Assembly: GCF_023566055.1 (NCBI RefSeq)
Contig: NZ_JALIQP010000002.1
Span: forward strand, 310,001 to 374,000
From: Halosolutus amylolyticus
Lineage (GTDB): Archaea > Halobacteriota > Halobacteria > Halobacteriales > Natrialbaceae
Reading direction: 5' to 3'
DNA length: 64,000 bases
Shown: in pieces, positions 1 through 64,000 of the stretch
How the letters are laid out: each line of letters begins with the position of its first letter
How positions within the stretch are numbered: position 1 is the first letter of the stretch
Program-made: the position numbers and the translations under genes
The notes under the pieces: model-generated
The model's database searches: none
What the model saw: only the letters and a program-made list of their open reading frames with translations
Told to the model about the DNA's origin: nothing

Positions 1-706
1 GGACGAAGACGCGTCGATCGACGTCGCCGGATTCCGCGCGGATGCTGGTAGCCGTCTCGGGCAGGGCGTCGGCGTCGATGTTCGCGTTGACGCCGATCCC
101 GACGGTGAGCCACTCGACGCGTCCCGTCTCGCCCTCCATCTCCGTGAGAATTCCTGCGAGTTTCCGGTAGTCGGTCCCGTCGATCGGGACGACCACGTCG
201 TTTGGCCACTTGATCCGCGCGTCGACGCCCGCTTCGCGGGCCGCCTGCGTGATCGCGACCGAGGCAGCGAGCGTGTACAGCGGTGCCCTCGCCGGCGCGA
301 TCGCCGGTCGCGAGACGACGCTTACCCAGACACCACCCGAGGGGGCGGACCACTCGCGTTCGAGTCGGCCGCGCCCGCCGGTCTGCTCGTCCGCCAGGAC
401 GGCGACGTCCGCGGCCCCCTCCGACGCCAGGTCGCGCGCCCGATCGTTCGTGCTCCCGACCGAGTCGTGGTACTCGATCGTAAACGGCGCGTCGAGCCCG
501 TACTCGACCGCCGGGCCGTTGTACGCCGTGACCCCGGCGAAGTCGTAGCCGTCGGGACCGCTCTCGATCTCGAAGCCGGCCTCGCGGAGCGCCTCGATGT
601 GCTTCCAGACGGCCGCTCGCGAGACGTCCAGTTCGTCGGCCAGCTCCGGACCCGACAGCGGGCCGTCGTCGATGGCCGCGAGGATCGCTCGTCGCGTCTC
701 GTTCAT
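1..706 (-). CDS. birA: Biotin--protein ligase BirA (3' end cut off by window)
   Basis: Attaches biotin to the carboxyl-carrier subunit of acyl-CoA carboxylases through biotinyl-AMP. Starting at the ATG complementary to 704-706, about 60 N-terminal residues form a winged-helix (GPLSGPELADELDVSRAAV), as in BirA proteins that may also act as repressors. The catalytic domain follows, with the BPL signature GGRGRLEREW, the SGGVW turn and the KWPNDV lysine motif. The C-terminal part of the ligase and the small C-terminal domain lie outside the window. It is divergent from the HalOD1 gene at 920. The family assignment is firm. DNA binding is inferred from the HTH only. Confidence 0.93.
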   Translation of the reverse strand, partial: MNETRRAILAAIDDGPLSGPELADELDVSRAAVWKHIEALREAGFEIESGPDGYDFAGVTAYNGPAVEYGLDAPFTIEYHDSVGSTNDRARDLASEGAADVAVLADEQTGGRGRLEREWSAPSGGVWVSVVSRPAIAPARAPLYTLAASVAITQAAREAGVDARIKWPNDVVVPIDGTDYRKLAGILTEMEGETGRVEWLTVGIGVNANIDADALPETATSIRAESGDVDRRVFV

Positions 707-880
707 AGGCTCGCAAGGGGTCCGCTCGTACTTCAATCGGGAGGATCGGTCGCGATCGATCGCTTCGGTCGTCCGATCTGTCGACGTCCCGGCCGATCCG
801 GAGCTATTTTGGGATCGATCACGCACGTGGATTGTATACTGGTACCGATCGACAGGAGTCAGTCGGTGAGTCGTCCAGTT

Positions 881-889
881 GATATAAGT
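881..889 (+). promoter_or_regulatory. TATA-like promoter of the HalOD1 gene at 920
   Basis: GATATAAGT lies about 35 nt upstream of the ATG at 920, inside the 213-bp divergent gap between birA and this gene. This fits a haloarchaeal promoter with a very short leader. No second strong element is evident in the gap. Confidence 0.5.
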
Positions 890-919
890 GGACCGTAACG
901 GAATCCGAAATATAGTCTT

Positions 920-1744
920 ATGCCAGCCGATACTCCGTTTTACGTTCTCCTCGAGGACGGGCCGCCACTGGGCGGACAGATCGTCCAGGCCGTCTCGACG
1001 GTCGTCGACGAGGGACGAGAGGAACTCGCGCCGCTCCAGGAAACCGTCGATCCGGAGGTCCTGGAAACGATCGTCCGCGAAAGGTCCACGCGGTTCGTTT
1101 CCATCGTCTACGAGGGGGTTCAGGTGACCGTCCTGAACGGGACGCGGCTGGTCGTTCGAGATCCGGACTCGATTCACGCGGCACTCACCGGCGTCTCGAA
1201 CGTGCTCGTGCCGACGACGGAACGATCGGAGGTGTGTACCGAACTGTTGACCCCGTATCCCCCGGCGTGGGAGAACGTTCTCGTTATCTCGTTCGACGAT
1301 CCGTCCGTTCACCTCGAGGGTCGTCCGGCCGAGACGGGGATCGTCACCGTCGGCGGATTCACGCGATCGGCATCGACGTCCGCGTCCGAACCGGTCCGGA
1401 CGGACACGGGACCCGATCCGCCGTCGATCGCCGCGGTCGAGGATCCGACCGACCTGGCGACGCTCGAATCGGTAATCACCGACCAGCTCTCCGCGTGGGC
1501 GACGAACGACAATCGGACCGTCGTCTGCTTTCATTCGCTCTCCGAGCTATTAGGGCACGTCGACTGGACGACTGGACGGCGGTTTCTCGAGGCGCTCGCC
1601 CGGAAAATCAGTGCGGCGGACGCGATCGCTCACTACCACGTCGACGTCGGCGCCTGCCCAGGGGTCGACCTGGACGCGCTCGAATCGATCGTCGACGCGA
1701 CCGTCGAACGGGACGAGACCGGACTCCGGGTCCGGGACTCGTAG
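920..1744 (+). CDS. HalOD1 output domain protein with C-terminal DUF7504/KaiC-like domain
   Basis: A 274-residue haloarchaeal signalling-type protein. Residues of roughly 1-85 match the halobacterial output domain 1 pattern (two-helix segment with ...ELAPLQETVDPEVLE, then a beta hairpin carrying SIVYEGVQVTV). The C-terminal 150 residues resemble the haloarchaeal DUF7504 family, a degenerate RecA/KaiC-like fold, with an NVLVISF strand and the conserved block LLGHVDWTTGRRFLE...AHYHVD. HalOD1 modules usually sit downstream of sensor or receiver modules; here the partner is fused. The ligand and partner are unknown. The gene has its own TATA-like box. Confidence 0.7.
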   Translation: MPADTPFYVLLEDGPPLGGQIVQAVSTVVDEGREELAPLQETVDPEVLETIVRERSTRFVSIVYEGVQVTVLNGTRLVVRDPDSIHAALTGVSNVLVPTTERSEVCTELLTPYPPAWENVLVISFDDPSVHLEGRPAETGIVTVGGFTRSASTSASEPVRTDTGPDPPSIAAVEDPTDLATLESVITDQLSAWATNDNRTVVCFHSLSELLGHVDWTTGRRFLEALARKISAADAIAHYHVDVGACPGVDLDALESIVDATVERDETGLRVRDS

Positions 1745-1768
1745 CGTATCTCCCGGCCGGCGTGACGA

Positions 1769-2749
1769 TCAGGCCCGCAGTTCGCGGAGTTTCTCGCGAC
1801 CCGGTGCGATCAGTTCGTCGAGACACGCCGCCAGGGTGCTCTTCGCGTCGGCGGGGTGGAGTTCGCCGGATTCGAGGTCCGCTGCGAGCGCCTCGTAGGA
1901 CTCGTAGGTGAGGTCGCCGCCGTACTTCTCGGGTCGCTCGACGGTCACCGTCTCGAACCGCGGGAAGACGTGGTACTCGAACAGTTCGAGTACGGGGTTT
2001 TCGAGGTCGCCCTCGGGGTCGCGCGTCGGCGGACAGAACGCCGAGTTGACCTTCTCTTCTACGTCCTCGGTGGAGTCTTCCATCGAAATGGTGACGCCCT
2101 CGCTCGAGGACATCTTCCCCTCGCCGGTGGTGAGATCGGCGACGATCGGGGTGTGGAGGGCGGGCCGGACCTCGTAGTCGAGTTCGGGAAGTTTCTCGCG
2201 GGCGAGCATGTGGACCTTGCGCTGGTCGAGTCCGCCGACCGCGAGGTCGAGGTCGAGGTACTCGATGTCCAGCGTCTGCATCAGCGGGTAGACCAGGTGG
2301 CTCACCTTCGCCGTCTCGTCGCCCTGGATCTCGGCCATCGCGCGCTGGGCGCGGTTCATCGTCGTCGAGAGTTCGAGTTCGTGGAGGTCGAGGGTGTACT
2401 CCTCGTCCAGCTGGAACTCCGAGCCGTAGACGAACTCCGTCTCCGCCTCGTCGAGGCCGTAGGCGACGAACTGGGCTTTCATTTGCTCGGCGGTGTCGCG
2501 GATCTCCTCGAACGTCCCTTTCCCGTTGAGGTAGGCGTGGACGTCCGCGAGCAGGACGACGACCTCCATGCCGGCCTCCTGGAGGTCGATCAGCTTGTTC
2601 GCAGTCAGCAGGTGACCGAGGTGGAGCACGCCGGAGGGCTCGTAGCCGACGTAGACGCGCTTGCCCTCGGGCTCGCTCGCGAGGTCGCGCACCTCCTCGT
2701 CGGTGACGACCTCCTCGGCGTTTCGCGTGATCAGGTCGTAGGTGTCCAT
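1769..2749 (-). CDS. tyrS: Tyrosyl-tRNA synthetase
   Basis: Class I aminoacyl-tRNA synthetase charging tRNA-Tyr in the cytoplasm. With the start at MDTYDLITRN it is 326 residues, normal for the compact archaeal/eukaryotic form. The HIGH-type motif HLGH is at residues 43-46 and the KMSKS-type motif reads KMSSS. A longer open frame starting at 2842 is rejected because it would run through a dispersed repeat and the promoter. The TATA box GGTATAAATT is 27 nt upstream of the chosen ATG, which implies a leaderless mRNA. The gene is tail to tail with the HalOD1 gene at 920-1744. Confidence 0.96.
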   Translation of the reverse strand: MDTYDLITRNAEEVVTDEEVRDLASEPEGKRVYVGYEPSGVLHLGHLLTANKLIDLQEAGMEVVVLLADVHAYLNGKGTFEEIRDTAEQMKAQFVAYGLDEAETEFVYGSEFQLDEEYTLDLHELELSTTMNRAQRAMAEIQGDETAKVSHLVYPLMQTLDIEYLDLDLAVGGLDQRKVHMLAREKLPELDYEVRPALHTPIVADLTTGEGKMSSSEGVTISMEDSTEDVEEKVNSAFCPPTRDPEGDLENPVLELFEYHVFPRFETVTVERPEKYGGDLTYESYEALAADLESGELHPADAKSTLAACLDELIAPGREKLRELRA

Positions 2750-2766
2750 GTGTGGACTGAAACCGG

Positions 2767-2786
2767 AGGAGGAATTTATACCTCCT
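2767..2786 (-). promoter_or_regulatory. tyrS promoter with an inverted repeat bracketing the TATA box
   Basis: On the minus strand AGGAGG, an 8-nt TATA core (TATAAATT) and CCTCCT follow in that order, so a perfect 6-bp inverted repeat flanks the TATA box. The core is centred 27 nt from the tyrS ATG. A repressor or TFB-competing factor could bind here, but no binder can be named. Confidence 0.55.
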
Positions 2787-2870
2787 GATACGGCCTCCTG
2801 TACCGATTTCCCGGTGCAACCGCACGGCGGTCGCGGTTGCACCGGAACTGACCGACAGGAGCCCGTATGA
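2786..2870. repeat. Dispersed palindromic element family 1, copy 1
   Basis: An 85-bp imperfect palindrome with ends TGATACGG and CCGTATGA. The inner stem GGTGCAACCGC / GCGGTTGCACC encloses a 9-nt loop. One arm carries GTACCGATTT and the other (reverse complement) GGTCAGTT, giving the element an orientation. The orientation is opposite to the copies at 18957 and 59503. It lies just upstream of the tyrS TATA box and 36 bp from the end of the HalOD1 gene at 2906. Other copies are at 18957, 22841, 59503 and 61411. Confidence 0.85.
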
Positions 2871-2905
2871 AAGCCCGCGCGTCGATCGGGTCAAGGGAGA
2901 GGAGA

Positions 2906-3190
2906 TCAGGGTGCGTGACAGAACGTGGTGGTGCCGTCCTGCTGGACGTGGATCCGATACCCCTGATACGTGAACGTCAGTTCCGCCTCGGCCGCGGCGG
3001 GCGGCGGTGACGAGAAGAGGTCGGCGATCAGCCCGTCGACGCAGTTGTAGATCGGGTCGATCTCGGCCGGATCGGCGTCTTCGAGATCGGCGACGATGTC
3101 CACGATCTGGATCGCCGGCGACTCCCGCGAGGTGTCGAGGTCGCGGCACGTAACGATGTCGTCGTCCGTCGAATCGATCGACTCGGTCAT
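2906..3190 (-). CDS. Stand-alone HalOD1 output domain protein
   Basis: A 94-residue protein that is almost entirely one HalOD1 module: SPAIQIVDIVADLEDADPAEI, DPIYNCVDGLIADLF, then the beta hairpin ELTFTYQGYRIHV. The family occurs widely in haloarchaea, alone or as the C-terminal output of histidine-kinase-linked receivers. The function of the stand-alone form is unknown. It points away from the conserved gene at 3315 and towards tyrS. A weak TATA-like box lies about 27 nt upstream. Confidence 0.75.
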   Translation of the reverse strand: MTESIDSTDDDIVTCRDLDTSRESPAIQIVDIVADLEDADPAEIDPIYNCVDGLIADLFSSPPPAAAEAELTFTYQGYRIHVQQDGTTTFCHAP

Positions 3191-3314
3191 CGGTGGTCGG
3201 ATCGAAGTCTACGATCGGGGTAACGCTTGTACCGGCTGCTGCATGGCGGTCGGTGATCGTCTCGAACGTTGTCTGCCCAAGCCCCTTCCGACTGGTCCCC
3301 GTAGCGCCGATCGT

Positions 3315-3968
3315 ATGGGAATGTCAACGGACGCGGTCAACGCCGTTCGGCGGAGTTTCCTCCCGCAGGTGCACTACCTGCTCGCGGGACGCTTCGACGG
3401 CTACGCCGTCAGCCACACGACGGCCGAGGAGTACGTCCTGACGGCCCACTGTTCGGAGGAGACCCTCGAATCGATCCTCGACGATCTCGGGTTCTCGCGG
3501 AACCCGATCGCGGCCCTCAAGGTCCGCGCGGACGGGAACACCTCCGAGGGATCGTGGGTGTGGCGACCGTCGCCGCTCGCCTCCTACCAGTTGCACGTCG
3601 TCCTCCACGAACTCGCAGGCGAAGAGGGCGTCGACGTCTACGCCCACTGGGAGTGTTCGTGGATCCGTCACCCCTACAGGCACTACGTCGCCCGCGGCTA
3701 CGACGCCGAGAAGGGCGTCGAACTCGCGCGGCGGTGGCTCACTACCTACGAGGGCGCGGCGCTCGAGGGACGTGGCGTCGACTACGAGATCGACGATTCG
3801 ATCACGCGACGGGCCAGCGAGTACCTCTCGGTGTCGTACTACCGGGTCGAGGAGGTCGTCGCGGCGGTCACATCGCGACTGCCGTACGTCGACGGTGACG
3901 AGTCGCTGACGACCGATCGGGACGGCGGGCGGGACACGGTTTCGCCGCGGATCGCCGATCGGTCCTGA
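3315..3968 (+). CDS. Conserved haloarchaeal protein of unknown function
   Basis: 217 residues from ATG 3315. In-frame alternatives are 3321 (second Met) and 3243 (AVGDRLERCL...). The frame stays open further upstream but would overlap the divergent HalOD1 gene, so a start at 3315 is preferred. The N-terminal half has an alternating beta/alpha pattern, FLPQVHYLLAGRFDGYAVSH then HCSEETLESILDDLGFSRNP, resembling a small alpha/beta domain. The middle contains Trp- and His-rich segments (AHWECSWIRHPYRHYV). There are no membrane segments or known catalytic motifs. I do not assign a function. Confidence 0.6.
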   Translation: MGMSTDAVNAVRRSFLPQVHYLLAGRFDGYAVSHTTAEEYVLTAHCSEETLESILDDLGFSRNPIAALKVRADGNTSEGSWVWRPSPLASYQLHVVLHELAGEEGVDVYAHWECSWIRHPYRHYVARGYDAEKGVELARRWLTTYEGAALEGRGVDYEIDDSITRRASEYLSVSYYRVEEVVAAVTSRLPYVDGDESLTTDRDGGRDTVSPRIADRS

Positions 3969-4094
3969 CCGGCGCACCTGGTGGAGGAGCTAGCGGCGAA
4001 TCGATCGTCCGGTCGACGAGGACCGACCTCCATTGTGAATCCCGGTGACGAGAAAATGAGTGTATTTTTGGTGACGGAGACGCACCCACGTGGT

Positions 4095-4418
4095 ATGGCT
4101 ACCCATGCACCGGAGAACGGCGGCGACGCTGGTGCCGAACTCCCAGACGTCGTCCCGTTCTCGCTGCCCTACCTGTCGCGATTGAGCTGGGAGCTGGGAT
4201 CACGCGTGGTCGACGACGACGAGTCGACGCGACACAGCGAGTGGGAGCGGACCGGATCGTCGTGGACGCTGACGGTATTCCGAGTGACCGACAACACCGT
4301 CCTCCTGAAGATCCGCACGCCGGTCGGTCGGGAACGGTTCTACGGCGCTGCGCGATCGGATCTGCAGACGGTCCTCCCCCGTCTGGAGGAGACGCCGTAC
4401 TGGGATCGACGCGAGTAA
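4095..4418 (+). CDS. Small conserved protein of unknown function
   Basis: 107 residues from ATG 4095, with a TATA-like GTGTATTTTTGG about 27 nt upstream that sets the start. The last 70 residues look like a compact beta-rich domain (SSWTLTVFRVTDNTVLLKIRT, then RERFYGAARSDLQTVLPRLE). No membrane segment, metal motif or known fold signature is seen. It converges on the CoA-pathway ligase, with a 21-bp gap. Confidence 0.55.
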   Translation: MATHAPENGGDAGAELPDVVPFSLPYLSRLSWELGSRVVDDDESTRHSEWERTGSSWTLTVFRVTDNTVLLKIRTPVGRERFYGAARSDLQTVLPRLEETPYWDRRE

Positions 4419-4439
4419 CGCGATCGACGGCTGGTTCCG

Positions 4440-5216
4440 TCAGAACCCGTTCCGAATCCGTTCTTCCGCGTTCTCGAGGGCCGCCTCGCGATCGAACGCC
4501 TCGACGATCTCCCGCAGTTCCGCCTCGTCGGCGTCCGCCAGATCCCGCGCGTGTGCGGTCATGTTCGGGACGGCGCGAATGATGTTGTCGACGATCGGCA
4601 CGTCGGCGACCTGCGGCGATCGCGAGAGGGGATTGAGGTCGATCACGATCTCGGTCTTGTCCATCTCGTCTAAGGCCTCCGCTCGATCGCCGTCCTCCAG
4701 CGGGACGAGGACGACGTCGGCGGCGTAGATGCCGTCGGCGTCGACCTTCGCCCGCTGGTGATCCAGGTTCGGGATCCGGGCGTCGGCCTCGAGCCCCCTG
4801 ACGTCCTCGGCACCGTGCTCGCGAAGGTGGTCGGCGATCGCCGCGATCCGGTCCGGCGTCCGGTTGAACAGGTTGACCTCGAGGTCGGCCCCGGTCGCCT
4901 CGGCGAGGGCGACCATCTCGCCGGGGACGAGCGCCGCCACGTTGCCGTTGATCGAGAGGACCGGCCGATCGGCGAGAAGCAGGTGGGCAGCGGCCGCGCG
5001 TTCGGCCGCGTCGGCGCTCGGGATCGTCTCCTCGCCGAGCAGGTAGTCGAAGGCGCTTCCGCGGCCTTCCGCGTGCATCCCCTGGAGGTGGGTGATCCCC
5101 TTCTCGACGCCCTCCTCGATCCGGTGGCGAGTGAGCAGATCCTGGTAGCGGGGATGGTCCTCCGGGATCTCCTCCTCGTCCTCGACCTCCGCAGAGACGG
5201 TCTCGTAATCGGTCAC
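4440..5216 (-). CDS. 4-phosphopantoate--beta-alanine ligase (archaeal phosphopantothenate synthetase)
   Basis: Joins 4-phosphopantoate and beta-alanine with ATP to give phosphopantothenate. This is the archaeal route to CoA that replaces bacterial PanC/PanK. The 258 residues match the PF02006 family in length, with conserved blocks HPRYQDLLTRHRIEEGVEKG, FDYLLGEE, LSINGNVAALVPGEMV, VNLFNRTPDR and IVDNIIRAVPNM. Its pathway partner, pantoate kinase, is encoded at 10090-10923. A TATA-like CTCTTTTTCACC is about 27 nt upstream of the ATG. Confidence 0.92.
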   Translation of the reverse strand: MTDYETVSAEVEDEEEIPEDHPRYQDLLTRHRIEEGVEKGITHLQGMHAEGRGSAFDYLLGEETIPSADAAERAAAAHLLLADRPVLSINGNVAALVPGEMVALAEATGADLEVNLFNRTPDRIAAIADHLREHGAEDVRGLEADARIPNLDHQRAKVDADGIYAADVVLVPLEDGDRAEALDEMDKTEIVIDLNPLSRSPQVADVPIVDNIIRAVPNMTAHARDLADADEAELREIVEAFDREAALENAEERIRNGF

Positions 5217-5347
5217 GATCGATCACTGGATTCGATCGGTGAAAAAGAGACCGATCCGTCGGATCCCGCTCCCGGGGCGGCCGAGGGTAATAAAGCCCCG
5301 ATAGGTTTCGCCTGAAGGTACCTACAGGTGTCGAACCAACTGCCGGT

Positions 5348-6088
5348 ATGGCTACCGACCATCGGGACCGAAATCCAGCGAACGGCCGTTCCAGTTCGGA
5401 CGATGAGCACGCCGCCCACCTCGAGCGCAGTCGGACGGTCTGGGACCGCTGGAGCGATTACTACGGGATGAGCGAGCGGGACTTCGAACCGATGCGCGAG
5501 GCGCTGATCGATCGACTGGCTCTCGAGCCGGGCGATCGCGTGCTGGAAATCGGTTGCGGTCCGGGAGTGAACTTCGAGCGGCTCCGGACGGATGTCGGCC
5601 CGGACGGCGAGCTCGTCGCCGTCGACTACAGCCCGGGGATGGTCGAAAACGCCCGCGACCGGATCGAAGAGCACGGCTGGGAGAACGTCGAGGTCCGGCG
5701 GGCCGACGCCACGACGATCGACTTCGACGAACCGTTCGACGCGGCGATCGCGACGCTGTCGCTGTCCGTGATGCCGGACGCTCGCCGCACGATCGAGACC
5801 GTCTATCGGTCGCTCGTCCCGGGCGCCAGGTTCGCCGTGCTCGACGTTCGGATGATTCCGTCGGGTCCAGCCCGCATCCTGAACCCGATCGTGTGGCGAT
5901 TCTTCCGCTGGTACGCGAACTGGAACCCCGACAACGACGTTGTGGGGTCCCTCGCCGCCGTCTTCGAGGACTGCGATGGGGCGGGGCATCGAAGCGACGG
6001 CGAAGCCGCCGGCACTTGCGACGTCGTCGAGACGTCCCTCGCCGGCAGCGCGTACTCCGTCGTCTGTACCAGACCCGGAGCAGAGTGA
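5348..6088 (+). CDS. Class I SAM-dependent methyltransferase
   Basis: 246 residues with a Rossmann-type methyltransferase core. Motif I is VLEIGCGPGVNF. The acidic end of strand 2 is in VAVDYSPGMV, motif II is VEVRRADATTIDF, and motif IV falls in FDAAIATLSLSVMPD. The arrangement resembles the UbiE/COQ5-like or small-molecule methyltransferases, but the substrate cannot be read from sequence. The acidic N-terminal 30 residues look disordered. A TATA-like TAATAAAG lies about 55 nt upstream, so this transcript probably has a leader of roughly 25 nt. It is convergent with the HTH_10 gene, with a 12-bp gap. Confidence 0.8.
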   Translation: MATDHRDRNPANGRSSSDDEHAAHLERSRTVWDRWSDYYGMSERDFEPMREALIDRLALEPGDRVLEIGCGPGVNFERLRTDVGPDGELVAVDYSPGMVENARDRIEEHGWENVEVRRADATTIDFDEPFDAAIATLSLSVMPDARRTIETVYRSLVPGARFAVLDVRMIPSGPARILNPIVWRFFRWYANWNPDNDVVGSLAAVFEDCDGAGHRSDGEAAGTCDVVETSLAGSAYSVVCTRPGAE

Positions 6089-6100
6089 ACGGGCGTCACC

Positions 6101-6748
6101 TCACGGCCCGTCCTCGAGCACCCGTTCGACCGCGTTGGCCTCCCCGCGCCGGAGGAGTTCCGACGCCGTCGAGACCGCACAGCCGAGTTCGTCTGCGACG
6201 GCCTCGATTCCCGCCTTCCGCGGGACCTCGTAGAAGCCGACCTCCCAGGCGGCGCGCAACGCCCTCGACTGCCGGTCGGTGACCGCAGTGTCGCTGACCG
6301 TCACGTCGTCGCCCACCCAGCGAACGTCGAACCGAATCCCGTCCGGGGCCTCCTCCATAACCGCCGTGAGATCCGTCGAATGGCCGACGAGCGTCAGTCG
6401 GATCGTCCGATCGGACCGAACCTCGATCGGCGGTACGACCACGACGGTATTCTGTGCGAGCGCGTCCAGCAGCGACAGCCCGTCCGGACCGAGTTCGCGC
6501 CGAAGGTAGCAGAAGAAGCCGTCGTCGGCTGTGGTGATATCGTACTCGAGTACTGCATCCCGATCGGACAGTAGCGACTCGTAGGGCTCCGGCTCGCCGT
6601 AGACGAACGACGTGATCGTCTCGGTGCCGTCGACCGACTGCCCGCCGACGATGAGTTCCCGATCGAGTGCCGGCGACTCGCAGAGCCCCTCGTGGAGCGG
6701 CGGAATCGTCTCCTTCGTGTAGCCGATTTCGATCCCTATCGATTTCAT
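6101..6748 (-). CDS. HTH_10 (bacterio-opsin activator-like) transcriptional regulator
   Basis: 215 residues. The C-terminal 55 form the HTH_10 helix-turn-helix: VTDRQSRALRAAWEVGFYEV, PRKAGIEAVADELG, CAVSTASELLRRGEANAVE. The N-terminal 150 residues are the variable Bat-like ligand or sensory region, without PAS or GAF motifs that I can recognise. The target is unknown. A TATA-like ATGTTAAGTAG is about 27 nt upstream of the ATG. It is one of three HTH_10 genes in the window (others at 16241 and 18205). Confidence 0.85.
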   Translation of the reverse strand: MKSIGIEIGYTKETIPPLHEGLCESPALDRELIVGGQSVDGTETITSFVYGEPEPYESLLSDRDAVLEYDITTADDGFFCYLRRELGPDGLSLLDALAQNTVVVVPPIEVRSDRTIRLTLVGHSTDLTAVMEEAPDGIRFDVRWVGDDVTVSDTAVTDRQSRALRAAWEVGFYEVPRKAGIEAVADELGCAVSTASELLRRGEANAVERVLEDGP

Positions 6749-6927
6749 GTCCCGGGATTGCCCGTCGAACTACTTAACATTCCGATAGGTATCGTGACTC
6801 CGACGATCGTGCTGTCCGTCACTGCTGGCGCGACCGCGCCGGGAACTCGGGACGGCAGACCGTACGAAACCGCACAGAAGAGAACGATCGATCGGGTCGC
6901 AGTCGGGTTCGCAGGTCGGACCGGCGC

Positions 6928-9822
6928 TCAGTCCGTGAAGGTGATCCAGCCCTCGGGCGCGTGGGCCTTGACGTCGTTCATCGCCTCGCGAGCCTCCGTT
7001 CTGGTCTCGTAGGTCTGGGTGCTCTCGGCCATCGACGAGCCGTACTCGTCGACCAGACGCCACACCCAGCCGTCCTCGTCCTCGGCGCTGTGGAGTTCGA
7101 AGGAGACGCTGTCGATCTCGAGGATGCTCGCTGTCTCGATCAGCGATCGGACGTCCTCGATCGCCGCACGGGCGGCCTCGTTCGAGACGTGGCTCTCGTT
7201 GCCGGTCGCGACGGTCCGGCCGTCCTCGTCGATCAGCCGCCAGCGCCACTCGTCGTCCTCGTCGGCGACCAGTTCGAACGAGGCGACGTCGAAGTCGACC
7301 CGTCCGGCGATCGGCGCGAGCTGGCGGACCTCCTCCACGTCGGACATGACCGCCGCCTTGTTCGAGGTCGTGCCGACGCCGCTCGCGATGACCTCGCGGT
7401 CCCGATCGACCAGGTCCCACGACCAGCCCTCGCTGTCGTCGAGCCTGATCGCGGCGTCTTCGATCGCGAAGATCGGTGCCTCGTCAGCGTACCCCGTAAG
7501 TTCGTCCACGGCGGCGAGTGCGGCTTCGCGGTCGGCGTAGGAGCCGACCGAGTCGGCGATCTCCTCGCGGTCCCGATCGAGGAGCCGGAACCGCCACTCG
7601 GTGCTGCCGTAGAGCTGGACGGCGACGTCGCCGACCGTGTAGGACTGTGCGGCGGCCGCCGCCTCGCGGATCGAGTCGAGACTGTCGACCAGTTCGTCGC
7701 GGGTCGGGTGGTCCTCGCCTTCGACGGCGACGGTCTCGCCCGACGGAAGGACGAACCGCCAGTGCCAGTCGTCGTCCGCGTACGGCTGGAAGATCGCCCG
7801 GTCCATCGTGCGAACGTCCGAGTCGAGGTGTTCGAGCAGCCGGTTCATGGCCTGGCGCGCGGCCCCGCGGGTCGGGTGCGTCGAGGGGTCCTCGGCGACG
7901 AGTTTGCCGGCCTCGTCGATCAGCCGCCAGCCCCACTCGTCGTCCTCGTTGACGAACAGTTCGAACGCCGCCGTCTCGATCTCGAGCAGTTCGGCGTTCG
8001 GTGCCTGCTCTTTCAGCGTCATCATCGCCTCTGCGGCCTCGCCCCGGGAGGTGTGTTCCTCACCGCTGTCGGCGAGCACGTTGCCGTCCTCGTCGATCAG
8101 CCGCCAGCGCCACTCGCCGTCGTCGGCCTCGTACACCTGGAACGCCGCGTTCTCGAACTCGATGAGATCCGCCTCGCTGGCCTGCTCGCGAACCCGCTCG
8201 ATCGCCGCTTCGGCCGCCTCGGTGCTCTCGTGGGGTTCCCTGCTCCCGGCGACGATCTCGCGATCGTCCGTGACGAGTCGCCACTGCCAGTCGGTCGTCT
8301 CCTGACCGTCGGCCGCGGCCGCGCCGCCGTCGGTGGCCACCGTCTGGTCCGCCGTCGCCGGCAGGTCGTCGTCCCCGTCGAACGTCAGTTCGTGGCCCGC
8401 GGGGAACACCTCGTATTCCGCGTCGTCGATCTCGACGACGTCCGCGTCCCGCGCGTTCGACTGGAGCTCCTCGGCGCGTCGCTCGGAGTCGTCGTGATCG
8501 TCGACTCCGTCGGGGCTCCGGGCGACGACGTGTTCGTTCTCGTCGACGAGCCGCCACCGCCACTCCTCGCCGGACTGGTAGTGCTCGTAGGTCGGTTCCC
8601 CGGCGACGGTAACCGCCGCCGATTCGAGTTCCGGAAGCAACGCTTCGGCGGCTTCCTCCGCGTCGCGGCGCGATCCGAACGCGTCGGTACAGGTCGCGAC
8701 CACGTCGTCCGCACTGTCGACGAACCGCCACGTCCAGTCGTCTCCCTGCTCGTGGAGTTCGACGCCGACGTGCTCGATGTCGAGCAGGCGCGCCCGATCG
8801 TACCGCTCGGCGAACGTCCGGGCGGCCTCCTCGGCGCGTTCCTGCGTGTGGTAGCCGTCCTCGCCGGCGGCCAGCGGGGTTCGCTCGTCGTCGACGAGCT
8901 TCCAGAACCACTGGTCGCGCTCCTCGGTGTAGGTGAACGCGGCGTCCTCGATCTCGATGACGTCGGCCTTCGGACCGCGGTCTTTGAGGAAACTCACCGA
9001 GTTCTCCGCCCCGTCGCGTTCGTCGAACTCGCCGGCGCAGGTGCCGACGATGCTGCCGTCGTCGCGGGCCAGCGCCCACTGCCAGGTGCCGTCGCGATCC
9101 TCGTAGAGTCGGAACGCGGAGGTCGTCAGCTCCATCAGCCCGGCGGAGCTAATCTGGGACTTGACGCGTTCGATCCCCTCGCGGGCCTCCGGCCGGGTGA
9201 CGGCGCTGTCCTCGCTCCCCGCGAGCGCCTCGAGGTGCAGGACGTTCCACGTCCAGTCGCCGTTCTCGTCGCGGAAGACGGCGAACTGGGCGCCTTCGAG
9301 CGCGTCGCCGGTCATCACCGGCGGATCTTCGGTCGATCCTTCCTCTTCGACCCACATCCCCTTTCGCCCCGTGAGGACGGGCACGAGCGCCGTCACGCCC
9401 GCGATGATCGCGATACCGATCGTGTACACCGCGATCACCTCGACGTCCACCTCCATGCCTCGCTGTCGCCAGTTGTCGGGGTAGAGGATACCGTACAACA
9501 CGACACCGCTCAGCGAAATCAACAATCCGACGATGCTCGCCTGGATCCCGCGCTTGCGCACCGGAAGCATCAGCCCGATACCGAACAAACAGAGGGACAG
9601 GCCGGACGCAGCCGCGACGCCTCCCCACCTGATCGGTGTTTCCTTTGCGGAGCCCTCTACGATGGTGTACCCCACGACGAACGTGAAGACGCCGGCGAAA
9701 CCGACGATATACCCAAGGATGAACAACCAGTAGCCGTAGACGTCCTTTTTCGAGTCAGGTTCACCAACGTAGTGTTCGTACAGCCGGAACAGATTTTGGT
9801 GAAGGTCGCTGTTGAAAGACAT
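6928..9822 (-). CDS. Membrane protein with 13 tandem UPF0339/DUF1508 (HVO_2922-like) repeats
   Basis: 964 residues from the second Met (MSFNSDLHQN), chosen because the TATA box at 9851-9863 suits this start better than the Met five codons upstream. Residues 30-150 hold about five hydrophobic helices. From about residue 178 to the end I count 13 repeats of 57-60 residues, each with a beta strand (AAFELF), a core like EWRWRLIDEDG, a second strand and an alpha helix ending in a spacer. Repeat 6 has an insertion of about 35 low-complexity residues. UPF0339 proteins usually have one or two repeats, and their role is unclear (stress-linked in some bacteria). The repeats are acidic and predicted soluble. 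Function unknown. Confidence 0.85.
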   Translation of the reverse strand: MSFNSDLHQNLFRLYEHYVGEPDSKKDVYGYWLFILGYIVGFAGVFTFVVGYTIVEGSAKETPIRWGGVAAASGLSLCLFGIGLMLPVRKRGIQASIVGLLISLSGVVLYGILYPDNWRQRGMEVDVEVIAVYTIGIAIIAGVTALVPVLTGRKGMWVEEEGSTEDPPVMTGDALEGAQFAVFRDENGDWTWNVLHLEALAGSEDSAVTRPEAREGIERVKSQISSAGLMELTTSAFRLYEDRDGTWQWALARDDGSIVGTCAGEFDERDGAENSVSFLKDRGPKADVIEIEDAAFTYTEERDQWFWKLVDDERTPLAAGEDGYHTQERAEEAARTFAERYDRARLLDIEHVGVELHEQGDDWTWRFVDSADDVVATCTDAFGSRRDAEEAAEALLPELESAAVTVAGEPTYEHYQSGEEWRWRLVDENEHVVARSPDGVDDHDDSERRAEELQSNARDADVVEIDDAEYEVFPAGHELTFDGDDDLPATADQTVATDGGAAAADGQETTDWQWRLVTDDREIVAGSREPHESTEAAEAAIERVREQASEADLIEFENAAFQVYEADDGEWRWRLIDEDGNVLADSGEEHTSRGEAAEAMMTLKEQAPNAELLEIETAAFELFVNEDDEWGWRLIDEAGKLVAEDPSTHPTRGAARQAMNRLLEHLDSDVRTMDRAIFQPYADDDWHWRFVLPSGETVAVEGEDHPTRDELVDSLDSIREAAAAAQSYTVGDVAVQLYGSTEWRFRLLDRDREEIADSVGSYADREAALAAVDELTGYADEAPIFAIEDAAIRLDDSEGWSWDLVDRDREVIASGVGTTSNKAAVMSDVEEVRQLAPIAGRVDFDVASFELVADEDDEWRWRLIDEDGRTVATGNESHVSNEAARAAIEDVRSLIETASILEIDSVSFELHSAEDEDGWVWRLVDEYGSSMAESTQTYETRTEAREAMNDVKAHAPEGWITFTD

Positions 9823-10089
9823 TGCGAAACTTGACACGATAACTCGAACGGATTATAATAAAGTTTCGGCTACTGTTTCCAAAGCTGTCATATAATGCAT
9901 CCAGAGATACTGGGTTTCGATCCGTCACGCCGATCGTAACGCCAGCGACCGGACGACGTCGGATCGGTGCGAATGTGACCGATTCAGGGGTCGATACGTA
10001 TAGTGGCCACCGTTCGTCGGACAGTACGGACCACTGATGAATCAGCGATCGGATACTGTCGGGTGTGGTGTGATACCAAATATCAGTAA
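9823..10089. promoter_or_regulatory. Intergenic region upstream of the repeat protein; two TATA-like boxes
   Basis: 267 bp, locally AT-rich next to the repeat-protein gene. The minus-strand box CTTTATTATAATC at 9851-9863 serves that gene. A plus-strand box CATATAATGC at 9889-9898 points to a stretch with no plus-strand gene until 11034, so it may be fortuitous or drive an unannotated RNA. No convincing ORF or hairpin is seen in the remaining 190 bp. Confidence 0.45.
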
Positions 10090-10923
10090 CTACTTGAGGA
10101 CTGCCCCGGCAGGGTGTGTCGCACAGACAGCCGGGTCGTAGCCGGCGTCGGACAGCCCCGTCCCGAGCGCGAACACCGTCTCGCCGAGCATGGCCATCGA
10201 GGCCTGGCCGCCGACCGCCGTGACGTCCTCGATCGTGCCGACGACGTCCTCGGTCAGGAGCCCCGCCTCGCGGGCGAACGCCCGGGACGCGTACATGAAC
10301 GACAGGAGCGTCGGCTCCTCGACGACGCGGGAGAGGGCTTCCGTGCCCGCGGCCGTCAACTGGTCCGTGTCGCCGGAGAGCACCTCCGAGGTCGATAGTT
10401 GGCCGAACGTGACGTACTCGACGCGTGCGCGGGCGGGAATCGCGTCGAGTTTGTTGTCCTGCGGGCCGCCGGGTTCGAGCCGGATCGGGACGCCGCCGTG
10501 GGCCTGCGCGACCACGTCGCCGAGGCCGGTGCCGGCCTGGACCTCCGCGCCGTGTGCGATCGTCACGAGTTCGTTCCGCGAGAGCTTCCGCTCGAAGACG
10601 CGGTTGGCCGCGAGCGCCGTTCCGATCGCCATCGCCCCGGAGACGCCGAACCCGGACCCGATCGGGAGGTCCGACTCGGCCTCGACGCGGGCCGGCGCGT
10701 CGAGGGTATCGAGCACCGTCGTCACCGGATCGACGTCGATCGGTTCACCGTCCAGTACGACCGTCGGTTCCGGACCCGCGGCGGGTTCGACGGTAACCTC
10801 GACCCCGTCCGTGAGCGTCAGTCCCGCGCCGCGGGAACCGGCTTTCGTCGGATCCTCGGCCGGGTGTGCACTGAAAAACCCCGTGATGTGTCCCGGGACG
10901 AACGCCGTCGCCTCCTCGCGCAT
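10090..10923 (-). CDS. Pantoate kinase (GHMP family)
   Basis: Phosphorylates pantoate to 4-phosphopantoate, the step before the ligase encoded at 4440-5216 in archaeal CoA synthesis. 277 residues from the ATG at 10923. The GHMP ATP-binding glycine-rich loop reads LPIGSGFGVSGAMA. The N-terminal block AFVPGHITGFFSAHP and the C-terminal TAVGGQASMAMLGETVFAL are typical of the archaeal pantoate kinases. A TATA-like GGTTATATCGG lies about 30 nt upstream. The enzyme is cytoplasmic. It is not in an operon with the ligase, which lies about 5 kb away on the same strand. Confidence 0.9.
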   Translation of the reverse strand: MREEATAFVPGHITGFFSAHPAEDPTKAGSRGAGLTLTDGVEVTVEPAAGPEPTVVLDGEPIDVDPVTTVLDTLDAPARVEAESDLPIGSGFGVSGAMAIGTALAANRVFERKLSRNELVTIAHGAEVQAGTGLGDVVAQAHGGVPIRLEPGGPQDNKLDAIPARARVEYVTFGQLSTSEVLSGDTDQLTAAGTEALSRVVEEPTLLSFMYASRAFAREAGLLTEDVVGTIEDVTAVGGQASMAMLGETVFALGTGLSDAGYDPAVCATHPAGAVLK

Positions 10924-11033
10924 TAGCCCCCGTTTGCGCCTCGCCCGATATAACCGTATAGGTTCGCCGCTCCGGTCGACTCTGGCATACACAGGGCCAT
11001 GGCTTTTCCCCGCCGATATCCCAGTATCAGCGG

Positions 11034-12404
11034 ATGGCGACCCGGTCCGAGACCGACGGCTTCGCCGCGTTCTTCAGGCAGTACACGAAGACCTGGATGC
11101 ACGCGGTCGCGACGGCCGGACTCACCGCGTTCGGGACCCTCACCATCGTCCACCGCGGGTTCGTCGTGCTGGCGATCGCCAGTTACGTCGTGCCGCCGAT
11201 CGTGCTCTATCTCTCGCGGACGCGCGGCCCCGGCGCGTCGACCACGGCGGGGGACGACGACTCCCGATCGCCGACCGAGGCCGCACTGGCCGACCAGTCC
11301 GGATCGAGCGCGGACCGGGGCACCGCGATCGACCGATCCGAACCCGCGGCGGCGACGTCCCCGGAGGCACACTCCCCCGACGGACGCGAGCCACAGTCGA
11401 CAACCGTCGGTGAGGCGACGGATCGGGAGTCCGGGATCGATCGGCAAGAACCCGAAACCGACGACCCGGCCCCCGAAATCGATCGGAAGGCGCCCGTGAC
11501 CGGCGAGCAAGAGGCCGGAACCGGGACGGAACCTCACTGGGCGACCGTCGACGTGCCGACCGGCGCGACCCTCGCCGACGCCGCAGTCGCAGACGGCGGT
11601 GCAGTCGCCGTCGGGGAGGGTGGCACGGTGCTCGTGACCACCGGCGACGACTGGGAACTGGCCCTCGAGGACGGCCCGGGTGCGCAGGGACGGGACCTCC
11701 GTGCGGTCGACGCGACTCCCGGCGCCGACGTCGCCTGGATAGCCGGCGATGGCGGAGCGGTCGGCCGACTCGAACTCGGGTCGGGCCGGCACGCGGACTA
11801 CTCCGCCCCGGCCGATCTGACCGACAACCTGACCGGCCTGGCCGTGGCGGGCGCGACCGACGACGAGACGATCCTCCTGACGAACGGGTCGGGCGAGGTG
11901 ATCCGGGGCCGGTACCGGGACGGAGAGCTCGCGTGGGACGACCCCGTGACGCCGGGCAGCGGCTCCAGCCTGAGCGGGATCGCGCTGGTCGACGACGCGA
12001 TCGGCTACTGTTGCGACACGAACGACGGCGTCTTCCGGACCGACGACGGCGGACGGACGTTCGATGCGATCGGGATCGACGGGGCCGACGGCACGCTCAC
12101 GGACCTCGCGGCCGGTTCGGGGAACGACCTCCACGTCGCCACGGACGCGGGCGTCGTCCACCGGTACGACGGGTCGACGTGGACGCCCGATCGAGTTACC
12201 GACGGCGCACTGACGGCGATCGCCCGGCACGACGATCGACTCGTCGCGACCGACGGTTCGCGTGCAGTCCACGACCGCCCCGATCCGACCGCCGACTGGG
12301 AGCGGGTCCTCACGGGTGCGAGCGGCTCCCTCCACGGCGTCACGATCGGCCCGGATCGATCGATCGCCGTCGGTGCCGACGGGACCGTGGTCGAACGGCG
12401 GTAA
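11034..12404 (+). CDS. Membrane-anchored beta-propeller (BNR/WD40-like) protein
   Basis: 456 residues. Two hydrophobic segments lie near residues 22-60 (TAFGTLTIVHRGFVVLAIAS then YVVPPIVLYLS). A disordered, acidic, Glu/Pro/Ser-rich linker follows to about residue 160. The remainder has roughly six or seven blade-like repeats such as GGAVAVGEGGTVLVTT, DVAWIAGDGGAVGRL, VHRYDGSTW and SIAVGADGTVVERR. Propellers of this kind are usually binding scaffolds. The ligand is unknown. Membrane topology and the side carrying the propeller cannot be settled from sequence. It is divergent from pantoate kinase. Confidence 0.65.
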   Translation: MATRSETDGFAAFFRQYTKTWMHAVATAGLTAFGTLTIVHRGFVVLAIASYVVPPIVLYLSRTRGPGASTTAGDDDSRSPTEAALADQSGSSADRGTAIDRSEPAAATSPEAHSPDGREPQSTTVGEATDRESGIDRQEPETDDPAPEIDRKAPVTGEQEAGTGTEPHWATVDVPTGATLADAAVADGGAVAVGEGGTVLVTTGDDWELALEDGPGAQGRDLRAVDATPGADVAWIAGDGGAVGRLELGSGRHADYSAPADLTDNLTGLAVAGATDDETILLTNGSGEVIRGRYRDGELAWDDPVTPGSGSSLSGIALVDDAIGYCCDTNDGVFRTDDGGRTFDAIGIDGADGTLTDLAAGSGNDLHVATDAGVVHRYDGSTWTPDRVTDGALTAIARHDDRLVATDGSRAVHDRPDPTADWERVLTGASGSLHGVTIGPDRSIAVGADGTVVERR

Positions 12405-12435
12405 GCGGCGGACGAATGCCGGCGCGACCCGCCGA

Positions 12436-13221
12436 CTACCGGTACGACCCACGGCCGGCCTCGAGTTCGCCGCTCGCGCTCGTCCAGTCCGCCTGCGGGC
12501 CGACGAGGTCGACGCGCACCTCGTCCGCGTACCAGTTTCCGCTCCAGCCGCCGGCCCACCAGGAGTTCTCGCCGCGGTGAGAGACTCGTATCGACACCTC
12601 GGTGGCCGGATCGGCGTCGTACTCGGCGTAGACGAGCCCCGCGTACTCGTAACACCGTTCCGCCCCGTCGAGACACGTCGTCTCGGTCGCGTCGAGCCGC
12701 GGCTCGAGAACCGGCTCCGACCCGACCGGATCGCGAGTCTCGATCGACTCGTCGCTCTCGATTCGGAGCGTCAGTTCGTAGGACTGGCGGTCCCGTACGA
12801 ACGTGTCGGGATCGTCCGGGTCGTACTCCCCGGCCGGGATCCGTTCCGTCCGCCCGACGTCGCCGTCCTCGACGAACCGGTAGTACTCGGGTTCGACGAC
12901 GAACTCGTCGACGCTGACCTCGAGCATCGGGCCGCGATCGGTCTCGACGATCCGGGTCGAGAACGCCTCCGGCTGCGAGTAGTAGTCCCCGTCGTCGATC
13001 GCGCCGCGTACGGTGACGTCGCCGTCCTGGACCGGAACCGGGACGAGGACTGTCGCGTTCGAAAGCGTCCCGTTCGTCGTCAACTGGACGTCGTAGCTGT
13101 ACTCGCTCGTGTAGCTGTCCTGTGCGAACCGCTCGCCGAGTACGAAGAGGCCCCCGGCCAGCAGTGCGACGACGAGCGTCGCGGTCACGAGTGCGATTCC
13201 GAGCGTGCGTCGATGTACCAT
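12436..13221 (-). CDS. Membrane-anchored exported protein of unknown function
   Basis: 261 residues from the ATG at 13221. One N-terminal membrane segment (LVTATLVVALLAGGLFVLG) is followed by a long extracytoplasmic, beta-rich, strongly acidic domain. Four cysteines are present, two of them close together around TTCLDGAERCYEY, compatible with a disulfide. Repeated strand patterns (YDVQLTTNGTLSNATVLVPV) and a Trp cluster (NSWWAGGWSGNWYADE) suggest an immunoglobulin-like or jelly-roll fold, but I recognise no family. It converges on the propeller gene, with a 31-bp gap. Confidence 0.6.
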   Translation of the reverse strand: MVHRRTLGIALVTATLVVALLAGGLFVLGERFAQDSYTSEYSYDVQLTTNGTLSNATVLVPVPVQDGDVTVRGAIDDGDYYSQPEAFSTRIVETDRGPMLEVSVDEFVVEPEYYRFVEDGDVGRTERIPAGEYDPDDPDTFVRDRQSYELTLRIESDESIETRDPVGSEPVLEPRLDATETTCLDGAERCYEYAGLVYAEYDADPATEVSIRVSHRGENSWWAGGWSGNWYADEVRVDLVGPQADWTSASGELEAGRGSYR

Positions 13222-13363
13222 CTGTGTTTCGAGCCGCGATCGCACCGGGAGTCGACGACGAACCGGGGCCGGTATCGACTACGGCCGGCGATCGTGTATC
13301 CACGTCCGATCGTTCCCACGAACGGAGAATCAGCCGTCGAAGAACGATTGGCCGTCGCGAAGC

Positions 13364-14668
13364 CTACGGGCTCAGTCTCTGGCGATCTCGCGGGAAGAGA
13401 ACTGCTTCGCGGATGTTCTCCAGGCCGAGGATCGTCATGATGAGCCGTTCGCCGCCGAGGCCGAAGCCGGCGTGGGGCGGCATCCCGTACTTGAACATCT
13501 TCGTGTAGTACTCGAACTGGTCGGGGTCGAGGCCCTGCTGTTCGAACCCTTCGATCAGGTGCTCGTGGCGGTGTTCGCGCTGGCCGCCCGAGACCAGTTC
13601 CATGCGCGGATGCATCAGGTCGAAGCCGGTCGAGAGCTGCTCGTCGTCGTCGTGGTCCTTGATGTAGAACGGCTTGATCTCGCTGGGCCAGTCGGTGATG
13701 AAGTAGTGGCCGCCGACGTCCTGCCCGAGCGCCTTCTCGGCTTCCGTCGAGAGGTCGTCGCCCCAGACGAGTTGCTCGTCGAGTTCGCCCGTCGCGTTGA
13801 TGCGCTCGATCGCCTCCTCGTAGCTGAGGCGGGGGAACTCGCCCTCGGGAATGTCGAACTCGTCTTCGAGATCCAGCGCCTCGAGTTCCTCGCTGCAGTT
13901 CTCGTTCACCGCCTCGTAGGCGGCTGTGACGATCCCTTCGGCGACGTCCATCGCGTCGCTCTCGTCGCAGAACGCCCCCTCGAAGTCGATCGAGGTCGCC
14001 TCGTTCAGGTGCCGGGGCGTGTTGTGCTCTTCCGCGCGGAAGATCGGGCCGATCTCGAAGACGCGCTCGACGTTCGAGCCGGCGATGAGCTGCTTGAACA
14101 GCTGCGGCGACTGGTTCATAAAGGCCTCCTCGCCGAAGTAGGTGATCGGGAAGAGCTCGGTACCGCCCTCGGTCCCCGTGGCGACGATCTTCGGCGTGGT
14201 GATCTCCGTACAGCGGAACTCGCGGAACCGCTCGCGGACCGCACGCAGGATCTCCGATCGGATCTCGAAGACCGCCTGGACCTCCTCCTTGCGGAGGTCG
14301 AGGGTGCGGTTGTCGAGTCGCGTCGAGAGGTCGGCGTCGACCTTCCCCGACGGGTCGAGCGGCAGTTCGGGGTCGGCGGGCGCGACGACCTCGACGTCCT
14401 CCGGCGTAATCTCGACGCCCGTCGGCGCGCGAGGTTCCTCCTCGACCGCACCGGAGACCCGCACGACGCTCTCGCGGGAAGCGTCCAGTCCGGTCTCGAC
14501 GAGGTCCTCGTCCATCTCGTCTTTCTCGAACTTGATCTGGATCTTTCCGGCGGTGTCCCGGAGGATCAGGAAAGCGATCCCGCCGAGGTCTCGAATCTCG
14601 TGAACCCAGCCAGCGACCGTCACGTCGTCGCCCGGCTCGGCGTCGGCAGTGTAGGTTCTATCCTGCAT
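13364..14668 (-). CDS. aspS: Aspartyl-tRNA synthetase, archaeal type, probably non-discriminating (Asp/Asn)
   Basis: Class IIb synthetase of 434 residues, the compact archaeal type without the bacterial GAD insertion. An N-terminal OB fold ([16 protein letters not shown]) is followed by the class II core: motif 2 around [15 protein letters not shown] and motif 3 [12 protein letters not shown]. Position 23 is His and position 82 Pro, the pair reported for archaeal non-discriminating enzymes, where discriminating ones have Trp and Lys. If so, it also makes Asp-tRNA-Asn for the GatCAB amidotransferase. TATA-like GCTTAAGTTCC is about 27 nt upstream. Confidence 0.93.
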
Positions 14669-14743
14669 ACCACCTGATTTCCGTCGCCGGAACTTAAGCG
14701 CAATCGTTCTGTTTCGGTCCGCCGTCGATCGTGTGAGATCGAT

Positions 14744-16090
14744 TCAGCGCCGGTGGACGGTCATCGGAATCTCGTCTTTCGGCCGAGCGGTGATGGTCGC
14801 CATCAGGTCGAGATCCGTTCCGGGGACGAGTTCGAGGTGGTACTGCTGGTAGATCGTCGCGAGGATGAGCCGCGCCTCGAGCATCGCGAAGCGATCGCCG
14901 ATACACCGGCGCGGTCCCGCCGCGAACGGGAAGTACGCCAGCTTCGGGAGGTCGGACTCCATCTCGTCGGTCCACCGCTCCGGACGGAACGCGAGCGGAT
15001 CGTCGTACCACCGTGGATCGCGGTGGACGACCCACTGGTGCATCCGGATGGTCGCACCCATCGGGATCTCGTAGCCGCCGATGATATCGGGTTTGACCGG
15101 TTCGCGGACGATCCCCGGAACCGGCGGGTAGAGCCGCATCGACTCTTTGACCACCTGCTCCGTGTACGAGAGATCGGAGAGGTCCGCCATCGTCGGCGTC
15201 TCGCCCTCGAGTTCCGTCTCGAGTTCGTCGACGAGTTGCCGCTCGACGGCGGGGTTCGTCGCGAGGAGATACGCCGTGAACGTCAGCGAGAGCGCCGTCG
15301 TCTCGTGGCCGGCGAGCAACAGCGTCACGACCTCGTCGCGGATCTGCTCGTCCGAAAGACGGTTCCCGTCCTCGTCGGTCACCTCGAGGAGTTTCGAGAT
15401 GACGTCCCGATCGGTCGGGTTCGCTTTCCGCTCCTCGATCAGCCGGTAGACGACGGCGTCGAGGTCGTTTCGCGCGCGCTGGATCCGCCGTCGGGAGGGG
15501 GTGGGAACGTTCGGGGGAAGGACCAGATGCGAGAGGCTCTCGGACGCCAGCATGAACTCCTCGAGGGCCGAGCCGACGGTGTCGACGGAATCGTCGATGT
15601 CGACGCCAAACAGCGCCCGGGCGACGATCTTCAGCGTCACCTCCATCATGTCCTCGTGGAACAGCCGGGTCTGGCCGTCCGCCCAGCTCTCGAGGGCTTC
15701 CTCGGTGAACTCGGTCATCATCGAGGCGTACTCCTCGATCCGGCCGGGATTGAACGCCGGCTGGATGAGATGGCGGTTGCGCCGCCAGACCGCACCCTCG
15801 CTGTTCAGAATGCCGTCGCCGGTGACGGGGCCGAGGACGTTCTGGAACCGGGCCCCCTTGACGTAGTTCTGGTTGTTCTGGACGAGTACCTGCTCGATGT
15901 AGTCGGGGTGGTTGAGCTGGAAGACCGGCCCGCTGGGGTCCTCCCAGTGGGCGATGTCGCCGTACTCCTGGGCCGTTCGCGTCATGAAGCCGTACGGGTC
16001 ACGCAGAAAGGCGAGTTGATTGCCGAAGAACGGCAGTCCGTCGGGACCCGGCGGTCGATCGTCGGCGATAGCGGGGGTATCGCTGCTCAT
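14744..16090 (-). CDS. Cytochrome P450 monooxygenase
   Basis: 448 residues, soluble, without an N-terminal membrane anchor. The I-helix oxygen-activation motif AGHETT is at 260-265, the ExxR motif ESMR at 316-319, and the haem-binding loop FAAGPRRCIGD has the axial cysteine at 396. The substrate is unknown; haloarchaeal P450s are suspected in lipid or carotenoid chemistry. No ferredoxin or reductase gene is adjacent, so electrons must come from elsewhere. It is divergent from an HTH_10 regulator, and a perfect 14-bp palindrome lies in the shared promoter, suggesting local control. Confidence 0.95.
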   Translation of the reverse strand: MSSDTPAIADDRPPGPDGLPFFGNQLAFLRDPYGFMTRTAQEYGDIAHWEDPSGPVFQLNHPDYIEQVLVQNNQNYVKGARFQNVLGPVTGDGILNSEGAVWRRNRHLIQPAFNPGRIEEYASMMTEFTEEALESWADGQTRLFHEDMMEVTLKIVARALFGVDIDDSVDTVGSALEEFMLASESLSHLVLPPNVPTPSRRRIQRARNDLDAVVYRLIEERKANPTDRDVISKLLEVTDEDGNRLSDEQIRDEVVTLLLAGHETTALSLTFTAYLLATNPAVERQLVDELETELEGETPTMADLSDLSYTEQVVKESMRLYPPVPGIVREPVKPDIIGGYEIPMGATIRMHQWVVHRDPRWYDDPLAFRPERWTDEMESDLPKLAYFPFAAGPRRCIGDRFAMLEARLILATIYQQYHLELVPGTDLDLMATITARPKDEIPMTVHRR

Positions 16091-16132
16091 TTTGCACTCG
16101 ATCCGAGGGGCGCGAGACACCTATGCCTGAAG

Positions 16133-16146
16133 CCGAGCATGCTCGG
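16133..16146. promoter_or_regulatory. Perfect 14-bp palindrome between P450 and HTH_10 genes
   Basis: CCGAGCATGCTCGG is identical to its reverse complement. It ends 2 bp before the TATA-like box of the HTH_10 transcript and lies 43 bp upstream of the P450 ATG. This is where an operator for the adjacent regulator would be expected. That reading is inferred from position and symmetry. Confidence 0.6.
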
Positions 16147-16148
16147 GG

Positions 16149-16159
16149 TTCTTAAGTAT
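16149..16159 (+). promoter_or_regulatory. TATA-like promoter for the uORF and HTH_10 gene
   Basis: TTCTTAAGTAT is centred about 25 nt upstream of the ATG at 16179, the spacing of leaderless haloarchaeal promoters. It is much too far from the regulator ATG at 16241 for a leaderless start there, which supports translation beginning at the short upstream frame. Confidence 0.55.
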
Positions 16160-16178
16160 CGGTCGACACGGTCTCCGT

Positions 16179-16244
16179 ATGAGCGCGCACAGACCGACTC
16201 CGATCGATTCGACCGGCCGCTCGATCCACGGAGACCTGCGATGA
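16179..16244 (+). CDS. Short upstream ORF (21 codons) overlapping the HTH_10 start by ATGA
   Basis: Starts where a leaderless transcript from the TATA box at 16149 would start. It encodes a 21-residue basic peptide (MSAHRPTPID...GDLR), and its TGA overlaps the ATG of the regulator in the sequence ATGA. This arrangement allows termination-reinitiation coupling. The peptide itself resembles nothing I know and may have no function beyond coupling. Three further genes in the window share the arrangement (43885, 55356, 63793). Confidence 0.4.
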   Translation: MSAHRPTPIDSTGRSIHGDLR

Positions 16245-16909
16245 GAGCCGCGACGGTCACGCTGACGTGGGACGACGACCGTGGCAATCCGATCGACGAC
16301 ATCTTCGGTGGGAGCGACGCGGTGTCGGTCGACGCGATCCGGTACGTACAGCCCGTCCACGGGGAGCGATACGTCGAACTGCTCGAACTCCGCGGCGATC
16401 TCGAGCGCGCGCAAACGCTGCTGGAAGCGTCCCCGGAGGCCATCGAACACGACGTCGCCGGTGCGGACGGTCGGGGCGTCGCCTACGTGCAGTGTCGCAC
16501 CGTCGGGCTCGTCGGCGATTTCCTGTCGATCCTCTGGCAACGCGAGATCGTCGTCGACTGGCCCCTTACATACGTCGAGGCCGGGATCGACCGCGGCCTC
16601 GAACTCACGGTCATCGGTTCGAGTCGAGCGATCCAGCGTGCGGTCGCGGACCTCCCCGCGGGGGTCGATCTCGACCTTCGGCGACTCGGCAGCTACGACC
16701 CGGACGTCGATCGGACCACACCCGACCTGACCGAGCGCCAGCGGGAACTCTTCGAGGTTGCCGTCCGCGAGGGGTACTACGAGGTGCCGCGGGAGACGAC
16801 CCAGCGCGAACTCGCCGCGACGCTCGATCTCGCGACCGGGACCGTCGGCGAACACCTGCGGCGTATCGAAGCGAAACTGGCCGCGGCGTACGCCACGTCC
16901 CAGGAGTAA
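16241..16909 (+). CDS. HTH_10 (Bat-like) transcriptional regulator divergent from P450
   Basis: 222 residues from ATG 16241. The C-terminal HTH_10 domain reads LTERQRELFEVAVREGYYEV, PRETTQRELAATLD, LATGTVGEHLRRIEAKLA. The N-terminal 150 residues resemble the sensory half of haloarchaeal Bat-like proteins (RYVQPVHGERYVELLELRG, VLVGDF-type strands). The frame is open far upstream only because it reads antisense through the P450 gene, so the first Met after the promoter is chosen. Regulation of the P450 is inferred from the divergent layout and the palindrome at 16133. Confidence 0.85.
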   Translation: MRAATVTLTWDDDRGNPIDDIFGGSDAVSVDAIRYVQPVHGERYVELLELRGDLERAQTLLEASPEAIEHDVAGADGRGVAYVQCRTVGLVGDFLSILWQREIVVDWPLTYVEAGIDRGLELTVIGSSRAIQRAVADLPAGVDLDLRRLGSYDPDVDRTTPDLTERQRELFEVAVREGYYEVPRETTQRELAATLDLATGTVGEHLRRIEAKLAAAYATSQE

Positions 16910-16994
16910 TCGTACGGGAGCGACCCGCGGCCGGAGACCCGGGACAGGGCCGGTCGACCGTTTCGTTTTCACCGAGCAGTCACAACCGTCCCAC

Positions 16995-17786
16995 ATGGAC
17001 GATCTCGTGCGACTCGCCGACGCGATCGAGACCGCAGAGACCGCGGTCGCCGTTACGGGTGCTGGCATCTCCGCACCCTCCGGCGTCCCGACGTTCCGCG
17101 GCGACGACGGCGTCTGGGACAGGTTCGACGAAGGGCAGTTCAGCTACGGCCGGTTTCGGCGAGATCCGGAGGGGTTCTGGGCGGACCGCGTCGACCTCCA
17201 GCGAGAACTGTTCGACGGGGAGTACGCACCGAACGCGGCTCACGAGGCCCTGGCCGAACTGGGGCGGGACGGCCACCTCGACGCGATCCTGACCCAGAAC
17301 ACGGACGGCCTCCACGGGGACGCGGCCGAGTCCGTCCTCGACCGCCCCACGGACGAGTCCGGCGGCGACGAACCGCCGATCGTCGAACTCCACGGCAACG
17401 CTCGACGGGTTCGCTGTGCCGACTGCGGGAAACGGATCGCCGCGGAGCCGATTTTCGACCGCGCCGCGGACGGCAACCTCCCGCCGACCTGTGACTGCGG
17501 CGGGACCTACAGACCCGACGTCGTCCTCTTCGGCGAGCAACTCCCCGGTGCCGTCATCCAGCGCGCCCGATCGCTCGCCCGGGAGAGCGACGTCTTCCTC
17601 GCGATCGGGTCCTCGCTCGTCGTCGAACCCGCCGCGTCGCTCCCGCGACTGGCCGCCTCGTCCGGCGCGACCCTCGGGATCGTCAACCTGGAGCCGACGC
17701 CGTGTGACGGCGTCGCCGACGTGATCCGCCGGGACGACGTCGTCGAGGTACTGCCGGAACTTCGATCGCTCGTCGAAGCCCCGTAG
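16995..17786 (+). CDS. NAD-dependent protein deacylase, Sir2 family
   Basis: 263 residues, a minimal sirtuin. The NAD-binding motif GAGISAPSGVPTFRG is near residues 21-35, TQNTDGLH follows, and the catalytic His is in IVELHGNARR. The zinc module has RCADCGK and PTCDCGG (four Cys), followed by PDVVLFGE and IGSSLVVEPA. It removes acetyl or longer acyl groups from lysines using NAD. Likely targets are chromatin proteins (Alba, histone-like) or acetyl-CoA synthetase, not deducible here. TATA-like CGTTTCGTTTTC is about 27 nt upstream. Confidence 0.93.
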   Translation: MDDLVRLADAIETAETAVAVTGAGISAPSGVPTFRGDDGVWDRFDEGQFSYGRFRRDPEGFWADRVDLQRELFDGEYAPNAAHEALAELGRDGHLDAILTQNTDGLHGDAAESVLDRPTDESGGDEPPIVELHGNARRVRCADCGKRIAAEPIFDRAADGNLPPTCDCGGTYRPDVVLFGEQLPGAVIQRARSLARESDVFLAIGSSLVVEPAASLPRLAASSGATLGIVNLEPTPCDGVADVIRRDDVVEVLPELRSLVEAP

Positions 17787-17876
17787 CGCACGTCACGGAA
17801 CGGCGACCGGTCGGCGACGGTTCGTCGATCGAGACGGCGACGCCGGGGACGAGCGCACGGAGCCGGATCGACCGTC

Positions 17877-18083
17877 TCAGTCCGCTCGGTCGGCCGCCGG
17901 GACGAGTTCGTGGACGAGGAGTTCCGTACAGATCGCCGGCGGCATCGGTCTGCCCAGCGAGTCGCTCGTGTCGATCGAGTGGCCCGTCTCGACGAAGTGC
18001 TCGAGCGCGAGTTTCGATCGTTCGCGTTCCGTCGCGGCGTCCTCGACGGCCGCGAACCAGTCGCAGTCGTGGCAGAATTTCAT
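17877..18083 (-). CDS. C2H2 zinc-finger mini-protein
   Basis: 68 residues starting MKFCHDCDWF. Cys4 and Cys7 (CHDC) and two histidines at about 29 and 35 (HFVETGH) give a C-x2-C-x21-H-x5-H pattern, a plausible single zinc finger, and the rest is a short acidic tail. Small C2H2-type proteins are common and mostly uncharacterised in haloarchaea. A TATA-like TTCTTATTCAG is about 27 nt upstream of the chosen ATG, which fits better than the Met five codons earlier. Confidence 0.6.
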   Translation of the reverse strand: MKFCHDCDWFAAVEDAATERERSKLALEHFVETGHSIDTSDSLGRPMPPAICTELLVHELVPAADRAD

Positions 18084-18204
18084 CGAACATCCGTCCAACG
18101 TCGCCGCACTGAATAAGAATGACGAACCGCCGTCGGGACGCGCCGGCGTCAGCGTCGACGGCAGGGAGTCGGCCCGATCGTCGGAATCCCACCAGGTCCG
18201 GGGC

Positions 18205-18876
18205 TCACGATCGGGTCCGGTCGGGAACGACGTGTTCCTCGATCAGCCGTGCCTGTCCGCGCCGCAGTCGCTCGCTGACGGCCTGCTCCGAAATATCGAG
18301 GGCGTCGGCGATGGCCGACAGCCCCGTCCCGCGCGGGACCTCGAAGAACCCGTCCTCGTAGGCGACCCGGAGGGCTTCCCGCTGGGACTCCGTCAGCGTC
18401 GCCTGCCCGTCGTCCCCGGGCCGATCGGGCCACGGGCCGTCGGCGAGTCGGCGGAGTTCGAAGGTCACGTCTTCGGACTGCAGGAACTCGTGGTAGGTGT
18501 TGAAGGCGTCCCGATTGGGGAACCGCATCTCGATCTCCCACCGACCGTTCGTGGCGCGTCCGGCCAGCAGTTCGCCGCCGACGGTGACCCACTGCCGGTA
18601 CGCGTCGACGACGCCCGAATCGCTCCGGCGGAGTCGGTACAGGAATCGCTCGGGTCCGCCGTCGACCCGTTCGAACTCGTCGATCGTTCCGTCGTCGGCC
18701 AGCACCCGATCGAGTCGGCCGGGGTCGTCACACCGGATGCGACAGACGACGAACGGCCGATCGGGGTCGAGAGCGTACTGGTGCTCGAGGGAGACCTCGA
18801 GCGACGGCATCGCCGACAGCGTGGGCCCGAGAACGAGAGCGGGGGAGACCGCCTCGAACTCCGCGAGGAGACTCAT
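18205..18876 (-). CDS. HTH_10 (Bat-like) transcriptional regulator
   Basis: 223 residues from the ATG at 18876. The DNA-binding C-terminus reads LTESQREALRVAYEDGFFEV, PRGTGLSAIADALD, ISEQAVSERLRRGQARLIEE. The N-terminus has the Bat-like sensor pattern (SLEVSLEHQYALDPDRPFVV, ERFLYRLRRSDSGVVDAYR). The extension upstream of 18876 is rejected because a TATA-like CTAAACTGTTTT sits about 27 nt upstream of the chosen ATG. A family 1 repeat lies 80 bp upstream, between this gene and GGGP synthase. Confidence 0.85.
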   Translation of the reverse strand: MSLLAEFEAVSPALVLGPTLSAMPSLEVSLEHQYALDPDRPFVVCRIRCDDPGRLDRVLADDGTIDEFERVDGGPERFLYRLRRSDSGVVDAYRQWVTVGGELLAGRATNGRWEIEMRFPNRDAFNTYHEFLQSEDVTFELRRLADGPWPDRPGDDGQATLTESQREALRVAYEDGFFEVPRGTGLSAIADALDISEQAVSERLRRGQARLIEEHVVPDRTRS

Positions 18877-18956
18877 GGCACAGTAATTAGCGATGGAGAC
18901 GCAAAACAGTTTAGGCCGCTGATATTTTTGAGTCAGGGACCGGAGTGAGACGAACC

Positions 18957-19042
18957 TCATACGGTTTACTGTACGTCAGTTCCGGCGCAACCGCGATCCG
19001 GGCGGCGGTTGCGCCGGGAAATCGGTACAGCAATCCGTATCA
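18957..19042. repeat. Dispersed palindromic element family 1, copy 2
   Basis: An 86-bp imperfect palindrome with ends TCATACGG and CCGTATCA. The inner stem GGCGCAACCGC pairs imperfectly with GCGGTTGCGCC across a short GC-rich loop. The left arm carries GTACGTCAGTTCC and the right arm (reverse complement) GTACCGATTTCCC. Its right end is the stop codon of GGGP synthase: the TGA complementary to 19040-19042. This shows the element abutting or supplying a gene end. Confidence 0.85.
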
Positions 19043-19741
19043 GGCGTCGTTGGCGGCCTCGACCGTCTGCCGAACGGCCTCGACGCCCTCGTCGTGTGCG
19101 AGGTCGCCCACGACGACGACGTCGGCGTGCTGGGCCATCGCGTAGGCCGAGTCGTAATCGTGGATACCGCCGCCGTAGAACAGCGTCGCCTCGTCGACGG
19201 CCTCGCCCGCGGCCGCGACGACGTCCACGTCACCGTAGGTTCCGGAGTACTCGACGTAGACGATCTCCTGGCCGAACATCCGCTCGGCGACCGTCGCGTA
19301 CGCCGCGACGTCGTCCGCCGCGAGGTCGCAGTTGGCCTCCGTCAGTTCCGCGACGTCGGCCTCGGGATTCATGACGATGTACGCCTCGAGCGTCGTCCGC
19401 TCCCAGTCGAGGTCCTCGTCGAGTCGGACCCACTCCTTGTGGGCCTCGGTGATCCAGAACGGGGAGCCGGCGTTGAACACCGTCGGAACGAGATAACCCT
19501 CCAGAGCGTCGTTGTCGACGACGACGCTCGGGTTCGAGGGCTCCTGGTACAGCGGGACGTCGTGTTCCGCGCAAGCCTCGATGACCGCGGTCATGTTCTC
19601 CTCGGTCATGCCCATCGTGCCGCCAACCTCGATCGCGTCGGTCCCGGTCGCACACAGGTCGCCGTAGGTGATCCCGTCCGGAAGTTCCTTGTCGGGATCG
19701 AGTTTGAGAACGTGGTTCCAGTCGTCCCAGGGCGCAGTCAT
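19040..19741 (-). CDS. Phosphoglycerol geranylgeranyltransferase (GGGP synthase)
   Basis: Forms the first ether bond of archaeal membrane lipids by transferring geranylgeranyl from GGPP to sn-glycerol-1-phosphate. 233 residues, a TIM-barrel of the PcrB/GGGPS family. Conserved blocks are [84 protein letters not shown] and the phosphate-binding [18 protein letters not shown]-like AGCGTTTTTGC is 27 nt upstream of the chosen ATG. The stop codon lies in the end of a family 1 repeat. Confidence 0.95.
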
Positions 19742-19834
19742 ACCCCCCCGTTTCCGGACAACCAGCAAAAACGCTACGGAACGGCCATCAGATGGTAGAC
19801 CAGGGTCGAGTGACTGACACGATTCGTCGTCGCG

Positions 19835-20581
19835 TTACCGATCGGCGATCCAGACCATCTCCTGGCTCGGGTCCTCGAGCGGGTCGTATTCGAACCCCCC
19901 GTAGACCTCCCACGACGAGAACGGCGAACACCGGAAGAGCAGGTCGAACTCGGACTTCGAGAGCAGTTTCAGTCGATGGGCACTCCGAACGACGCGCTCG
20001 CCGGCATCGTCGACCACTTCGGTACGGACCCGGGCGAGTTGCTCGACCTCGTCGTCGAGTTCCGTGATCGTCCGATACGTGTACTCGTCGCCGTCAATCT
20101 CGATCTCGCGGTCGGTCCACTCGCCGTAGTGCTCACAGATCACCTCGAAACTCGGGACGAAGGCGTTGAGCGCGAGTTGACCGTCGGGGGCGAGCGAATC
20201 GTGGAACCGCTCGAGGGCCGACAACTGGTCGTCGACCTCGAGCAGGTAGAGAAACGTTCGGAACGGGACGATGACGAGCGCGTACTCTCGATCGGGCTCG
20301 ATCGTCGTCATATCCGCCTGCCAGACGGTCGGCTCGAGTCCGTCCTCAGCGGCCGTCTCGCGCAGGACGTCCAGCGGTTCGCTCGCAACGTCGATCCCGT
20401 CCGCGTCGACGCCGTCGCGAAGCAATTCGAGGTAGATTCGGCCGGTGCCACAGCCCACCTCGAGAACTGGTCCGTCGGCTTCGCGAGCCAGGTTGCGGTA
20501 GAACGCCACGTCGTCGGCCTGCTGGTCGTGAACCGCGTCGTAGAACGCGGCGAGGTCGTCGAAGTAGTCTCCGGGACCCAT
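19835..20581 (-). CDS. Class I SAM-dependent methyltransferase
   Basis: 248 residues. Motif I is VLEVGCGTGRIYLELL and the acidic ribose-binding position is in VDADGIDVASEPLDVL. The motif II region is TVWQADMTTIEP and motif IV is YALVIVPFRTFLYLLE. The N-terminal helix DYFDDLAAFYDAVHDQQADD and the C-terminal beta-rich half match the family of small-molecule methyltransferases common in haloarchaea (methyltransferase_25/31 type). The substrate is unknown. TATA-like ACGGTTTTCAC is about 27 nt upstream. Confidence 0.8.
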   Translation of the reverse strand: MGPGDYFDDLAAFYDAVHDQQADDVAFYRNLAREADGPVLEVGCGTGRIYLELLRDGVDADGIDVASEPLDVLRETAAEDGLEPTVWQADMTTIEPDREYALVIVPFRTFLYLLEVDDQLSALERFHDSLAPDGQLALNAFVPSFEVICEHYGEWTDREIEIDGDEYTYRTITELDDEVEQLARVRTEVVDDAGERVVRSAHRLKLLSKSEFDLLFRCSPFSSWEVYGGFEYDPLEDPSQEMVWIADR

Positions 20582-20653
20582 GCACGACGTGACAGCGCAA
20601 CGAGTGAAAACCGTTGTCGTGGTGTGGGGAGCAGTACCAGGACCCAGTTGGCG

Positions 20654-21847
20654 TCAGACGCCCTGACTCATCAGGTGACTGCGCAACACGTCCGCCTCCT
20701 TGTTTCCGGTGCCGGTGTTCAGGATGACGATCGTCTCGTCGCCGTCGAACTCGCCGTGATCGGCGAGTTCCAGCGCGCCGCTGACCGCCGCCGCGCAGGT
20801 CGGGGCCATCTCGAGGCCCTCCCGCTGGGCGACCTGGACCGCGGCCTCGAGGATGTCCGGGTCGTCGGTCGCGACCGCGCCGCCGTCGGTCTCGCGGATC
20901 GCCTCGAGGATCCACGGGCTCGCGCCGGGGTCGGGGATCTCGATCCCGCCGCAGATGGTGTCCGGGTTCTCGACCGGTTCGTGCTCGTCGCGATCGGACT
21001 CGAGGGCCTCGACGATCGGCGCACAACCCGACGCCTGGGCCGCGTAGAAGGCAGGGAGGGCGTCGGTTAGCCCGAGATCCTGGAACTCCATCGCGGCCTT
21101 GTACATGCCCACGAGGCCGACGCCGCCGCCCGTGGGGTAACAGATCGCGTCGGGGACCTCCCAGTCGAGTTGTTCGACGACTTCGTAGTACATCGTCTTC
21201 TTGCCCTCGTGGCGGTAGGGCGTGACGAACGTCTGGAGCGGATACCAGTCGTCGTGTTCGTCGAGGGCTTCCTCGTACGCCGCGGCGGCGTCGCCGATCC
21301 GGCCGCCGACGACGTTCATGTCGCCGCCGTGGACGTTGACCATCGCCTTGTTCGTAAAGCCCGATCGGGCGGGGAGGTAGACGTGCGAATCGAGACCGGC
21401 GCGCCCGGCGTACGCCGAAGCGGCCTGTCCCGCGTTGCCCGCCGAGGCGAGCGCGACGTCCGACGCGCCGTGCTGGCCGGCCGCGGTCACGGCCACCGTC
21501 TGGCCGCGATCCTTGAACGTCCCCGTCGGGTTTCGCCCTTCGTCCTTGATCAGGACCCGTTCGACGCCGAGGTCGTCGGCCAGTCGCGGACAGTCGACCA
21601 GCGGCGTCGCCCCCTCGTCCATCGTCACCGCCGACTCGTGGGTGAACGGGAGCAGTTCCTCGTAGCGCCACAGCGAGTCGAACGGCCGCGACGCGAGCGT
21701 CTCCCGATCGAGGTCGATCGCGTCGTAGTCGTAGGCCGGGTCGAGGACGCCGTCACAGTCGGGACACCGGTGCGTGGTCTCGTCGGCGTCGAACGCACGC
21801 CCGCAGTCACGACACTCGAGGCCGGTGAAGGCGGCTGTCGTCTCCAT
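20654..21847 (-). CDS. thrC: Threonine synthase
   Basis: Converts O-phosphohomoserine to threonine, PLP-dependent, cytoplasmic. 397 residues from the ATG at 21847. An N-terminal zinc ribbon (ECRDCGRAF, HRCPDCDGVLD) precedes the fold type II core. The PLP lysine is in NPTGTFKDRGQ, and the glycine-rich phosphate loop is in CYPTGGGVGLVG. The rubredoxin-like N-terminus is typical of archaeal ThrC. The TATA-like CTACTATAGTCC, 27 nt upstream, is formed by the end of the palindromic element at 21872-21956. Confidence 0.93.
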   Translation of the reverse strand: METTAAFTGLECRDCGRAFDADETTHRCPDCDGVLDPAYDYDAIDLDRETLASRPFDSLWRYEELLPFTHESAVTMDEGATPLVDCPRLADDLGVERVLIKDEGRNPTGTFKDRGQTVAVTAAGQHGASDVALASAGNAGQAASAYAGRAGLDSHVYLPARSGFTNKAMVNVHGGDMNVVGGRIGDAAAAYEEALDEHDDWYPLQTFVTPYRHEGKKTMYYEVVEQLDWEVPDAICYPTGGGVGLVGMYKAAMEFQDLGLTDALPAFYAAQASGCAPIVEALESDRDEHEPVENPDTICGGIEIPDPGASPWILEAIRETDGGAVATDDPDILEAAVQVAQREGLEMAPTCAAAVSGALELADHGEFDGDETIVILNTGTGNKEADVLRSHLMSQGV

Positions 21848-21871
21848 ACGCGAGTGTTCGCGGCGCGGGAC

Positions 21872-21956
21872 TATAGTAGCCACTGGAACGATTTACACAC
21901 CGATCGCAAAGCCGTCCTGCGATCGGGTGTACATTGACTTCCAGTGGCTACTGTAA
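21872..21956. repeat. Dispersed palindromic element family 2, copy A
   Basis: An 85-bp palindrome. The outer arm AGTAGCCACTGGAA is perfectly matched by TTCCAGTGGCTACT, and the inner arm CCGATCGCA by TGCGATCGG, around a 9-nt loop. The asymmetric middle reads CGATTT in the left arm and GTCAATG (reverse complement) in the right. Copy B at 34818 is inverted relative to this one and differs at paired positions (GGAA to GAAA in both arms). It lies between threonine synthase and L37e, and its left end provides the threonine synthase TATA box. Confidence 0.85.
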
Positions 21957-22031
21957 TGACTGTCCATCGTGAATTCGGGCGGTCGCGCCGCTCGAGCGTC
22001 GAGGACAGCGAGAGAAGATAGGGTCGATCGC

Positions 22032-22208
22032 TCAGTTGTCGCCGGACTTCGACTGCCACTCGTAGTCGCGGCGTTTGGCGGACTTGCCGAAGCCACACGA
22101 CGAGCAGACCTTCTTCTTGGTGTGGTAGGATTTCTCTCCGCAGCGACGACACTTGGTGTGGGTCGTCTTGTTCTTCTTTCCTTGGCTCGGGGTTCCTGCA
22201 CCAGTCAT
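22032..22208 (-). CDS. rpl37e: Large-subunit ribosomal protein L37e
   Basis: 58 residues: [20 protein letters not shown] and onwards. A zinc ribbon has C20-x2-C23 and C35-x2-C38 (CRRCG ... CSSCGFG). The rest is basic, with the conserved [18 protein letters not shown] and RRDYEW blocks of L37e. It binds 23S rRNA near the exit side of the large subunit. The start overlaps the stop of the upstream lsm gene by ATGA, and the lsm-rpl37e pair is a classic haloarchaeal operon. The gene ends 76 bp from repeat family 2 copy A. Confidence 0.96.
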
Positions 22209-22432
22209 GGAGTGATCGAGACGACGTTATCGCCGCGTATAATCGTTGTGTCTTCGACCGGCGCTTCCTCCTCCACGCCGCCGTCGATCGGAATCGCCAC
22301 GTCTTCCAGGACGAGATTCATGTGCTGATCGTAGCCCGCGAGATCGCCGACGTACTCGTCACCACTCTTGAGTCGTACTGAGACGCGTTCGCCGAGCGAC
22401 GCCTCGAGGACGTCCAGCGGTCGTCCACTCAT
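22205..22432 (-). CDS. lsm: Sm-like archaeal protein (SmAP1, LSm)
   Basis: 75-residue Sm fold protein that forms ring heptamers and binds U-rich RNA, including small RNAs and tRNA precursors. The Sm1 motif is in [29 protein letters not shown] and the short Sm2 in [12 protein letters not shown]. The length is as expected for haloarchaeal SmAP1. It overlaps rpl37e by 4 nt (ATGA), so translation is probably coupled. TATA-like ACGATTAAGTG is about 28 nt upstream, in the divergent gap with the gene at 22541. Confidence 0.95.
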
Positions 22433-22540
22433 ACGAAAGACCGCAGTTGATGGACACTTAATCGTACCGGTCCCGTGGTCGGACTGCAGTCGTCTACAGC
22501 CAACCAAACGGCTAAGTACACACTCGTTGACGACTCGAAC

Positions 22541-22843
22541 ATGGGCGACAGGAAATTCACGTTCATCGAGTTGCATCTTGACGGCGATACCCAGTTCGGC
22601 CCCAAGGCGATCGACAGCGCCCTCCCGATCGGCGAGAGCGGGACGGACGAGGAGCTCGAATCGGAGTCCGACGAGGACGCGGCCGCCGTTGCCGACGAGG
22701 AGTCCGGTGGCAAGGGTGCGATCGGCGCGGTGATCGCCCTCGTCGTCCTGGTCGGGATCGCCGTCGCCGCGAAGAAGTTCACCGGCGACGACGAGACGGA
22801 AGAACAGGAGTTCGAGGAGGAACCGGACGTTATCGTCAGCTGA
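22541..22843 (+). CDS. Small single-pass membrane protein
   Basis: 100 residues. An N-terminal soluble strand-rich part (RKFTFIELHLDGDTQFGP) is followed by a Glu/Asp-rich linker. One membrane helix (IGAVIALVVLVGIAVAAKKF) and an acidic cytoplasmic or external tail follow. Similar short proteins occur next to lsm-rpl37e in other haloarchaea as far as I recall, with no known function. TATA-like GCTAAGTACAC is about 27 nt upstream. Its stop codon TGA is the first triplet of a family 1 repeat. Confidence 0.65.
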   Translation: MGDRKFTFIELHLDGDTQFGPKAIDSALPIGESGTDEELESESDEDAAAVADEESGGKGAIGAVIALVVLVGIAVAAKKFTGDDETEEQEFEEEPDVIVS

Positions 22844-22925
22844 CACGGTCCGCCGTACCGATGTACCGGTGCAACCGCGACAGCCCTGCGGTTGCACCGG
22901 AACTGACTTCCAGGAGTCCGTACGA
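22841..22925. repeat. Dispersed palindromic element family 1, copy 3
   Basis: An 85-bp imperfect palindrome from TGACACGG to CCGTACGA. The inner stem GGTGCAACCGC/GCGGTTGCACC with a 9-nt loop shares the GGTGC variant with copy 1. The left arm has GTACCGATGTACC and the right arm (reverse complement) AAGTCAGTTCC. The first three bases are the stop codon of the small membrane protein. It is more diverged at the outer ends than copies 2 and 4. Confidence 0.82.
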
Positions 22926-22978
22926 CGCCGGTCTAAACGAGCCGAACGCTTTTGCGTCCGCCTCCCGTACCCGTATTC

Positions 22979-23935
22979 GTGAATCTCTATCGCAGCGCCC
23001 GGGCCGTTGCCGGGGCGTCCGGTGACGACGCGATCGACTGGCGGTCGGCCGCCGACGCGGCCAAGGCCGCGACGGAGGCCGGCTCGCTCGACCTCGAACC
23101 CGGCGAGCGCGAGGGGTACGCACGCGACGTCCGCGACGCCCGGGCCGCGGTCCGATCGATCTCCGGCGTCGACTTCGACGTGCCGGACACCGTCGAGATC
23201 CAGAACCGCCACCACTGGATCGACGCCAACGTCGCGACGTTCGAGCGCGTGATGGGGGCCCTCGAGACCCATACGGAGACGTTCCCCGGCATCGCGCGGA
23301 CGATCAACACCGGAACGATGACCGTCCTGCTCTCCTTTCTCGGGCGGAACGTCCTCGGGCAGTACGACCCGCTCTTGCTCGCCGACTCGCCGTCCGACGA
23401 GCACGCGCTGTACTTCGTCCGGCCGAACATCCGCAAGGTCGCCGACATGCTGGAGGTCGACCCCGATCGGTTCCGGCGCTGGATCGCCTTCCACGAGGTG
23501 ACCCACGCCGCCGAGTTCGGGGCCGCCCCGTGGCTCTCGACGCACCTCGAGAACCGGATGGAGGACGGCATCGCGGCGCTGTCGGACGGTTCGTTCGACC
23601 GGGAGGCGTTCCGGGACCTCGACGCGGCGATGACCGTCGTCGAGGGGTACGCGGAACTGCTGATGGACCACGCCTTCGACGACGAGTACGAGGACCTGCG
23701 CCGGAAACTCGACGCGCGCCGGCAGGGCCGCGGACCGCTCCAGAAACTGTTCCGGCGGCTGCTGGGACTGGGCCTCAAACAGCGCCAGTACGAACGCGGG
23801 AAGAACTTCTTCGAACACGTCGTCGCCGTCCGCGACCTCGAGACGGCGAGTCTGGTCTGGGACCACCCGGAGAACCTCCCGACCCACGACGAACTCGACA
23901 CGCCGGGACTGTGGCTCCAGCGCGTCGAGCGCTGA
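22979..23935 (+). CDS. Zinc-dependent metalloprotease, DUF2342 (F420-associated) family
   Basis: 318 residues from GTG 22979, chosen because a TATA-like CGCTTTTGCG is 27 nt upstream. The HExxH zinc motif reads HEVTHAAEF, with a downstream acidic helix (AMTVVEGYAELLMDHAF) that probably supplies the third ligand. Further blocks RVMGALETHT and LGQYDPLL belong to the DUF2342 family, which co-occurs with F420 biosynthesis. Hydrolysis of a peptide substrate is inferred from the motif only. It is not membrane-bound. Confidence 0.85.
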   Translation: MNLYRSARAVAGASGDDAIDWRSAADAAKAATEAGSLDLEPGEREGYARDVRDARAAVRSISGVDFDVPDTVEIQNRHHWIDANVATFERVMGALETHTETFPGIARTINTGTMTVLLSFLGRNVLGQYDPLLLADSPSDEHALYFVRPNIRKVADMLEVDPDRFRRWIAFHEVTHAAEFGAAPWLSTHLENRMEDGIAALSDGSFDREAFRDLDAAMTVVEGYAELLMDHAFDDEYEDLRRKLDARRQGRGPLQKLFRRLLGLGLKQRQYERGKNFFEHVVAVRDLETASLVWDHPENLPTHDELDTPGLWLQRVER

Positions 23936-23983
23936 CGCTCCGACACGGCCGGCGACACCCGTCATCGATCGGCGCGGCCGGCA

Positions 23984-24199
23984 TCACGAGAGGATCCAGT
24001 ACAGGTACCACGTCAACGCACTCCCGACGACGAGACTCCCCAGCACGGCAGCCGCGACGACGGCCAGCGACCCACCGCCCTGTATCGCGATCATCCCGCC
24101 CGAGAGGCCGATAAGGAGGACGAACCCGATCGCCAGCCGCGTCGACGACGACGTCAACCCGGTCGGCTTCGACGGGTCACGACCCGAACTGCGTCTCAT
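23984..24199 (-). CDS. Small two-helix membrane protein
   Basis: 71 residues. A short basic N-terminus is followed by two hydrophobic helices (LAIGFVLLIGLSGGMIAI and AVVAAAVLGSLVVGSALTWY). The start overlaps the stop of the upstream SnoaL-like gene by ATGA, so the two are probably translated together. I recognise no family or function. Confidence 0.55.
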   Translation of the reverse strand: MRRSSGRDPSKPTGLTSSSTRLAIGFVLLIGLSGGMIAIQGGGSLAVVAAAVLGSLVVGSALTWYLYWILS

Positions 24200-24660
24200 A
24201 GATCGTGCGGGGCGCTGACGTGCATCGAGGCGAACAGCCAGTCCGGCCGATCGTCGTCACCGGCCTCCCCGGTCGTTGCGGCCGCTGTCTTCGACTCGCC
24301 GGTCGTGACCGGCGTCGATCCATCCGCGTCGTCTCGCCTGACTAGCGTCCCGCTCCATCGCGTCTCGAAGTCGTACTCCTCGTCACTCGTCGTATCGGTC
24401 CAGGCCATCCTGACGTCGTCGGCGAACGTGGCGTTCGCACCCCGATCGGCGACGACGAGTCGCGAACTCTCGACGGTCCAGTCGCCGGTCGTCTCGGTCT
24501 GTTCGTGCAGGGCCTCGCACACCTCGTCGAACCCGAACAGGGCCTCGCTGATGCCGAACTTGACCGTCGATTCGCTCTCGAGGAAGTACGGTGACAGCGG
24601 GTCGCCCCGACGGAGCGCCGCGTAGTAGTCGCGGACGACGGCCTCGGCAGTGTCGCTCAT
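24196..24660 (-). CDS. NTF2/SnoaL-like small-molecule-binding fold protein
   Basis: 154 residues from the ATG at 24660. The cone-like NTF2 fold is suggested by the opening helix AEAVVRDYYAALRRGDPLSP, then FGFDEVCEALHEQ and the strands DWTVESSRLVVADRGANATF and FETRWSGTLVRRD. A low-complexity Thr/Ala insertion precedes the last strand, WLFASMHVSAP. Such proteins bind or isomerise small hydrophobic ligands, but the ligand here is unknown. TATA-like GGCCTTTGGGAG is upstream. Upstream partner of the two-helix membrane protein. Confidence 0.6.
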   Translation of the reverse strand: MSDTAEAVVRDYYAALRRGDPLSPYFLESESTVKFGISEALFGFDEVCEALHEQTETTGDWTVESSRLVVADRGANATFADDVRMAWTDTTSDEEYDFETRWSGTLVRRDDADGSTPVTTGESKTAAATTGEAGDDDRPDWLFASMHVSAPHDL

Positions 24661-24723
24661 TCGTACCGTGAGTGTCGGAGTCCGCTCCCAAAGGCCCATC
24701 GGACGCAAGCGCAGGCCGGGCCG

Positions 24724-25275
24724 TCACATGAAGCCGCGATCGACCTCGTCGGTCTCGATGAGGTCCTCGAGTTCCGCGTCCAGCAGTTCGTCGGCCTCCT
24801 CGAACCGATCGGCAAGGTTGTCGAGTTCGTCCGGTCGATCGTACTGGTCGTACTCCATCGGACCGAACGCGGGGCTCTCGAGGGCTTCCATCACGTCGTC
24901 GAAGAGGTCCTGGGGGCGGGTCGGGGCGTCGGAGTGCGTCTCGAGGACAGTCTCGAGTCGCTTCGAGACGGTCTCGGCGTGGTCCTCGTCCTCGGGAGGC
25001 GACTGGACGGCGAACCGTCCGCCGGACTCCTCCCGGGGCATGAACGCCCCGATCTCGTCGTCGAGTTTCCGGGCGACTTGCGTGCCGACGCCGCGAACCT
25101 CGAAGGGGTTCTTCGCGTAGGTCTTCAGGAAGAAGACCCCGGCGCGGGGATGCGCGAGGTACATGTCTTCGCCGACGCCGCCGGCCCGGTCACCGGCGAC
25201 GGCCCGCCAGTCCTCGGGGTCTCCGTCCCGCTCGGTGACGTCTTCGAGGATGTCCTGCCACTCGCGAATCCGCAT
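24724..25275 (-). CDS. Conserved haloarchaeal protein of unknown function
   Basis: 183 residues from the ATG at 25275. The N-terminal 80 residues are compact (REWQDILEDVTERDGDPEDW, MYLAHPRAGVFFLKTYAKNP). A long acidic helical C-terminus follows (PDELDNLADRFEEADELLDA), rich in Asp and Glu and possibly coiled. There are no membrane segments or metal motifs. TATA-like ACGTTCTTTCC is about 27 nt upstream of the chosen start. Confidence 0.6.
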   Translation of the reverse strand: MRIREWQDILEDVTERDGDPEDWRAVAGDRAGGVGEDMYLAHPRAGVFFLKTYAKNPFEVRGVGTQVARKLDDEIGAFMPREESGGRFAVQSPPEDEDHAETVSKRLETVLETHSDAPTRPQDLFDDVMEALESPAFGPMEYDQYDRPDELDNLADRFEEADELLDAELEDLIETDEVDRGFM

Positions 25276-25401
25276 AGGAGGTCGTTGTAACGCGGACGGA
25301 AAGAACGTATCGGTTGGAACGAACGGACCGGAACGGTACGAGAGTCCGATCACGCTGGGACCGTTTCGATGCTACCGCCCAGATGGCCGTGAGCCCCGTT
25401 C

Positions 25402-28400
25402 TCAGTCACCTTCGACGGTGATGACGCCACCGTCCATCTGGATCGCGTAGCGGTAGTCCTCGTCCGTCTCCGCGTCCGGCGGTCGGATGGTCGGCGCGTC
25501 TCCGTCCCCGTCGCCGTTACCCTCGGACTCCGTGGGTTCGATCTCGAACAGGACGACCACGTCGTTGTACGACGGAACGTCGTCCTCGTGATCGAGCCCA
25601 CACTGCCAGCCCCACGATTTGGGGTCGTACTGGTTCCGGTTACAGCCCTCGTAGGCATGGCCGGCGAGTTCGAAGACGAACATCCGTTCGGTCGGCTGGA
25701 GGTCCAGTTCGTACTCCGTCTCGCCCGTCTCGGAGTTCCGGAGATAGGGCCCGAGCATGTCCTGGAGCGTCCGCTGACCTTCGATCGGCTGAATCGGCGG
25801 CACGGGGTCGCCGTCTTCGAGCGCGCGAACGCGGTGGAACTGCTCGTCGTCGTAGGCCTCTTCCTCGAGGAGTTCGATCGCGTTGACGTTCTCCTGGAAG
25901 TTCCCGCCGGCTCCCTCCCCGCAGCCGAGTTCGAAGATCGGATCGTTCTCGTAGGGCGTTCCCTCGGGCGTGCGACTCGTCCCGGCGAAGCTACTCCTGG
26001 AGCAGGCCTGCTCGCGGTAGGACACCTCGACGGTGAACGTCGTGTTCGCAGGGAGGTCCTCGAACTCGTACGTGTTGGGATAGTCGACGGCGGGGTGGTT
26101 CATGTCGTTCTCCCACCGAGGTTGCATGTTGCGATCGCTTTCCGCCTCGAGGTCGGTGTCGGGTGTCATTGGCTCCGTGATCTGCGCCCCGTCCTCCTGC
26201 TCGAAGATCATCGTGGCCTCGATCGGCGACTGGCGCATGACGTTCGCACCCTCCTGGATCCGCGTTCGCTTGAGCGTCAGGTCGTACTCGAACGGCTCCG
26301 ACCCGGAACTGGAAACGCGAATCGTGTGTGTGCCGAGCGCGTTTCCGTCGTAGGTGAGCGTGTTCGTTCCCGTCGCCTCGTCGATCGCGATCACCCGTCC
26401 CTGCGGATCGAGGACTTCGACGACGTAATCGGTGTCCGCGGCGCTCGTCTCGAGTACCACGGTGTCGTACTGGGTTCCCTCATACTCGACTTCCTCGTAG
26501 GTGTACTCGGAGCGAGAGGTCTCGACCTCGACGTCGTATTCCGTCTCGGAATCGGTCTCGATCTCGAGCGAGTACGATCCCGTTTCGGGAAGTTCCGCGA
26601 CGATCGGTTCGGTATCCGACCCGGTTTCACTGAGGCCGTGTCCCGACAGTGTGACGTCTGTATCAACGCCTTCGTCGGTTTCGACGTTGACCGTCACCTC
26701 GTCACCCGCCAGCCCGTGTAACTCCTGATCATCCGAACACGAAGTGTACCAACCACACCCGAACCAGCCGCCACCGCCGGTGACGCTACTGGCCGCCTGC
26801 GTGAAGCCGCCGGCATGATCGTCGGCACCGCTCGAGGCCGTCTGCCAGAACCCGATCGAGTCGAGGTCGTCGTCCGGGTTCTCGACGGTCGTAAGTTCTC
26901 GATCGACGGGGAAAGAGCCGACTCGCGCGGGCGGCGTCGCGAAGTCCGAATCGAGGAACGTAACCGTCGCGTCGAAGTCCTGGTGGCTGGTCGCGGTGCC
27001 GTCTTCGGTGGTGATGTTCGCGTCTCGTGGGGCGAGATCTTCGTCGAAACTGACGCGGTTGTGCGCACCCGTACCCCGTACTTCGACGTCTCCGACGAGG
27101 CCACCGTAGACCTCGATGCCGTTCCCATTGATGTCGATGCTCGTCCCGGGCGTGTACAGAACGCCGGTGAACGTCTCGCCCTCGATCGACGACTCGTCGC
27201 TCGCGAGCGTGTGGAACCAGTGCTGGGGTGCCCGATCGCCTGCCACCGTGACGCTTCCCTCGTCGCCGATCGTAATCCGGTCGGTCGTGATCCAGTGGGC
27301 CTCGTAGCCGGAGTCGACGCCCTCGACCGTCACGTCGCCGTCGATCGTCAGTTCGTCGTCGACCACGACGACGACGTGACCGTCCGAAACGTCCAGGGTC
27401 AGGTCGCCGGAGACCGTTCCCGAATCGAGATAGTAGACGCCGTCGTCGAGTTCGGTCGTCCCGCCGTCGACGTCGGGTTCTTCGATCGCCGGTGACGTAT
27501 CGTGTGCACTTCGGACGCCGGAAACGATCTCCGAAAGTGTCGCCGTCATGTCGTCGGGTTCGTGGTACCCGTCCCACCCCTCGGTGGGTGGTGGGCCGGT
27601 TACCTCCGTATGCCCGCTGCGTATATCGACGGTGCCGCCCGCAAACACGGTCCCGTCAACGGTCGTACCGGCTTGCAGGTCCACGTCACCGGAGGCCATT
27701 ATCGTCCCGTTCGTTCGCGCAGATTGATCGTACGGGCCCGTGCTGGAATCGTAACTATCGACGTACACCTGCTGGAGTTTCATCGATTCGGCGGAACTGT
27801 ACACACCGGCCGGCGGATCGATCGTTCCCTCGTCGAGCAGCTGCACGATCCAGTTCGGATCCGTGTGATCGGTCTTCTCGATCGTCCCGAGCGGCACGTT
27901 CGTCGCTTTGACTGTCCGATCGTCCGGGTCGTGATCGACGGTACTGGGACCGCCGAGTTCGCTCTGCAGGAACCGATACCACGCGTCGTGGTACGGACTG
28001 TCCTCGATCTCGATCGTGAGCGTCTCGACGCGTTCGTCCTCGTCCAGCCCCTCGAGGAGTTCCTGTTTGGTACCCCGGTTCGCGTAGGAAACGGACATAT
28101 CGCCGGACTCCGTCCCGTCCACGGACTCGATCTCGAACGGCGGCAGTTCGATCGTCCAGATCTCTTCGCCGGTTTCGACCGGCGTCTTCGTGTGCGAGAT
28201 CTGGGGTTCGCTTACCAGCCGGGACCCGCTGTCGGTTTGACGCCAGATGCCACCGGCCTGGTACGCGTGTGTCGTTCCGCCCTCCGATTTGTGCATCGAA
28301 CCCATATCCATCGATTTCGTCGATTTCCCGTTGATCGTGAGCGTGATCGTTCCCTCCGTGACGACCTCGACGTCTTCGACCGTCGTCTGCCCGCCTAACT

Positions 28401-28629
28401 GCGCCGTTTCGATATCGTTCCGGAGCTGTTGCATCTCCTGTTCCAGCTGTTCGTTCGTCGACTGCTGTTCGACGGCGTCGAGCGCGATCGATCCCGTGAG
28501 GAACACCAGTGCCGCACCGAGAAAGACCATCCCGAACAGCAGTACCAGCCCGACCTGCGGGCTGGCGGCACGAGCGCCCGGACTCTCGGTGTGGTCTCCC
28601 CCGAGACCGGGGATACGGCGACTCGTCAT
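25402..28629 (-). CDS. Large surface protein with pilin-like N-terminus (DUF7289/DUF7305-type)
   Basis: 1075 residues. A short polar N-terminus precedes one hydrophobic helix (residues about 26-50, GLVLLFGMVFLGAALVFLTG) in the style of haloarchaeal pilin-like DUF7289 proteins, then a helix rich in Gln and Glu. The middle, about 300-480, has stacked Gly/Asp beta repeats (DGDVTVEG, SGDLTLDVS) like DUF7305 or polymer-forming domains. The rest is beta-rich, Thr-rich and acidic, with a cysteine cluster FGCGWYTSC. Probably exported and membrane- or pilus-associated. The partner and function are unknown. Confidence 0.7.
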   Translation of the reverse strand: MTSRRIPGLGGDHTESPGARAASPQVGLVLLFGMVFLGAALVFLTGSIALDAVEQQSTNEQLEQEMQQLRNDIETAQLGGQTTVEDVEVVTEGTITLTINGKSTKSMDMGSMHKSEGGTTHAYQAGGIWRQTDSGSRLVSEPQISHTKTPVETGEEIWTIELPPFEIESVDGTESGDMSVSYANRGTKQELLEGLDEDERVETLTIEIEDSPYHDAWYRFLQSELGGPSTVDHDPDDRTVKATNVPLGTIEKTDHTDPNWIVQLLDEGTIDPPAGVYSSAESMKLQQVYVDSYDSSTGPYDQSARTNGTIMASGDVDLQAGTTVDGTVFAGGTVDIRSGHTEVTGPPPTEGWDGYHEPDDMTATLSEIVSGVRSAHDTSPAIEEPDVDGGTTELDDGVYYLDSGTVSGDLTLDVSDGHVVVVVDDELTIDGDVTVEGVDSGYEAHWITTDRITIGDEGSVTVAGDRAPQHWFHTLASDESSIEGETFTGVLYTPGTSIDINGNGIEVYGGLVGDVEVRGTGAHNRVSFDEDLAPRDANITTEDGTATSHQDFDATVTFLDSDFATPPARVGSFPVDRELTTVENPDDDLDSIGFWQTASSGADDHAGGFTQAASSVTGGGGWFGCGWYTSCSDDQELHGLAGDEVTVNVETDEGVDTDVTLSGHGLSETGSDTEPIVAELPETGSYSLEIETDSETEYDVEVETSRSEYTYEEVEYEGTQYDTVVLETSAADTDYVVEVLDPQGRVIAIDEATGTNTLTYDGNALGTHTIRVSSSGSEPFEYDLTLKRTRIQEGANVMRQSPIEATMIFEQEDGAQITEPMTPDTDLEAESDRNMQPRWENDMNHPAVDYPNTYEFEDLPANTTFTVEVSYREQACSRSSFAGTSRTPEGTPYENDPIFELGCGEGAGGNFQENVNAIELLEEEAYDDEQFHRVRALEDGDPVPPIQPIEGQRTLQDMLGPYLRNSETGETEYELDLQPTERMFVFELAGHAYEGCNRNQYDPKSWGWQCGLDHEDDVPSYNDVVVLFEIEPTESEGNGDGDGDAPTIRPPDAETDEDYRYAIQMDGGVITVEGD

Positions 28630-28889
28630 TCGATACTCGACCCCCTCCGGATCCGAAATCGCCGGATACGGATGACTTCGAGCCTACGACTAACGACCCC
28701 CCACTAGGCACCCATCATTATGATCCTACTTGGAATATGTGAAATATAAATTGTTTCTTCGGATGTAATTTCACATATACAAACACTAAATGAAACGGTA
28801 TTGTAATTTATGATGGTATGAGGTTCAGAAAATCGATCCAAAAGGAATATAATATCGGCATCAGGAGATAGTTCAACTGACGATTTCCT
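28630..28889. promoter_or_regulatory. AT-rich divergent intergenic region with an 11-bp inverted repeat
   Basis: 260 bp between the surface protein and a small membrane protein, much more AT-rich than its neighbours. Perfect inverted arms ATATGTGAAAT (28735-28745) and ATTTCACATAT (28768-28778) are separated by 22 bp. A plus-strand TATA-like AATATAAT is at 28847. The arms could be an operator or a long hairpin in the surface-protein leader. No ORF of note is present. Confidence 0.5.
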
Positions 28890-29141
28890 ATGGATCTCGG
28901 TCCAATACCCACTCTCGTCGAACTGTTTCGTGCCGATCCGACGACGAGTTCGCTGCTCCTGTTCGGTCCGCTGTCACTGGCTGCCGGCCAACTGCTCAAC
29001 AGTTACGTAAACGGCGTCTCGCCGATCGTCGCCATCGCCTTCGCCGTCGCGATGGTGGCGTTCGCCGTCGTCGCTACCGGGCATCACGCTGCCGAGCACC
29101 ACCGTCGAACGCTCGAGTCCGAGTTCGGGCCCGCGAACTGA
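28890..29141 (+). CDS. Small membrane protein
   Basis: 83 residues, with two hydrophobic segments (LLLFGPLSLAAGQLL and AIAFAVAMVAFAVVATG) and a His-rich C-terminal stretch (GHHAAEHHRRTLE) that could bind metal or lie at the membrane interface. TATA-like AATATAAT is about 40 nt upstream. No family recognised. It converges on the SPW gene, with a 10-bp gap. Confidence 0.5.
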   Translation: MDLGPIPTLVELFRADPTTSSLLLFGPLSLAAGQLLNSYVNGVSPIVAIAFAVAMVAFAVVATGHHAAEHHRRTLESEFGPAN

Positions 29142-29151
29142 CCAGTCCGTA

Positions 29152-29697
29152 TCAGGGTGCCCCCGGTTCGGGTTCGGTCGCGACCGTTCGGGCCTCGCGT
29201 GCCTCGTAGGCGTTGTAGCCGGCCAGTCCCGCGATCAGCAGCCCGGTAACCAGCGTACTCCAGAACGCGCCAGTACCCATCCCGAGCAGTGCCGGTGCGA
29301 TGATCAACCAGATTCCAAGCAGCGCGACCAGCGCGGCACCGCCGACGCTCAGCGGCACGTCGTTGGTGAGCCGGTAGTAGTTGTAGCCGGCGGCGATGAA
29401 GACGACGGCGCCGACGAGGAGGTTGTTCCAGAGCGTCGCCGCCGCCACGTCGTAGATGAGTACCGACACGGCGACCCACGCGCCGAGGACGGCCACGATC
29501 AGGCTGACCAGCGACGTTTTGCGCCGCCGCTCTTCGGACGCGATCCGCGTCGACTCGTCGCGGTGATCGCGTCCCGGGTCGTCGCGATCGCCGACGCCAG
29601 TACCGGAGTCGACGTCGGCCCCCGTTTTCGTCGTCCGGTCGTCGGTCGCGTCGGTGGGCGAATCCGTCCGTCGATCGTCGCGATTCGAGTCACTCAT
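29152..29697 (-). CDS. SPW repeat membrane protein
   Basis: 181 residues. The N-terminal 65 residues are Asp/Arg/Thr-rich and probably disordered. Four membrane helices in two tandem SPW-type pairs follow: LIVAVLGAWVAVSVLIYDV with LWNNLLVGAVVFIAAGYNYY, then ALVALLGIWLIIAPALLG with FWSTLVTGLLIAGLAGYNAY. The W-N-N/W-S-T followed by a G-YNxY ending is the family hallmark. The function of SPW proteins is unknown. Confidence 0.8.
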   Translation of the reverse strand: MSDSNRDDRRTDSPTDATDDRTTKTGADVDSGTGVGDRDDPGRDHRDESTRIASEERRRKTSLVSLIVAVLGAWVAVSVLIYDVAAATLWNNLLVGAVVFIAAGYNYYRLTNDVPLSVGGAALVALLGIWLIIAPALLGMGTGAFWSTLVTGLLIAGLAGYNAYEAREARTVATEPEPGAP

Positions 29698-29861
29698 GCA
29701 GCGGGCGCTACGCCGCGTGCGCTGAAAAGCCGTATCGACCGTTCCATCGGCGGTGGCCGTTCCGGCCGGGGTAATCCGGGATTACGATGGGGTGATCGCA
29801 CCGGCCCCTGACCCGTCGACGACCGATAGCGTTTTTGACTGCTCGCCCGTGACGAGTAGCC

Positions 29862-32582
29862 GTGCACGTACGCGGAACCGTCGCGGGCGAGGTCGAGGTT
29901 CGATCGGTGTCGACCCAGTACGGCGAGAGCGACCTCGCCGAAGTCCCGCTAGTCGTAGCGGACGACGCTACGGGGACCGGTCGAGCGGCGACACGGGCCC
30001 CGCCCGGCGGCGGCCACGATCCCACGACGGTCACCCTCTGGAACAAGTGGACCGAGTCAGCGGAGTTGCTCGAACCGGGAATGGAACTCCTGGTGACCGA
30101 CGCCAAAGAAGAGGAGTACCGGGGCGAGACCCAGTACGCGACGACGGGGGACTCCTACGTCGTCGTCGAGCCCAGTTTCCTCGTCAACGTGACGGCGATC
30201 CGGAACTGGGTCGAGTGTCCCCGCCTCTACTACCTGAACAAGCTGTCGGGAGTGCCGCTGAACTACCCCGTCGTGAAAGGGACGATCGTCCACGAGGTGT
30301 TCGGCGACCTGCTCCGCGGTCGGGACCTCGAGGAGTCGATCGACGCCCGCGTCGAGGAACACGGCCTCGATCTGGGCCTGCTGGGCGAACCGGCGGACGC
30401 CGTCGCCGAGGAGGTCCGCGAGAACGCCAGAGCGATCGAAGGATGGCTCGAGCAGGGCCGATTGACGGAAGAAGACAGTTGGCGGTCCGAACAGTTGCTT
30501 ATCAGCGAGACGTTCGGCATACGGGGCCGAGCCGACGCCATCCGGCGCGGCGCACCCGTCGAACTCAAGACGGGGAAGAACCTGAAGAAAGACCCCCGAT
30601 TCAAGGACAAGGTGCAGGCCGCCTGTTACGCGCTCCTGCTCGAAGAACACGGCGGGGACGTCGACACCGGCACGTTGCTGTACACGAAGAACTCCGTGCT
30701 CGATCGCAACGAGGAGACGGGCGACCTCACCCCGGCCAAGGAGTTCTCGATGGGCGACGGCCTCCTGAAGTTCGTCGTCCGCCTGCGAAACGAGATCGCG
30801 GCGATGGAGATCGCGGGCGACGTCCCGACCGGCTACGAAGGCGACGCGAAGTGCGAGTACTGTTTCGAACAGGACACCTGCATGGTCGTCTCGGGCCGAC
30901 TCGACCAGGAGTCGAAGGCCGGGGGGATCGGACAGCCCCTGCCCGCGGAGGAGCGCGACTACTTCGATCGGTTCTACCGGGCGATCGAGGAGGAGCGCCG
31001 CGAGGTCCACCACGAGTACGCCAAACTCTGGGAGCAAGACGCCCAGGAGCGGGCCGACGACGATCGCGCGCTGATCGACCTCCGGTTCGAGGCGAAGCGC
31101 GAACTCGACGGCGGTCGCTGGGAACTCCGGGCTCGCCGGGAGGGCGGTGCGACCTCGAAGCTTCGCGAGGGCGACCTCGTGCTGGCCAGCGACGGCCACC
31201 CGGTCCGGGGCCAGTCGGAACTGGCCCGCATCGAACGGCTGGAGGAGGACGAGGTCGTCCTGACAGCCGACGAAGCCGTCGAAGTCACGCGCCTCGACGT
31301 CTACCCCTCCGAACTGACGACCGATCGGCTCCTCGTCGCACTCCACGACTGCCTGCTGAAGGGCGACGATCGGCGCAAGGACATCCTGTTCGGGAGAGCA
31401 GATCCCGAGTTCGGACCGATCGAGGAGACGTTCATCGACAACAACGACGCGCAGAACGAGGCCGTGACCAAGGCGGTGGGCGCTCGTGACTGCGCGCTGA
31501 TCCACGGCCCGCCGGGTACCGGGAAGACCTACACGATCGCTCGCGCCATCCGTGCGATGGTCGAGCGCGGCGAACGCGTCCTGCTGTCGGCGTTTACGAA
31601 CCGCGCGGTCGACAACGCGCTGGAAGCGCTGCTCGACCAACTCGATAGCGTCGTCGACGAAGAGCGGATCGTCCGCGTCGGCTCCGAGAGCGGCGTTCGC
31701 GACGACATGGAACCCTACCGGCTCGAGCAGGCGGGCGATCCGGAAGACCGCGTCGCGAAACTGCAGGACGCGCAGGTCGTCGCCGCGACCACCGCCACCT
31801 GCGGCTCGCGGGTGATGAAAGAACAGGCCTTCGACGTCGCGCTGGTCGACGAGGCCGGCCAGTTGACCGAACCGGGGACCTACGCGGCGATCAACCTCGC
31901 CGATCGGTTCGTGCTCGTCGGCGACCACGAGCAGTTGCCGCCGGTCGTGCGGGCCGAGAACGACCTCACGGAGTCGCTGTTCGAGCGACTGGTCGACCTG
32001 CATCCCGATGCCAGCGTGATGCTCGATCGGCAGTACCGGATGAACCAGCGCATCCAGGCGTTCGCGTCGACGGAGTTCTACGACGGGGAACTCCGGCCGG
32101 CCGAACCCGAGGTGGCCGCGCGGACGCTGGACGACCTCGCGTGTGTCTCCCGCGAGGACCTTCCCGCCGAACTGCAAGATCCCGTCACGTTCGTCGAGGT
32201 CGGGGGCGACCGCAGCCAGTACACCGACAGCGAGGAGGCGGCCCGCATCGCCGACCTGATCGAGCGATACGAGGCGGCCGGCCTCGATCGATCGTCGATC
32301 GGCGTCATCGCGCCCTTCCGGGCGCAGGTATCGGAGATTTCGAGCCACGTGCCCGCGGACGTCGCCGTCGACACCGTCGATCGGTTCCAGGGATCGAGCC
32401 AGGAGGTGATCGTCGTCTCCTTCACGGCGACGGGACGGCTCGAAGGTCCGATCTTCGAGGACTACCGGCGGATCAACGTCGCGCTCACCCGACCCAAGCG
32501 CGCGCTGGTACTCGTCGGCGACTCGCAGGCGCTCGCGACCGATCCCGTCTACGAGCGGATGCTCGAGTGGGCCAGGCGGTGA
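29862..32582 (+). CDS. Dna2-type nuclease-helicase (Cas4-like nuclease fused to SF1B helicase)
   Basis: 906 residues from GTG 29862, with TATA-like AGCGTTTTTGAC 27 nt upstream. The N-terminus resembles an OB-like domain. A Cas4/RecB-type nuclease follows, with Cys119 (VECPRL) and a second cysteine cluster CEYCFEQDTC at about 331-340 forming a likely 4Fe-4S site, and the catalytic GRADAI...VELKTGK. The SF1 helicase has Walker A GPPGTGKT near 548, DEAG near 662, GDHEQLPPV, DRQYRMN and the C-terminal VDRFQGSSQEVI. Probable role in flap processing and end resection during replication or repair. Confidence 0.92.
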   Translation: MHVRGTVAGEVEVRSVSTQYGESDLAEVPLVVADDATGTGRAATRAPPGGGHDPTTVTLWNKWTESAELLEPGMELLVTDAKEEEYRGETQYATTGDSYVVVEPSFLVNVTAIRNWVECPRLYYLNKLSGVPLNYPVVKGTIVHEVFGDLLRGRDLEESIDARVEEHGLDLGLLGEPADAVAEEVRENARAIEGWLEQGRLTEEDSWRSEQLLISETFGIRGRADAIRRGAPVELKTGKNLKKDPRFKDKVQAACYALLLEEHGGDVDTGTLLYTKNSVLDRNEETGDLTPAKEFSMGDGLLKFVVRLRNEIAAMEIAGDVPTGYEGDAKCEYCFEQDTCMVVSGRLDQESKAGGIGQPLPAEERDYFDRFYRAIEEERREVHHEYAKLWEQDAQERADDDRALIDLRFEAKRELDGGRWELRARREGGATSKLREGDLVLASDGHPVRGQSELARIERLEEDEVVLTADEAVEVTRLDVYPSELTTDRLLVALHDCLLKGDDRRKDILFGRADPEFGPIEETFIDNNDAQNEAVTKAVGARDCALIHGPPGTGKTYTIARAIRAMVERGERVLLSAFTNRAVDNALEALLDQLDSVVDEERIVRVGSESGVRDDMEPYRLEQAGDPEDRVAKLQDAQVVAATTATCGSRVMKEQAFDVALVDEAGQLTEPGTYAAINLADRFVLVGDHEQLPPVVRAENDLTESLFERLVDLHPDASVMLDRQYRMNQRIQAFASTEFYDGELRPAEPEVAARTLDDLACVSREDLPAELQDPVTFVEVGGDRSQYTDSEEAARIADLIERYEAAGLDRSSIGVIAPFRAQVSEISSHVPADVAVDTVDRFQGSSQEVIVVSFTATGRLEGPIFEDYRRINVALTRPKRALVLVGDSQALATDPVYERMLEWARR

Positions 32583-32669
32583 GCGACGGCGAGCGCGTCG
32601 CGATCGGAGCACCGGCGGACGCCGATCGATCGATACGTTTTCGTTCCGGGCGTTGAACGTTCGGACGGA

Positions 32670-33524
32670 ATGCGACTCGAGGAAGCGAGCGCCGCGATCA
32701 GGGAGGCGTTTCCCGAGGCGTGGGTCGACCTGGCCGTCGCCATCACGGAGTTCGGCGGCGCGGCGGTACTGATGATCGTCCTCGCCGTGCTGTACTGGCT
32801 CACGCGCCGTCGCGAGGCGGCGCTCGTCGTCAGTTACGCGGTCGCCGGCGTCGGCTTCATCCTCGTTCTCAAGACGCTCATCGGACTCCCGCGACCGCCG
32901 GAAGACGTCTACCTGATCGCCTACGACGGCGACCCGTACGGCTTTCCCAGCGGCCACGCGTTCGCGGCATCGCTCGTCTACGGGGGCCTGTTACTCGCCT
33001 TCGATCGGTACCGGGACCCCGTCGCAATCGCCGCCACGGGGGTCGTGATCGCACTCGTTTCGCTCTCGCGGGTCGTCCTCGGCCTCCACTATCTGGGCGA
33101 CGTGATCGTCGGCGCGCTGGTCGGTCTTGGCTTCCTGCTCGCGGTCCACGCGGTCGTCGACGGCGAACCGCGCCGAGGGTTCGCACTCGGTGCCGTCCTC
33201 GGGGTTCCGGCCGTTCTCGTCACCGGCGGTGACCCCGACGCCCTGGTCGCGCTCGGCGGGAGTCTGGGCGGCGTACTGGCCTCGACGCGCCTCGGGTCGC
33301 TTCCCGACCTTCGATCGCGCCTGGAGGGCGGCGTCCTCGTTGCCGTCGGGGGAACGGCCATCGGCGCCGGCGTCGCCCTCGAATCGATCGTCGGATCGCT
33401 CCTTTCGAACCTCCTCGCCCCCGCGGCGATCGTCGCCGTCAACGCCGCCCTCTTCGTCGCCATCCTGTTGGCCCCCGCCGCGGTCGGCCGCCTCGCGATC
33501 GGCCCCCTCGACGCCTCGCGCTGA
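32670..33524 (+). CDS. PAP2-family membrane phosphatase
   Basis: 284 residues. The phosphatase motifs are KTLIGLPRP (motif 1), PSGHA (motif 2) and SRVVLGLHYLGDV (motif 3, catalytic His), placed on about six N-terminal membrane helices. The C-terminal 110 residues add further hydrophobic helices beyond the core. Likely dephosphorylates a lipid phosphate such as a polyprenyl or archaeal phosphatidate analogue at the outer face of the membrane. The substrate is inferred from the family. TATA-like GATACGTTTTC upstream. Confidence 0.85.
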   Translation: MRLEEASAAIREAFPEAWVDLAVAITEFGGAAVLMIVLAVLYWLTRRREAALVVSYAVAGVGFILVLKTLIGLPRPPEDVYLIAYDGDPYGFPSGHAFAASLVYGGLLLAFDRYRDPVAIAATGVVIALVSLSRVVLGLHYLGDVIVGALVGLGFLLAVHAVVDGEPRRGFALGAVLGVPAVLVTGGDPDALVALGGSLGGVLASTRLGSLPDLRSRLEGGVLVAVGGTAIGAGVALESIVGSLLSNLLAPAAIVAVNAALFVAILLAPAAVGRLAIGPLDASR

Positions 33525-33568
33525 TCGGCGAGAGCGGGACTTTTTCCACTGGCCGACGAAGTCCGCCC

Positions 33569-34801
33569 ATGGAACTCCCGCTGGGCGACGGGACGATCGA
33601 GCCACGCCTCGATCACTGTGACGTGACGATCGCCGACCCCCCGGGCGGCGAGACCGTCGACGTTCGGACGGCCGCCGAGCGCGCACTCGACGATCCGCTC
33701 GGCCCGTCGCTCGCCGATCGCGTCGACCCGGCCGACGAGGTCGCGATCGTCGTCACCGACGTCACCCGTACCGCGCCGGACGACGTGTTGCTGGACGTCT
33801 TGCTCGATCGGCTCGCGGACGCCGGAATCGGTCGCGAGCAAGTGACGGTCGTGATCGGACTCGGACTCCATCGTCCGATGACTGACGAGGAGATCGAGGC
33901 GATGCTCGGCCCACACGCCGATCTGGCGGTCAATCACGACCCCGAGTCGGTCGTACAGGTAGGAACGGTCGGCGAGGACGACGTTCCGGTCGAGATCGGC
34001 GCCCCCGTCGCGAACGCCGACGCGGTGCTCTCGACGGGCGTCGTCGAACCCCACCAGTACGCCGGCTTCAGCGGCGGCGCGAAGACGGTCGCGATCGGTG
34101 CAGGGAGCGAGTCGCTGATCAGGTACACGCACGGCCCCGAGATGCTGGCCCGCGACGGCGTTCGACTCGGCCGCGTCGAGGGGAACCCGTTCCGCGAGAC
34201 GATCGACGCGGCGGGGGACCTGCTGGGTCTCGACTTCTCGCTCAACCTCACCCACGGCCCCGCAGGTGTGCTCGGCGTCCGGGCCGGTGAGGGGCGGCGG
34301 ATCGTGCGCGAACTCGCATCGATCGCCCGCGAGGCGCTCTCGGTCCCGATCGATCGCGACTTCGACGCCGTCGTCTGCGGCGTCGGCGCGCCGAAGGACG
34401 CGAACCTCTACCAGGCGACGCGGGGGGCGACGTACGTCGCGCTGGGCGATCGGAACCCGCTTCGCGAAAGTGGACGACTCGTCGTCCCCGCCGCGCTCCC
34501 CGAAGGGGCCGGTGTCGGGATGGGAGAGCAACGGTTCTACCGGCGACTGCGCGAGGCCGACGACGCCGAGTCGCTCTACGAGACGATGCGCGAGGGGTAC
34601 GAACCCGGCGCCCAGCGCGCGTTCGTCGTGGCTCGCGTGCTCCGCGATCACGACTGCTACGTCACGAACAGCGACGCGCCGGCGGTCGTCGAAGAGTGTC
34701 TCATGCACGCTGAAGACGACGTGGCGGACGCGATCGACCCCGGGAGCGAGGTGCTCGTCGTTCCCGACGCGCTGAACACGTTGCTCGTCGACGCGACCTG
34801 A
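33569..34801 (+). CDS. larA: LarA-type nickel-pincer racemase (DUF2088)
   Basis: 410 residues. The catalytic set of lactate racemase is conserved: His101 in GLGLHRP, His162 and Lys172 in EPHQYAGFSGGAKTV, and His188 in RYTHGPEML. This spacing fits His108, His174, Lys184 and His200 of the Lactobacillus enzyme. The enzyme needs the nickel-pincer nucleotide made by LarB, LarC and LarE, none of which is encoded here. LarA homologues can racemise or epimerise various 2-hydroxyacids, so lactate is only one candidate. TATA-like ACTTTTTCC is 27 nt upstream. Confidence 0.85.
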   Translation: MELPLGDGTIEPRLDHCDVTIADPPGGETVDVRTAAERALDDPLGPSLADRVDPADEVAIVVTDVTRTAPDDVLLDVLLDRLADAGIGREQVTVVIGLGLHRPMTDEEIEAMLGPHADLAVNHDPESVVQVGTVGEDDVPVEIGAPVANADAVLSTGVVEPHQYAGFSGGAKTVAIGAGSESLIRYTHGPEMLARDGVRLGRVEGNPFRETIDAAGDLLGLDFSLNLTHGPAGVLGVRAGEGRRIVRELASIAREALSVPIDRDFDAVVCGVGAPKDANLYQATRGATYVALGDRNPLRESGRLVVPAALPEGAGVGMGEQRFYRRLREADDAESLYETMREGYEPGAQRAFVVARVLRDHDCYVTNSDAPAVVEECLMHAEDDVADAIDPGSEVLVVPDALNTLLVDAT

Positions 34802-34817
34802 GCCCTACGCCGAGGAG

Positions 34818-34901
34818 TATAGTAGCCACTGAAAGTCAATGCACACCTGATCGCAAGGCGGCTTTGCGATCAGTGTGTGAATCGTTTCAGTGGCTACTAT
34901 A
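34818..34901. repeat. Dispersed palindromic element family 2, copy B
   Basis: An 84-bp palindrome. Outer arms TATAGTAGCCACTGAAA and TTTCAGTGGCTACTATA match perfectly, and inner arms TGATCGCAA / TTGCGATCA do too. The asymmetric middle is GTCAATG in the left arm and CGATT (reverse complement) in the right, the mirror of copy A. It lies between two convergent gene ends, and the small gene on the minus strand reads into it and uses its TGA. Confidence 0.88.
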
Positions 34902-35084
34902 GTTCACCTTGCCCTCCTCCTCGCTCATCCGCACCCAGTAGATCCGGGTGTACGGGACGTGGATGAAGCTCTCGTCCTCGAGTTTGATCCGGAGGCCCTG
35001 GACCTTTCCGGAGTCGGTGATGTTCCCGGCGTCGACCGTCTCCTCGGCCGTTCCGTCCGGCCGCTCGTATGCGATCGTCGCCAT
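34887..35084 (-). CDS. Small conserved protein of unknown function; C-terminus supplied by a repeat
   Basis: 65 residues, mostly beta: MATIAYERPDGTAEETVDAG, GKVQGLRIKLEDESFIHVPY, TRIYWVRMSEEEGKVN. The last codons (YSSH and stop) are read from the outer arm of family 2 copy B (34818-34901). The ancestral C-terminus and stop were therefore probably replaced when the element arrived. It looks like a small SH3-like or OB-like barrel, but I recognise no family. Confidence 0.6.
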   Translation of the reverse strand: MATIAYERPDGTAEETVDAGNITDSGKVQGLRIKLEDESFIHVPYTRIYWVRMSEEEGKVNYSSH

Positions 35085-35237
35085 ACCCCCAGCGATCGCT
35101 CCACGTCAATAAGTAGCAGGCACGCGCATTCGGGCACCAGCGACCGGTTTCGTCGCAGGTGAGGTCCGGTGAGTGGCGTCGACGGCTGGCTCGATCGCGG
35201 CCGAGGCTATTTCCATCCGGCCGCGGAGACGGGACGT

Positions 35238-36044
35238 ATGGTCACGTACGATCGGACGGGCCCAGTCGCGGTGATCGGCATCGATCGACCCGGGGCGAAA
35301 CACGCGATCGATCGCGAGACGGCGATCGAACTCGGCGACGCCTGGCGGCGGTTCGACGACGACGAGGACGCGCTCGTCGGCGTGTTGACCGGCGACGAGG
35401 AGACGTTCTCCGCCGGGGCCGACCTGAAGGAGATGGACCTGGAGGACGGTGACGACGGCTGGCTCGGGTTCACCCGGATGCAGGTCGCGAAGCCGACGAT
35501 CGCCGCCGTCGAGGGCCACTGCGTCGCCGGCGGTCTCGAGATGGCGCTGTGGTGTGACCTCCGGGTCGCCGGCGAGGGGGCGACGTTCGGCTGTTTCGAG
35601 CGGCGGTTCGGCGTCCCGCTGGTCGACGGCGGGACCCAGCGGCTGCCCCGGATCGTCGGCCGGGGCCGGGCCCTCGAGATGATCCTCACCGGGAGGCCCG
35701 TCGACGCGGCCGAAGCGCGGGAATGGGGGCTGGTCAACCGGGTCGTCGACGACGGTGCGGCCCTCGAAACGGCGATCGAACTCGGCGAGCGGATCGCGGC
35801 GTTCCCCCAGACGACCGTGCGGACGGACCGGGCGGCGCTGTACGAGGGACTCGGCGAACCGATCGAAAAGGGGCTACAGATCGAGGCCTGGCACGGCCGT
35901 CGCGCGCTCGAGACGGCGGTCGAGGGCGCCGATCGCTTCGCGGCCGGCGAGGGCCGTCACGGCGACGGGATCGACGACCCCGTCGAGAGACACCACGAGA
36001 GGGGTCGCGACGCCGACGATCGTCAGGACGAGAAGAGCGGGTAG
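35238..36044 (+). CDS. Enoyl-CoA hydratase/isomerase family protein (crotonase)
   Basis: 268 residues from ATG 35238, with TATA-like GGCTATTTCC 27 nt upstream. The oxyanion-hole segments are TFSAGADLKEMD and EGHCVAGGLEMALWCDLRVA. One catalytic acid candidate is present in FGCFERRFG. The second position is Asp in VPLVDGGTQRLPR, which suggests either isomerase activity or a relaxed hydratase. The last 30 residues are a charged tail. It begins the acyl-CoA region of the window but is followed by an unrelated channel gene, so it is probably transcribed alone. Confidence 0.85.
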   Translation: MVTYDRTGPVAVIGIDRPGAKHAIDRETAIELGDAWRRFDDDEDALVGVLTGDEETFSAGADLKEMDLEDGDDGWLGFTRMQVAKPTIAAVEGHCVAGGLEMALWCDLRVAGEGATFGCFERRFGVPLVDGGTQRLPRIVGRGRALEMILTGRPVDAAEAREWGLVNRVVDDGAALETAIELGERIAAFPQTTVRTDRAALYEGLGEPIEKGLQIEAWHGRRALETAVEGADRFAAGEGRHGDGIDDPVERHHERGRDADDRQDEKSG

Positions 36045-36095
36045 CTCGCGGTGTTGCTGGCGGGGATTTACTGCCGTCGGCGTGGTGGAATCGCT

Positions 36096-37232
36096 ATGCT
36101 CGACCGCGTTCGACGACACGGGGCTCCCGTCGCCGTCTGGATCGTCGTCACCATCGCACTCGTCTCGATCGCGACCGGCATCCTCTCGATCCCGACCGAA
36201 CCGTCCGTCGGCGCGACCGGCACGCTCGGTGTGATCCAGGCCGTTGCCGAGTTCAGCGGGACCGTCCTCGGGTTCACGCTGCTGGTCACCGCCTGGGGAA
36301 TGCACCGCGGCTTCAGGGTCGCCTACGTCGCGGCGACGGTCCTGGTCGCGCTCGAGGCCGTCCACGGCGTCGCCCAGTTCCGGCCGCTGTCGATCCCGCT
36401 CGTCGTCACCGCGACCGGCGGTTTCGTCCTCCTCCTGGTCACGAGCGATCGGTTCACGCGATCGAGCGGGCTGACGCCGACGCAACTCGGGAGCCTGGTG
36501 ACGATCGTCGGCGTCTTCTGTTACGGCACGGTCGGCGCCTACGCGCTGCGCAGTGAGTTCGACGAACTGCACACCGTCGCCGACGCCGTCTACTTCACCC
36601 TCGTGACTGCGACCACGGTCGGCTACGGCGATGTACACGCGGCGAGCGAGGGCGCACGCCTGTTCGCCACCTCGCTGGTCCTGCTCGGGCCGGCGACGGT
36701 CGCCGTCGCGGCCGGGAGCCTGTTCGGGCCGATGCTCGATCGCCGCCTCTCGCGGACCGGGCGGGGGGTAGCGACTGTCGCCGATCGGAACGCACCCAGA
36801 ATCGTCGTCCTCGGCTACGACGAGCGGGCCGCGCCCATCCTCGACGCGCTCGCCGCGCAGTCGACGTCGATCGGCGTCGTGACGAGCGACGACGAGGCCG
36901 TCGCGACGCTCGAGGATCGCGACGTCGACGTGACGGTCGGCGATCCGACCGACGGAGCCACGCTCGATCGAGCGGGAATCGACGACGCCGACGTCGTCCT
37001 CGCCGCGACGGACGACGCCGCCAGCAATAGCTACGCCGTACTGACCGCACGGGACGCCACGGACGCCCGGATCGTCGCCGTCGCGGACCGCGAGGCGATC
37101 GGCGCGCTCGAACGGGCCGGGGCGGACGTCGTCCTCGTGCCCGAACAGGTCCTCGCGAACGCGACGATCGACGCGGCGCTCGGGTCGCCCGCTCGTCAGT
37201 CGGCCGCGTCCGCCGCGGCCCAGAGCGGGTAG
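36096..37232 (+). CDS. Potassium channel with RCK/TrkA-N domain
   Basis: 378 residues from ATG 36096. About four hydrophobic helices precede the pore module. The selectivity filter reads TATTVGYGD, flanked by the helices LGSLVTIVGVFCYGTVGAYA and LFATSLVLLGPATVAVAAGS. The cytoplasmic Rossmann domain begins PRIVVLGYDERAAPIL. Its glycine motif is incomplete, so ligand binding may be atypical. TATA-like GGATTTACTG is about 27 nt upstream. The 3' end overlaps the convergent AIR-synthase-like gene by 37 nt. Confidence 0.88.
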   Translation: MLDRVRRHGAPVAVWIVVTIALVSIATGILSIPTEPSVGATGTLGVIQAVAEFSGTVLGFTLLVTAWGMHRGFRVAYVAATVLVALEAVHGVAQFRPLSIPLVVTATGGFVLLLVTSDRFTRSSGLTPTQLGSLVTIVGVFCYGTVGAYALRSEFDELHTVADAVYFTLVTATTVGYGDVHAASEGARLFATSLVLLGPATVAVAAGSLFGPMLDRRLSRTGRGVATVADRNAPRIVVLGYDERAAPILDALAAQSTSIGVVTSDDEAVATLEDRDVDVTVGDPTDGATLDRAGIDDADVVLAATDDAASNSYAVLTARDATDARIVAVADREAIGALERAGADVVLVPEQVLANATIDAALGSPARQSAASAAAQSG

Positions 37233-38185
37233 AGGTCGTCCTCGACCGGGTCGACGATCGACTCCCCGTCGAGGACGAGTTCCGGCTCTCCAGCCCGGAC
37301 GGTGCCGATCTCCGCGGCCTCGATGCCAGCGTCCGCGAGTTCGTCGATCGCCGCTTCGACCGACTCCGCCGGGACGGTCGCGAGCAGGGCCCCGGAGCCG
37401 AAGATGCGAAGCGGATCGACCTCGGCCGCCTCGCAGAGTCGCTCCGTTTCGGGCCGGACCGGGACGGCCTTCCGCTCCACCTCGAGACGAACGTCCGAGG
37501 TGCGTGCGAGTTCGACGAGTCCGGCCGCGACGCCGCCCTCCGTGGGATCGTGCATCCCCGTCGCGTACTCGCGGACGACGCGCGCGTCCGGCACGACGCT
37601 GATCTCCTCGAGGAAGGCCTCGGCCCGCTCGCGTGTCCCCGGGTCGACGTCGAGGTCACTCCCGAAGTCGGCCGCGAGGATCGCCGTCCCCTCGATGCCG
37701 GCGGCCTCGGTCAGCAGGATCCGATCGCCGGGTTCGGCGCCGCCGGTCGGCACGAACGCGTCGGTCGCGCCCATCGCCGTCAGCGAGAGCAGCGGCCGAT
37801 CGAGTTGATCGACGTACTCCGTGTGCCCGCCGACGATCGAGGCCCCGACGTCGCGGGCGGCCGCGTCCAGGTCGTCGGTGATCGTCTCGAGCGGTGCGTC
37901 CGCGTCCGGGAGCAAGATGACGACCGTAAGCCAGCGCGGATCGGCACCCGAGGCGGCCACGTCGTTACAGGCGACGGCGACGCCGAGCGTGCCAACCCCC
38001 TCCGCCGCGAGCGAGATCGGGTCGGAACTGACGACGAGCGTGTCGGAGCCGTCGCCGGGCCAGTCGATCGCGGCGGCGTCCTCGCCGTAGGCTGGCCCCA
38101 GTCGAACCGTCTCGTCGTCCGCGGCGCTTCCCGTCCGATCGAACACGTGCGCGAGCAAGTCGTCCGGGCCGACCTTCCCAGGCAT
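37196..38185 (-). CDS. AIR synthase-related protein (PurM/ThiL/HypE superfamily), substrate unknown
   Basis: 329 residues. The N-terminal ATP-binding half has GEDAAAIDWPGDG and VVSSDPISLAAEGVGTLGVA followed by CNDVAASGADPRWL, and the second half GIEGTAILAADFG, DPTEGGVAAGLVELA and FGSGALLATVP. This is the PurM superfamily. The C-terminus ends in WAAADAAD without the terminal cysteine used by HypE for carbamoyl transfer, so HypE function is unlikely. ThiL or another phosphotransfer role is possible. TATA-like CTACAAACC is 27 nt upstream. It overlaps the channel gene tail to tail by 37 nt. Confidence 0.75.
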   Translation of the reverse strand: MPGKVGPDDLLAHVFDRTGSAADDETVRLGPAYGEDAAAIDWPGDGSDTLVVSSDPISLAAEGVGTLGVAVACNDVAASGADPRWLTVVILLPDADAPLETITDDLDAAARDVGASIVGGHTEYVDQLDRPLLSLTAMGATDAFVPTGGAEPGDRILLTEAAGIEGTAILAADFGSDLDVDPGTRERAEAFLEEISVVPDARVVREYATGMHDPTEGGVAAGLVELARTSDVRLEVERKAVPVRPETERLCEAAEVDPLRIFGSGALLATVPAESVEAAIDELADAGIEAAEIGTVRAGEPELVLDGESIVDPVEDDLYPLWAAADAAD

Positions 38186-38258
38186 ACGACGAACTGGGAC
38201 GATCTGCGGTTTGTAGCTGTCGGAGACGTCCGTCGAAGAGTGGGGTGGAAGCCCGGCG

Positions 38259-39263
38259 TCAGGACGCGTCCGGAGCCAGCGCGTCCATCGTCGCCTCGAT
38301 CTCGTCCTCGTCGGCACCGCGCGGGAAACTGACCGCGATCGCGTCGATCCCGTCGACGGCCTCGTACCGTTCGAGCGCCTCGCGAGCGGTCTCGGGGTCG
38401 CCGACGGCACAGAGGTCGTCGAGCAGGTCGTCGGTCAGCAGGTCGAGCGCGCGCTCGCGATCGCCCTCCTGCCAGGCGTCGTGGATCTCGGCGGCCTCGT
38501 CGTACCCCTGCCGGACGAGCGCGTCGCGGTAGAACGTACCCATCCCGCCGACGTAGAAGGCGACGTGCTGGCGCGCGAGGTCCCGAGCGCGATCGGCATC
38601 GTCGAGCGCACAGCAGGTGACGCCGGCGGTGACGGTCACGTCGTCGGGATCCCGGTCGCCGAGGTCGGCGCCGCGCTCGATGTCGTCGAGGCGCTCCGCG
38701 ACGCCGTCGGGGGTGAGCATGATCCCGTGCCAGCCGTCGCCGAACCGGCCGGCGAGTTCGACGGCCTTCGGCCCCATCCCCGTGACCTCGATCGGCGGGA
38801 CGGGGTCGGGCGGATCACACCGGAGTCGAAAGCCCGACAGTGAGAAGTCGTCGCCGTCGTACTCGACCCGCTCGCCGGAGAGCACCTGGCGGACGATCTC
38901 GACCGTCTCGCGGGTTCGCCTGAGCGGGTTGCCGTACTCCATTCCGTGCCAGTTCTCGATCACGACGGGACCGCTCGGGCCGAGGCCGAGACGGAACCGG
39001 CCGTCAGCGACCTCCTGGAGCGTCGCGGCCGTCTGGCCCAGGAGGGCCGGCGATCGCGAGTACGTGTTGACGATGCTCGATCCGATCTCGATCGCGTCGG
39101 TCCGCTCGGCCATCGCCGTCAGGACGGTGACGGCGTCCCGACCCCACGTCTCGGGGAGCCACGCGCAGTCGTAGCCGCCGTCCTCTGCTCGTCGGGCGTA
39201 ATCGACCAGGGAGTCGACCGTCGGCTGTGCCGCGACCGGGAGGTGGACGTCTCGATCGGTCAT
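38259..39263 (-). CDS. LLM-class (F420-dependent-type) oxidoreductase
   Basis: 334 residues with the luciferase-like TIM barrel: TVDSLVDYARRAEDGGYDCAW near the N-terminus, then GSSIVNTYSRSPALLGQTAA, DGRFRLGLGPSGPVV and IEVTGMGPKAVELAGRFGDGW. In haloarchaea such enzymes use F420 rather than FMN. The start overlaps the stop of the SDR gene by ATGA, so the two are co-translated, suggesting successive redox steps on one substrate. It lies 74 bp downstream of the AIR-synthase-like gene promoter. Confidence 0.85.
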   Translation of the reverse strand: MTDRDVHLPVAAQPTVDSLVDYARRAEDGGYDCAWLPETWGRDAVTVLTAMAERTDAIEIGSSIVNTYSRSPALLGQTAATLQEVADGRFRLGLGPSGPVVIENWHGMEYGNPLRRTRETVEIVRQVLSGERVEYDGDDFSLSGFRLRCDPPDPVPPIEVTGMGPKAVELAGRFGDGWHGIMLTPDGVAERLDDIERGADLGDRDPDDVTVTAGVTCCALDDADRARDLARQHVAFYVGGMGTFYRDALVRQGYDEAAEIHDAWQEGDRERALDLLTDDLLDDLCAVGDPETAREALERYEAVDGIDAIAVSFPRGADEDEIEATMDALAPDAS

Positions 39264-40036
39264 ATTTCGGGCGTCTCTTCGATCCGGGGGACGCCCTGGG
39301 CGGTGATCGTCTCGCCGACGATGTACGAGGAGGCCGGACTCGCGAGGAACTGCGTCAGGTCCGCGATCTCCTCGACGGTGCCCATCCGGCGCTCGACCTC
39401 GGTCCGATCGACCTCGTCCGCAGAGATACCCATCTGGCTCTCGACGCCCTCGGTCGCGACGAACCCGGGCGCGATGCAGTTGACGCGGACGCCGTCGCCG
39501 GCCCACTCGTAGGAGAGCGTCGTCGTGAGGTTGACGATGGCCGCCTTGGCCGCGCCGTAGTGGCTCATGTACGGCGAGCCCTGCGTGCCGGCGACGCTCG
39601 CGAAGTTGATCACGGTGCCGCCGCCGTCTTTGAGGTGCTCCTCGGCGGCCTGTAGACAGTTGTACGTGCCGTGGAGGTTGATGTCGACGATCGTCTTCCA
39701 GCCGTTCTCCGAGATGTCGTCGAAGCCCGCCATGAACGACGCGCCGGCGTTGTTGACCAGCACGTCGAGGCCGCCGAACTCCTCGACGGTCGCCTCGACG
39801 AGCGCGTCGACCGCCTCGCGATCGGTCACGTCGCACTCGATCGCCAGCGCCTCACCGGGCCGATCGCTCTCGGTGATCCGATCGGCGACAGGATCGACGT
39901 TCTCCTGCTCGCGCGAGCAGATGACGACGTCGACGCCGTTGTCGGCGAACGTCTCCGCGATTCCCTCGCCGATGCCGCTCGAGGCGCCGGTCACGATGGC
40001 GACGTCGCCGTCGACGCCGAACTGGTCGGTACTCAC
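39260..40036 (-). CDS. Short-chain dehydrogenase/reductase (SDR)
   Basis: 258 residues, classical SDR. The cofactor motif is TGASSGIGEG, and NNAGASF, the Ser in NFASVAGTQG and the catalytic Tyr and Lys in YGAAKAA follow. The C-terminal glycine-rich segment reads YIVGETITAQG. Arg in CSREQ after strand 2 suggests NADPH preference. Likely a 3-oxoacyl or hydroxyacyl reductase or dehydrogenase given the neighbourhood. It is first gene of a two-gene unit with the LLM oxidoreductase and divergent from the 2-hydroxyacid oxidase. A TTACCATTGTTA motif lies in its promoter. Confidence 0.88.
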   Translation of the reverse strand: MSTDQFGVDGDVAIVTGASSGIGEGIAETFADNGVDVVICSREQENVDPVADRITESDRPGEALAIECDVTDREAVDALVEATVEEFGGLDVLVNNAGASFMAGFDDISENGWKTIVDINLHGTYNCLQAAEEHLKDGGGTVINFASVAGTQGSPYMSHYGAAKAAIVNLTTTLSYEWAGDGVRVNCIAPGFVATEGVESQMGISADEVDRTEVERRMGTVEEIADLTQFLASPASSYIVGETITAQGVPRIEETPEI

Positions 40037-40064
40037 GCGCGATCACCCGAAACCGGGACTGTTG

Positions 40065-40076
40065 TTACCATTGTTA
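40065..40076. promoter_or_regulatory. Candidate operator TTACCATTGTTA upstream of the SDR
   Basis: This 12-bp word lies 29-40 bp upstream of the SDR ATG. Its reverse complement TAACAATGGTAA matches, with one difference, the TAACATTGGTAA upstream of the HCDH-crotonase fusion (45132). A partial match AACATTGTAA lies upstream of the ACAD gene (43817). A shared regulator of the acyl-CoA genes is inferred from the similarity. Confidence 0.4.
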
Positions 40077-40130
40077 GCACCAACAGCCAGTATGCAGACA
40101 CTGTTAATAAAGATGGGTCTGGATGGCGTG

Positions 40131-40141
40131 TTGTTAAGTAC
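40131..40141 (+). promoter_or_regulatory. TATA-like box for the 2-hydroxyacid oxidase operon
   Basis: TTGTTAAGTAC lies about 90 nt upstream of the ATG at 40226, so the transcript would have a leader of about 60 nt. An in-frame GTG at 40142 is too close to this box to serve as a leaderless start, which favours 40226. Confidence 0.4.
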
Positions 40142-40225
40142 GTGGCCGGCTACTGTCAGCAATACGCACACGTAGACCGCGGTCGACCGGCCCGGACCGG
40201 GCGGGGACCGTCTACGAGCACACCC

Positions 40226-41410
40226 ATGACAGCAGACAATCCGCAGTACGGACCGAACAGGCAGGAGGAGGTGTATCGTCGCGGGATGCTCGAGGGAGAG
40301 CCCCCCGAGTTCCCCGTTTCCTACGAGGACCTCGAGGAGCGCGCCCGCGAGGAACTCGACGAGGAGGCGTTCGCGTACGTCGCGGGCGGCGCGGGCTCGG
40401 AGTCGACGGTCGAGGCCAACGATCGGGCTTTCGACGAGTGGCAGATCGTCCCGCGAATGTTGCGGGACGTCTCCGAGCGCGATCTGGGGGTCGAACTCTT
40501 CGGACAGGAACTTCCTGCGCCCGTGATGCTGGCACCGATCGGCGTCCAGTCGATCCTCCACGACGACGCGGAACTGGCGGTCGCGCGAGCCGCCAGCGAC
40601 CTCGACGTGCCGATGATCTGTAGCTCCGTCTCGTCGTACACGATGGAGGAGGTCGCAGACGAACTCGGCGACGGGCCCGACTGGTTCCAGCTCTACTGGA
40701 GCGCCGATCGGGACGTCGCGGCGAGCTTCCTCGAACGCGCGGAGGCGGCGGGCTACGACGCGATCGTCGTCACGCTCGACACGCCGAAGATGGGGTGGCG
40801 CGAGCGCGACGTCGAACTCGCCTACCTCCCCTTCCTCGCGGGCCAGGGCATCCGGAACTACTTCGAGGACGAGGCCTTTCTCGATCGGCTCGACACCGAT
40901 AATCCCTGGGCCGATCCCGAAGCCTCGCTGGAATCGTTCATCGACTGCTTCGGCGACGCCTCCCTCACCTGGGACGACCTCGAATTCCTGCGCGAGCACA
41001 CGGACCTGCCGATCGTCCTCAAGGGCGTGCTCCACCCCGACGACGCCCGGAAGGCCGTCGAGCATGGCATGGACGGCGTCGTCGTCTCGAACCACGGCGG
41101 GCGGCAGGTCGACGGCGCGATCCCGGCGCTCGAAGCGTTACCGGAAGTCGTCGACGAAATCGGCGACGACGCGACCGTGCTGTTCGACAGCGGCATCCGC
41201 CGCGGGAGCGACGTCGTTCGCGCGGTCGCACTGGGTGCCGACGCGGTCCTGCTCGGGCGGCCCTACGCCTACGGCCTGGGCATCGGCGGCGAGGACGGCG
41301 TCCGTGCAGTCCTCGAGAACCTGCTCGCCGATCTCGACCTCACCGTCGGCCTCGCGGGCTGTGCGAGCGTCGACGAGGTCGATCGATCGACGATCCGGAG
41401 GGCGGACTGA
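40226..41410 (+). CDS. FMN-dependent 2-hydroxyacid oxidase/lactate 2-monooxygenase-like protein
   Basis: 394 residues, FMN-binding TIM barrel. Conserved blocks are FAYVAGGAGSESTVEAN, PVMLAPIGVQSILH, WFQLYWSADRDV, the FMN Lys in VLKGVLHPDDA, the catalytic His in VVSNHGGRQVDG, and the phosphate loop RRGSDVVRAVALGADAVLLGRPYAYGL. Members oxidise lactate, glycolate or mandelate-like substrates. The exact substrate and whether it decarboxylates cannot be told. Its TGA overlaps the ATG of the HAD gene by one base, so the two are coupled. Confidence 0.87.
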   Translation: MTADNPQYGPNRQEEVYRRGMLEGEPPEFPVSYEDLEERAREELDEEAFAYVAGGAGSESTVEANDRAFDEWQIVPRMLRDVSERDLGVELFGQELPAPVMLAPIGVQSILHDDAELAVARAASDLDVPMICSSVSSYTMEEVADELGDGPDWFQLYWSADRDVAASFLERAEAAGYDAIVVTLDTPKMGWRERDVELAYLPFLAGQGIRNYFEDEAFLDRLDTDNPWADPEASLESFIDCFGDASLTWDDLEFLREHTDLPIVLKGVLHPDDARKAVEHGMDGVVVSNHGGRQVDGAIPALEALPEVVDEIGDDATVLFDSGIRRGSDVVRAVALGADAVLLGRPYAYGLGIGGEDGVRAVLENLLADLDLTVGLAGCASVDEVDRSTIRRAD

Positions 41411-42162
41411 TGGCCGACGGCGGGACCGAAAACCGGGTCCGTCCCCCGGACCCGCCGGCGCACCCCGACGAGTGGGAGGCCGTCTTCTGGGACATCGGCG
41501 GCGTGATCCTGGAACTCGAGTCCGTCCAGGCCGCCCACGCCGACTTCGTCGCCGACCTGCTCGAACGCCACGACGTCGATCGCACCATCGAGGAGGCGAT
41601 CGAAATCTGGCGCACGACCGTCGGTGACTACTTTCGCGAGCGCGACGGCACGGAGTTCCGGGCCGCCCGCGAGGGCTACCACCGGGGAATCGAAGCCATC
41701 GTCGGCGAGGAAGTACCGATGGACGAGTGGAAACCGCCCTTCCGGGAGGCCGTCCGGGCGTCGATCGACCCCGTCCCCGGCGCGCCGGAGACGATCGAAC
41801 GCCTCGCCGGGCGAGACCTCCACGTCGGCGTCATCAGCGACGTCGACGACGCCGAGGGCAAGGGAATGCTCGAGCACTTCGGGCTTCGCCGCCACTTCGA
41901 CTCGATCACCACCTCCGAGGAAGTCGGCCGCACCAAACCTCACCCCGCGATGTTCGAAACCGCGATCGAGAAAGCCGGGGCCGCGCCCGAGCGATCGCTG
42001 ATGATCGGCGATCGGTACGCCCACGACGTCCGCGGTGCGGCCGAGATAGCCATGCACGGCGTCGCCTTCGGGGCCGACGACGGCCCGGCCGTCTCCTATC
42101 GTATCGAGTCTCCGGAAGAAGTCCTCGGCATCGTCGACGGAGAGGACGATCGCGACGCCTGA
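41410..42162 (+). CDS. HAD-family phosphatase (ACAD10 HAD-domain-like context)
   Basis: 250 residues. Motif I is FWDIGGVILELES; the second Asp of the usual DxD is replaced by Gly, as in the HAD domain of the epoxide hydrolase and ACAD10 group. Motif II lies in HVGVISDVDD, motif III Lys in GRTKPHP, and motif IV in MIGDRYAHDVRGA. Lack of the second Asp questions phosphatase activity. Overlaps the oxidase stop by one base. In mammalian ACAD10 a HAD domain is fused to the kinase and ACAD domains that are encoded just downstream here. Confidence 0.82.
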   Translation: MADGGTENRVRPPDPPAHPDEWEAVFWDIGGVILELESVQAAHADFVADLLERHDVDRTIEEAIEIWRTTVGDYFRERDGTEFRAAREGYHRGIEAIVGEEVPMDEWKPPFREAVRASIDPVPGAPETIERLAGRDLHVGVISDVDDAEGKGMLEHFGLRRHFDSITTSEEVGRTKPHPAMFETAIEKAGAAPERSLMIGDRYAHDVRGAAEIAMHGVAFGADDGPAVSYRIESPEEVLGIVDGEDDRDA

Positions 42163-42165
42163 CGA

Positions 42166-42330
42166 CTACAGCGGAATCGCCGCGACGTCCCCCGACCCGC
42201 AGGCCGGACAGGACCCCCGATCGTCCGACAGCGTCGTTCCGCACCGCCGGCACTCGTAGTGGACGCCCGATCGATCGGCGTCGTCGAGGTGCCGTCCGAT
42301 CGAGTCAGGCAACACGGAACTGATTTTCAT
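42166..42330 (-). CDS. Small zinc-ribbon protein
   Basis: 54 residues, MKISSVLPDS to VAAIPL. A zinc ribbon is formed by CRRC (27-30) and CPAC (41-44), with ECRRCGTTL and RGSCPACGSGDV as the two knuckles. There is a short N-terminal helix. Such proteins are abundant in haloarchaea and may bind nucleic acid or act as accessory subunits. It ends 3 bp from the HAD gene end (convergent), so it lies between the HAD gene and the ACAD gene. Confidence 0.7.
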   Translation of the reverse strand: MKISSVLPDSIGRHLDDADRSGVHYECRRCGTTLSDDRGSCPACGSGDVAAIPL

Positions 42331-42586
42331 TCGTGACCATCAGGCGAAAGCGAACAGTTCTCCGGTAAATGTTTTGTGATCACTCGCGATTGGTGGCATT
42401 ATTTCTAGACATATGTCTAATATATGCTCGAAACACGTCAATATTTCATTGCATCCGGAGGTACGCCAGATTCGTCTCCGCATGGCCCGTCCGCCGTCAG
42501 GATCAACTCGACCAGGGTCGGCTACCGCCGATTTCGTCCGAAAGGCGTTTATTCCACGCACCTCGCGTCCAGTGGATGTCAGGGAA
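42331..42586. promoter_or_regulatory. AT-rich intergenic region with a perfect 14-bp palindrome
   Basis: 256 bp between the zinc-ribbon gene start and the ACAD gene end. It contains TAGACATATGTCTA (42406-42419), identical to its reverse complement, in a locally AT-rich island. A weak minus-strand TATA-like CATTTACCGG lies about 35 nt upstream of the zinc-ribbon ATG. The palindrome is 76 bp from that ATG and could be an operator. No credible coding frame is seen. Confidence 0.4.
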
Positions 42587-43801
42587 TTAGCCGCGGAACC
42601 GCGTCACGGGGTCGAGTTCGCTCTCGTCGACGTCCTCGAAGGCGTCGCGGGCGATCACGCGCTTGTGGACCTCGTCGGCCCCGTCGACGATCCGGAACGC
42701 GCGGACGTTCTCGTAGAAGTCCGCGAGCGGCAGGTCCTTGCCGATCCCGTTGCCACCGCAACACTGGATCGAGAGGTCGACCGCGTCCTGGACGACGTTC
42801 GCGGTGAATACCTTCGCCATCGAGACCGGGACGCGCGCCTCGTTCCCCGACGTGATCTCGCGGGCCGCGTGGCGGACCATCGTCCGGGCGGCGTGAAGCC
42901 GGGTTTCGGCCTCGGCGACGTCGTATCGCAGACTCTGCTTCTCCGACAGTTTGCTTCCGAACCCCTCGCGCTCGTTCATGTACGCCTTCGCGACCTCGAG
43001 CGATCGCTGTGCCATCCCCGAGAAGCGCATACAGTGGGTCAGTCGCGCCGGACCGAGGCGCTTCTGGGCGATCGCGAAACCGGCGTTTTCGGCACCGAGC
43101 AGGTTCTCCTCGGGGACGCGGACGCCGTCGTAGACGATTTCGGCGTGACTCGCGCCGCGGAACGCCCCGCCGACGTGGGGGATGTCGCGTTCGAACTCGA
43201 CGCCGTCGGCGTCGCTGGGAACGAGGAAGATCGAACACCCCTGGTAGGGGTGGGCGTCCGGGTCGGTGCGGGCCATCACGAGCAACACGTCGGCCTCGCT
43301 GCCCTGGGTCGTCCACCACTTGTGACCGTCGATGACCCACTCGTCCCCGTCCTTGCGCGCGGTCGTCTCGATCATCTTCGGGTCGGACCCACCGCCCTGC
43401 ATCGGTTCGGTCATCGAGAACCCGGAGTGAATCTCCGCCTCGACCAGCGGATCGAGCCACCGGTCTTTCTGCGCCTCCGTGCCGGCCATCTCGAGCGTGT
43501 GCATGTTCCCCTCGTCGGGGGCGTCCACCCGCAGAGCCAGCGGGCCGAGCAGACTCCGGCCGGCCTCCTCGAACGCCGGGAGGACATCGCGGAACTCGAG
43601 ACCGAGACCGTCGTGTTCCTCGGGAATCTGGGGCGCGTAGAGGTCCCGATCGCGGGCCTCCTCGCGCAGGTCGTCGATCACGTCGTCCGGGACGGGTCCG
43701 TCGCCGAGCCACTCCCGTTCGACCGGGATCACCACCTCGTCGACGAATTCGCGGACGTCGGCGGCTAGCTCGCGGGCTCGATCGCTATCGTGATACTCCA
43801 T
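42587..43801 (-). CDS. Acyl-CoA dehydrogenase of the ACAD10/ACAD11 (LvaC-like) type
   Basis: 404 residues. FAD-binding blocks are HSGFSMTEPM and HKWWTTQGS; CGGNGIGKDLPLADFYENVR matches the C-terminal helices. Where ordinary acyl-CoA dehydrogenases have the catalytic Glu in YEGTSE, this protein reads VDGADEVH with Asp373, the form typical of ACAD10/11. In that group the enzyme acts on 4-phosphorylated acyl-CoA made by a partner kinase. The partner-type kinase gene is divergently encoded at 43962. TATA-like TTTATTTTAC is about 27 nt upstream of the ATG at 43801. Confidence 0.88.
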   Translation of the reverse strand: MEYHDSDRARELAADVREFVDEVVIPVEREWLGDGPVPDDVIDDLREEARDRDLYAPQIPEEHDGLGLEFRDVLPAFEEAGRSLLGPLALRVDAPDEGNMHTLEMAGTEAQKDRWLDPLVEAEIHSGFSMTEPMQGGGSDPKMIETTARKDGDEWVIDGHKWWTTQGSEADVLLVMARTDPDAHPYQGCSIFLVPSDADGVEFERDIPHVGGAFRGASHAEIVYDGVRVPEENLLGAENAGFAIAQKRLGPARLTHCMRFSGMAQRSLEVAKAYMNEREGFGSKLSEKQSLRYDVAEAETRLHAARTMVRHAAREITSGNEARVPVSMAKVFTANVVQDAVDLSIQCCGGNGIGKDLPLADFYENVRAFRIVDGADEVHKRVIARDAFEDVDESELDPVTRFRG

Positions 43802-43848
43802 AGCGTACCCTAGATGAACATTGTAAAATAAAGATTCCGGCGTAACTA

Positions 43849-43860
43849 TTTTCGTTAAGC
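43849..43860 (+). promoter_or_regulatory. TATA-like promoter of the kinase uORF/gene
   Basis: TTTTCGTTAAGC is centred about 29 nt upstream of the ATG at 43885, the start of a 26-codon frame that runs into the kinase ATG at 43962. It fits a leaderless start at the short frame rather than at the kinase gene. Confidence 0.5.
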
Positions 43861-43884
43861 GGGTGGGGATAGTACCATACACTC

Positions 43885-43965
43885 ATGTCGATCACGAACC
43901 GGACGCCGACGGAGATGCCCGTACTGACCGACTGTACCGTCACGAGACGCGGGTGCGCGCCATGA
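43885..43965 (+). CDS. Short upstream ORF (26 codons) overlapping the kinase start by ATGA
   Basis: Begins at the ATG expected for a leaderless transcript and encodes MSITNRTPTEM...RRGCAP. Its TGA overlaps the ATG of the kinase gene as ATGA. Termination-reinitiation coupling is the likely purpose. The peptide has no recognisable homology. The alternative, that the kinase starts at an in-frame GTG at 43863, places the start too close to the TATA box. Confidence 0.4.
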   Translation: MSITNRTPTEMPVLTDCTVTRRGCAP

Positions 43966-45023
43966 GCGAGGACTACTACGAGCGACTCGTCGACGAGGAC
44001 GCACTGGCGGCCTACCTCGAAGACCACCTCGGATCGGTCGACGACTACGCGGTCGAACGCCACGAGGAGGGCCACTCGAACGAGACGCTGTACGTGACGT
44101 GGGGCGACCAGGATCTGGTCATCCGTCGACCGCCGCCGGGCGAGACCGCCGACACCGCTCACGACGTCCTTCGGGAGTACCGGGTGACGAACGCGCTCGT
44201 CGAGACGGACGTCCCCGTCCCCGAGCCGCTGCTGGCCTGCGAGGACCACGACGTCATCGGGAGCGACTTCTACGTGATGGAACAGCTCGAGGGCGACGTC
44301 CTCCGGCTCGAAGAACCCGATCGGTTCGCCGACCCCGCGTCCCGCGAGCGGATCGGCGAGGAACTGGTCGACACGCTGGCGTCGATCCACGACGTCGACT
44401 ACGAGGCCGTCGGTCTCGGGGAGTTCGGCCATCCGGAGGGGTACACCGAGCGTCAGGTCGAACGCTGGGGCCAGCAACTCATGTGGGCGTTCGACGTGAC
44501 CGTCGAGGAGCGCGAGGTGCCGGCCCTCTACGAGGTCGGCTCGTGGCTCCAGGAGCACTGTCCCGAGGAGCACCCGCACACGCTCGTCCATGGCGATTAC
44601 AAGCTGGACAACGTGATGTATGGCCCCGACGAGTCGCCGGAGTTAGTCGGCGTCTTCGACTGGGAGATGGCCACCCTCGGCGATCCGCGCGCCGACCTCG
44701 GCTGGATGCTGTCCTACTGGCGGGACGCGAAAGACCCCGAGCCGACGGTGCCGGAGCTCACCGCGACGTTCATGGAACGCGAGGGATACCCGACCCGCCG
44801 CGAACTGGTCGATCGCTGGGAGGCCGGGACCGGATACGAGTTCGAGCACGAGCGGTTCTACCGCGCGCTCGCGGTCTACAAACTCGCGGCGCTCGGGGAG
44901 ATGTTCTTCCGGCGCTACCTCGAGGGCAACAGCGACGATCCGATGTATCCGAAGATGGAGGATCGCGTCCCGGCGCTGGCCAATCGGGCGATGCGAATCA
45001 TCGAGGGCGACGAACCGCTGTAA
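43962..45023 (+). CDS. Aminoglycoside-phosphotransferase-fold kinase (ACAD10/11 kinase-domain or LvaA type)
   Basis: 353 residues, protein-kinase-like fold of the APH/ChoK family. The ATP-site Lys equivalent is in DLVIRRPPPG, the catalytic loop HGDYKLDNVM is at 210-219, and the magnesium-binding DWE is at 233-235. The closest families are the APH domains of ACAD10/11 and LvaA, which phosphorylate the 4-hydroxyl of hydroxyacyl-CoAs. That substrate is inferred from the adjacent ACAD10/11-type dehydrogenase. The start is set by the ATGA overlap with a leaderless short frame. Confidence 0.85.
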   Translation: MSEDYYERLVDEDALAAYLEDHLGSVDDYAVERHEEGHSNETLYVTWGDQDLVIRRPPPGETADTAHDVLREYRVTNALVETDVPVPEPLLACEDHDVIGSDFYVMEQLEGDVLRLEEPDRFADPASRERIGEELVDTLASIHDVDYEAVGLGEFGHPEGYTERQVERWGQQLMWAFDVTVEEREVPALYEVGSWLQEHCPEEHPHTLVHGDYKLDNVMYGPDESPELVGVFDWEMATLGDPRADLGWMLSYWRDAKDPEPTVPELTATFMEREGYPTRRELVDRWEAGTGYEFEHERFYRALAVYKLAALGEMFFRRYLEGNSDDPMYPKMEDRVPALANRAMRIIEGDEPL

Positions 45024-45131
45024 CGAGCCGCCGACCGGCTCCGTCCCGGCCGACTGGTCGGTGCGAAATTACCGACGTTTGGACCAGAACTATCCTAGAA
45101 TACGCTCTAGACTTTCACTCCACCTATTTCT

Positions 45132-45167
45132 TAACATTGGTAATGATCGTCCGGTGGTATTAAGACG
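45132..45167 (+). promoter_or_regulatory. Promoter of the HCDH-crotonase gene with a TAACATTGGTAA motif
   Basis: TATA-like GTATTAAGACG (45157-45167) is about 27 nt upstream of the ATG at 45189. TAACATTGGTAA at 45132-45143 lies directly upstream, where an activator or repressor could act. The same word in opposite orientation with one change precedes the SDR gene (40065). Confidence 0.5.
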
Positions 45168-45188
45168 ATACCGGACGACGTGGCGACC

Positions 45189-47177
45189 ATGTCATACGAG
45201 ACCATCGATCGCGTCGCGGTACTCGGCGCGGGAAACATGGGGCACGGGATCACCGAAGTGGCCGCGATGGCCGGCTACGACGTCACGATGCGGGACATCG
45301 AGGACGAGTTGATCGAGGAGGGCTACGAGGGGATCGCCTGGAGCCTCGAGAAACTCGCGGAGAAGGACCGCCTCGACGAACCGGCCGAGGAGATCCTCGA
45401 TCGGATCGACACCACGACCGATCTCGAGGCGGCCGTCGAAGACGCGGACCTCGTCGTCGAGGCCGCGCCCGAGAACCTGGAGTTGAAACACGACATTTTC
45501 TCGGATCTGGAGGAGTACACGGACGGGGACACCCTGCTGGCGACCAACACGTCGAGCCTGCCGATCACGGACATCGCGGAGGCCGTCGACACCCCCGAGC
45601 GCGTCCTCGGTCTCCACTTCTTCAACCCGCCGGTGAAGATGGACCTCGTGGAGGTCATCTACGGCGAGGAGACCAGCGACGAGGCCGCTGAGGCCGGCCA
45701 CGAGTGGGTCGAGTCGATCGACAAGACGCCGATCTACGTCCGCAAGGACGTCCGCGGCTTCGTCGTGAACACGATCGTCGGCCCGTTCGGCGGCGAACCC
45801 GCCTGGATGGTCTCCGAGGGCGACGCGACGATCCGGCAGGCCGACGCCGCGATGGTCCACCAGCGCGGCTACCCGATGGGGCCGTTCGAACTCGCCGACA
45901 TGACGGGCATCGACATCGGCTATCACGTTCGCAAGGAGGCCGGCGACGACGTGCCGCCGATCGTCGAGGAGAAAGTCGAGAACGAGAACCTCGGCCGCAA
46001 GACCGGAAGGGGTTACTACGACTACGAAGACGGAGAGACGTCGGAGACGTCTCAGGCAGACGGCGACGGCCCCGACTACGAACCCGGTGACGGGGAGGGC
46101 TTCGACACGCTCCAGGTCGAGGCGCGCATGGTCAACCGCGCCGCGTACCTCGTCGGCGAGGGCGTCGCCACCCCCGAAGCCGTCGATACCGGCGTCCAGC
46201 TGGGGCTTGGCTTCCCCGAGGGGATCTGTCGCCGGGGCGACAAGCTCGGCCTCGACACCGTCCTCGAGAAACTGGAGACGCGACTCGAGGAGACCGGCCA
46301 CGATCGGTTCGAACCGCACCCGTATCTCGAGGAACTCGTCGCCGAGGGCACGACCGGCGAGGACGCGGGCGCGGGCTTCTACGAGTACGACGACGGCGAC
46401 GGCGCGCTTGAGGGGTATCACTACCTGAACGCGACGATCGAGGACCGCGTCCTCGAGGTCGAACTCGATCGGCCCTCCCGGATGAACGCGCTCTCGGCGG
46501 ATCTCCTCGGAGAGATCGACGACCTGTTCTCCGCGGTCGACACTGAGGAGATCCGCTGTGCGACGATCGAGGGGGCCGGCGATCGCGCGTTCAGCGCCGG
46601 TGCGGACATCACGGGCTTTGGCTCGCTCGAACCGACGGACGCGATGGACGTCACGCCCGCCTTCGAGACGGTCAACGACTTCCCGCGGCCGGTCGTCGCG
46701 AAGATCGACGGCTACTGCCTCGGGGCCGGCCTCGAACTCGCGCTGGCCTGCGACCTGCGGCTCGCGACCGATCGGTCCGCCTTCGGCGCGCCCGAGATCG
46801 GCCTCGGACTGATCCCCAGCGGCGGCGGCACCCAGCGCCTGATGCGCGTCCTCGGGGAGACCCGGGCGAAGGAGCTGGTCTTCCGCGGGAACCACATCGA
46901 CGCCGATCGGGCCGAGAACTGGGGTCTCGTCAACCGGGCGGTCGATCGCGACGACTTCGACGACGTCGTCGCGGAGTTCGTCGACGACCTGCGCAACGGG
47001 CCGCCGATCGGCCTCGAGGTCGCCAAGAAGGTGATGAACGAGGGCGAGGACGCCAGCCTCGAGGCGGCGCTCGCGATGGAGAGCCAGGGCTTCGGTCTCC
47101 TGATCGGCACCGACGACGTGATGGAAGGGACGATGGCGTTCGCCGAGGACCGCGAACCGGAGTTCGAGGGACAGTGA
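45189..47177 (+). CDS. 3-hydroxyacyl-CoA dehydrogenase/enoyl-CoA hydratase fusion protein
   Basis: 662 residues carrying two steps of beta-oxidation. The NAD-binding HCDH domain starts VAVLGAGNMGHG; VLGLHFFNPPVKMDLVEVI and RDIEDELI follow. Two HCDH C-terminal domains are separated by an acidic linker, about 280-300, which carries a DNA hairpin at 46035. The crotonase domain at about 420-662 has FSAGADITGFG, YCLGAGLELALACDLRLA and the acid in APEIGLGLIPSGGGTQR. The domain order (dehydrogenase first) is the archaeal type. It is followed after one base by a MaoC gene. Confidence 0.93.
   Translation: MSYETIDRVAVLGAGNMGHGITEVAAMAGYDVTMRDIEDELIEEGYEGIAWSLEKLAEKDRLDEPAEEILDRIDTTTDLEAAVEDADLVVEAAPENLELKHDIFSDLEEYTDGDTLLATNTSSLPITDIAEAVDTPERVLGLHFFNPPVKMDLVEVIYGEETSDEAAEAGHEWVESIDKTPIYVRKDVRGFVVNTIVGPFGGEPAWMVSEGDATIRQADAAMVHQRGYPMGPFELADMTGIDIGYHVRKEAGDDVPPIVEEKVENENLGRKTGRGYYDYEDGETSETSQADGDGPDYEPGDGEGFDTLQVEARMVNRAAYLVGEGVATPEAVDTGVQLGLGFPEGICRRGDKLGLDTVLEKLETRLEETGHDRFEPHPYLEELVAEGTTGEDAGAGFYEYDDGDGALEGYHYLNATIEDRVLEVELDRPSRMNALSADLLGEIDDLFSAVDTEEIRCATIEGAGDRAFSAGADITGFGSLEPTDAMDVTPAFETVNDFPRPVVAKIDGYCLGAGLELALACDLRLATDRSAFGAPEIGLGLIPSGGGTQRLMRVLGETRAKELVFRGNHIDADRAENWGLVNRAVDRDDFDDVVAEFVDDLRNGPPIGLEVAKKVMNEGEDASLEAALAMESQGFGLLIGTDDVMEGTMAFAEDREPEFEGQ
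46035..46053. repeat. In-frame 8-3-8 hairpin in the linker of the HCDH-crotonase gene
   Basis: GAGACGTC, loop GGA, GACGTCTC: a perfect 8-bp stem with a 3-nt loop, lying in a codon stretch that encodes the variable acidic linker (ETSETSQAD). It resembles the CAC-loop hairpins in the RND and Lhr genes in stem length, loop size and the GAGACG/CGTCTC stem, but the loop sequence differs. Confidence 0.45.
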
Positions 47178-47178
47178 G

Positions 47179-47628
47179 ATGGCCGACGAGACGCTGTCGT
47201 TCGACGATCTGGAGGTCGGCCACGAGGTCGTCACCCACTCGCGGACGATCACGGAGGCCGACGTGCGCAACTACGCGGGCGTCAGCGGGGACTTCAACCC
47301 GCTCCACCTGAGCGATCGGTTCACCGCCGAGGAGACCCCCTTCGGGGAGCCGATCGCACACGGGGCCCTGCTGTTCGGCATCGCGAGCGGCCTGCTGTGG
47401 CAACACCGTCACGAGCGACCGGACACGATCGCGTTCTACGGCGTGGACAGCATGCGCTTTACGACCCCCGTCACGATGGGGACGACGGTACACGCGGAAT
47501 CGGAACTGATCGAGAAGGAGCCGCGGGACCATCCCGTCGCGAACGGCGTCGCCCGGTACGAGACGCGCCTGGTAACCGACGAGGACGAAACCGCGCTCTC
47601 GTGTGAGATGCTGACGCTCGTGCGCTAG
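47179..47628 (+). CDS. MaoC-family (R)-enoyl-CoA hydratase-like protein
   Basis: 149 residues, hot-dog fold. The hydratase-2 motif with catalytic Asp and His is in NYAGVSGDFNPLHLSD, followed by PIAHGALLFGIASGLL and FYGVDSMRFTTPVTMG. It hydrates enoyl-CoA to (R)-3-hydroxyacyl-CoA, or dehydrates in reverse. It starts one base after the stop of the HCDH-crotonase gene and is certainly co-transcribed. Having both an (S)-specific crotonase and an (R)-specific hydratase in one operon would allow epimerisation of 3-hydroxyacyl-CoAs. Confidence 0.88.
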   Translation: MADETLSFDDLEVGHEVVTHSRTITEADVRNYAGVSGDFNPLHLSDRFTAEETPFGEPIAHGALLFGIASGLLWQHRHERPDTIAFYGVDSMRFTTPVTMGTTVHAESELIEKEPRDHPVANGVARYETRLVTDEDETALSCEMLTLVR

Positions 47629-47672
47629 CACGGCGACGAGAGCGACGATCGATCGCCGGCCGACGCGGCCGG

Positions 47673-48224
47673 TTACCGCTCGCCGTGTGCTTCCCCGAGG
47701 TCCTCGTAGATCCGGGGGTCGGTCCGGAACTTGAGCACGTTGTGGACGGCCGAGTTCCGGATGTTCGCGATGACGTCGCCGTACTCCTTGTAGCAGTCGT
47801 GGATCCACTTCGAGACCTGCTGGCGATCGCGGAACATCATCACCGTCTTCCACTGGTACTCGCCGTCCGAGAGGAAGAAAAAGAGGGTGTGCTTGTCCTG
47901 GCGGATGTGTTCCATCGCGTCGTACCAGCTCTCGGCGAAGTGTTCCGTGTTGAACTTGAACTCGAACAGCGCGAAGATGTAGTACTCCTCGTTGGGGATG
48001 ATCGCCTCGCGGAAGACGCCCTCGTCGCGCATCCGGCGGATCGACTCGCTGACCGTTACGTGCGAGACGTCGATGTCGTAGTCCTCTTTCAGCACGCTCG
48101 TCAACTCGCGAGACGAGAGTTGCGGATCCTCCGCGAGTTCACAGAGGATCGCGATGTCCCGATCCTTGAAGTCCCAGTCCGGCGCTTCGTCCCTGGTCAT
48201 CGTCTGTGAATTCGTTGGTTCCAT
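47673..48224 (-). CDS. Winged-helix (Lrp/AsnC-like) transcriptional regulator
   Basis: 183 residues. The N-terminal winged helix reads FKDRDIAILCELAEDPQLSS, RELTSVLKEDYDIDVSHVTV, SESIRRMRDEGVF. The C-terminal 100 residues form an alpha/beta domain (EYYIFALFEFKFNTEHFAES) not clearly the standard RAM ligand domain. It lies 3 bp downstream of the alpha/beta hydrolase gene, in an operon with the hydrolase and an acyl-CoA dehydrogenase, and is the best local candidate to control the acyl-CoA genes. That role is inferred from position. Confidence 0.8.
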   Translation of the reverse strand: MEPTNSQTMTRDEAPDWDFKDRDIAILCELAEDPQLSSRELTSVLKEDYDIDVSHVTVSESIRRMRDEGVFREAIIPNEEYYIFALFEFKFNTEHFAESWYDAMEHIRQDKHTLFFFLSDGEYQWKTVMMFRDRQQVSKWIHDCYKEYGDVIANIRNSAVHNVLKFRTDPRIYEDLGEAHGER

Positions 48225-48227
48225 CGT

Positions 48228-49118
48228 TTATGTGTTCGGATCGGACAGAAACGCCGCGAGCCGATCGGCGTAGGCGGCCGATCGATCCTCGGGCACCCAG
48301 TGGTAGGCGTCCGACAGCGGTTCGATTTCGGTGTCCGGAATATCCCCTGCCAGTCGCTCGGCGTACGCGAACGGCTGCATCACGTCGTCCTCGCCCCACA
48401 GCAACAGCGTCTCGGCCGTGATCGCCCCGTAGTCGATTTCGGTCGTGTGGTTCGTGTTCGTCGCGACGGCGTTCCGGACGAGCGATCGGTGGCCCTCCTC
48501 GGTCAGCCACGGCGCTTTCATCCCCTCGACGAACTCGGGGTCGGCTTCGCCGTAGGCACCGTCGACGAACGCCGAGTCGAGGCGCGCCTCGAGTTCAGAT
48601 CGATCCAGGCCGGCCGTCTCGGGCAACCCCAGGTTCGAGACGAACTCGACGGGCCAGGAGTCGTAACAGACGGCGTTCGAGAGCACCAGCCGATCGACTC
48701 TGTCGGGGTTGTGTGCCGCGAAGCGGAGCGCGACCCCGCCGCCGATGTCGTGGGCGACCAGCGACACCGTCTCGACGTCGAGCGTCGCGAGCAGGTCCTC
48801 GAGCATCCGCTCCTGGGCGCGGATCGATCGATCGAAGCCGTCGTGCATCGCGGAGTTGCCGTAGCCGATCATGTCGGGAGCGATCGTCCGCCGCTCCTCG
48901 GCGATCGCCGGGACGATATCGCGCCAGAGGAACGACCAGGTCGGGATCCCGTGGAGGAAGACGACGGGAGGTTCGTCGCCAGCGTCCGCCTCGGTCTCGC
49001 CGGCCGATTTGCTCGCGACTCCCGGCCCGTCCTCGTGGTAGGCGACCGACAGATCGTGTCCGTCGACCGTTACGGCCGCCGTCTCCTGCCCGTCGCTCCA
49101 GGTTTCGTGGTCGGTCAT
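48228..49118 (-). CDS. Alpha/beta-fold hydrolase with Asp nucleophile
   Basis: 296 residues. The oxyanion motif [12 protein letters not shown] is followed by the nucleophile elbow VAHDIGGG, in which Asp rather than Ser is the nucleophile. A later acid falls in [12 protein letters not shown] and the catalytic His in [10 protein letters not shown]. The Asp nucleophile and the PTWSFLWRD block resemble haloalkane dehalogenases and epoxide hydrolases rather than esterases. The start overlaps the stop of the ACAD gene by ATGA, so it is the second gene of a three-gene operon. Confidence 0.82.
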
Positions 49119-50254
49119 AGCAACTGGTCGGCGACGATGTTCTTCTGGATCTCGCTGGTGCCCTCGTAGATCTTCGTGATACGGGCGTCCCGGTAGTAGC
49201 GCTCGACGGGGTGGTCGGAGACGTAGCCCGCGCCGCCGTGGACCTGGATCGCCTCGTCCGCGACGTCGACCGCGTGCTCGCTGGCGAACAGTTTGGCCAT
49301 CGAGGCGAACTTCGCGGCCAGCTGGTCGTCGCCGTCCATCGCGTAGGTCGCGGCGCGGTAGGTGAGCGATCGCGCCGCCTCGACGGTCGTCGCCATCTCG
49401 GCGAGTTTGTGCTGGATCGCCTGGAACTCGGCGATCGGCTGGTCGAACTGCTCGCGCTCCCCGGCGTACTCGAGGGCCGCGTCGAGCGCGGCCTGGGCGG
49501 TCCCGACCGCCTGTGCGGCCACGCTGACCCGGCCGGCGGCGAAGAAGTCCATCAGCTGGTAGAAGCCCGCGTTCTCGGTGCCGACGACGTTCTCCGCGGG
49601 GACGCGGACGTCGTCGAGGATCAGTTCCGCGAGGTCGGACGCTCGGATGCCGAGCTTGTTGTCGATCTTCTCTGCGCTGAAGCCGTCAAGATCCGTCGGG
49701 ACGAGGAAGGCGGTGATCCCCTCGTGGCCCGCGCCTGGGTCCGTCTTGGCCATCACTACGGCGACGTCGGCGATCGTTCCGTTCGTGATCCACATCTTGT
49801 TCCCGTTGAGGACGTACTCGTCACCATCCTGCTCTGCGCGCGTTTCCATCCCGGCGACGTTCGACCCGTGGGCTGGCTCGCTGATCGCGCTCGCACACGC
49901 CGCGTCACCGCTCGCGATCTTCGGGAGCCACTCGTCTTTCATCCACTCGTCGCCGAACCGCTCGATCATCGTCGAGCCGAAGCCGCGACTGCTGATCGCG
50001 CTCCCGATGCCGGGGTCAGCGCGCCACAGTTCCTCGGTGACGACGACGCTCGAGAGCAGGTCCATCCCCGCGCCGCCGTACTCGATCGGAATGCCGGTCG
50101 CGACGAGGTCCATCTCGGCCGCCTGCTGGACGAGGTCGTGCGGATACTCGCGGTTCTCGTCGTGCTCGCGTGCGACCGGTTCGATCTCCGCTTCGCCGAA
50201 TTCCCTGACAGTTCGACGGATCGCCCGCTGTTCCTCCGATAGCTGGAACGACAT
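49115..50254 (-). CDS. Acyl-CoA dehydrogenase, standard type
   Basis: 379 residues. Complete canonical signatures: [12 protein letters not shown] and [12 protein letters not shown] for FAD and substrate binding, [11 protein letters not shown], and the C-terminal catalytic Glu in [11 protein letters not shown]. It introduces the 2,3-double bond in acyl-CoAs, passing electrons to ETF. First gene of an operon with the hydrolase and the Lrp-like regulator. TATA-like AAAATTACTTC is about 27-30 nt upstream of the ATG. Contrast with the ACAD10/11-type enzyme at 42587, which lacks the Glu. Confidence 0.93.
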
Positions 50255-50390
50255 ACCCCCACTGCAATTTCCAAGATGAAGTAATTTTGGGTGAGAACTA
50301 CAACTGTTAACCAGATTGCGTTAGAGCGGAATCGATGGAAGGGGTTGCGGACTGTCCCGTGTTGTCGTCTTGCACGGACCGACTCCCCCG

Positions 50391-53270
50391 TCAATCGTCG
50401 TCTTCCGACGACAACCTCGCCAACGACTCCTCGCCGATCTCTTCGAGGACGCGCTCGTGGAACGCCTGCAGGGCCGCGCTCTCGTCCTCGGCGAGGACGA
50501 CGTCGCTGGCAGAGAGCGTCGCCAGGCCGAACGCCCGCGGCGTCGGCGAGTCCAGCAGGTGGCGCTCGATCGCGATCTCGCCCGCGTCGATCGCCGCGAC
50601 GACGTCTTCGATCGCGTCGACGTTGAGTTTGTCCTCCAAGATCTCGCGGTAGGTCTCCTCGATCACGGCGAACTCCTCGAGATCCTCGGCGAAACCCAGC
50701 AGCATCTCGCTCGAGACCTGCTGTTCGCTAGCGGACTTCTCGTACCCCTTGTACCGTTTGAGGATCATCAGCGATCGCGTCGCGTTGATCCGGAAGTACC
50801 GCTGGAGCAGGTCGGTGTCGGCGATGGCCGCACGGAGGTCCGAACGCACCTGCTCGGGGTCGAGGTCGTCGACGATGCCCTCGAGGTCGACCTTGCGGTT
50901 CAGCGGCATCGAGAGGACGAAGCCGTTGTCCGCGACCGCCACCCGGACGTTCGCGGTCGCCTCCTGGGCGCAGCGATACGCGAGCAGGCGGGAGAGGCCG
51001 TCGTTGAACTTGCGGCCGTACGCCGAGTGGACGTAGTAGTGACGCTCGTACTCCTCGCGATCGCGCTCGACCTCGATCGCGAGCCGATCGGGTGTGCTCA
51101 CGCTCTCGGCCCCGGCGAAACGAACCTGGTGGTCGAACAGCCGGGCGATCGCGCGCACGCTATCGTCGTCGAGCGGGAACTCCCGCAGCCACGCGCGGAC
51201 CCGTGGCGGGCCGCCCGCGTCGTAGCGCTCGAGCAACTCGGCCTGAAACTCGAGGATCTCCCGGCCCAGATCGTACGAGAGCGGAAGCCGCTCGGAGTAC
51301 CACGAGGGAACCGTCGGGCGGGCGCTGGTTCGATCGACGTACACCTTCGATCCGCGCCGGTACCGGTACTCGAAGTGATCGCCGCCGAGGACGAAGACGT
51401 CGCCCTTCTCGAGAGTGTCGAGGTAGTTCTCGTCGAGTTGGCCGACCCACTCGTCGCTCGCGCGGGTGTGGACGTCGCAGGTGAACGAGTCGGGGATCGT
51501 CCCGATGTTGGTCATGTAGATGACCCGCGCCAGGCGGCCGCGCTTGCCGATCAGCGGTTCGCCCACGGGGAACTCCTCGTGGTGGTGCTGGCCGTCGGGC
51601 GGGTCGTTCTCGTCGCGCCAGACCTTCGCGTAGACGTTTCGATCCTCGAGCCCCGCGTACTCGGCCGTGAGGTACCGCATCAGCTGTTCGTACTCCTCGT
51701 CGGAGAAGTCCCGATAGGGGTAGGCCCGCCGGAGGATCGACTTCACCTCGGACTCGGGCCTGATCTCGGCGATCGCCATCCCGTAGACGTGCTGGGCGGC
51801 GACGTCCTGGGCGTTCTCGGGGATCGAGACCGAGTCGACGAACCCCTCCTCGGCCTTCTGCAGCATGACCGCACACTCGAGCAGTTCGTCCCGATCGAGC
51901 GCGATCACGCGACCGGTGACGGTCTGTCCGACGCGGTGGCCCGCCCGGCCGATCCGCTGGAGCAGGGCCGCGACGGACTTCGGAGAGCCGACCTGCACGA
52001 CGAGGTCGACGTGGGGCATGTCGATCCCCAGTTCGAGCGAGGTCGATGAGGTCACGACGTCCAGATCCCCTTCCTTCAGTCGGCCCTCGACGTCCTGGCG
52101 GACGTCCTTCGAGAGGCTGCCGTGGTGACAGGCGGAGTTGCCCTCGTCGTAGGCGTCGAACCGCTCGCGGAGGTTGTGCAGAACCCGTTCCGCACCCGAT
52201 CGGGTGTTGGTAAAGACGAGCGTGTTCGTGTGGTCCTGCACGTGCTCGTGGAGGCTCCGGTAGAACCGCTCCTGGACGACCTCGCGGGACGTGTTGATCA
52301 GGTCGTCGGTCGGACACTCGAGTTCGATGTCGAACTCGCGGGCGAAGCGGGCGTCGACGATCTCGTAGGGTCGCGGTTCGCGGGCCTCCGCCCCGCTCGA
52401 ACCGTCCCCGTCGCGTAGCCCCTCGCTCGGCTCCCCGCCGGGTTCCTCACAGCCGACCAGAAATTCGGCAACCTGTGACAGCGGCTCGATCGTCGCCGAA
52501 CAGCCGATCCGCGTGATCTCGTTCTCGGCCATCGCCTCGAGTCGCTCGAGACTCACCGACAGGTGGGTGCCCCGCTTGCCGTCGGCCAGCGAGTGGATCT
52601 CGTCGACGATGACGTACTCCACGGTGCGGAGTTTCTCGCGGAACTTCGGCGAGTTGAGCAAGATCGCGAGGGTTTCGGGCGTCGTATTGAGAATGTGGGG
52701 CGTCTCCTCGAGCATCTTCTGGCGATCGCTCGAGTCCGTGTCGCCGTGGCGGATGGCGTGGCGGATCTCGCCCATCTCCCGATCGCCGTCTCGCGGGCCC
52801 TGCCCGCTCGCTTCTTCCGCGGCGCGTGGCGCCGCGCCTTTCTCGACGATCGACTCGATCCCCTCCAGGGGCACCTCGAGGTTTCGGTGGATGTCGTTGG
52901 CGAGGGACTTGAGCGGCGAGACGTACAGACAGTAGACCGAATTCTCGAGGCCGTCTTCCGAGTCGCGATCGCGTTTGTAGAGTTCGTTGATGATCGAGAG
53001 AAACGACGACATCGTCTTCCCGCTTCCCGTCGGCGCACAGACCAGCGTGTTCGTTCCGTCGTGGATCTTCGGGATCGCGCCCTGCTGTGGCGGCGTGAAG
53101 AATCCGTCGTTCTCGGGGACGAACTCGCCGAACTCCTCGAGCCACCACTGCTGGACCGCGGGCTCTAGCAGGTCGAAGACGTCCCGGTCCTCGATCGTGA
53201 CCGCCGCGGGATCGAACGGGAGGGCGTCGTCGGCGATCGGCAAGTCGAGGGACTCGGGCCCGGCCATCAT
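50391..53270 (-). CDS. lhr: Lhr-type large ATP-dependent helicase
   Basis: 959 residues from two adjacent in-frame ATGs at 53270/53267. SF2 motifs are FTPPQQGAIPKI (Q-motif region), Walker A APTGSGKT, VSPLKSLANDI, DEIH in VDEIHSLADGKRG, GCSATIEP, SSTSLELGID and QRIGRAGHR. The remaining C-terminal third is the Lhr winged-helix and Lhr-specific module. It probably unwinds DNA or DNA-RNA hybrids in repair. The variable loop near residues 140-165 carries an in-frame CAC-loop hairpin (52818-52836). Upstream frame continuation to 54092 is antisense noise. Confidence 0.92.
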   Translation of the reverse strand: MMAGPESLDLPIADDALPFDPAAVTIEDRDVFDLLEPAVQQWWLEEFGEFVPENDGFFTPPQQGAIPKIHDGTNTLVCAPTGSGKTMSSFLSIINELYKRDRDSEDGLENSVYCLYVSPLKSLANDIHRNLEVPLEGIESIVEKGAAPRAAEEASGQGPRDGDREMGEIRHAIRHGDTDSSDRQKMLEETPHILNTTPETLAILLNSPKFREKLRTVEYVIVDEIHSLADGKRGTHLSVSLERLEAMAENEITRIGCSATIEPLSQVAEFLVGCEEPGGEPSEGLRDGDGSSGAEAREPRPYEIVDARFAREFDIELECPTDDLINTSREVVQERFYRSLHEHVQDHTNTLVFTNTRSGAERVLHNLRERFDAYDEGNSACHHGSLSKDVRQDVEGRLKEGDLDVVTSSTSLELGIDMPHVDLVVQVGSPKSVAALLQRIGRAGHRVGQTVTGRVIALDRDELLECAVMLQKAEEGFVDSVSIPENAQDVAAQHVYGMAIAEIRPESEVKSILRRAYPYRDFSDEEYEQLMRYLTAEYAGLEDRNVYAKVWRDENDPPDGQHHHEEFPVGEPLIGKRGRLARVIYMTNIGTIPDSFTCDVHTRASDEWVGQLDENYLDTLEKGDVFVLGGDHFEYRYRRGSKVYVDRTSARPTVPSWYSERLPLSYDLGREILEFQAELLERYDAGGPPRVRAWLREFPLDDDSVRAIARLFDHQVRFAGAESVSTPDRLAIEVERDREEYERHYYVHSAYGRKFNDGLSRLLAYRCAQEATANVRVAVADNGFVLSMPLNRKVDLEGIVDDLDPEQVRSDLRAAIADTDLLQRYFRINATRSLMILKRYKGYEKSASEQQVSSEMLLGFAEDLEEFAVIEETYREILEDKLNVDAIEDVVAAIDAGEIAIERHLLDSPTPRAFGLATLSASDVVLAEDESAALQAFHERVLEEIGEESLARLSSEDDD
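52818..52836 (-). repeat. CAC-loop hairpin inside the Lhr helicase gene
   Basis: On the coding strand: CGCGGCGC, loop CAC, GCGCCGCG, flanked by G on both sides. An 8-bp perfect stem. It is read as G-A-A-P-R-A-A with the loop as Pro-Arg (CCA CGC), in exactly the same frame as the two hairpins in the RND gene at 57001 and 57058. Flanking sequences also align (GAGAAAG upstream, GCGAGCGGG downstream). Confidence 0.65.
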
Positions 53271-53326
53271 CGTCGTCTGCGGGAGCGGTATGTAAGAGGG
53301 TTTGGCTACCGGAGCGGAAGTGAATT

Positions 53327-54388
53327 TTAGAACTCGGTGACGACTTCCACGCCCCGCGTCTCGTAGTCGGTCATCGCCGCGAGTCGATCCGAGACGTCCG
53401 CGAGTCCGACGCGCCGCGTAACCAGTTTCTCGGGCGCGAGTCGGCCCGCATCGATCATTCGCAGGAGTTCGTCGTACCGGGAAGGCGGCATCCCGCGCGA
53501 GCCGACGACCGTGACGTCCCACCGGGTGATCTCGTCGATCGGGAGCGGGACCTCGCCGCGCTCGGCGTCGGTCGTCAGTCCGAGCTGGACGTGGGTCCCC
53601 CGGATCCCGAGACAGTCGAGGCTGTTCCGGCACGTCTCGGCGCGACCGAGCGCGTCGACGGAGACGTGTGCCCCGCCGTCCGTGATCGCCTCGATTTCTG
53701 CAGGGACGTCCGCGCAGTCGGACGCGTCGATCGTCGCTTCGGCACCCAGATCGATCGCCATCGCGAGCGGCTCTTCGCGCACGTCGACGGCGACGACGGT
53801 CCCGCCGAGGGCCGTCGCGATCTGGACCGCGGCCAGTCCGAGGCCGCCACAGCCGTGGACGGCGACCCAGTCGCCGCCGGCGAGGTCGACGCGGTGTGCG
53901 AGCGCGTGGAACGCGGTCACGTACCGACAGCCGAGTGCGGCCGCCTCCGTCGGCGAGACGTCGGCCGGAAGTCGAGTCAGGTTGAACGCCGCGTGTGGGA
54001 CGTGGACCTGCTCGGCGAACGCGCCTGGGACGCTGGATTCGAACCCGAGCGCGTAGCCGTCCTCGCAGACGTTTCCGTGGCCGGTCCGACACTGGGGACA
54101 GCCACCCTCGCCGAGGTTGAACGGAATCACCACCCGATCGCCGACCGAGAGTCGATCCACCCGGTCACCGACGCGGGCCACCCGACCCGCGGGTTCGTGA
54201 CCGAGGATCTGTCCGATCGGCACCTGATCGTCGGCCCACTCGCCGTGGCCCTGCCAGGCGTGCCAGTCGCTCCGACAGATGCCACACGCCTCGACGTCGA
54301 CGACGGCCCCGTGCGGAGCGGGGTCGGGCGGATCGACGTCCTCGATCGAGAGCGGTTCGCCGTACTCCTCGAGCACTGCAGCGCGCAT
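53327..54388 (-). CDS. Zinc-dependent alcohol dehydrogenase (MDR family)
   Basis: 353 residues. Catalytic zinc ligands are in CGICRSDWHAW and GHEPAGRVA. The structural-zinc loop has three Cys, in CPQCRTGHGNVC, where a fourth would be expected, as in several archaeal members. The NAD(P)-binding Rossmann motif is in VHGCGGLGLAAVQ, and AVDVRE with Asp after strand 2 points to NAD. The substrate is unknown. The long frame extending to 54508 overlaps the divergent MBL gene, so the ATG at 54388 is chosen. Confidence 0.87.
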   Translation of the reverse strand: MRAAVLEEYGEPLSIEDVDPPDPAPHGAVVDVEACGICRSDWHAWQGHGEWADDQVPIGQILGHEPAGRVARVGDRVDRLSVGDRVVIPFNLGEGGCPQCRTGHGNVCEDGYALGFESSVPGAFAEQVHVPHAAFNLTRLPADVSPTEAAALGCRYVTAFHALAHRVDLAGGDWVAVHGCGGLGLAAVQIATALGGTVVAVDVREEPLAMAIDLGAEATIDASDCADVPAEIEAITDGGAHVSVDALGRAETCRNSLDCLGIRGTHVQLGLTTDAERGEVPLPIDEITRWDVTVVGSRGMPPSRYDELLRMIDAGRLAPEKLVTRRVGLADVSDRLAAMTDYETRGVEVVTEF

Positions 54389-54497
54389 ATCGTCGGTATC
54401 GTTCGCCGCCGAGTTAACAGATCCGACACCAATTTCGCGCGCGACACCGCGTTTCCGAGAGGTCACCCTTATCGGACCGGCCGTCAGAGAGGTCCGT

Positions 54498-55232
54498 ATG
54501 CGCGTCACCTTTCTCGGAACTGGCAGCGCGATGCCGACCGGCGAACGATTTCAGACCGGGATCCTGGTTCAGGAGGACGGCCGATCGCTCCTTGTCGACT
54601 GCGGCTCGGGCGTGCTCCACCGCCTCCAGCAGTCCGGCGTCGGCTACGAGAACGTCTCGACCGTCCTGCTCACGCACCACCACCTCGATCACGTCGCGGA
54701 CCTGCTCCCGCTGATGAAAGCCCGGTGGCTGGCCGGCGAGGAACACCTCGAAGTCGTCGGCCCGCAGGGGACCAAGGCGCTGGTCGACGACCTCCTCTCG
54801 GTCCACGAGTACATGCAGGACAAACTCGACCTGCAGGTTCGCGAGGTCGTCCCCGGCGAGTTCTCGGTGGCGGGGTTCGACGTCTCGGCCTACGAGACGC
54901 GCCACTCGCTTCCCTGTCTCGCCTACCGGTTCGACGATCGGTTCACGTTCAGCGGCGACAGCGAGGCGTTCGCCGGCCTGGCCAACTTCGCCGAGGGCTC
55001 CGCGATCCTCGCCCACGACTGCTCGTTCCCCGACGACGTCGACGTCTCGAACCACCCGACGCCCGCCGCGCTCGGCCGGGAACTGGCCGGCCGGGAGATC
55101 GGCCGGGTCTACCTGACCCACCTCTACCCCCACACCGACGATCGCCACGAGGAGATGCTCGAGTCGATCGGAGCCCACTACGACGGCGACGTCCGGTTCG
55201 CGGAGGACCTCACGACTGTCTCGATCGAGTGA
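54498..55232 (+). CDS. MBL-fold metallo-hydrolase (RNase Z-like)
   Basis: 244 residues. The metal-binding motif HHHLDH is in VLLTHHHLDHVADLLPL. Further ligands are His in ETRHSLPCLAY and HDCSFPDD, the latter with Asp, and the final His in YLTHLYPHTDD. The N-terminal FLGTGSAMPTGERFQT matches the RNase Z/phosphodiesterase-like group of MBL proteins. The length is short for a true tRNase Z and no exosite is seen, so the substrate is uncertain. TATA-like CCTTATCGG is about 27 nt upstream. Confidence 0.82.
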   Translation: MRVTFLGTGSAMPTGERFQTGILVQEDGRSLLVDCGSGVLHRLQQSGVGYENVSTVLLTHHHLDHVADLLPLMKARWLAGEEHLEVVGPQGTKALVDDLLSVHEYMQDKLDLQVREVVPGEFSVAGFDVSAYETRHSLPCLAYRFDDRFTFSGDSEAFAGLANFAEGSAILAHDCSFPDDVDVSNHPTPAALGRELAGREIGRVYLTHLYPHTDDRHEEMLESIGAHYDGDVRFAEDLTTVSIE

Positions 55233-55315
55233 CCGTCGCCAGATCCGGTCGGCGGAAACACGTGTGTGGTGCGCGCCGAACGACCCGTCATGTCCTGTTA
55301 GTAGTCGGGTAACAA

Positions 55316-55326
55316 CAGATATATCC
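55316..55326 (+). promoter_or_regulatory. TATA-like promoter of the RND exporter operon
   Basis: AGATATATCCC lies about 35 nt upstream of the ATG at 55356, which begins a 15-codon frame ending in the GTGA start of the exporter, and about 80 nt upstream of that GTG. Confidence 0.5.
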
Positions 55327-55355
55327 CTGCCCGTTTCGGAAGGGACCACCAAGGA

Positions 55356-55403
55356 ATGAATTCGACGATCGGTCCGACGAGTCGACACGGTGATCGACGG
55401 TGA
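55356..55403 (+). CDS. Short upstream ORF (15 codons) overlapping the exporter start by GTGA
   Basis: MNSTIGPTSRHGDRR, then TGA overlapping the exporter GTG in the sequence GTGA. The position relative to the TATA box (about 35 nt) fits a leaderless or nearly leaderless start. Because the exporter itself begins with GTG and has no obvious Shine-Dalgarno site, coupling to this frame would explain its translation. Confidence 0.4.
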   Translation: MNSTIGPTSRHGDRR

Positions 55404-58400
55404 GCCTCCCCGATCGCATCGCGAACCTGATCACGACGCACTCGGCGATCGTCCTCGCCGCGCTCGTGCTGACCACCGCGCTGGTCGGCGCGGGTGCGCC
55501 GATGGTCGACGACCAGTCGTCGCTCGACCAGTACGAGAGCGACTCGCCCGAGGGTGAGGCCCTCGAGTACGCGGACGAGAACTTCTCGACCGACGATCAG
55601 GAGAACACGACGACGGTACAGGTGATCGTCAGGGGCAACGACGTCCTCACGAAGGACTCACTGCTCTCGTCGCTCGAATTCCAGCAGGAACTCCGGGACA
55701 ACGAGTCGATCAATTCGACGCTGGTCGACGACGAGGCGATCGTCGGCGTCGAGAACCTCGTGGCGACGACCGCGATCCGCGAGGAGCAGGCCGAGAACCT
55801 CTCCGAACGCGGGGAGGAACTCGAAAATCGCAGCGCGGAACTCAACGAGACTGCCGCAGAACTCAACGAGACCGCCGAGGAACTCGAGCAGCGATCGGCC
55901 GAACTCAACGAGACCGCCGACGACCTCGAGGCGGCGCTGAACCGGACCGTCGGAATCGAGACGGAGTACGCCGAACTGAACGCCTCCTACGAGGCCGGCG
56001 AAATCACCCAGCAGGAGTACGAACAGCGAGCGGCCGACTTCGAAGACCAGCTCGACGCCGTCTACGAGAACGCGACCGCCGACCTCGACGACGAGCAGGC
56101 GGCCCAGTTCGCCGCCGCCATGTCGAACGCGCGGGAGATCCAGTCGTCGCTCGTCGAGGTCGAACGGGCGTACGAGACCGGCGAGATGAACGAGACGGAG
56201 TACGATGAACGCTCGGCCGAACTCGAGGATCAGCTCGAAGACGTCTACCTCCAGGGCACGCAGGGCGTCCTCGAGGACGAGTACGCGCAACTCGAGGAAG
56301 ACAGCGAACAGCTCGAGGAAGACTTCGAGCAACTCGAAGCGGACAGCGAACAGCTCGAGGAGGACTTCGAGGAACTCGCGGACGACCGCGAGGAACTCGA
56401 GGAAGCCGGCCAGCCGCCGCTTTCCGACCAGATCGATCGGCTCGAGGGGATGAACGAGTCGGAGTACGAGGAGACGCTCACGAGCGTCCTCTCGGAGGAC
56501 GGCGACCAGGGCGGCGACCTGGCCCTGCGCCTGATGCCGACGTCCTACGAACCGGGATCGACTGACGCGGACGCCCGGATGCTGTTCGTGACGCAGTCGA
56601 CCGAGAGCGGCGAGTTCCAGGGCCCGGGATCGGTCGACGAACGGACCACCGAGAGCCAGCTCGAACTTCGTGAACTCGCGGACGAGCGCGACCAGGAGAT
56701 GCTCGTCTTCGGCTCGGGAATCATCACGGACGAGATCGATCGATCGATGGGCGACAGCCTGGCGATCGTCTCGCCGCTCGCCCTGCTGTTCGTCGTCGTC
56801 GCGCTGCTGATCGCCTACCGCGATCCGCTCGACATCGTCCTCGGGGTCGCGGGTATCGGGGCGGTGCTGATCTGGACGTTCGGCTTCATGGGCTGGACCG
56901 ATATCGCGTTCAACCAGATGTTCGTCGCCATTCCCGTGCTCCTGATCGGGCTCTCGATCGACTACGCGATCCACGTCTTCATGCGCCATCGGGAGCAACG
57001 CGAGACGCCACGCGTCTCGGATAGGCGAACGGAGACCGGAGGGAACCGTGAGCAACGCGAGATGCCACGCATCTCGGGCGAGCAAACGGGGAGCGAAGCG
57101 ACCGACGTGCGCGGCTCGATGTCCGTCGCCCTCGCCGGCGTCGGCGTCGCGCTCGTCTGGGTGACGGCGACGACCGTCATCGGCTTCCTCTCGAACCTCG
57201 TCAGTCCGATCGGACCGATCCGCGAGTTCGGCGTCGTGAGCGCGTTCGGCATCCTCGCCGCGATGATCGTCTTCGGCGCGATGATCCCCGCGGCGAAAGT
57301 CGAGATCGACTCCCGACTCGAGGCGCGCGGGATCGATCGGCGCAAGCGGGCGTTCGGCACCGGCGGCGGTCGACTCGCCGACGTGCTCTCCGTGGGTGCG
57401 GTCGTCGCCCGGAAGGCCCCGCTCGTGGTCCTCGTCGTTACCCTGGTGGTGACCGCGGGTGGCGTCTACGGCGCGACCCAGGTGGACACCAGCTTCGACC
57501 AGGAGGACTTCCTTGCGGACAGTCCGCCCGCCTGGACCCAGGACCTGCCGGAACCGTTCAAGCCCGGCGAGTACAGCGCGAAGTCCGACCTCGAGTACGT
57601 CAACGATAACTTCCAGCGCCAGGACTCCCAGGCACAACTGCTCGTCAGGGGTGCGGTCACCGACGCCGAGACGCTCGAACGGGTGGCGGCGGCCGAGGAC
57701 GACGCCGCCGACAGCGACGTGGCGTACGAACTGGCGAGCGGCGAGGCCGACGTCCGCAGCCCGCTGTCGGTGATGGAGGACGTCGCGGCAGAGAACGAAT
57801 CGTTCAACGAATCGTTCCACGCGGCGGATACGGACGGCGACGACGTCCCCGACGAGAACCTCGAGGCGCTGTACGACGAACTCTACGAGATCGACGACGA
57901 GGCCGCGAGCGACGTGCTCTACCGCTCCGACGGCGAGTACGAGGCCGCCCGGCTGGTCGTCTCGATCCAGGGCGACGCCTCGAGCGCGGAAACGACCGAG
58001 GGAATGCGCGCCATCGCGGCGGACTTCGACGACGGCGACGAGCGCTGGTCCGTGGTGGCGACCGGCGATCCGATCGTGAACTACGTCGTCGAACAGGACC
58101 TCCTCGATACGGTGCTCGAGAGCCTGTTGATCACGCTCGTGGCCGTGTTCGTCTTCCTCACGGCCGCGTACTGGCTGACCGGTAACAGTGCGATGCTGGG
58201 CGCCGTGACCCTGCTCCCGGTCGCGCTCGCGGTCAGCTGGATCCTCGGGACGATGTACCTGATCGGGATGCCGTTCAACGTCCTGACGGGGATGATCACC
58301 AGCCTGACGATCGGGCTCGGCGTCGCCTACAGCATCCACGTCAGCGCCCGGTACACGCTCGAACTCGAGCGCCAGAACTCGGTCTGGGACGCCATGCACA

Positions 58401-58687
58401 CCACGGTGACGGGCACCGGCGGCGCGCTCCTCGGGAGCGCGGCGACCACCGTCGGCGGGTTCGGCGTCCTCGCGTTCGCCATCCTCCCCGTGCTCGAGCA
58501 GTTCGGAATCATCACGGCGCTGACGATTATTTACGCCTTCGTCGCGAGCGTGCTCGTCCTGCCGACCCTGCTCGTCCTCTGGACACGGTACTTCGGCCCC
58601 GACGTCCCGTTCGAGGCGCCCTCGCCCGCGAGTACGCGGGCTGCAAGCGACGGCGGCCGCCCCGACGATGGAGGTGACGAGCAGTGA
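55400..58687 (+). CDS. RND/MMPL-family membrane exporter with a long extracytoplasmic coiled coil
   Basis: 1095 residues from GTG 55400. The first membrane helix, at about 15-35, is followed by an extracellular region in which residues about 120-345 are a Glu-rich coiled coil with tandem LEED/LEEL heptads. Then two bundles of five to six helices, the first with LALLFVVVALLIAYRDPLDI and DYAIHVFMRH, the second with TLLPVALAVSWILGTMY and AYSIHVSARYTLE. These match the MMPL/sterol-sensing-like RND fold in tandem. A 38-residue repeat insertion lies in the first cytoplasmic loop (532-569). Substrate unknown; lipids are likely for MMPL. TrmB gene follows with a GTGA overlap. Confidence 0.88.
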   Translation: MSLPDRIANLITTHSAIVLAALVLTTALVGAGAPMVDDQSSLDQYESDSPEGEALEYADENFSTDDQENTTTVQVIVRGNDVLTKDSLLSSLEFQQELRDNESINSTLVDDEAIVGVENLVATTAIREEQAENLSERGEELENRSAELNETAAELNETAEELEQRSAELNETADDLEAALNRTVGIETEYAELNASYEAGEITQQEYEQRAADFEDQLDAVYENATADLDDEQAAQFAAAMSNAREIQSSLVEVERAYETGEMNETEYDERSAELEDQLEDVYLQGTQGVLEDEYAQLEEDSEQLEEDFEQLEADSEQLEEDFEELADDREELEEAGQPPLSDQIDRLEGMNESEYEETLTSVLSEDGDQGGDLALRLMPTSYEPGSTDADARMLFVTQSTESGEFQGPGSVDERTTESQLELRELADERDQEMLVFGSGIITDEIDRSMGDSLAIVSPLALLFVVVALLIAYRDPLDIVLGVAGIGAVLIWTFGFMGWTDIAFNQMFVAIPVLLIGLSIDYAIHVFMRHREQRETPRVSDRRTETGGNREQREMPRISGEQTGSEATDVRGSMSVALAGVGVALVWVTATTVIGFLSNLVSPIGPIREFGVVSAFGILAAMIVFGAMIPAAKVEIDSRLEARGIDRRKRAFGTGGGRLADVLSVGAVVARKAPLVVLVVTLVVTAGGVYGATQVDTSFDQEDFLADSPPAWTQDLPEPFKPGEYSAKSDLEYVNDNFQRQDSQAQLLVRGAVTDAETLERVAAAEDDAADSDVAYELASGEADVRSPLSVMEDVAAENESFNESFHAADTDGDDVPDENLEALYDELYEIDDEAASDVLYRSDGEYEAARLVVSIQGDASSAETTEGMRAIAADFDDGDERWSVVATGDPIVNYVVEQDLLDTVLESLLITLVAVFVFLTAAYWLTGNSAMLGAVTLLPVALAVSWILGTMYLIGMPFNVLTGMITSLTIGLGVAYSIHVSARYTLELERQNSVWDAMHTTVTGTGGALLGSAATTVGGFGVLAFAILPVLEQFGIITALTIIYAFVASVLVLPTLLVLWTRYFGPDVPFEAPSPASTRAASDGGRPDDGGDEQ
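56993..57106 (+). repeat. Tandem 57-bp repeat with CAC-loop hairpins inside the exporter gene
   Basis: Two 57-bp units (residues 532-550 and 551-569). Each holds an 8-bp perfect stem around CAC: CGAGACGC-CAC-GCGTCTCG (57001-57019) and CGAGATGC-CAC-GCATCTCG (57058-57076). The C-to-T change in one arm is matched by G-to-A in the other. Both are read in the same frame as EQRE-P-R (loop = Pro-Arg), and both fall in the loop between two membrane helices. Confidence 0.75.
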
Positions 58688-59445
58688 GCGGCGACGAGTC
58701 AGACGCTCTCGAAGCCTTCGAGCGCCTCGGCCTCACGAGCTACGAGGCCAAGGTCTTCATCGGCCTGCACCGAATCGGCTCGGGGACGGCCCGCGACGTC
58801 GCCCGGGTCGTCGACGTCCCGCGATCGCAGGTGTACGGCGTCGCCGAAACCCTCGAAGAGCGGGGATTGCTCGAGGTCCAGCAATCGAACCCCATCCGCT
58901 ACCGGCCGGTGAGCGTCGACGAGGCCCGCGAGATCCTGCGCGATCGGTTCGAGACCGAACAGGAGCGAGCCTTCGAGTACGTCGAGAACGTCCGCGAGGA
59001 GCCAAACGGCGAGGAAGAACAGGAGGACATCTGGACGGTCCGGGGGAGCGACCGGGTCGACGACCGCGTCGTCGACCTCCTCTCCAGTGCGGATCGGCGG
59101 ATCGTCTTCGGCACGCGCCTGCCGGAACTGCTCACCGACGACATCGCGGCGACGCTCGAAGAGCGCGCCGCGGCGGGCGTCGACGTCGTCGGTGTCAGCG
59201 GGACCGAGGGGGTCCGCGATCGGCTCGGTCGACTCGAGGGCGTCGACGCATTCGCGCCGCCCACCCATCGCCAGGACGACGATCGATCGGGCCGGATCGC
59301 CATCGTCGACGACGACGCGGTCCTGCTCTCGGTCGTCGACGACGACGGGTGCGAGACCGCGATCTGGAGTTCCGGATCGCTGTTCGCGTCGGTGTTGGTC
59401 CAGCTCATCCAGGTGGACGAGAAGACGCTGCTGGAGTCGCGTTGA
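58684..59445 (+). CDS. TrmB-family transcriptional regulator
   Basis: 253 residues from GTG 58684 within the GTGA overlap with the exporter. The N-terminal winged helix is LGLTSYEAKVFIGLHRIGSG, TARDVARVVDVPRSQVYGVA, ETLEERGLLEVQQS. The C-terminal 150 residues are a phospholipase-D-like TrmB sensor region (RIVFGTRLPELLTDDI, RIAIVDDDAVLLSVV). Translational coupling to the exporter makes it the likely regulator of that operon. The ligand is unknown; the sugar-binding C-terminal domain of full-length TrmB is not evident. Confidence 0.87.
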   Translation: MSGDESDALEAFERLGLTSYEAKVFIGLHRIGSGTARDVARVVDVPRSQVYGVAETLEERGLLEVQQSNPIRYRPVSVDEAREILRDRFETEQERAFEYVENVREEPNGEEEQEDIWTVRGSDRVDDRVVDLLSSADRRIVFGTRLPELLTDDIAATLEERAAAGVDVVGVSGTEGVRDRLGRLEGVDAFAPPTHRQDDDRSGRIAIVDDDAVLLSVVDDDGCETAIWSSGSLFASVLVQLIQVDEKTLLESR

Positions 59446-59502
59446 CCGGATTCGGTGCTTGCCGATCGAGTCAGGTTCGACATCGATCAGGAACCCTCCT
59501 TC

Positions 59503-59588
59503 TCATACGGTTTACTGTACGTCAGTTCCGGCGCAACCGCCGCCCGGATCGCGGTTGCGCCGGTACATCGGTACAGCAATCCGTATCA
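59503..59588. repeat. Dispersed palindromic element family 1, copy 4
   Basis: An 86-bp palindrome, TCATACGG to CCGTATCA. The inner stem GGCGCAACCGC/GCGGTTGCGCC encloses a 10-nt loop (CGCCCGGATC). The left arm TTTACTGTACGTCAGTTCC is identical to that of copy 2 over about 27 bp. It lies between the convergent ends of the TrmB and pelota genes, 30 bp from the pelota stop. Confidence 0.88.
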
Positions 59589-59618
59589 GTCGAGTCGATC
59601 GACCCGGAATCCCGCCTC

Positions 59619-60686
59619 TCAATCGAGGCGGTATCGCAACAGTGCCGCGATTCCCCCCAGGTTCGACAGCTGCTGGCCGGGCGGGAACTCGCTCGAGAAG
59701 ACCGTCACCTCGCCGCCTTTCTGCTCAGTCGTGCGGACGACGTCGTCGACGTCGATCTCCCACTCGCCGTCCGGGCCGCGTTCCTTCCGGAGCCGATCGT
59801 CGAGGATCAACAGTCGCTCGATCGCGCCGAACTCCGCGGCCTGCTCGACCTCCTCCGGGCCGTAGGCCGCCTTCGCGCCCTGGGCGATGCGCTCCGTGAG
59901 TTCGTCGATGTACTCGGCCTCGCGCTCGATGCGGGTCTCCTGCTGGACGTCCGCGACCGCGCCGCGCTTGAGGACCTCGTGGACGCCCCGATCGCCGACG
60001 GCCGCCGTGTCGACCATCGTGACGTTCTCGGCGACCTCCGGTTCGTTGTCCTCGAGGTACTTGTACGCGTCCTGTTTCGTAAAGCCCGGACCGGCGAGGA
60101 TGATCGCGTCCGCGTCCTGGCGCTTCAGGACGTCGCCGAGTTCGGAGAACAGTTCCGATCGATCGCGGGCGTACTCGCCCTTGCCCGTGGGACCGGTGAT
60201 GGTCGCCCGCTCCTCGGTGCCGTACTGGGCGACCGTGTGGACGTGGGCCTGCCCCTCCTCGACGGTCGCGATCGCGACGTCCGGGTTCTCCGTCGCCTCC
60301 TCGGCCTCCTCCAGGCGAGCCTCCTGATCCGGTTTGAAGTACTTCTCGATCGAGAGTTCGTCACGCTCCTCGACGTTCAGCGTGTGGTGGAAGCCGAGTT
60401 GATCCTCGCGGGAACAGGCGACGATCTCGCCGCCGACCCGCAGGCGGTTGGCGAACTTGTGGAACTCGACGTCCTCGACCGCGATCGCGACCCACATGTG
60501 TTCGCGCTCCCCGCCGGTGTCGCGCATCTGGTCGTCGTTGCGCTGGATGCGTCGGGTCGTATCGCCCGCGACGCGATCGCCGGGCTCGAGGACGTACTGG
60601 AGGTGCCAGAGGTCGTCGACGCTCTCGGGGACGACGGTGACCCGCTCGCGCCCGCCCTCGACCTGTTCCCGGTCTTTGATCTGCAT
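59619..60686 (-). CDS. Pelota (Dom34), ribosome rescue factor
   Basis: 355 residues from the ATG at 60686. It has three domains: an N-terminal Sm-like fold ([39 protein letters not shown]), a central RNase H-like domain ([14 protein letters not shown]) and a C-terminal L30e-like domain ([26 protein letters not shown]). It recognises stalled ribosomes with an empty A site and, with aEF1A/ABCE1, splits them. The GGQ motif of release factors is absent, as expected. It lies close to rqcH, which acts on the split 50S product. Confidence 0.94.
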
Positions 60687-60870
60687 GCCCGTGCGTTCTC
60701 GGGGTGCGGGTAAGTGGTCTGCGATCCCCTCGCGATCGGTCCGGCGACCCCGTTTCCGGAGCCACCGTCCTGCCGGTGATCGGTTCGCATCGGCCTGCCT
60801 GCCGGCATGGGTGGGAATATCCACCATAGTAAGGGTCCAGTGGTATCCCCGTGGCGGCCCTACTTCTTGT

Positions 60871-61413
60871 ATGAAGCTCGCACACGTGACGCTCCTCGAA
60901 GACTTCGGAAACCGATCGCTCGCCGTTCACGGCGTCATGGTCCTCGCGTTCGCCAACGCGATCCTGGCGGGACTGTTCGTTTCGGGTCAGGTGGGACTCG
61001 TCTCGTTCGTCGCCCTGCTCAACTTCACTGCGGGGCTGTGGGTCGCACACTCGATCCACTCGCTCGGGAACGGCGTCAGCGGCGACGACGAGTACGCCGG
61101 CGTCCTGAACGAACTGTTCGACACCGAGACTGGCGACCCGGACGACGGACTCGACACCGGCCGCTTCGGTCGCCTGCTCGGGTTGATCGCGGCCGTGACC
61201 GCGGTGGCGCTGTTGACCTCGGCGCAGGTCCTCTCGGGGCCGATCCTCTCGATCGCCGTCGTCGCCGTCGGGGCGATCGCCGTCGTGACCGCGATCGTCG
61301 GCTTCCTGATCGCGCTCGGCGCGTCCTACGACGAGAGTCAACAGCGGTGGGCCGACAGGCAAGAGGCGAACGCGGACGCCGACGTGGACGTAGACGTGGA
61401 GACGGTCGACTGA
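60871..61413 (+). CDS. Four-helix membrane protein between pelota and rqcH
   Basis: 180 residues from ATG 60871, with TATA-like CAGTGGTATCCCC about 27 nt upstream. Two helices ([20 protein letters not shown] and [18 protein letters not shown]) are followed by an acidic loop ([14 protein letters not shown]). Two more helices ([20 protein letters not shown] and [17 protein letters not shown]) and an Asp-rich tail follow. No family recognised. Its stop TGA is the first triplet of family 1 copy 5. Confidence 0.6.
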
Positions 61414-61492
61414 TACGGATTGCTGTACAGATGTACCGGCGCAACCGCCGCCCGGATCGCGGTTGCGCCGGAACTGACTTACAGTAGTATGA
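61411..61492. repeat. Dispersed palindromic element family 1, copy 5
   Basis: An 82-bp palindrome from TGATACGG to AGTATGA. The inner stem and 10-nt loop are identical to copy 4 (GGCGCAACCGC-CGCCCGGATC-GCGGTTGCGCC), but the outer arms are in the opposite orientation and the right arm is shorter. The first triplet TGA is the stop codon of the membrane protein at 60871. It lies between convergent genes, 37 bp from the rqcH stop. Confidence 0.86.
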
Positions 61493-61528
61493 GACCGCGC
61501 GGGAACGAAAATACGGTCCCTCGCCCGC

Positions 61529-63685
61529 TCACTCCTCGGCGATCCGGCTCCCGCCCGGCGGCATGAAGTGCTGGATCCGGTCCGGGCTGGCGATCTTGCG
61601 GACGAACGACTCGTCCTCGAACCGCTCGCGGAAGCGCCGGTAAATTCGTTTTGCGGCGTCCCCCTGCGCGTACCGGCCCGGTTCGATCTCGATCGTCGTC
61701 TCGGCCTGTCCCTCGATCGCCGACGGCGGGCCGCCGATCACGCGCGTCCACGGCTCACACTGGATGCCGACCGCGACGCCGACCGGCGTGTCGTCGTAGT
61801 AGGTCCGATCGCCGCGCACCGCGAAGCCGCCCTTCTCGAGGTACTCACCGCTCTCGGGCGTCTTCGAGACCTGATCCGAGTCGACGGCGTAGACGTCGCC
61901 CGCGTAGCGGCCGTCCTTCCAGACCGACGAGTAGGAGACGGCGAACTGGGCGGCCTCCTCGATGCTCGACTCGGGAATCTCGATGTCGCCCGAGGAGGCC
62001 TCGCTCGGGTCCGTCGCCTTGACGACCGTGACGGGACCGCCGTGGGCCTGCGTGTGAAGCACTCTGTCGCCGCGTTCGAGGTACTTCTTCACCAGTTCCT
62101 CGTTCTGGTCGGCGTTTCGTCCGCCGATGACGAGGAAGTCGTCGCTCGTGTGGAACCACCGGAACCGATCGTACCAGGGCTCGTTCTCCCGAATCGGGAC
62201 GGACGACAGGGCGAGCCAGTCCCGGTCCTCGTCCTCGCCGTCGTCCTCGCCCTCGTCGGGCGCGCCGTCCTCGGCTTCCCACCGTTCCTTCCGGCGCTCG
62301 ACCGCCTTTAGGTCCTCCCGGGTGTCCTCGATCGCCGCCAGCGCACCCTCTTTTTTCTCCTCGATCCGTTTGGCCTCGGTGTAGAGCCGATCGGCGTTCT
62401 GCTCGACGCCGTCGTGGGCGAACAGGTCGATCCGCTCGCCGTCGATTTCGACCGTCACCGTCCCCTCGCTCCCGTCGACGTCGACGACCGCCTCGGCGGC
62501 CTCGATGCCCCGTTCGGCCCCCTCCGCGAACCGCTCCTCGATCTCGTCCCACGATCGATCCTGGGCGCGGGCCTCCTGGATCGTCGAGAGGATGTCGTCG
62601 ACGAGGCCGTAGTTGGCGTAGAGCAACTCGGCGTTCTCCCGCTGGGCCTCGGCCTGCTGTTCGAACCCCTCGATCGCACCCTCCTGTTGCTCGATGATTC
62701 GCTTGTGTTTGGCGATCTCGGCCTCGAAGTCGGGTTTCTGGTCGGTCGGATCGACCTCCTCCTCGTCCTCGAGCGCGAGTTCGAAGAAGTAGTCGTCCAG
62801 CGCCGCGAGGAAGCTGTCGGTCGGCTCGGCGAGCAGGTCCTGGCGCTCGTGCTCTTCGAGCGGGAACGGCGTGACGTCGACGACCGGGCCGTCGGCCGCG
62901 TCGCCGGCCCCCTCGTTCCCGTCGTCTTCGTCGCCCTCTTCGCGGTAAATCCGGGGCTCGAAGTTCCCGTTGCGGATGTCGAGCGCGAGCCGTTCGATCG
63001 CCTCGTACACCCGCCGGTAGTCGTCCTCGGTCGCGTCGGCGATGTCGAGCCCTTTCTCGACGCCGGCGCGGGTACAGAGTTCCTCCGCGTAGAGGCCGCC
63101 GAAGTTCAACTGGGTCGCGAGCGTCCGGACGACGTCCGTGTCGGAGTCGTCCATCTCGCGATCGAACGCCTCGCGAGAGACCGTCAGCGGGTTCGTCCGC
63201 GTGTCGGGGAACTCGTAGCGAGAGCCGGGGACCACGGTGCGAGACTTGAGCCGGACGGTCTCGAGGCAGTCGATCACCTCGTACTCGCCGTCGGTGACGG
63301 CGACGTTGCCCTGGCCGAACAGTTCCACGATGATGCGGGTCGTCCCGTCCTCGCGCTCGAAGACGAACTCGAGGATGCGATCGAACTCGTACTGTTCGAC
63401 CCCCGCGAAGTCCGCCCCGGAGAGGCGATTGCGGAGCATCATCGCGAACTGCGGCGGTCTACCGGGGGCATCCGGCACGCGTTCGGGCGAGACGGTGTGA
63501 GCGCGTTTGACCTCGCCCACCTCGAGCAACAGTTCCAGCCGGCCCCGATCGAAGTCCCGCATCTTGAGCCGGACCAGGTCGTCGCCGTAGAGATAGGCCT
63601 TGTCGACCTTCGCGCCCTCGTAGGTGCCCAGCTCCTGGACGAGGGCGGCGAGGTCGACGCTCGTGAGTTCCCGCTTGGGATCCAT
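61529..63685 (-). CDS. rqcH: RqcH (NFACT/NEMF/Tae2 homologue), ribosome quality control factor
   Basis: 718 residues from the ATG at 63685. The NFACT-N domain (about 1-230) holds the conserved Asp102-Arg103 in EFDRILEF needed for tRNA engagement. A coiled-coil region (EEVDPTDQKP to about 380) follows, then a helix-hairpin region, and the NFACT-R domain (WYDRFRWFHTSDDFLVIGGR) at about 530-630. It binds split 50S subunits with stuck nascent chain and recruits Ala-tRNA for tail addition in bacteria. Two Glu/Asp-rich insertions are halophile additions. TATA-like CGTCTTTTTGACC is about 27 nt upstream. Confidence 0.93.
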   Translation of the reverse strand: MDPKRELTSVDLAALVQELGTYEGAKVDKAYLYGDDLVRLKMRDFDRGRLELLLEVGEVKRAHTVSPERVPDAPGRPPQFAMMLRNRLSGADFAGVEQYEFDRILEFVFEREDGTTRIIVELFGQGNVAVTDGEYEVIDCLETVRLKSRTVVPGSRYEFPDTRTNPLTVSREAFDREMDDSDTDVVRTLATQLNFGGLYAEELCTRAGVEKGLDIADATEDDYRRVYEAIERLALDIRNGNFEPRIYREEGDEDDGNEGAGDAADGPVVDVTPFPLEEHERQDLLAEPTDSFLAALDDYFFELALEDEEEVDPTDQKPDFEAEIAKHKRIIEQQEGAIEGFEQQAEAQRENAELLYANYGLVDDILSTIQEARAQDRSWDEIEERFAEGAERGIEAAEAVVDVDGSEGTVTVEIDGERIDLFAHDGVEQNADRLYTEAKRIEEKKEGALAAIEDTREDLKAVERRKERWEAEDGAPDEGEDDGEDEDRDWLALSSVPIRENEPWYDRFRWFHTSDDFLVIGGRNADQNEELVKKYLERGDRVLHTQAHGGPVTVVKATDPSEASSGDIEIPESSIEEAAQFAVSYSSVWKDGRYAGDVYAVDSDQVSKTPESGEYLEKGGFAVRGDRTYYDDTPVGVAVGIQCEPWTRVIGGPPSAIEGQAETTIEIEPGRYAQGDAAKRIYRRFRERFEDESFVRKIASPDRIQHFMPPGGSRIAEE

Positions 63686-63759
63686 ACCGCACACTCCCCG
63701 GCGCGGTCAAAAAGACGTGTCGCTCCGCTTCGCACGCGCCGCTCGTCGATCGTTCCGAC

Positions 63760-63769
63760 AGTATAATCC
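63760..63769 (+). promoter_or_regulatory. TATA-like promoter upstream of the window-edge gene
   Basis: AGTATAATCC is centred about 29 nt upstream of the ATG at 63793 (short frame) and about 120 nt upstream of the ATG at 63885, which again fits a start at the short frame. Confidence 0.5.
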
Positions 63770-63792
63770 GAATCCACCCGCTTTGAACGCGT

Positions 63793-63888
63793 ATGAACGA
63801 CGGCAGTGGCGCTCGATCGCTCGATCGGGGTCGGCCGACGCGGTGTGAGCGGACCCGACCGCACCTCGGCGGAGGGCGAGACGCATGA
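63793..63888 (+). CDS. Short upstream ORF (31 codons) overlapping the next start by ATGA
   Basis: MNDGSGARSLDRGRP...GGGRDA, Arg- and Gly-rich, ending in a TGA that overlaps the ATG at 63885. It has the same geometry as the short frames at 16179 and 43885: TATA box about 25-30 nt upstream of the ATG and exact ATGA junction. It may simply be a coupling device. Confidence 0.4.
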   Translation: MNDGSGARSLDRGRPTRCERTRPHLGGGRDA

Positions 63889-64000
63889 GCCAGGCACCCG
63901 ATCGCCGCTGGGAGGACGTCTTCCAGCTCCCCTCGTTCTTCGATCGGCTCGAAGACGAGGGCGGCATCTCCGTGCTGGACCTGGTCGAGGAACTGACCGC
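63885..64000 (+). CDS. Start of an unrecognised gene (cut by window edge)
   Basis: 38 codons visible: MSQAPDRRWEDVFQLPSFFD then RLEDEGGISVLDLVEELT. The short helix-rich acidic start gives no family signal. Start codon chosen at the ATGA junction with the 31-codon frame. Confidence 0.5.
   Translation, partial: MSQAPDRRWEDVFQLPSFFDRLEDEGGISVLDLVEELT

Follow-up and report, generated by a model that had tools for sequence, protein, structure and literature searches.

Organization of the locus

The DNA analysed here, which we call the window, is a stretch of 64,000 nucleotides from Halosolutus amylolyticus (contig NZ_JALIQP010000002.1, positions 310,001 to 374,000). All of the genes named in an initial annotation, made from the letters of the sequence, lie where it had put them; the gene order in Table 1 is that of a codon-usage gene call. 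The acyl-CoA dehydrogenase (ACAD) gene of principal interest begins with an ATG at 43801, its listed open reading frame opening upstream at 43882, and it diverges from the kinase gene across about 160 bp, so that the HAD, ACAD and kinase genes do not constitute a single operon.

Table 1. Genes and other features in and around the putative 4-hydroxyacyl-CoA module; functions are proposals where so marked.
Feature	Position	Strand	Remarks
Luciferase-like oxidoreductase	38259-39263	-	Overlaps SDR gene; peripheral
SDR oxidoreductase	39260-40036	-	Conserved in the neighbourhood; candidate 4-oxoacyl-CoA reductase in the role of LvaD (from context)
FMN-dependent 2-hydroxyacid dehydrogenase	40226-41410	+	Present in few relatives; peripheral
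HAD-superfamily protein (IA)	41410-42162	+	Pfam Hydrolase/HAD_2; proposed phosphatase or kinase restraint
ACAD10/11/LvaC-type acyl-CoA dehydrogenase	42587-43801	-	Proposed 4-phosphoacyl-CoA phosphate-eliminating enzyme
Divergent ACAD/kinase intergenic region	43802-43961	.	Divergent order kept in other Halobacteria
APH-fold kinase	43962-45023	+	Proposed 4-hydroxyacyl-CoA kinase; HGDYKLDN, DWEM
3-hydroxyacyl-CoA dehydrogenase / enoyl-CoA hydratase (HCDH-crotonase) fusion	about 45189-47177	+	Downstream beta-oxidation
MaoC-like hydratase	47179-47628	+	Downstream of HCDH-crotonase fusion
Winged-helix regulator	47673-48200	-	Frequent near the module in other Halobacteria
Alpha/beta hydrolase	48228-49118	-	Overlaps ordinary ACAD gene
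Ordinary (Glu-type) acyl-CoA dehydrogenase	49115-50254	-	Negative control in alignments

Active site and phylogeny of the dehydrogenase

The replacement of the catalytic Glu by Asp that had been noted in this ACAD is real and is typical of a known subfamily; the protein carries the motifs RLGPARLTHCMR, APDEGNM and VDGADEVH. Among solved structures it is closest to 4hr3 and ACAD11 (8v3u, 8v3v, 2wbi). In ACAD11, D753 is the catalytic base and the 4-phosphate is bound via R626, H634 and R637, mutants of which lose the ACAD step (PMC12440821). When the window protein is aligned to mouse ACAD11, R626, R631, H634, C635, M636, R637 and D753 are all present. In such alignments the full R/R/HCMR/Asp set occurs in 36/36 haloarchaeal proteins—a set selected on none of these columns—and in 0/45 ordinary ACADs; it also occurs in 109/109 related bacterial proteins, some of which were fetched with patterns containing the Asp and APDxGNM, so that both of these columns are partly selected there while the R/H/C/M/R columns are unselected. 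The conserved proline of the APDxGNM region is present too and, going by its position, is likely the Pro463/Pro759 of PMC11342911. We infer that the window ACAD would convert 4-phosphoacyl-CoA to 2-enoyl-CoA.

Experimentally studied ACAD11 and LvaC both fall within a superclade, containing ACAD11 and the LvaC of the lva operons, that is split from the ordinary ACADs (93/98); a rapid tree of broader sampling, in which some branches are long, recovers the same separation with a support of 84. Within the superclade four lineages form a polytomy: the haloarchaea (96/99), LvaC with Thermus (99/96), a Chelatococcus-type group (100/100), and ACAD11 joined by most of the bacterial relatives (100/100). 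In identity the window ACAD reaches 44% with the Thermus protein, about 40% with LvaC and about 35% with ACAD11. By its signature residues and by both trees it is not a dehydrogenase of the ordinary or isovaleryl type, and the position of the haloarchaeal clade outside the ACAD11 clade rules out straight orthology to ACAD10/11.

The source genome encodes a further ACAD of the kind described here (C1:132707-133924; 72% identical), located near succinate dehydrogenase genes, and one such kinase only.

The lva operons of Pseudomonas were recognised by their published order (regulator, LvaA, the 12 kDa LvaB, LvaC, LvaD, LvaE, LvaF, LvaG), which is complete at loci L294, L295 and L297; at L296 and L298 it holds up to the limits of the contig or gene call. 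The Pseudomonas genes most like ACAD11 (L161, L177 and others) were ruled out as LvaC because they are lone genes without a kinase. This lone gene (L281-L283, L161, L177), which has no adjacent kinase and is distinct from LvaC, is 58-59% identical to mouse ACAD11. One study puts the identity of LvaC at 62% to the ACAD10 domain and at 56% to that of ACAD11 (PMC11342911); the LvaC proteins defined here by operon (L294-L298) are about 34% identical to mouse ACAD11, which is at odds with those figures.

The kinase

The predicted product of 43962-45023 contains the HGDYKLDNVM motif reported in the initial annotation and matches Pfam APH at 1.1e-49. In the kinase tree the haloarchaeal proteins (100/100) group with the ACAD11 kinase, 3dxp and 9o56 (98/92), and LvaA and the Thermus kinases form a separate clade (99/96) away from them. 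The motifs follow the same division: HGDYKLDN and DWEM in the window kinase compare with HGDFKLDN and DWEL in ACAD11, and HGD[YF]KLDN is unlike the LvaA type (HGDFRTGN at locus L210). The kinases 9o56 and 3dxp, and the dehydrogenase 4hr3, are together with ACAD11 the closest solved relatives of the two window proteins, although their titles establish no function. Against the aminoglycoside APH(3') family the window kinase scores 42.6 bits (cut-off 205), and this score and the tree agree that it is not an antibiotic kinase. Its predicted activity is phosphorylation of 4-hydroxyacyl-CoA.

Co-inheritance in Halobacteria

Relatives of the three proteins were sought in 194 Halobacteria genomes, using thresholds of E at most 1e-110 for the ACAD, 1e-45 for the HAD, and 1e-70 for the kinase, the last placed at a wide gap in scores. 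The ACAD and the kinase are present in exactly the same 95/194 genomes, with no exception (naive Fisher 7e-58, a P value that ignores phylogeny). The two genes lie within 500 bp of each other in 36 genomes, 40 of the 42 such pairs being divergent, and in 38 of the 95 genomes they are both present yet unlinked. Among the rows listed, at least five genera (g2, g3, g22, g23, g32) include genomes with the genes and genomes without, the two always being present or absent together, a pattern that common ancestry alone leaves unexplained.

The HAD protein was found in 67 genomes, all of them among the 95. Its gene and the kinase gene share a strand and are less than 400 bp apart in 26 genomes; in 12 it is the ACAD gene that lies within this distance, and in 12 neither is near; the weakest, unlinked matches (39-45% identity) may be paralogues. 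Since the HAD, kinase and dehydrogenase are co-inherited in Halobacteria and the HAD is often beside its partners, we regard the trio as real. At 19/45 haloarchaeal loci an SDR with at least 60% identity is encoded no more than three genes away from a gene of the module, and other neighbours differ between genomes. Conservation of the neighbourhood in other Halobacteria, proposed in the initial annotation as a check, is thus borne out, and of the refuting outcomes named there none that sequence comparison can address came about.

The residue pattern of the ACAD (36/36 versus 0/45) and the gene set (95/95 co-occurrence) far exceed chance. This bears on a rival reading, that the dehydrogenase is of the ordinary kind and the kinase an unrelated one for small molecules or antibiotics, the two being chance neighbours in a beta-oxidation cluster. 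The divergent, non-operonic arrangement would suit such a reading, as would the names given to annotated relatives, isovaleryl-CoA dehydrogenase and aminoglycoside phosphotransferase; but the signature residues, the ACAD and kinase trees, the APH(3') score, and a co-occurrence that extends to genomes in which the genes are unlinked make it very improbable, and we reject both identities. The names in annotated haloarchaea would be corrected accordingly.

The HAD protein and phosphatases beside the kinase

Motif I of the window HAD reads FWDIGGVIL: the first Asp of DxD is kept and the second is replaced by Gly. FWDIGGV is present in 15/15 HAD orthologues with a readable motif I. This motif does not imply inactivity, because other HADs that have it, YihX among them, do act as phosphatases. 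The HAD domain of ACAD10 has the same one-Asp state, shows negligible phosphatase activity, and restrains the kinase (PMC11342911). Against TIGR02247 the window HAD scores 27.3 bits (cut-off 125.4) and so lies outside this subfamily. If the ACAD10 HAD belongs to TIGR02247, as we presume, then parallel recruitment is likelier than shared descent. The haloarchaeal protein probably keeps the accumulation of phosphorylated intermediates in check, whether by acting as a phosphatase or by holding back the kinase in the manner of the ACAD10 HAD domain. As a separate, co-inherited gene with an ACAD10-like degenerate motif, it would offer a simple system for finding the job of the HAD partner.

The HAD could instead stand outside the pathway as the partner of the FMN-dependent 2-hydroxyacid dehydrogenase, a reading compatible with our main explanation for the kinase and ACAD. 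The two genes overlap by one base, the last of the FMN-dependent dehydrogenase gene being the first of the HAD start codon (41410), and they are adjacent in one other genome (locus L115). We think this unlikely, however, given that the dehydrogenase gene is missing from most HAD loci, that the HAD was found in no genome without the kinase and ACAD pair, and that it so often lies close to one or the other.

TIGR02247 proteins (motif [FW]DFGGV) score above the cut-off in 13/249 Pseudomonadota genomes (L302-L314); 13/13 have the kinase, and the two genes are not adjacent.

Phosphatases of other families occur beside bacterial kinases of this kind. Of the co-directional genes lying within 150 bp of 90 such kinases, 40 encode ACADs and 31 SDRs; among the 59 other neighbours there are, by Pfam, 18 histidine phosphatases, 7 SurE and 1 ComB-type phosphatase, compared with 3 histidine phosphatases among 120 other genes at the same loci. 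The enrichment has a Fisher value of about 1e-10, allowing for unlisted rarer families and with related genomes not being independent. The loci concerned (L129-L208, L241-L280, L018, L020) thus present three unrelated phosphatase families. A histidine phosphatase in the levulinate cluster of P. citronellolis was noted earlier and suggested to remove phosphate (PMC6692424); no description of the wider pattern was found in the literature searched. In haloarchaeal loci without the HAD, no recurrent phosphatase family replaces it among 36 kinase neighbours, and Halocatena alone of these loci has a kinase-side phosphatase, of ComB type.

This pattern fits a partner whose role is to remove phosphorylated acids that have become dead ends, or to limit their accumulation. 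A broader generalisation, which we offer tentatively and hold to be somewhat doubtful, is that the kinase is hazardous and has repeatedly been joined by phosphatases, or by brakes derived from them, of unrelated families—HAD in haloarchaea and ACAD10, and histidine phosphatase, SurE or ComB-type proteins in bacteria—to repair or restrain phospho-acyl intermediates; in that case the haloarchaeal trio and the ACAD10 arrangement would have been invented in parallel.

Relationship to ACAD10/11 and the lva operon

The initial annotation described the locus as a split-gene version of ACAD10/11. As a functional analogy this stands, on the active-site residues and the co-inheritance; as a statement of descent it fails, given the ACAD clade and the HAD subfamily. 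With mammalian ACAD10/11 the locus shares the kinase clade and catalytic motif, the R/R/HCMR/Asp set of the ACAD, and independence of LvaB, and with ACAD10 in particular a HAD partner that keeps only the first Asp of DxD. It differs in being archaeal, in the divergence of its ACAD and HAD already described, and in consisting of three genes on two strands, whereas ACAD10 is one fused protein.

The further proposal of likeness to LvaA and LvaC holds for the dehydrogenase at the level of the superclade that it shares with LvaC and ACAD11, and not for the kinase, which sides with that of ACAD11. Shared with the Pseudomonas lva operon are an LvaC-type ACAD with RLAPARLTHCMR and a catalytic Asp, a separate kinase and an SDR, and, in some haloarchaeal relatives, a nearby CoA ligase. 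Unlike the operon, the haloarchaeal genes are divergent, encode a kinase about 25-30% identical to LvaA and of another clade, include a HAD where some lva clusters have a histidine phosphatase, and lack LvaB. The latter, in Pseudomonas lva operons, is a DUF6285 protein of 118 residues, and was found in 0/194 Halobacteria genomes. LvaB is needed in P. putida, whereas ACAD10/11 function in its absence. The Thermus thermophilus pTT27 cluster (TTH_RS10075-10060) resembles the window in its ACAD (44% identity, THCMR) with adjacent SDR and kinase genes, and differs in having an LvaA-type kinase, DUF6285 and a histidine phosphatase.

With a kinase that is ACAD11-like rather than LvaA-like, and with LvaB absent, the module is a mosaic. 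It appears to work like ACAD10/11 and Lva, using enzymes of the same superclade in a separate archaeal lineage, and to lie outside the ACAD10/11 and LvaA/LvaB families proper. The window SDR is about 34-37% identical to LvaD, within a generic family, and from its context it plausibly acts like LvaD, as had been suggested.

DUF6285 (PF19802) also lies beside LvaA-type kinases at L294-L301, L210 and L020; gene order and size equate it with LvaB, so that this domain of unknown function acquires a likely role.

A proposed pathway for 4-hydroxyacyl-CoA

We consider it probable that these genes form a haloarchaeal 4-hydroxyacyl-CoA catabolic module in which the 4-hydroxyl would be phosphorylated and then eliminated, the catalytic steps and the substrate being deduced from sequence comparison. 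The SDR would probably reduce a 4-oxoacyl-CoA such as levulinyl-CoA, supplying the 4-hydroxy substrate; the APH-fold kinase would use ATP to phosphorylate the 4-hydroxyl of 4-hydroxyacyl-CoA; and the Asp-type ACAD would hold the 4-phosphate with its R/H/R cluster and eliminate it to give 2-enoyl-CoA, with no net electron transfer. The HCDH-crotonase and MaoC enzymes could carry this product into beta-oxidation, and the HAD protein would probably curb the phosphorylated intermediates in one of the two ways named above. Counting against this explanation are the second ACAD paralogue, which has no second kinase to match it, the 38 genomes with unlinked genes, and the absence of LvaB.

On pHME132 of Haloferax mediterranei, genes for SDR, HAD, ACAD, kinase, HCDH-ECH, regulator, ordinary ACAD and CoA ligase lie side by side. 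This organism grows on levulinic acid as a carbon source at 0.097 per hour (PMC12455835). These observations point, short of proof, to the module as the obvious candidate for levulinate use in an organism of interest for bioplastics, and growth of this cultured haloarchaeon on levulinate would allow the proposal to be tested.

The substrate could differ, as the window ACAD is so distant from both ACAD11 and LvaC. The same kinase-then-eliminate chemistry might act on another hydroxylated acyl-CoA—branched, isoprenoid-derived or aromatic-derived, or with its hydroxyl elsewhere. The haloarchaeal ACADs form a clade of their own and the neighbours of the module vary between genomes; moreover, haloarchaea make ether isoprenoid lipids, so the mammalian lipid-peroxidation source is inapplicable to them. 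Such a substrate nevertheless seems improbable, since every phosphate contact that, in the model of ACAD11, fixes the phosphate at C4 is kept and H. mediterranei grows on levulinate.

A literature search of incomplete coverage found no paper linking haloarchaea with phosphorylate-and-eliminate chemistry. If the 4-hydroxyacyl-CoA assignment is true, this way of breaking down 4-hydroxy acids, so far reported from mammals and bacteria, extends to the Archaea; and if it runs in organisms whose membrane lipids are without fatty acids, the mammalian rationale of oxidised lipids cannot be general.

A set comprising the Asp-type ACAD, the alpha/beta hydrolase, the ordinary ACAD and the SDR recurs at three other loci (L092, L094, L103), which suggests a lactone or ester substrate.
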